A stretch of 17,219 nt of DNA, taken from contig JAILZY010000074.1 in the NCBI GenBank assembly GCA_023512255.1, positions 1 through 17,219 on the forward strand. Reading direction: 5' to 3'. The DNA comes from a bacterium (GTDB taxonomy: Bacteria > SZUA-182 > DTGQ01). Both the position numbers and the translations under genes were made by a program. This document shows positions 1 to 17,219 of this stretch, one piece after another (within the stretch, counting starts at the first letter, position 1; each line of letters starts with the position of its first letter). The notes beneath the pieces were generated by a model. It searched no databases. It was not told the origin of the DNA and saw only the letters and a program-made list of their open reading frames with translations.

Positions 1-74
1 TATTGTCTTTTACCTCAATACCCTTCCCCTGCAGCTTATCTACTTCTCCTAATTTTAAATATGGGGAACATCTG
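1..74 (-). repeat. Left copy of an inverted ~74-bp terminal repeat
   Basis: The reverse complement of 1-74 aligns with 17144-17216. By my hand alignment there are 5 mismatches and one single-base gap over 74 columns, about 92% identity. Both copies run off the window edge, so the full element is longer. Read on the minus strand, this copy stays open in a frame ending in residues QGKGIEVKDN, and the right copy gives the same ten residues with a synonymous GAC/GAT change at Asp. That hints that the repeat may be part of a coding sequence or a decayed copy of one. I do not recognise the element. The rest of the upstream stretch, 75-230, is AT-rich and shows no gene or convincing promoter apart from the cutA ribosome binding site. 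Confidence 0.8.
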
Positions 75-230
75 GGGTTTGTCTTGACTTCAATCCGTAT
101 TCAGGAGAAAATGATAATTGAAGAAAGTTTCTGAAGTGACTAATGAAAGTCTTTTTCTTTTTTAGCAATAGGGTTATGTGATCTAATTAACCAAGATAAG
201 AGCAAATCTAGTAAAAATTAGGAGAATCCT

Positions 231-557
231 ATGACTGGTTTGATCCAGGTCTTTATTACGGCTTCAAGCCGTGAGGAGGGGGAGAAGATCGTCGAGGCTT
301 TGGTGAAAAATCGCCTTGCGGCCTGCGGCCAGCTAGTGGGGCCGATCCAGAGCACCTACTGGTGGCAGGGCAGGATCGAGAGCAGTGCTGAGTGGCTGTG
401 CCTGGTGAAATCTCAAGAAGATAAATTCAGTGAGATTGTCGGCCTGGTGAAAGAGATGCACTCGTATCAGGTTCCTGAGATTATAGCTATGCCACTGGTA
501 GCTGTCAGCGAAAGCTATGAGCAGTGGATGAGGGAGGAACTCAACAGGCTCCCCTAA
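231..557 (+). CDS. cutA: CutA1 family protein (divalent-cation tolerance)
   Basis: 108 residues, close to the usual CutA1 length of about 105. CutA proteins are small trimeric ferredoxin-like-fold proteins linked to copper and divalent metal tolerance; their exact biochemical role is unsettled. Family features visible are the early ITASSREEGEKI segment, the AACGQ turn around residue 31, the core PIQSTYWWQGRIE followed by an E..LCLVKS strand, and the HSYQVPEIIA motif near residues 78-87, followed by Y..W near the C-terminus. ATG 231 is preceded by AGGAG at 220-224. The 3' end overlaps the stop of the convergent RNase Z-like gene by 17 bp. No operon partner lies on the same strand nearby. The family assignment is secure. 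Confidence 0.95.
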   Translation: MTGLIQVFITASSREEGEKIVEALVKNRLAACGQLVGPIQSTYWWQGRIESSAEWLCLVKSQEDKFSEIVGLVKEMHSYQVPEIIAMPLVAVSESYEQWMREELNRLP

Positions 558-1548
558 AGGTGCGGTTAGCTTCATCGACCAGCAGGTGGTAGGATCCATA
601 ATAGCGGGGTGAAAAATGAAAGGGAATCAGTTTTCTAACCCTCGCCTGCCGAGCCAGCAGACCGGCCTGATAGGCGGTCAGATGAGAGCGCTGTGCGGCT
701 CGCTCCCTGTCCTTTTCCAGAAAGGCGGCTTCACAGAAAAAATAATCTCCCTCCTCAGCCAGAGCCAGGATCTTTTCCCGATTGCTTTCGGTATAGGCGC
801 AATCGACTACGTAGACGATCTTCTGTCCTCGTGAAATATCAACCAGGGGCCGTAGCCGAGAAAGGGGCACTTTTTTCTCCCTGTCTGGGTCGCTTGAGCC
901 GGAAGGAATAGTTATCAGGGTATCGTCAGGCTTTCCAGCCCTAATCGCCTCCTTTAGCTCCCTGAGCCAGGGGCCGACAGCAAGTCCCATTTCCTGGAGC
1001 TTTACTTTATTGACATTGAGGTGGTTTTTCTCCTGAAGACAGAAAGCCAGACAGGGAATAAAATGGTCCAGGCAGACTGAGCTGACCTGAAAAGCTAGCT
1101 CATCTAGCAGAAAATTTCCTGCCGGAATCATCTGCGGGGGATGCATAAGCTGAAAGCCCTCCCGGCAGGAGAAGGTGGCCTTCAGCAGATGATCATCATG
1201 GACTTCAGTAACCTCAAAGAGAAGGTTATGTTCATAGTTTCCGACCAGATTCCAGGTATAGCCTTGCAATTTTCCAGCCACGTTTTCCAAAATTCCCACC
1301 GGGCCATATAAGCGGATGTGCCGCTGTCTGCCCAACATAATTCGAAGCAGGTGGTCAAAACCGAAGAAGTGATCCATGTGGGTATGGGAAATAAAGATAT
1401 CCGTAATGCGCAGGAGTTTCTTAGGTGATAGGGTAGAGAGCTGCCCCAAATCAAAGAGAATAGCCCGACGGTCAAATAGGAAATCAATATAAAGTACCGG
1501 ATCACCATCGACTTTGTTAACAAAATAGGGATGAAAGATTGGTTTCAT
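541..1548 (-). CDS. Ribonuclease Z-like metallo-beta-lactamase-fold hydrolase
   Basis: 335 residues. The metal-binding signature SHTHMDH is at residues 54-60 (His55, His57, Asp59, His60). Later RNase Z-type metal ligands also appear: His in LDHFIPCLAF, Asp in YVVDCAY, His in SHLTAYQAG, and the C-terminal HFSPRY motif characteristic of tRNase Z. RNase Z cleaves the 3' trailer of tRNA precursors using two zinc ions. The central segment, residues about 105-235, is longer than in the compact E. coli enzyme. It resembles a group I associate with Deltaproteobacteria-like genomes, for which tRNA processing is assumed rather than shown. The start at 1548 gives a natural N-terminus (MKPIFHPYFVNK), but the upstream ribosome binding site is weak. 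It converges on cutA and diverges from metK. The fold is certain, the exact substrate is not. Confidence 0.85.
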   Translation of the reverse strand: MKPIFHPYFVNKVDGDPVLYIDFLFDRRAILFDLGQLSTLSPKKLLRITDIFISHTHMDHFFGFDHLLRIMLGRQRHIRLYGPVGILENVAGKLQGYTWNLVGNYEHNLLFEVTEVHDDHLLKATFSCREGFQLMHPPQMIPAGNFLLDELAFQVSSVCLDHFIPCLAFCLQEKNHLNVNKVKLQEMGLAVGPWLRELKEAIRAGKPDDTLITIPSGSSDPDREKKVPLSRLRPLVDISRGQKIVYVVDCAYTESNREKILALAEEGDYFFCEAAFLEKDRERAAQRSHLTAYQAGLLARQARVRKLIPFHFSPRYYGSYHLLVDEANRTFRGAC

Positions 1549-1680
1549 AGAGGACTCTTCAGACTTCCTTAATCAAACTTTTTCAAACTTGCCTTCTCAA
1601 GGATACATCAATAAAAATTTTTTGTCATCTGGAATTTATATAAGCTTTGATATTAAAGCAAAAATCGTGCCATAAAGTCG

Positions 1681-1710
1681 ATACAAAGCTTCAAGCTCTA
1701 GTGTTTGTAT
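1681..1710. promoter_or_regulatory. Short inverted repeat just upstream of the metK promoter
   Basis: ATACAAA at 1681-1687 and TTTGTAT at 1704-1710 form a perfect 7-bp inverted repeat with a 16-base spacer. It ends one base before the -35 hexamer of the metK promoter. The position would suit a regulator site, but the region is AT-rich and chance occurrence is possible. Confidence 0.25.
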
Positions 1711-1711
1711 C

Positions 1712-1740
1712 TTGACAAAGGATAAGGATCTTGATATAAA
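1712..1740 (+). promoter_or_regulatory. Sigma-70-type promoter for metK
   Basis: A perfect -35 TTGACA (1712-1717) is followed after 17 bp by TATAAA (1735-1740). Transcription would start near 1747, leaving a leader of about 47 nt before the metK ATG. That is too short for an aptamer-type SAM riboswitch plus an expression platform. Confidence 0.75.
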
Positions 1741-1793
1741 TAAATCTATTATCTTTATTATCTTATCTCAATTATCCGTGGGGAGAGAAGCCT

Positions 1794-2942
1794 ATGCATA
1801 AAAAAGATTTCCTGTTTACCTCTGAATCTGTTACCGAAGGTCATCCCGATAAGATTGCAGACCAGATATCAGATGCTGTCCTCGACTTTATCCTAGCTCA
1901 GGATCCTCTGGCCAGGGTAGCATGTGAAACAATGGTTACCACCGGATTGGCTTTTGTGGCTGGAGAGATCACAACCAGTTGTTATGTTGATATTCCTAAG
2001 ATTGTTCGCAACACTATTCGGGAAATCGGCTACACTGATGCAGCATATGGATTTGATTGTGAAACCTGCGCCGTGATTACCTCAATTGATGAGCAGTCGC
2101 GTGACATTGCTCAAGGAGTTGATATTGGAGGAGCTGGTGATCAGGGGATCATGTTCGGTTATGCCTGTAGAGAAACCGATGCTCTGATGCCCATGCCAAT
2201 CATGCTAGCCCATAGACTGGCTCAGAGGCTAAGTGAGGTACGCAAAAAAGGTATTCTCCCCTATCTTCGGCCAGATGGCAAGAGTCAGGTAACTCTTGAG
2301 TACGTGGACAACAAGCCCGTACGGGTTGAGGCTGTGGTTGTCTCTGCCCAGCACAGTCCTGAGGTTGACATCGAAACCTTGAAAAGGGATATAATCAATC
2401 ATGTTATCCGGGAGGTAATCGATCCCTCGATGATCGACGATGAAACCATGTTTTTCATCAACCCGACCGGACGGTTTGTCATCGGTGGGCCCCAGGGTGA
2501 TGCGGGGCTAACGGGAAGAAAGATCATTGTCGATACCTACGGGGGGCTAGGCAGTCACGGCGGAGGTGCCTTTTCGGGAAAAGATCCCACTAAGGTAGAT
2601 CGCTCGGCCTCATATATGGCCCGCCATATAGCCAAAAATATCGTCGCGGCCGGCATTGCCGACAAGTGTGAGGTTCAACTAGCCTACTCAATCGGCGTGG
2701 ATAAGCCAGTCTCGATCATGGTTGATGCCTTCGGAACGAGCCGAATCCCTTTAAAGAAGATCAGGGATATTATTTGGAAAAATTTTGATCTCACCCCGCG
2801 GGGAATTATTAACTACCTTGATCTTCGGCGTCCTATCTATAAAAAGACGGCAGCCTACGGACATTTTGGAAGATCAGAACCAGAGTTCACCTGGGAGCTA
2901 ACTGATAAAGCAGATGATCTGCGAAAAGATGCCGGACTGTAA
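1794..2942 (+). CDS. metK: S-adenosylmethionine synthase
   Basis: 382 residues, the standard length for bacterial MetK. The enzyme makes S-adenosylmethionine from methionine and ATP in the cytosol, with release of phosphate and diphosphate. Visible motifs are [15 protein letters not shown] (residues 10-24, with active-site His17 and Asp19), the ATP motif [12 protein letters not shown] around residue 115, the [20 protein letters not shown] segment, and the glycine-rich [17 protein letters not shown] loop near residue 260. A GGGGAG ribosome binding site (1780-1785) precedes ATG 1794. It is expressed from the strong promoter at 1712-1740 and appears monocistronic, with 251 bp to lptC. The assignment is secure. 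Confidence 0.98.
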
Positions 2943-3101
2943 AGAAGTAGCATTTTCCCTTACCTGTTGATGGAAAATCTTTCAGCAGAATTCAAATAAT
3001 TGCTGGAAAAAAAGATGGTAAAGGAATATACTACTGTTAGTAAAGAGTTAGCATCAAGTAGTTAATGTATTATGCATGACCATACTCTTTAGGGATAAGG
3101 A

Positions 3102-3145
3102 AGGGAGACGGTGGGGGGATCTTTCTCTTATCCTGCCGCCTCCCT
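3102..3145 (+). terminator. Imperfect long hairpin between metK and lptC (terminator or leader)
   Basis: AGGGAGACGGTGGG (3102-3115) can pair with CCTGCCGCCTCCCT (3132-3145): 14 pairs with one A-C mismatch and two G-U wobbles, and a 16-base loop. There is no T-run after it, so it is not a classic intrinsic terminator. A second, mutually exclusive stem, GGATAAG (3093-3099) with CTTATCC (3127-3133), overlaps its 3' arm. It could end metK transcription or shape the lptC leader. The rest of the 2943-3193 gap shows no gene. Confidence 0.4.
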
Positions 3146-3193
3146 CGGCGACTTCAAAGGTATTGTTTCAAAGATATTGAAAGACCGCAAGAT

Positions 3194-3763
3194 ATGATGA
3201 AAAGATATCCCCGGCAGAAAAAATTACTCCTTGCAGCAGTAGTAGGAATTCTGCTTGGGGGAGTGCTCCTTTTCCTAAGACAAATTGGCATCTGGCGGCA
3301 CCAGATGGTGAGCGGCCCGCTTTCCCAGTCGGTGATTCTAAATAAGGCAGATATAGAGGTCAAGAAGATGGAACTATCAGAGACTGAGGCTGGGGAACTT
3401 GCCTGGAATCTGAAAGCCGAAAAGGCTCAGGTTTATGAAAAAGAGGGAGTTGCCTATCTGCAGGGTATCAGTCTGGAGTACCTGTTGAATGAAGGCGAGG
3501 AGGTAATACTAACCAGTGAGCGGGGGAGAATCGGATTAGCACAGAAAAACGTATTCCTTCAGGGGAACGTAGATGCTTCATCACACCAGATACAACTCAA
3601 GACCAATACCCTTTCCTGGAACAGAGAAAAGAGAATGCTTATGACCGAAGATCTAGTCTGGCTGAGAAGGGAAAATATTGAAATTACCGGCGAGGGCATG
3701 GTCGCCGACATAGGTCTGGGGAAAATCAAATTGAATAAAAATATAAGGACAGTGATCCATTGA
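3194..3763 (+). CDS. lptC: LptC, inner-membrane LPS export component
   Basis: 189 residues, matching LptC. A basic N-terminus (KRYPRQKK) is followed by a single transmembrane helix at about residues 11-29. The rest is a periplasmic beta-rich domain with the repeating strand pattern of the LptC/OstA group (for example WNLKAEKAQVY and ERGRIGLAQKNVFLQGNV). LptC bridges the LptBFG transporter to LptA in the periplasmic LPS bridge. Two ATGs lie in tandem (3194 and 3197), and no strong ribosome binding site precedes either. Its stop overlaps the TTG start of lptA, which supports translational coupling. Position directly before lptA and lptB makes the call firm although LptC sequences are poorly conserved. 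Confidence 0.88.
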   Translation: MMKRYPRQKKLLLAAVVGILLGGVLLFLRQIGIWRHQMVSGPLSQSVILNKADIEVKKMELSETEAGELAWNLKAEKAQVYEKEGVAYLQGISLEYLLNEGEEVILTSERGRIGLAQKNVFLQGNVDASSHQIQLKTNTLSWNREKRMLMTEDLVWLRRENIEITGEGMVADIGLGKIKLNKNIRTVIH

Positions 3764-4314
3764 TTTATGACTATTTTTTTTATAATAAGACCAAGGGAGA
3801 AGGATATATTCTCACCTTCCTGATGGTCATAATACTTTTGCTCCGCTCGACTGTGACCTCACCAGCAGAGAGAGAAAAGGCCCAACCACATATCGGACAA
3901 ACGAAAGAAGCCAAAATTTTGATTACCTCCGATCAGGTAGAATTTGATCCTCGCAACGAGATTGCCGTTTATACGGGCCGGGTCACTGTAACCCAGGGAA
4001 ATACGATCTTGCAAGCTGATCGGATAGAGGTGCACTTTGCTGACAAAGGCAAAAGTATCACCTTGATCAAGGCGATAGGTAATATTAAAATTACCCAGGA
4101 AGACAGGATAGTTACTGCTGAGGAAGGGATATATTATCAACAGGATCGAAAAATGATTCTAACGGGCAACCCAATTACTAGGCAGGGAGACAATTGCATC
4201 AGTGGAGATAAGATCGTCTACTTCTGGGATCAGGGCAGGGCGATGGTTGAAGGGAACGTTAAGGCTACGATCAGCATGGACAAACAAAAAATGGAAATGT
4301 TGAGGCCAAACTAG
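3760..4314 (+). CDS. lptA: LptA/OstA-type periplasmic LPS transport protein
   Basis: 184 residues. A basic n-region and hydrophobic core (about residues 16-31) followed by STVTSPA look like a signal peptide with cleavage near Ala36, consistent with a periplasmic protein. The mature part has the OstA/LptA beta-strand repeats, for example ILITSDQVEFDPRNEIAVYTG, VTQGNTILQADRIEVHF and ITGNPITRQGDN-like strands. LptA polymers carry lipopolysaccharide across the periplasm. The TTG start overlaps the lptC stop (TTGA), with AAGGA (3745-3749) 10 bases upstream. The first in-frame ATG (3823) would cut into the signal peptide and lacks a well-spaced ribosome binding site. lptB starts 3 bases after its stop. 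Confidence 0.88.
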   Translation: MIYDYFFYNKTKGEGYILTFLMVIILLLRSTVTSPAEREKAQPHIGQTKEAKILITSDQVEFDPRNEIAVYTGRVTVTQGNTILQADRIEVHFADKGKSITLIKAIGNIKITQEDRIVTAEEGIYYQQDRKMILTGNPITRQGDNCISGDKIVYFWDQGRAMVEGNVKATISMDKQKMEMLRPN

Positions 4315-4317
4315 ATT

Positions 4318-5034
4318 GTGCTTGAGGCCCGAGGTCTTATTAAAAGGTATAAAGGACGAACAACGGTCAAGGGAGTGAGCTTCTACCTTGATCGGGGAGA
4401 GGTAGTGGGGCTGCTTGGACCCAATGGTGCGGGAAAGACTACTACCTTTCGAATGATTATCGGCTTAATCAAGTCAGAGGGAGGAGGAATATTTCTTGAT
4501 GGCACTGAGATTACCCACTTGGCCATGTACCGGCGGGCTAATCTGGGAATTAGCTACTTGGCGCAGGAATCCTCGATTTTTAGAAAATTGAATGTCGAAC
4601 AGAATATTATGGCTATACTTGAAACACTTGATTTGGATTCGGCAGAGCGCCAGCGGCAGCTAGAAATGTTACTAGCTGAGCTAAACCTGACTGATTTGGC
4701 AAAATATGAAGCCGATATTCTTTCCGGAGGAGAGCGCAGGAGAGTAGAGATTACGCGGGCTTTGGTGACTTCTCCCTCCTTTATCCTCCTAGATGAGCCG
4801 TTTGTAGGCATTGATCCCAAAGCCGTGGTCGGGATACAGAATATCATCAGAAATTTGAAAAAAAAAGGTATTGGGGTATTGATTACTGATCATAATGTCC
4901 GAGAGACTCTAACCATTACCGATCGGGCTTACATCATGTATGATGGTGAAATTCTGATTTCCGGCACTACTGCAGATTTGATCAAAGACGCTAGGGTCAA
5001 GGACCTTTATCTGGGGGAGAGTTTCCGGATGTAA
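4318..5034 (+). CDS. lptB: LptB, LPS export ABC transporter ATPase
   Basis: 238 residues, the normal LptB length. It is the cytosolic ATPase that powers LPS extraction from the inner membrane with LptF/LptG, neither of which is encoded in this window. Visible elements are Walker A GPNGAGKT at 34-41, the Q-loop Gln83 in LAQESSIF, signature LSGGE at 135-139, Walker B FILLDE at 155-160, the LptB-typical PFVGIDP, and the switch His192 in ITDHNVRETL. The start is GTG 4318, three bases after the lptA stop, with GAGG at 4302-4305 as a distant ribosome binding site and likely coupling to lptA. LptB differs from generic ABC ATPases by the SSIFRKLNVEQN and DHNVRETL segments seen here. Confidence 0.96.
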   Translation: MLEARGLIKRYKGRTTVKGVSFYLDRGEVVGLLGPNGAGKTTTFRMIIGLIKSEGGGIFLDGTEITHLAMYRRANLGISYLAQESSIFRKLNVEQNIMAILETLDLDSAERQRQLEMLLAELNLTDLAKYEADILSGGERRRVEITRALVTSPSFILLDEPFVGIDPKAVVGIQNIIRNLKKKGIGVLITDHNVRETLTITDRAYIMYDGEILISGTTADLIKDARVKDLYLGESFRM

Positions 5035-5038
5035 TCTC

Positions 5039-5067
5039 TTGACAGGGATAATTTATTATGTTATTGT
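5039..5067 (+). promoter_or_regulatory. Extended -10 sigma-70 promoter for the HU-family gene
   Basis: TTGACA (5039-5044) begins four bases after the lptB stop. After 17 bp comes TATTGT (5062-5067), preceded by TG and one base (5059-5061), which makes an extended -10. The HU-family gene probably has its own promoter rather than relying only on lpt read-through. Confidence 0.6.
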
Positions 5068-5141
5068 TATTAAAGAATATCTGGCTATTTTTAAAATTAT
5101 AAATGTATGTCTTAATAACTGGAAAGGAGGTCCTTTGAACA

Positions 5142-5420
5142 ATGACGAAAGCTGATCTTGTGATGGAGGTAGCTAAGTTAACAGACTTAACCAAAAAAGA
5201 GACCGAAACGGTAATTAAAACCATATTCGGCAGCATCACTACCGCCTTGAGTGAAGGAGATAAGGTGGAGCTTAGGGGTTTTGGGAGCTTTCGGATAAGA
5301 AATCGGAAAGCCAGGCAGGGGAGAAATCCCAAAACTGGTGACATGGTGAATGTACCGGCCAAAAAGGTACCATTTTTCAAAGCGGGAAAGGAACTGCGAT
5401 CGTTAGTTGATTACTGCTGA
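5142..5420 (+). CDS. HU/IHF-family nucleoid DNA-binding protein
   Basis: 92 residues, the size of HU and IHF subunits. Visible are the N-terminal dimerisation helices (TKADLVMEVAKLTDLTKKE), the beta-saddle GDKVELRGFGSFRIR, and the DNA-intercalating arm motif RNPKTG with its proline, followed by the typical FKAGKELR C-terminus. Such proteins bend DNA and shape the nucleoid. IHF-type bending also assists sigma-54 promoters, an attractive link to the adjacent rpoN, but I cannot tell HU from IHF by eye. The ribosome binding site AAAGGAGGT (5123-5131) is near-perfect, suggesting high expression, and a dedicated promoter lies just upstream. It sits between lptB and rpoN, where many relatives have none. 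Confidence 0.93.
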   Translation: MTKADLVMEVAKLTDLTKKETETVIKTIFGSITTALSEGDKVELRGFGSFRIRNRKARQGRNPKTGDMVNVPAKKVPFFKAGKELRSLVDYC

Positions 5421-5439
5421 TTCTGACAAGGTGAAAGAG

Positions 5440-5488
5440 CAAGGGTTGAAGATATCGAATGTCGATGAAGGGCATCGAATCACCCTTG
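5440..5488 (+). promoter_or_regulatory. Nested hairpin upstream of rpoN
   Basis: An outer stem CAAGGGT (5440-5446) with ACCCTTG (5482-5488) encloses a perfect inner hairpin TCGATG-AAGGG-CATCGA (5462-5478). There is no T-run, so it is not a standard terminator. It ends 32 bases before the rpoN start codon and could influence rpoN translation or RNA stability. The regulatory role is inferred. Confidence 0.4.
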
Positions 5489-5520
5489 ACAGGAGATATT
5501 AACTGAAGAGAGGTATCGTT

Positions 5521-6990
5521 ATGGCGCTGGAGATGAAGCAAACCTTAAACATGAAGTTGACGCACCGGCTAATGATGACTCCGATGTTGCAGCAGTCAAT
5601 CAAGTTATTGCAGCTATCGAAACTCGAATTGACCCAGCTCATTCACCAGGAATTGCAGGAAAATCCCATGCTGGAGGAATTATCATTAGAGCCGCCTTCA
5701 GATTTCGGGTCAGAGGAAATCGAACAGCGGGATATCAACCCTGAAGATATTCGGCTCGGCAGTGAGGAAAACGGCTTCGATAATGCAGAAAGGGAGCTAG
5801 ATTGGGAAAACTTCATTGATGATGACCTTGTGGACACCAATCGGCTCTCGATTTTGGGTGGTGATGACCGAGAGCTACCCCCTCTGGAAAATATCCTGAC
5901 TAAGCCTCAGTCGCTGCAAAATTATCTTCTCTGGCAACTCCGTATGACCTCCTCGATTAACGAACATGAGTTTCGGATAGGGGAGATGATTATTGGTAAT
6001 ATCGATGAGAACGGCTATCTTTGTGCTACAGTTGAAGAAATGGCCAAGGTTTTAGGGCTGGAAGATGCCAGAGAGGTTGAAAGGGTACTCCAGGTGATCC
6101 AAAACTTTGATCCAGCCGGGGTCGGGGCCAGAACTCCTCAAGAATGTCTGCTGCTCCAAGTTAAAGAGGAAGAGCCAACAGCCTCATTAATTAGAAAAAT
6201 TATTCAAAATCATATCAATCATTTGGAATCGAGAGAGTATCAGGCGATCGCCAAAAGCCTAGGTATCAGCCTGGCCAAAGTAAAGGAGCTGGCCGATATC
6301 ATTCTCACCTACGATCCTAAGCCTGGTCGGCGCTTCAACCCTGATGTTTCTCATTATATTGTCCCTGATGTATTTGTCTATAAAATGGGAGACGATTACG
6401 TCATCTCTTTGAATGACGAAGGACTGCCGCAGTTGCGGGTAAGTAATATTTACAGAAAGATTCTCCGTAAAGGGAAAAATGTTCCCGATAATACCCGAAA
6501 GTATATTGAGGAGAAGTTGCGGTCCGCTGTCTGGCTGATTAAAAGTATTCAGCAGAGACAGAGAACGCTATATAATGTAGCCAAGAGCATTGTTAACTTT
6601 CAGCGGGAGTTCCTCGATAAGGGAATCGCTTACCTCAAACCCTTGACTCTGGTGGATGTCGCTAATGATATTTCAATGCATGAGTCAACCATTAGCCGGG
6701 TTACTACTAACAAATACATGTATACTCCCCGGGGAATTTTTGAGCTGAAATTCTTTTTTAATTCCGGACTGAAGAAAAAAGATGGCGATTATATCTCTTC
6801 TGTCCGGGTCAAAGAATTGCTCCGTGAATTGATCAAAAATGAAGATGCTCGAAAACCCTACAGTGATACTCAGATTCTGAAATTACTACAACAGCAAGGC
6901 GTGGTAATTGCCAGAAGAACGATTGCTAAGTACCGTGATGAGTTGCACATATTACCCTCTCAAAAAAGAAAAGTGGTCCTCCCTGACTAA
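5521..6990 (+). CDS. rpoN: RNA polymerase sigma-54 factor
   Basis: 489 residues, typical for RpoN. Region I at residues 1-50 is Gln/Leu-rich ([20 protein letters not shown] and onward) and contacts activator ATPases. An acidic region II linker spans about 55-100. The core-binding domain follows, with [18 protein letters not shown] near residue 197. The helix-turn-helix includes [11 protein letters not shown], and the RpoN box ARRTIAKY is at about 464-471, which reads the -24 element. Sigma-54 directs core polymerase to -24/-12 promoters that need enhancer-binding ATPases. GAGAGG (5508-5513) precedes the ATG. The rpoN-hpf-ptsN order that follows is a widely conserved arrangement. Confidence 0.98.
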
Positions 6991-7002
6991 GTACGCGGAC
7001 CA

Positions 7003-7018
7003 AAAGTTATTTAACTTT
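7003..7018. promoter_or_regulatory. 16-bp perfect palindrome in the rpoN-hpf gap
   Basis: AAAGTTA-TT-TAACTTT is a perfect palindrome 12 bases after the rpoN stop. It is bracketed by two near-identical copies of GGAC(C)AAAAGTT, at 6997-7008 and 7022-7032. The arrangement resembles an operator or a small hairpin. The 6991-7167 gap has no gene and no convincing sigma-70 promoter; TTGACG occurs at 7031 and 7109 but without a good -10. Confidence 0.35.
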
Positions 7019-7167
7019 CCTGGACAAAAGTTGACGATCTTTTTCTTCGGAGAGGGAAATCTTCTCGCTGCTGTTATCTGCTGCTTTTTCACCCGCATGG
7101 ATAGGGGATTGACGAGTGGGCTGATAAAAAATTTTCTTTTTTCTATATTTTTAAGGAGGTCCTGACA

Positions 7168-7710
7168 ATGCAAGTCCTGATTACGGGTAGGCATATGGAG
7201 ATGACCGAGGCCTTACAGGATTATGTAAAGAGTAAAGTTGAGCGAGTGGGCAAATATCTGGAAAACATTAAAGAGGCTGACGTCATCCTGTCGGTAGAAA
7301 AATATCGTCATTCTGCCGAAGTAACCATTAAAGCCAACGGGATCATCATCAATGGAGAGGAAGAAACCGATGATATGTATAGCTCTATTGATTTGGTGAT
7401 GGAAAAAATCGAGCGGCAGGTAAAAAAATATAAGGAGAAGATTCGTCAGCACAAGACCAAACAGCCGCTGAAAGAGGTGGTTATGGGTACGGATATGTTT
7501 GCCTCGGAAAAAGAGGAGGAAGGTGCGGCTAAGCTGATTAAGACCAAACGAGTGGCTATTCAACCGATGAGCCTAGATGAGGCGATCATGCAGATGGATC
7601 TAACCAATGAAAATTGCTTCGTGTTCATGAATCCGGCCTCAAATTCTGTAAGCGTGATTTACCGGTCTAAGGATGATAAATTGGTACTAATTGAGCCTGA
7701 GTTCCAATAA
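7168..7710 (+). CDS. hpf: Long-form ribosome hibernation promoting factor
   Basis: 180 residues in two parts. The N-terminal S30AE/RaiA domain (about 1-100, starting QVLITGRHMEMTEALQDYV) binds the 30S decoding region. A charged linker follows. The C-terminal dimerisation domain (about 122-178) contains the typical PMSLDEAIMQMDLTNENCFVF segment. Long HPF alone drives 70S pairing into 100S dimers, unlike the short enterobacterial HPF. AAGGAGGT (7153-7160) is a full-strength ribosome binding site, sharing the 11 bases AAGGAGGTCCT with that of the HU-family gene. It lies between rpoN and ptsN, the conserved context of this family. Confidence 0.97.
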   Translation: MQVLITGRHMEMTEALQDYVKSKVERVGKYLENIKEADVILSVEKYRHSAEVTIKANGIIINGEEETDDMYSSIDLVMEKIERQVKKYKEKIRQHKTKQPLKEVVMGTDMFASEKEEEGAAKLIKTKRVAIQPMSLDEAIMQMDLTNENCFVFMNPASNSVSVIYRSKDDKLVLIEPEFQ

Positions 7711-7747
7711 GCGCCCGAGACAGTTAGTGTAACGGAGGGAAATTTCT

Positions 7748-8215
7748 ATGAGGGTCTTGGATTACTTGCCGGAGGAGGTCATTGAAGCGGAGCTAAAAGC
7801 TGAAACCAAGATAGAGGTACTGAGAGAATTGGTTCAACTTCTGGTGAACAACAATAAAATTCGAAACCCAGATAAGGCTCTTGAGGTTTTGCTAGAGAGG
7901 GAAAAGCTTGGCAGTACCGGAATTGGAGATGGGGTAGCTATCCCTCATGCTAAATTTAACGATATCAAAAACTTAGTAGCTGCTTTTGGTCGATCTCGAA
8001 AAGGGGTTAATTTTGAATCACTGGATAATAAGCCAGCACACCTATTCTTCTTATTTCTAGCACCGGAAAATTCAGCTACTCTTCATCTAAAGATCCTGGC
8101 TAGGATCTCTCGGCTTCTGAAAAAACCTACCTTTCGAGAGGCTTTAATGCAGGCCAAAAATAGCGCTGATATTTACCGGGCTATTGCTGAGGAAGAAAAA
8201 GACGTTATAGGATAA
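7748..8215 (+). CDS. ptsN: PTS EIIA-Ntr family protein
   Basis: 155 residues, one PTS EIIA type-2 domain. The phospho-accepting His67 lies in GDGVAIPHAKF. Around it are LLEREKLGSTGIG and, later, LFFLFLAPENSATLHLKILARIS, both standard for EIIA-Ntr. Such proteins receive phosphate through a phosphorelay and regulate rather than transport. There is no PtsP (EI-Ntr) gene here, so the PtsI/HPr of the same cluster are the likely phosphate source; that is inferred. A GGAGGG ribosome binding site (7733-7738) precedes the ATG, 37 bases after hpf. The stop is followed by an A11 run leading into hprK. Confidence 0.95.
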   Translation: MRVLDYLPEEVIEAELKAETKIEVLRELVQLLVNNNKIRNPDKALEVLLEREKLGSTGIGDGVAIPHAKFNDIKNLVAAFGRSRKGVNFESLDNKPAHLFFLFLAPENSATLHLKILARISRLLKKPTFREALMQAKNSADIYRAIAEEEKDVIG

Positions 8216-8240
8216 AAAAAAAAAGCGAGAAAATGCTCGC
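8214..8240 (+). promoter_or_regulatory. A11 run and start-codon hairpin at the hprK start
   Basis: Eleven A residues (8214-8224) follow the T of the ptsN stop codon. They are directly followed by GCGAG (8225-8229), loop AAAATG (8230-8235) and CTCGC (8236-8240): a 5-bp GC-rich hairpin whose loop contains the hprK ATG (8233-8235). No purine-rich ribosome binding site of normal strength is present. The structure could limit hprK initiation. The A-run could promote polymerase slippage but lies after the ptsN stop, so it would not alter either protein. Confidence 0.45.
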
Positions 8241-9192
8241 CCCAAAATTCTTAACTATCCAAGAACTGTTAAACGAACAGACAGAGCGGCTGCAGCTAAA
8301 AGTCCTAAGTGGGGAGGAGGGACTGAACCGCAAGATCTCTTCTCCTCGTATCCAAAGACCTGGCCTGGCTCTGGCGGGCTATTTTGCCCAGTTGAGGGCA
8401 GAGCGGATCCAGGTACTAGGGAGCACTGAATTGTCCTTCATGGATACCCTCTCAAGCGAGCGCCGTCAACAGGTTTTAGAGGATATTTGTCAAATACCCA
8501 TCTCCTGCTTTATCCTGACGAAGGGTTTGTTTCCTCCACCAGAGATGATCTCTATAGGAAACAAATATAAAATTCCCATATTGCAATCCAGCCTTCAAAG
8601 TTCCCTCTTCATCCGACAGATTTCTATTTACTTAGAAGAAAAATTGGCCCTTGAGACGAGCATTCATGGGGTTTTGATGGATATCTATGGCCGTGGAGTT
8701 CTCCTGCTTGGCAAAAGCAGTATCGGCAAGAGTGAATGTGCCTTAGACCTCATCGTTCGAGGGCATCGGTTAGTCTCGGATGATATGGTCAATATCAAGC
8801 TGCTGCCCCCTGACATATTAATTGGCAGCGGTCCGGAACTAATCCGCTACCATATGGAGCTACGGGGCCTTGGAATTATCAATATCAAGGATCTGTTTGG
8901 AGTAGCGGCTGTTCGTTATCGGAAAAAGATTGAGCTGGCGGTAGTGATGGAAGAGTGGAAACAAGAGTGTGAGTATGATCGGCTAGGGCTTGAGGAGAGC
9001 ACTATAAATATCTTGGGAGTTGATATTCCTTTGATCAAAATGCCGGTAGCCCCGGGCAGAAATATGGCCATAATTATTGAAGTGGCCGCCCGAAATCAGC
9101 TGCTGAAGGAAAGCGGCTATTATTCGGCCCGTGAGTTTGATCAAAAGGTGATCAATATATTGAGAAAAAAATCCAAGGCCAAATTTATCTAG
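8233..9192 (+). CDS. hprK: HPr kinase/phosphorylase
   Basis: 319 residues, the expected length. The N-terminal domain includes the family segment RIQRPGLALAGYFAQL (about 39-54). The catalytic domain has His145, a P-loop GKSSIGKSE (160-168), acidic Asp183-Asp184, the second signature LRGLGIINIKDLFG, and VAPGRNMAIIIEVAARN near the C-terminus. The enzyme phosphorylates HPr on Ser46 using ATP or diphosphate and reverses the reaction with phosphate. The ptsH gene in this cluster encodes an HPr with Ser46, so the target is present. The P-loop has Ser163 where the family usually has Gly (GxSGxGKSE). The start is fixed by upstream stops, but the ribosome binding site is poor and the ATG lies in a hairpin loop. 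Confidence 0.97.
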   Translation: MLAPKFLTIQELLNEQTERLQLKVLSGEEGLNRKISSPRIQRPGLALAGYFAQLRAERIQVLGSTELSFMDTLSSERRQQVLEDICQIPISCFILTKGLFPPPEMISIGNKYKIPILQSSLQSSLFIRQISIYLEEKLALETSIHGVLMDIYGRGVLLLGKSSIGKSECALDLIVRGHRLVSDDMVNIKLLPPDILIGSGPELIRYHMELRGLGIINIKDLFGVAAVRYRKKIELAVVMEEWKQECEYDRLGLEESTINILGVDIPLIKMPVAPGRNMAIIIEVAARNQLLKESGYYSAREFDQKVINILRKKSKAKFI

Positions 9193-9214
9193 CTTTTTAT
9201 CAAGAGAGGGCAAG

Positions 9215-9652
9215 ATGGAAAATAACTTAGTCGGAGTAGTTATCGTCGCTCACGGGAACTTAGCGCAAGAGCTACTAAAAAGTGCAGAGCTCATCGTTGG
9301 CCCGCTCCAGCAGGTGAAAGCCGTCTCTGTGGATTCGAGAAACGGGGTAGAGCAGGTGAGGCATGATATTCAAGTGGCCATCGAAGAGGTTGATGCCGGC
9401 TCGGGAGTGTTAATCTTAACGGATATGTTCGGAGGAAGTCCTTCTAACCTGAGCCTATCCTTTTTGTCCACCAAACGCATCGAGGTCGTCACGGGAGTGA
9501 ATCTTCCAATGCTCTTGAAATTGGCTACCTATCGCCAGGGACACTGCTTGGAGGAAATTAAAGAAACCGTGTATACTTACGGTCGAGAAAAGATCATTAT
9601 TGCCAGTGATCTATTGAACAAGAAACTAGAGGGGAAAAAAGCCAAGATGTAG
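9215..9652 (+). CDS. PTS EIIA component, mannose family
   Basis: 145 residues, a single EIIA-Man domain without a fused EIIB. His13 in GVVIVAHGNLAQ is the phospho-acceptor, and LTDMFGGSPSNLS (about 68-80) is the conserved loop near the active site. It accepts phosphate from HPr and passes it to EIIB, encoded 104 bases downstream. A GAGAGGG site lies just before ATG 9215, and the gene starts 22 bases after the hprK stop, so the two are probably co-transcribed. Position in a cluster with EIIB, EIIC and EIID supports a real transport role, though stand-alone EIIA-Man proteins can be purely regulatory. Confidence 0.94.
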   Translation: MENNLVGVVIVAHGNLAQELLKSAELIVGPLQQVKAVSVDSRNGVEQVRHDIQVAIEEVDAGSGVLILTDMFGGSPSNLSLSFLSTKRIEVVTGVNLPMLLKLATYRQGHCLEEIKETVYTYGREKIIIASDLLNKKLEGKKAKM

Positions 9653-9756
9653 AAAATAGGCTATAGAAATTTTAAGGGCAGCACCAAGTGAAAGAGCTGA
9701 CAGGTGATGTTTTTTATCAATTTTAATTCATTTTTAAACAAAGTGTAGATCTTGTT

Positions 9757-10251
9757 ATGCCGATAGTGTTAGTGCGGATAGATGAAAGATTAATTCATGG
9801 TCAAGTGATTGTCGGATGGGTAAAATTCCTAAAGGCCACGGCAATCATTGTGGTTGATGATGAAATTGAAAAAGATAAGTTGCGGCTTGAGGCCATGAAA
9901 CTTGCCGTGCCGGAACATATCAAGGTAGAGGCTTATAGTGTCGCCTTGGCCGTGGAAAAATATCTTCATCATGATCTGCCTGATAGAAATGTGATCATCC
10001 TTTTTTCCAGACTGAAGGATTTTAAAAGGTCCCTAGATCTTGGCTTTACCACCCGGGAAGTGAACGTGGGTTGTGTTCATTCTGGAGAGATAAAGATACT
10101 AAGCAATATAGCTATTAAGGCAGAGGAGGCATACTACTTGGTAGAAATTCAGAAAAGCGGGATACATCTAGATTTGCGCGCTCTGCCTGGGGATAAGCGA
10201 ATCGAATTGCAGGATATTCCCATTTATCGAAAATTGATCGGACAAAAATAA
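9757..10251 (+). CDS. PTS EIIB component, mannose/fructose/sorbose family
   Basis: 164 residues, the full EIIB-Man length. The N-terminus VLVRIDERLIHGQVIVGW holds the phospho-acceptor His14 and the Arg/Asp residues typical of this domain. The tail LVEIQKSGIHLDLRALPGDKRIEL matches the family's C-terminal strands. EIIB takes phosphate from EIIA-Man and transfers it to sugar bound in EIIC/EIID. The start has no clear ribosome binding site. The 104-base gap before it (9653-9756) is AT-rich and shows no gene, and an in-frame stop at 9724 rules out a longer form from an earlier standard start. Confidence 0.94.
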   Translation: MPIVLVRIDERLIHGQVIVGWVKFLKATAIIVVDDEIEKDKLRLEAMKLAVPEHIKVEAYSVALAVEKYLHHDLPDRNVIILFSRLKDFKRSLDLGFTTREVNVGCVHSGEIKILSNIAIKAEEAYYLVEIQKSGIHLDLRALPGDKRIELQDIPIYRKLIGQK

Positions 10252-10274
10252 AAATATCTTAGGGGAGATAGATT

Positions 10275-12455
10275 TTGAAAAAAAAATATCTTATCTTAGG
10301 AATACATAATCACCAGCCAATGGGGAATTTTGATTTTGTTTTTGAAGAGTGTTACCAGAAGGCATATCTCCCCTTTTGGGAAGTATTGAAAAGACACCCC
10401 GGCATCAAGATAAGTCTTCACTACTCGGGGATATTGTGGAACTGGTTTTTGGGAAAAAACTCTCCCCTTTTGGATATCCTGGTTGATATGATCCATCGGG
10501 GGCAGGTGGAATTAATGAGCGGCGGCTATTATGAGCCAATTTTGCCGATTCTGCCAGATGCGGACAAGGTAGGGCAGATCAAAAAATTAAACCGGTTTCT
10601 CACCGAACACTTCCATATCAAGCCCAGGGGGATGTGGCTGGCTGAGCGAGTCTGGGAGCCTCATCTGGTGCGCTATATTTGCGAGGCTGAAATTGAGTAT
10701 CTGGCGGTCGATGACCTGCACTTTCGCTCTGCTGGGGTTCGCGAGGAGGACCTGTGGGGTTATTACCTTACCGAAGAGCAGGGAAATCTGCTAAAAGTTT
10801 TCCCCGGCAGCAAGTATCTTCGCTACACGATTCCGTTCAAATCCCCTCAGGTAACGATTGACTATCTCCTCAATGGAGGCGGAGGAAAAGGAAACCTGCG
10901 GGTTATGGCCGATGACGGGGAAAAATTCGGTGTTTGGCCGGGCACCTATGAGCTGGTTTATAATCAGGGGTGGCTGGATAAATTTTTCACCCTAATTGAA
11001 AAGCATCAGGATGTGCTTGAGACTGTAACCTTCAGCGAATATGTAGATATGTTTCCTCCCCTGGGGAGGATTTATCTGCCAACAGCCTCATATTCAGAAA
11101 TGGAAGAGTGGGCTCTGCCGATCGAGACTGCGGAAGAATTCATTGCTCTTGAAAAGATGATCAACACAACCCAAGAGCTTGCCCAGACCGTCAAACCTTT
11201 TGTCAAGGGAGGATTCTGGCGCAATTTTTTGAGCAAGTATTCGGAAAGCAACAATATCTACCAAAAAATGTTATGGGTCAGTAAACAAATCGAAAGATGT
11301 CAGAGCAAAGAGGCTGGTTCTAATTCTCCTCCCCCAGCCTGGCTTGAGCAAGCACGAGATGAGCTGTGGATGGGTCAATGCAACGATGCTTACTGGCATG
11401 GGCTTTTTGGTGGTCTATATCTTCCCCATTTGCGGGATGGACTATATAATCACTTAATTAAAGCGGAGAACATCATTGATGAGCAACTCCATCCGACAGA
11501 GAACTGGATCGAGTGTCTCCCTGTAGATATTGATGGGGATGGAATAAAGGAAATCCTGGTCAAAACCTCTCGTCTGATCTTCTGGGTCGATATGGACGCA
11601 GGAGGGACAATAAATGAGCTGGACTATCGACCAAAGGCTTTCAATTTAATTAACTCCCTAATGAGAAGAAAAGAAACCTATCACCAGAAGCTAATGCAGG
11701 GATCGCTCATCGGAGCAGACGACAATGACAGCTATGTAGTAAAAAGTATCCATGAGATTACGGCTAGCAAGGAAAAGGATCTTTCCGAGCTCCTTTATTA
11801 TGATCGATATGCCCGAAATTGTCTGCTCGATCATTTCATCTCTCCGCAGGCCACGCTCAGGGAGTTCAGTCGGCTGGAGTACCAAGAATATGGAGATTTT
11901 ATTACTGGAAACTACCAGAAGAAGCAAATCGAATCGACTCAAGAGAGTCTCCAAATCGATCTTTTTCGCGATGGTTGCCTGTTAATTGAGGGAGAGCATA
12001 TTCCATTTCGAGTGGAGAAGCAGATAGGGATTTGGGCAGATAAATCGGAACTAGCTTTTGAGTACCGACTGGTCAATTTAGGAAAGTTGGCAGTTCAATG
12101 CAGATTTGGGGTAGAATTCAATGTGAATCTTCTGGCTGGACGAAGCCGTGATAGGTACTATCAAGTACCCGGCGTTGTCCTTGAAGATCGGCAGATGGCC
12201 AGTTGGGGTGGACTGGAGCAGGTTAAAGAGATTCACCTGGTGGATGAAGCCCTCGGTCTGATTGTCTCTTTTGATTTTATCACTCCTCCTAACGTCTGGA
12301 GATTTCCAATCGAAACCGCCTCCAATTCTGAATCAGGATTTGAACGGGTTTATCAAAGTTCGGTTATCCTGCCTCATTGGGATCTTAACTTGCGCCCAGA
12401 ACAGGTATGGACCTGCCGTTTCCGATTGCAGATTGCCAACTACAATCATAACTAG
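10275..12455 (+). CDS. GH57 4-alpha-glucanotransferase/alpha-amylase-like enzyme
   Basis: 726 residues. Glycoside hydrolase family 57 motifs are clear: HNHQP at 11-15, GMWLAERVWEP at 119-129 with the likely nucleophile Glu124, and MADDGEKFGVWPGTYE at 211-226 with the likely acid Asp213 or Asp214. These positions match the Thermococcus litoralis 4-alpha-glucanotransferase (Glu123, Asp214). The C-terminal half (about 330-720) has the all-beta extensions found in that subgroup (DUF1925/DUF1926), for example VDIDGDGIKEILVKTS. It probably rearranges or trims alpha-1,4-glucans in the cytosol; no signal peptide is visible. Start TTG 10275 follows AGGGGAGA (10261-10268). It lies between EIIB and EIIC genes, an unusual place. 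The exact activity cannot be fixed by reading alone. Confidence 0.92.
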   Translation: MKKKYLILGIHNHQPMGNFDFVFEECYQKAYLPFWEVLKRHPGIKISLHYSGILWNWFLGKNSPLLDILVDMIHRGQVELMSGGYYEPILPILPDADKVGQIKKLNRFLTEHFHIKPRGMWLAERVWEPHLVRYICEAEIEYLAVDDLHFRSAGVREEDLWGYYLTEEQGNLLKVFPGSKYLRYTIPFKSPQVTIDYLLNGGGGKGNLRVMADDGEKFGVWPGTYELVYNQGWLDKFFTLIEKHQDVLETVTFSEYVDMFPPLGRIYLPTASYSEMEEWALPIETAEEFIALEKMINTTQELAQTVKPFVKGGFWRNFLSKYSESNNIYQKMLWVSKQIERCQSKEAGSNSPPPAWLEQARDELWMGQCNDAYWHGLFGGLYLPHLRDGLYNHLIKAENIIDEQLHPTENWIECLPVDIDGDGIKEILVKTSRLIFWVDMDAGGTINELDYRPKAFNLINSLMRRKETYHQKLMQGSLIGADDNDSYVVKSIHEITASKEKDLSELLYYDRYARNCLLDHFISPQATLREFSRLEYQEYGDFITGNYQKKQIESTQESLQIDLFRDGCLLIEGEHIPFRVEKQIGIWADKSELAFEYRLVNLGKLAVQCRFGVEFNVNLLAGRSRDRYYQVPGVVLEDRQMASWGGLEQVKEIHLVDEALGLIVSFDFITPPNVWRFPIETASNSESGFERVYQSSVILPHWDLNLRPEQVWTCRFRLQIANYNHN

Positions 12456-12478
12456 TAAAACTATAACCATAACTAGTA
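12447..12478 (+). repeat. 11-bp tandem-like direct repeat at the GH57 stop
   Basis: CATAACTAGTA occurs at 12447-12457 and again at 12468-12478, a 21-bp period. The first copy contains the TAG stop of the GH57 gene. It looks like a small local duplication. No function is evident. Confidence 0.5.
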
Positions 12479-12565
12479 GCAGAAAGGATAAAGGTAAACC
12501 CCACGCCTTCACTCTATAGCAATCTATAGAAAGTGAGCAGACCCAATACAGAAAGGAGAAAGGGT

Positions 12566-13357
12566 TTGGGGGTGATTAAGCAAATTTTTGAAATCAGTCT
12601 CATCGGTGGGCTGATAAATTTGGATGATGTCCCGCTGACTCAAACGATGATCTCGCAGCCGATTGTAGCTGCTCCTCTGATCGGCTGGATGTTTGGCGAT
12701 TTGCAAGCCGGCCTGGTGATCGGGGCATTCTTTGAGCTTATGATGGTTTACCTTTTGCCGATTGGCTGCTCAGTTCCCTTAGATGGCTCTCTGGCTGCGA
12801 TTATCGCTACCGGAATCTACCTCCTGGTCGGATCATCCCCCGGAGGGCAGCCTGAGGCTCTGATCAGCCTGGCCATTCTATCAGCCCTTCCCTCCTCAGC
12901 CATTGCCCAAAAGCTAAGCGTCTTGGTCAGAGAGGTCAATAATAGGATTTCTGATCGAGCTCAGGCAGTGGTCTTGGATAAAACTCCAGGCAAAATCGAT
13001 CTTCTCCACTTCAGTGGAATTGGGCTTTTTTTCCTTCGCTCATTCAGCCTGTGTCTGATAAGTCTGCTCATTGCTGTCCCGCTAATCAGAAGTGTTATTC
13101 CCTTTTTATCCCCAGGGTTAGTTCGTGGCTTAAAGCTTTTGTATTTTGCCTATCTAATGATCGGCATTGCCCTGCTCTTTGACGCCTTTCGAAGTCGGGA
13201 TACCTATTGGTTGTTTGCCCTAAGCTTTTTACTAGCCACACTTTTTTCTACTGTCTGGCCATTGCCGGCTTGGATGGCCTTTGGGATGCCCTGTGTGCTG
13301 GCGGGAGCAGGGTATGGAATAAGAGAAAGGCTAAGGGGGAAGTATGGCTGTAGATAG
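12566..13357 (+). CDS. PTS EIIC component, mannose family
   Basis: About 263 residues from the preferred start. A membrane protein with several hydrophobic helices and the EIIC-Man pattern LTQTMISQPIVAAPLIGW, then GDLQAGLVIGAFFELMMVYLLPIG and CSVPLDGSLAAIIATG. It forms the sugar channel with EIID. I place the start at TTG 12566 because AAGGAG (12553-12558) lies 7 bases upstream and the resulting N-terminus aligns with the family. A longer reading frame from GTG 12533 adds 11 residues but has no ribosome binding site. The stop overlaps the EIID start by 14 bp, so the two are translated together. The sugar specificity cannot be read from the sequence. Confidence 0.9.
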   Translation: MGVIKQIFEISLIGGLINLDDVPLTQTMISQPIVAAPLIGWMFGDLQAGLVIGAFFELMMVYLLPIGCSVPLDGSLAAIIATGIYLLVGSSPGGQPEALISLAILSALPSSAIAQKLSVLVREVNNRISDRAQAVVLDKTPGKIDLLHFSGIGLFFLRSFSLCLISLLIAVPLIRSVIPFLSPGLVRGLKLLYFAYLMIGIALLFDAFRSRDTYWLFALSFLLATLFSTVWPLPAWMAFGMPCVLAGAGYGIRERLRGKYGCR

Positions 13358-14147
13358 TGGAAAATCAATGAGACAGAACGCCCCCTGCCTAAGTAAGCTT
13401 GATTTGCTTAGGGTTATTATCCGCTCTTTTATCTTTCAAGGCAGTTGGAATTTTAAGAAGATGCAAAATGTCGGCTTTGCTTTTTCAGCCGCTCCTGCTC
13501 TTCGGCGGCTCTATCCGGATCAGAAAGAGCAAGAAGCAGCCCTGGGTCGGCATCTTGAATTTTACAACTCTCACCCCTATATGGCCTCTTTTGTTCTGGG
13601 AGCCATTATCAAAATGGAGGAGCGGCACTCAAAAGGGGAAGATATCAAAATAGAGGATATCCTAACGTTTAAAAAGGCTATGATGGGACCGATGGGTGCT
13701 TTGGGAGATTCTTTTTTCTGGGCCTCCTGGCGACCCTTCCTCGGTGCCCTGGCTGCCGCGCTGGCTCTGATTGGCTGGAAATTGACTCCGATTGCTTTTC
13801 TTCTCGTTTACAATATCCCTCACTTCTACGTAAAATTTTTTGGCTTTTGGCAAGGCTATATTCTCGAGAGGGGAATTGTAGAGCAGATTAGAAAGTATGA
13901 TTTATTTCGATGCAGTGCTCACCTGAAATCTTTTATGTTAATTATACTTGGAGCGATGATCCCGGTTGTGATAAAATTGGAGTGTAAGCCGCCGTCACTT
14001 TGCTTAAACCTGATAGAGAAGCTCGGAATTGTGCTGGGAATCCTGATAATTTCGGAATTTTTCCGTCGAAAGATCACCTTGACTAGGTTATTGGTTATTA
14101 CGAGTAGTATTTGCATCTTATTAGGGATATTGAATATTCTTAAGTAA
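13344..14147 (+). CDS. PTS EIID component, mannose family
   Basis: 267 residues. The cytosolic first half carries EIID hallmarks: RSFIFQGSWNFKKMQNVGFAF, then LEFYNSHPYMASFVLGAI, and MMGPMGALGDSFFWASWRP (about 113-131). The last half holds several membrane segments. EIID pairs with EIIC to form the translocation unit of mannose-type permeases and is the component unique to that PTS family. AAGGGGGA (13333-13340) precedes ATG 13344, which lies inside the end of the EIIC gene. The C-terminal hydrophobic run ending ILLGILNILK is the expected last helix. With EIIA, EIIB and EIIC nearby the permease is complete. Confidence 0.93.
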   Translation: MAVDSGKSMRQNAPCLSKLDLLRVIIRSFIFQGSWNFKKMQNVGFAFSAAPALRRLYPDQKEQEAALGRHLEFYNSHPYMASFVLGAIIKMEERHSKGEDIKIEDILTFKKAMMGPMGALGDSFFWASWRPFLGALAAALALIGWKLTPIAFLLVYNIPHFYVKFFGFWQGYILERGIVEQIRKYDLFRCSAHLKSFMLIILGAMIPVVIKLECKPPSLCLNLIEKLGIVLGILIISEFFRRKITLTRLLVITSSICILLGILNILK

Positions 14148-14218
14148 GTAAAAAATGATAAATAAAAATTTTTCTGACCTTTTAATCTTTATCTGCTAGT
14201 CAAGACGCCGGGGGAACT

Positions 14219-14488
14219 ATGCCAAAGCAGACAGTATTTATTAAAAACAAGTTAGGCTTACATGCGCGAGCTGCTAGCCAGATTGTCAATCTGGCCTCTC
14301 AGTATACCTCAGAAGTAACGATTCAGAAAGGGAATGTTACGGCCAATGGAAAAAGCCTTCTCGGGATATTGACTCTTGATGCTCCCCTGGGTAGCGAATT
14401 GCTGATAGACGTGAATGGTTCCGATGCACAGGAGCTGCTGACTAAGCTGGTAGAATTGATCGAAAATAAATTTGGAGAGAAAAATTGA
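14219..14488 (+). CDS. ptsH: Phosphocarrier protein HPr
   Basis: 89 residues, the usual HPr size. The EI-dependent phosphorylation site His15 is in NKLGLHARAAS with Arg17, and the regulatory Ser46 is in NGKSLLGILTL. HPr carries phosphate from Enzyme I to EIIA proteins in the cytosol. Ser46 within this context is the target of HprK/P, encoded upstream, so both control modes are available. A GGGGGAA ribosome binding site lies just before ATG 14219. The 71 bases before the gene are AT-rich without a convincing promoter, so transcription from the upstream PTS genes is likely. ptsI follows after 67 bases. Confidence 0.98.
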   Translation: MPKQTVFIKNKLGLHARAASQIVNLASQYTSEVTIQKGNVTANGKSLLGILTLDAPLGSELLIDVNGSDAQELLTKLVELIENKFGEKN

Positions 14489-14555
14489 TTAGTAGGGAAG
14501 ACTCCTTGATTTTTAATTATTTACCTTGGGTGAGAGGTATGGAGGTCGATTTTTA

Positions 14556-16295
14556 ATGTTGAAAGGAGTAGGGGTATCACCGGGCATTAGCATCGGTAAA
14601 GCCTTTTTACTAGATAGAAGAAAAATTAAGGTTGAAAAATTTACCATTGCTGCTGAAATGGTAGAGGGAGAAGTAGCTCGGTTTATGGATGCTCTTCAAA
14701 AATCCCGAGAGCAGCTACTCCAGGTAAAGGAAAAACTCACCCAAGACCTCGGTGGTGATCAGGCACATGCCCATATTGTGGATGTCCATATCCTTATCCT
14801 TGAAGACGAGATGCTGGTCAACGAGGCCATAAAGATCGTAAGAGAAGAACGGGTCAATGCAGAATGGGCTCTGCGTAAGGTGTTGACTCGATTTGCCAAC
14901 ATCTTCGATCAAATCGAAGACCCCTACATGAAGGAGCGCAAAAGCGACATCGAACACGTAGGCCAGAGGATCCTTCATAATCTAGCCGGGGAAAAAATGA
15001 GAAGCCTTGATGGATTTGATGAGGATGTTATTGTAGTCGCTCACGATCTATCCCCGGCTGATACGGCTCAGATGCACCAGAGCAGGGTGATTGGTTTTGC
15101 TACTGATCTGGGGGCCAGAACTTCACATACGGCCATTATGGCCCGCTCACTAGAAATTCCGGCAGTGGTTGGCCTGGAAAATATTTGCACCTTTGTCAAA
15201 ACCGGCGATCCAATTATCATTGACGGCACCGATGGAGTGGTGATCGTTAAACCAACCCCGGAAGAGTTTCGTGAATACCTAGAGAAGCAGCGCAGATATA
15301 AATACGTTATCCAGGAGCTCTTAAAATATAGTGATCAGCCAGCCGAGACCTTGGATGGATACAAGATTGATATCATGGCCAATATCGAATTCCTGGACGA
15401 AATTCCCCATGTATTGAGCCGTGGAGCGGAAGGAATCGGGCTGTATCGAACCGAATTCTTCTACATGAATAGCCCCAAATTGCCTACAGAAGAAGACCAT
15501 TTTCGGGTCTATAAGCGGCTAGCTGAACAGGTAAGCCCTCGTCAAGCAACCATTCGTACCCTAGACCTTGGGGGAGACAAAATAGAGTCTACGCTTCACG
15601 TGGCCGACGAACCTAATCCTGTACTGGGCTTGCGGGCTATTAGGTTCTCTCTAAAGCACTCAGATCTTTTCCGCCTCCAATTGCGGGCCATTCTGCGGGC
15701 CAGCGCCTATGGGAAATTGCGCATTATGTACCCGATGATTTCCGGCATTGAGGAACTCCGGCAGGCTAATCTCATCCTGGCTGAAGTCAAAGATGAGCTG
15801 TCTTCACAGGGAATTTATTTTGATGAGGATATCCCGGTGGGAGTGATGATCGAAATCCCCTCGGCTTCAATCACTGCTGATCTTCTGGCCAAAGAGGCTG
15901 ATTTTTTCAGCATCGGCACCAATGACCTAATCCAGTATTCCATTGCTATTGATCGGGGAAATGAACACGTGGCCTACCTGTATGAGCCGCTGCATCCGGC
16001 TGTCCTTCGATTGATCAAGCGTACCGTAGAGGCTGGGCATGCTGAGGGCATCCCGGTAGGTATGTGCGGAGAAATGGCAGGAGATCCTTTATCAACACTG
16101 ATCCTGTTAGGGCTAGAGTTGGATGAGTTCAGCATGAATACTGCCTCGATCCCAATCATCAAACAAATTATCCGCTCCGTTCGACTGGAGCAGGCTACGG
16201 AGCTGGCATATAAAGCCTTGTCTTTTTCTACGGCCAAAGAGATCGAAGAATTTGTGCGTAGGGAAATGAGCGCGAAATTTCCAGAGTTTTTTTAA
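14556..16295 (+). CDS. ptsI: PTS Enzyme I (phosphoenolpyruvate-protein phosphotransferase)
   Basis: 579 residues from the preferred start, the standard length. Enzyme I takes phosphate from phosphoenolpyruvate and passes it to HPr. Visible motifs are the N-terminal KGVGVSPGISIGKA, the swivel domain with the active His191 in GARTSHTAIMARS, and the PEP-binding domain with EGIGLYRTEF, TIRTLDLGGDK, RIMYPMISG, FFSIGTNDLIQY and the active-site GMCGEMAGDP. I choose ATG 14556 because GGAGG (14541-14545) sits 10 bases upstream and the protein then starts at the conserved MLKGVGVSPG. An in-frame TTG at 14526 would add 10 residues with no family similarity. It is the last gene of the PTS cluster. Confidence 0.98.
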   Translation: MLKGVGVSPGISIGKAFLLDRRKIKVEKFTIAAEMVEGEVARFMDALQKSREQLLQVKEKLTQDLGGDQAHAHIVDVHILILEDEMLVNEAIKIVREERVNAEWALRKVLTRFANIFDQIEDPYMKERKSDIEHVGQRILHNLAGEKMRSLDGFDEDVIVVAHDLSPADTAQMHQSRVIGFATDLGARTSHTAIMARSLEIPAVVGLENICTFVKTGDPIIIDGTDGVVIVKPTPEEFREYLEKQRRYKYVIQELLKYSDQPAETLDGYKIDIMANIEFLDEIPHVLSRGAEGIGLYRTEFFYMNSPKLPTEEDHFRVYKRLAEQVSPRQATIRTLDLGGDKIESTLHVADEPNPVLGLRAIRFSLKHSDLFRLQLRAILRASAYGKLRIMYPMISGIEELRQANLILAEVKDELSSQGIYFDEDIPVGVMIEIPSASITADLLAKEADFFSIGTNDLIQYSIAIDRGNEHVAYLYEPLHPAVLRLIKRTVEAGHAEGIPVGMCGEMAGDPLSTLILLGLELDEFSMNTASIPIIKQIIRSVRLEQATELAYKALSFSTAKEIEEFVRREMSAKFPEFF

Positions 16296-16364
16296 GAGTT
16301 ACTCTTAATATTCTCTTAAATATAAAATATAAACCTTGAAGCTCTTAAGATATACACCTTGAAA

Positions 16365-16456
16365 GCAAGTGAGTTTTTCTCTTGCCCAAGATGCTGATCC
16401 TTGAGTATAATAAGGAGCATCAGGAGGGGCGTCAGACTGAGGCGCAATCGTCTCCT
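16365..16456 (+). other. Structured intergenic region between ptsI and tRNA-Thr
   Basis: Three consecutive hairpins can be drawn: GCAA..GAG with CTCTTGC around a TTTTT loop (16365-16385); GATGCT..CCTT with AAGGAGCATC (16390-16421), which has an alternative register using CTGAT and ATCAG; and AGGAG (16422-16426) with CTCCT (16452-16456). Two copies of ACCTTGAA lie just upstream (16333-16340 and 16356-16363). No clean intrinsic terminator for ptsI is visible. It may be the tRNA leader or an unrecognised small RNA. Confidence 0.3.
16382..16411 (+). promoter_or_regulatory. Candidate promoter for tRNA-Thr
   Basis: TTGCCC (16382-16387) and a perfect TATAAT (16406-16411) are 18 bp apart. Transcription would start about 68 bases before the tRNA. 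The -10 lies inside the loop of the 16390-16421 inverted repeat. Confidence 0.5.
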
Positions 16457-16485
16457 ATAGTTTTAATTTGCTAAGCAGTTCAATC

Positions 16486-16557
16486 GCCGGCGTAGCTCAG
16501 TGGTAGAGCAGCTGATTCGTAATCAGCAGGCCGCGGGTTCGAATCCCATCGCCGGCT
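16486..16557 (+). tRNA. tRNA-Thr (anticodon CGT)
   Basis: A full cloverleaf is visible: acceptor stem GCCGGCG/CGCCGGC, D arm GCTC..GAGC, anticodon stem GCTGA/TCAGC with loop TTCGTAA (anticodon CGT at 16518-16520, reading ACG), and T loop TTCGAAT. The T stem has GGG/CCC plus a C-A mismatch and a G-T pair at its base. The CCA end is not encoded. A strong terminator follows. Confidence 0.96.
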
Positions 16558-16576
16558 CTTCTTTTAAAACCAAAAG

Positions 16577-16613
16577 AGGGGTTGCCGATTAGGTTCGGCA
16601 ACCCCTTTGCTGT
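16577..16613 (+). terminator. Intrinsic terminator after tRNA-Thr
   Basis: A perfect 12-bp stem AGGGGTTGCCGA (16577-16588) and TCGGCAACCCCT (16595-16606) with a 6-base loop, followed by a short T-rich stretch (TTGCTGTTT). It ends the tRNA transcript. The AAAAG before the stem gives some terminator quality on the other strand as well. Confidence 0.9.
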
Positions 16614-16699
16614 TTCGTTGGGACAATAAGCAAGCCGATATTAGATAAATCAATAAGCTTAACCAGTATCTCCTTATTCTCATAGCCGATAAGTAAATA

Positions 16700-16739
16700 T
16701 TAATACTAATTTATTGACACTGATTCCATTAGTAGTTAA
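16700..16739. promoter_or_regulatory. Operator-like inverted repeat over the Panacea promoter
   Basis: TTAATACTAAT (16700-16710) and ATTAGTA-G-TTAA (16728-16739) form an 11-bp inverted repeat with one bulged base and a 17-base spacer. It encloses the -35 hexamer and reaches the -10. A protein bound to both arms would block the promoter. Autoregulation by the Panacea protein or its partner is inferred. Confidence 0.5.
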
Positions 16740-16742
16740 AAT
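16714..16742 (+). promoter_or_regulatory. Sigma-70-type promoter for the Panacea gene
   Basis: TTGACA (16714-16719), 17-bp spacer, TAAAAT (16737-16742). It lies 56 bases before the gene start and is the only strong promoter in the 16614-16797 gap. Confidence 0.7.
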
Positions 16743-16797
16743 TAAATTATAGACGGAATTTTTTCTTTATTTTAAATTAAGAGAGATGGAATAACTC

Positions 16798-17163
16798 ATG
16801 GCCTATGATGCAAAAGCGATTGCCAATTATTTCTTAGACTTGGCTAAATCCAAGGGAGAAAAACTAACCCTCATGAAATTGCTAAAGCTTATTTATTTCG
16901 CCCATGGGTGGCATCTGGCGATCACAGGAAAGCCATTAATCGACGAGCAGGTCGAAGCCTGGCAATACGGCCCAGTCATTCCATCTGTCTATCACGAATT
17001 TAAAGGCTTTGGAAACCAGCCAATAACCAGATCCGAAATCGATCCTCAATTGTTGAAACTTTTTGATATTGAAGTACCTGCTATTCATGAGGATGATTCT
17101 TTTACAAAATCCCTGCTTAATAAAATATGGGATACCTATGGAGCAGATGTTCCCCATGTTTAA
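16798..17163 (+). CDS. Panacea-domain (DUF4065) protein, probably truncated
   Basis: 121 residues. The N-terminal two-thirds is a clear Panacea/DUF4065 (SocA- and GepA-like) domain: AKAIANYFLDLAKSKGEKLTLMKLLKLIYFAHGW (about 5-38), GKPLIDEQVEAWQYGPVIPSVYHEF (45-69) and LLNKIWDTYG (107-116). Panacea proteins are best known as antitoxins or adaptor-type neutralisers encoded next to diverse toxins. Family members usually continue past the YG motif with a helix containing Leu/Thr/His, but here the protein ends ADVPHV, inside the repeat that starts at 17144. Insertion of the repeat or a frameshift is likely. An overlapping frame opens at ATG 17156, eight bases before the end of this gene, and runs off the window, so a partner gene is possible. 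The ribosome binding site is weak. Confidence 0.8.
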   Translation: MAYDAKAIANYFLDLAKSKGEKLTLMKLLKLIYFAHGWHLAITGKPLIDEQVEAWQYGPVIPSVYHEFKGFGNQPITRSEIDPQLLKLFDIEVPAIHEDDSFTKSLLNKIWDTYGADVPHV

Positions 17164-17216
17164 ATTAGGAGGAGGAGATAAGCCGCAGGGGAAGGGTATT
17201 GAGGTAAAAGATAATA
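17144..17216 (+). repeat. Right copy of the inverted ~74-bp terminal repeat
   Basis: It matches the reverse complement of 1-74 with 5 mismatches and one gap. It begins inside the Panacea gene, exactly where the protein stops resembling its family, and continues to the window end. A frame starting at ATG 17156 (or ATG 17138) stays open to 17219 and encodes KLGGGDKPQGKGIEVKDN, compared with KLGEVDKLQGKGIEVKDN in the left copy. I do not recognise this peptide. Confidence 0.8.
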
Positions 17217-17219
17217 GTA

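Follow-up and report, generated by a model that had tools for sequence, protein, structure and literature searches.

Gene organization of the locus

We analysed a stretch of 17,219 nucleotides (the window; assembly GCA_023512255.1, contig JAILZY010000074.1) that contains a PTS operon in the order ptsN-hprK-EIIA-EIIB-GH57-EIIC-EIID-HPr-EI, with all genes on one strand. The upstream part of the cluster, lptC-lptA-lptB-HU/IHF-like-rpoN-hpf (3194–7710, + strand; named from translations), was also found in this order in L118, L038, L039, and L040. The operon proper, likewise on the + strand, comprises a ptsN-like EIIA (PTS_EIIA_2; 7748–8215; PF00359, E 1.1e-41), the HPr kinase/phosphorylase gene hprK with the P-loop GKSSIGKS (8233–9192; TIGR00679, 373 bits against a cut-off of 240), a mannose-family EIIA with phospho-His 13 (9215–9652; PF03610, E 1e-27), and a mannose-family EIIB with phospho-His 14 in the motif RLIHGQ (PTSIIB_sorb; 9757–10251; PF03830, E 3.7e-39). 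The GH57 gene (10275–12455, + strand), assigned to the 4-alpha-glucanotransferase type by Pfam, an alignment to 1k1w, a structural model, and a fold match, comes next. Downstream of it lie the mannose-family EIIC (EII-Sor; 12533–13357; PF03609, E 7.2e-28), for which an alternative TTG start at 12566 has a better-spaced ribosome-binding-like site, and the mannose-family EIID (13344–14147; PF03613, E 4.8e-55), which overlaps EIIC by 14 bp and is the sole EIID detected in this genome. HPr with His15 and Ser46 (14219–14488; PF00381) and EI (ptsI) with its active-site His (14526–16295; TIGR01417, 651 bits against a cut-off of 341.7) complete the operon. This HPr is the only one detected in the genome; five genomes of the window's own order each carry one HPr in the PTS operon, and G002 has in addition a weak second match elsewhere.

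The Pfam assignments, the common strand, and the short gaps (23 bp between EIIB and GH57; 77 bp between GH57 and EIIC, or 110 bp with the EIIC start at 12566) confirmed the original prediction that GH57 is embedded between PTS EIIB and EIIC genes, and the TIGR00679, PF00381, and TIGR01417 matches bore out its claim that the operon has its own hprK, ptsH, and ptsI. EIIA, EIIB, EIIC, and EIID all scored over their Pfam cut-offs, and both EIIA and EIIB retain the phosphorylatable His, as in mannose-family permeases (TC 4.A.6). Since the same four proteins stayed below the NCBIfam sub-family cut-offs, this branch of the mannose PTS is divergent. The HprK P-loop together with His15 and Ser46 of HPr likewise corresponds to an HprK/HPr regulatory system.

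A scan of the + strand found no terminator-like site in the EIIB-GH57 or the GH57-EIIC gap, and GH57 is presumably co-transcribed with the PTS genes. Past EI and a tRNA-Thr (cgt; 16486–16558), the scan returned a terminator-like hairpin of 14 pairs (16575–16608, + strand), which is likely the end of the transcript. This hairpin reads both ways.

The GH57 protein

The GH57 open reading frame is intact, a single unbroken frame of 726 aa that begins with TTG, preceded by a ribosome-binding-like site, GGGGAG plus spacer (10263–10274, + strand; from reading the sequence). The product contains Glyco_hydro_57 (PF03065; residues 7–269, E 2.9e-50), AmyA-A_glucT_m (PF09094; residues 313–400, E 3.8e-32), and AmyA-gluTrfs_C (PF09095; residues 418–715, E 3.2e-67), all over cut-off, and thus has the barrel, middle, and C-terminal domains of the Thermococcus enzyme. 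By sequence, its sole relative in the PDB is the T. litoralis 4-alpha-glucanotransferase 1k1w (E 1.5e-133). An AlphaFold model built with 20 homologues (pLDDT 87.9, pTM 0.90) matched 1k1x in Foldseek with E 1.1e-62 and TM 0.81/0.93, with other matches far behind. The Thermococcus-type assignment of the original prediction was thereby upheld. The two proteins share the three-domain architecture, the fold, the catalytic Glu and Asp, and 35% identity in the structural alignment, whereas the window protein is bacterial, is longer (726 versus 659 residues), and is encoded within a PTS operon.

We assigned Glu124 as the probable nucleophile and Asp214 as the acid/base residue, in line with the roles given for Glu in conserved region 3 and Asp, the proton donor, in region 4 in a GH57 family study (PMC6037648). 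Both residues were kept in 134/134 aligned GH57 proteins, which rules out an inactive pseudo-enzyme scaffold; the window protein is not one of the "4AGT-like" proteins, which have lost one or both of them. That study also places other specificities in the family, and the product is best described as a predicted 4-alpha-glucanotransferase or amylase. Furthermore, the GC and GC3 of the gene equal those of its neighbours, so nothing obvious points to a recent insertion or to recent acquisition from a foreign source.

Recurrence of the operon

We then searched for similar neighbourhoods with the window's genes as queries. The order EIIB-GH57-EIIC-EIID-HPr-EI was found in G000, in G001 of the same genus, and in G003 of the same family, as well as in loci throughout Elusimicrobiota and in bins labelled Clostridia. 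The label of the "Clostridia" bins is doubtful because they carry lipopolysaccharide-transport genes and one of them, G064, is placed in a small candidate phylum with three genomes in the collection. GH57 thus recurs with EIIB and EIIC on both sides in several phyla, and the arrangement is not confined to one genome, the finding that would have spoken against the original prediction. A single-genome artefact or an assembly chimera is ruled out, since the order is shared by independent genomes. Most of the sequences are MAGs, and absences therefore weigh less than presences.

The Elusimicrobiota sample comprised 198 genomes, 77 of which gave 78 strong GH57 matches. EIID lies 0.6–1.7 kb downstream on the same strand for 64 of these 78, and the other matches are mostly in genomes without EIID. 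Three are on a contig other than that of EIID, where contig ends, as far as visible, break the locus, and two have no listed EIID, one of which (L226) has EIIC adjoining GH57. The full operon in this phylum reads (lptB)-hpf-ptsN-hprK-rapZ-(yvcK)-EIIA-EIIB-GH57-EIIC-EIID-HPr-EI, with rapZ and CofD/YvcK identified by domains. A methyltransferase-like gene, recognized by eye, sits between GH57 and EIIC in L051 (12299–12931) and is missing from the near-identical operon L052.

In several small Elusimicrobiota genomes, this site of the operon holds a GH57 remnant that is broken or truncated, and in 15 inspected loci that lack GH57 the operon is otherwise unchanged, EIIC coming right after EIIB. In about half of the sample (94/198), EIID occurs without a strong GH57 match, so the relay functions without GH57. 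Over the 198 genomes, the presence of GH57 was not associated with that of EIID (p 0.13).

The phosphorylation sites of the PTS proteins are almost invariant across the loci. The active-site His of EI (68/68 loci), His15 and Ser46 together in HPr (62/62), the phospho-His of EIIB (61/61), and that of EIIA (66/67) are kept, as are the Walker Lys and the Ser of HprK in the loci that cover that position.

Loci lacking the permease

In all 11 inspected loci without EIIB, EIIC, and EIID (L038, L040, L085, L172, L175, L177, L179, L181, L184, L185, and L197), GH57 is followed at once by HPr and EI, and EIIA is still present in seven. Ten of the 11 genomes lack EIID, and the eleventh, G092, gave a marginal match (E 9.5e-4). 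Two of the 11 loci are in the genomes G002 and G004 of the window's class, in which searches for EIID and for the Glc/Fru-type PTS_EIIC found neither. The window itself, with its EIID at 13344–14147, does not belong among the permease-less regulatory PTSs, whose genomes are without EIIB/C/D.

Of the 13 Sumerlaeota genomes that carry GH57, 8 have hprK as its immediate upstream neighbour, and the two genes overlap by 4 bp in L044. For two of the other five, a contig end hides the side upstream of GH57. One Sumerlaeota genome has hpf-hprK-GH57 and GH57-HPr-EI on separate contigs, and one Methylomirabilota locus reads rpoN-hpf-rapZ-GH57. Since GH57 stays with HPr-EI or hprK where the permease is absent, the constant partner of GH57, at the level of gene neighbourhoods, is the HprK/HPr/EI relay, and the permease is dispensable.

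These loci bear on the possibility that GH57 is coupled to the permease itself, whereby a mannose-type EII would phosphorylate glucose, either imported or released by the glucanotransferase, and GH57 would supply or consume the same pool. EIIB, EIIC, and EIID do surround GH57 in most loci, and the phospho-His of EIIB is conserved; three loci of the "Clostridia" bins have a phosphoglucose/phosphomannose isomerase-type gene after EI, and the mannose PTS of Endomicrobia, a glucose-uptake system according to PMC11257099, is read there as offsetting the loss of glucokinase. However, GH57 remains beside HPr-EI in the 11 loci without the permease and beside hprK alone in Sumerlaeota, and the 94 Elusimicrobiota genomes mentioned above have EIID without a strong GH57 match. 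We consider this coupling unlikely. The 11 permease-less loci speak against an operon that is, in general, centred on transport through the permease, and the earlier suggestion that the PTS takes up a product of alpha-glucan breakdown is unsupported as a general rule.

GH57 might also simply be co-expressed within a housekeeping operon that is constitutive and combines carbon and envelope genes, free of any specific control by the PTS. The same cluster holds lpt, rpoN, and hpf genes, and relatives of GH57 occur in quite different settings, next to GAPDH, rluD-like, or uppS-like genes; as the rpoN/hpf/lptB genes form a housekeeping cluster, position by itself need not imply regulation. Yet even where the operon has otherwise been reshuffled or lost, and despite differing upstream genes, GH57 specifically keeps its place next to hprK or HPr-EI, and we judge that plain co-expression is probably not the explanation.

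As a third alternative, the operon may have moved horizontally as a unit, so that its recurrence would reflect a few transfers instead of repeated selection for the linkage. The base of the GH57 tree is poorly resolved, with most PTS-linked GH57 proteins in one weakly supported group (SH-aLRT 83), and we make no claim of a single origin for them; mannose-class PTS transporters are also reported to move mainly by horizontal transfer (PMC2405797). On the other hand, long branches separate the window clade, Elusimicrobiota, Sumerlaeota, and the small phylum, and permease-less versions recur on separate branches. The linkage is therefore old and has been kept, even if transferred, and spread by a few transfers is very unlikely to account for the recurrence.

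Alpha-glucan context

Not all relatives of GH57 lie in PTS clusters, exceptions being those in Nitrospirota, in Fidelibacterota, and in some genomes from the window's class. Many of the neighbouring genes were named by reading translations; by eye, these relatives often adjoin glgA, glgC, galT-like, GH57 branching enzyme, and phosphorylase genes, and the GAPDH, rluD-like, and uppS-like neighbourhoods noted above make up others. In Fidelibacterota (L061-L071, L114, L116), GH57 often comes right after a GAPDH-like gene, again by eye, so that a further carbon-metabolism gene recurs as its neighbour.

In several Elusimicrobiota, the PTS operon itself also includes genes for GH57 branching enzymes and DUF4912 proteins. 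Elsewhere, the window's genome encodes a phosphorylase, a match of the GT5 glycogen synthase type, and a DUF4912-branching-enzyme pair; no strong GT5 match was found in G002. A DUF4912 gene adjoins a GH57 branching enzyme in L097 (4595–10004) and L229 (2767–5613), and our literature search found no description of a role for DUF4912 in glycogen metabolism. The window's genome further encodes several small, secreted-looking proteins with YGGLYGG-type repeats (L228, 2266–4121 and 7264–7908; L231, 9083–9793), one set of which flanks the phosphorylase gene on both sides.

Among the 198 Elusimicrobiota, 61 genomes had both GH57 and glycogen phosphorylase, 16 GH57 only, 88 phosphorylase only, and 33 neither. 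Since the two were not associated (p 0.32), we dropped their co-occurrence as an argument for glycogen, which rests instead on gene context. With this lack of association and a mixed glycogen context, the substrate is best named an intracellular alpha-glucan, probably glycogen or maltodextrin. The coupling between sugar phosphorylation and glycogen or maltodextrin turnover that was originally proposed is made more plausible by the proximity of GH57 to HPr, EI, and HprK in several phyla and by its relatives among glycogen genes.

Proposed role and relation to known systems

We lean slightly towards the reading that GH57 is a cytoplasmic alpha-glucan enzyme and a long-standing member of the HprK/HPr/EI operon, made together with the PTS phosphorelay and probably controlled by it. 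As is established for these protein families, EI senses PEP/pyruvate, and HprK senses the energy and glycolytic state. GH57 would reshape or shorten glycogen or maltodextrin chains in the cytoplasm, and EI and HprK would jointly determine the balance among free HPr, HPr-His-P, HPr-Ser-P, and EIIA-Man/EIIA-Man-P. The activity of GH57 would change with one of these forms, most likely of HPr or EIIA-Man, whereby glucan turnover would track the carbon supply. Where EIIB, EIIC, and EIID are present, the relay could in addition take up a sugar, probably glucose or mannose, and phosphorylate it. We infer the regulation through the relay, the direction of the control, and any direct contact between the proteins. 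A narrower version, which we put forward tentatively, is a direct switch: HPr or EIIA-Man, whose form depends on HprK and EI, would bind GH57 and toggle glycogen remodelling, with hprK-GH57-HPr-EI as the minimal set and the permease as an add-on. The gene neighbourhoods suggest that such a switch may operate in Elusimicrobiota, Sumerlaeota, and other little-studied phyla.

What is known of glycogen control by the PTS comes mainly from E. coli, in which glycogen phosphorylase is bound and regulated by HPr (Seok 1997, as cited in PMC5320558; also PMC11046441). The working idea of a PTS phosphocarrier that steers glycogen breakdown would be common to both cases by analogy. In E. coli, however, the target is a GT35 enzyme encoded at a separate locus, whereas here the pts operon itself, in several phyla of which few or no members have been cultured, contains a glucan enzyme of another family that outlasts the loss of the permease; the link in this case is suggested by gene order. 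If the control is direct, it would connect the PTS to energy storage by a second route and give the permease-less PTSs of these bacteria a testable role. The operon linkage also offers a way to approach, through gene context, what bacterial GH57 proteins of the 4-alpha-glucanotransferase type do.

The original prediction knew of no standard operon of this form. This has to be amended in one respect, as the rpoN-ptsN-hprK-EIIAMan-ptsH-ptsI cluster has been described in Proteobacteria (PMC2405797). The locus studied here shares these regulatory genes and this type of cluster, but contains the glucan enzyme as well, joined in many lineages by a complete permease of the mannose type; the accessible portion of that paper does not mention GH57. 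The membership of GH57 in this known cluster thus seems undescribed: no description of GH57 as a PTS-operon member was found in our literature search, which lay largely outside subscription journals, and queries combining GH57 with HPr kinase, or Elusimicrobia with PTS, glycogen, and HPr, returned no literature. The words glycogen, amylase, and GH57 were likewise not found in the text seen of PMC11257099.

The permease-less PTS of Brucella, in which EIIA-Man is proposed to act on 2-oxoglutarate dehydrogenase (PMC2937029), resembles G002 and G004, which also have HprK, an HPr-like protein, EIIA-Man, and EI without EIIB/C/D. By contrast, the window has EIIB, EIIC, and EIID, and the candidate target is not 2-oxoglutarate dehydrogenase but the glucan enzyme encoded in the operon.

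Beyond the operon terminator and close to the contig end, the window encodes a SocA/Panacea-domain protein (16798–17163; PF13274, E 9.4e-18), which scored 96.2 bits against the NCBIfam SocA antitoxin model, under the cut-off of 190, and is possibly truncated, as it has only 121 aa.
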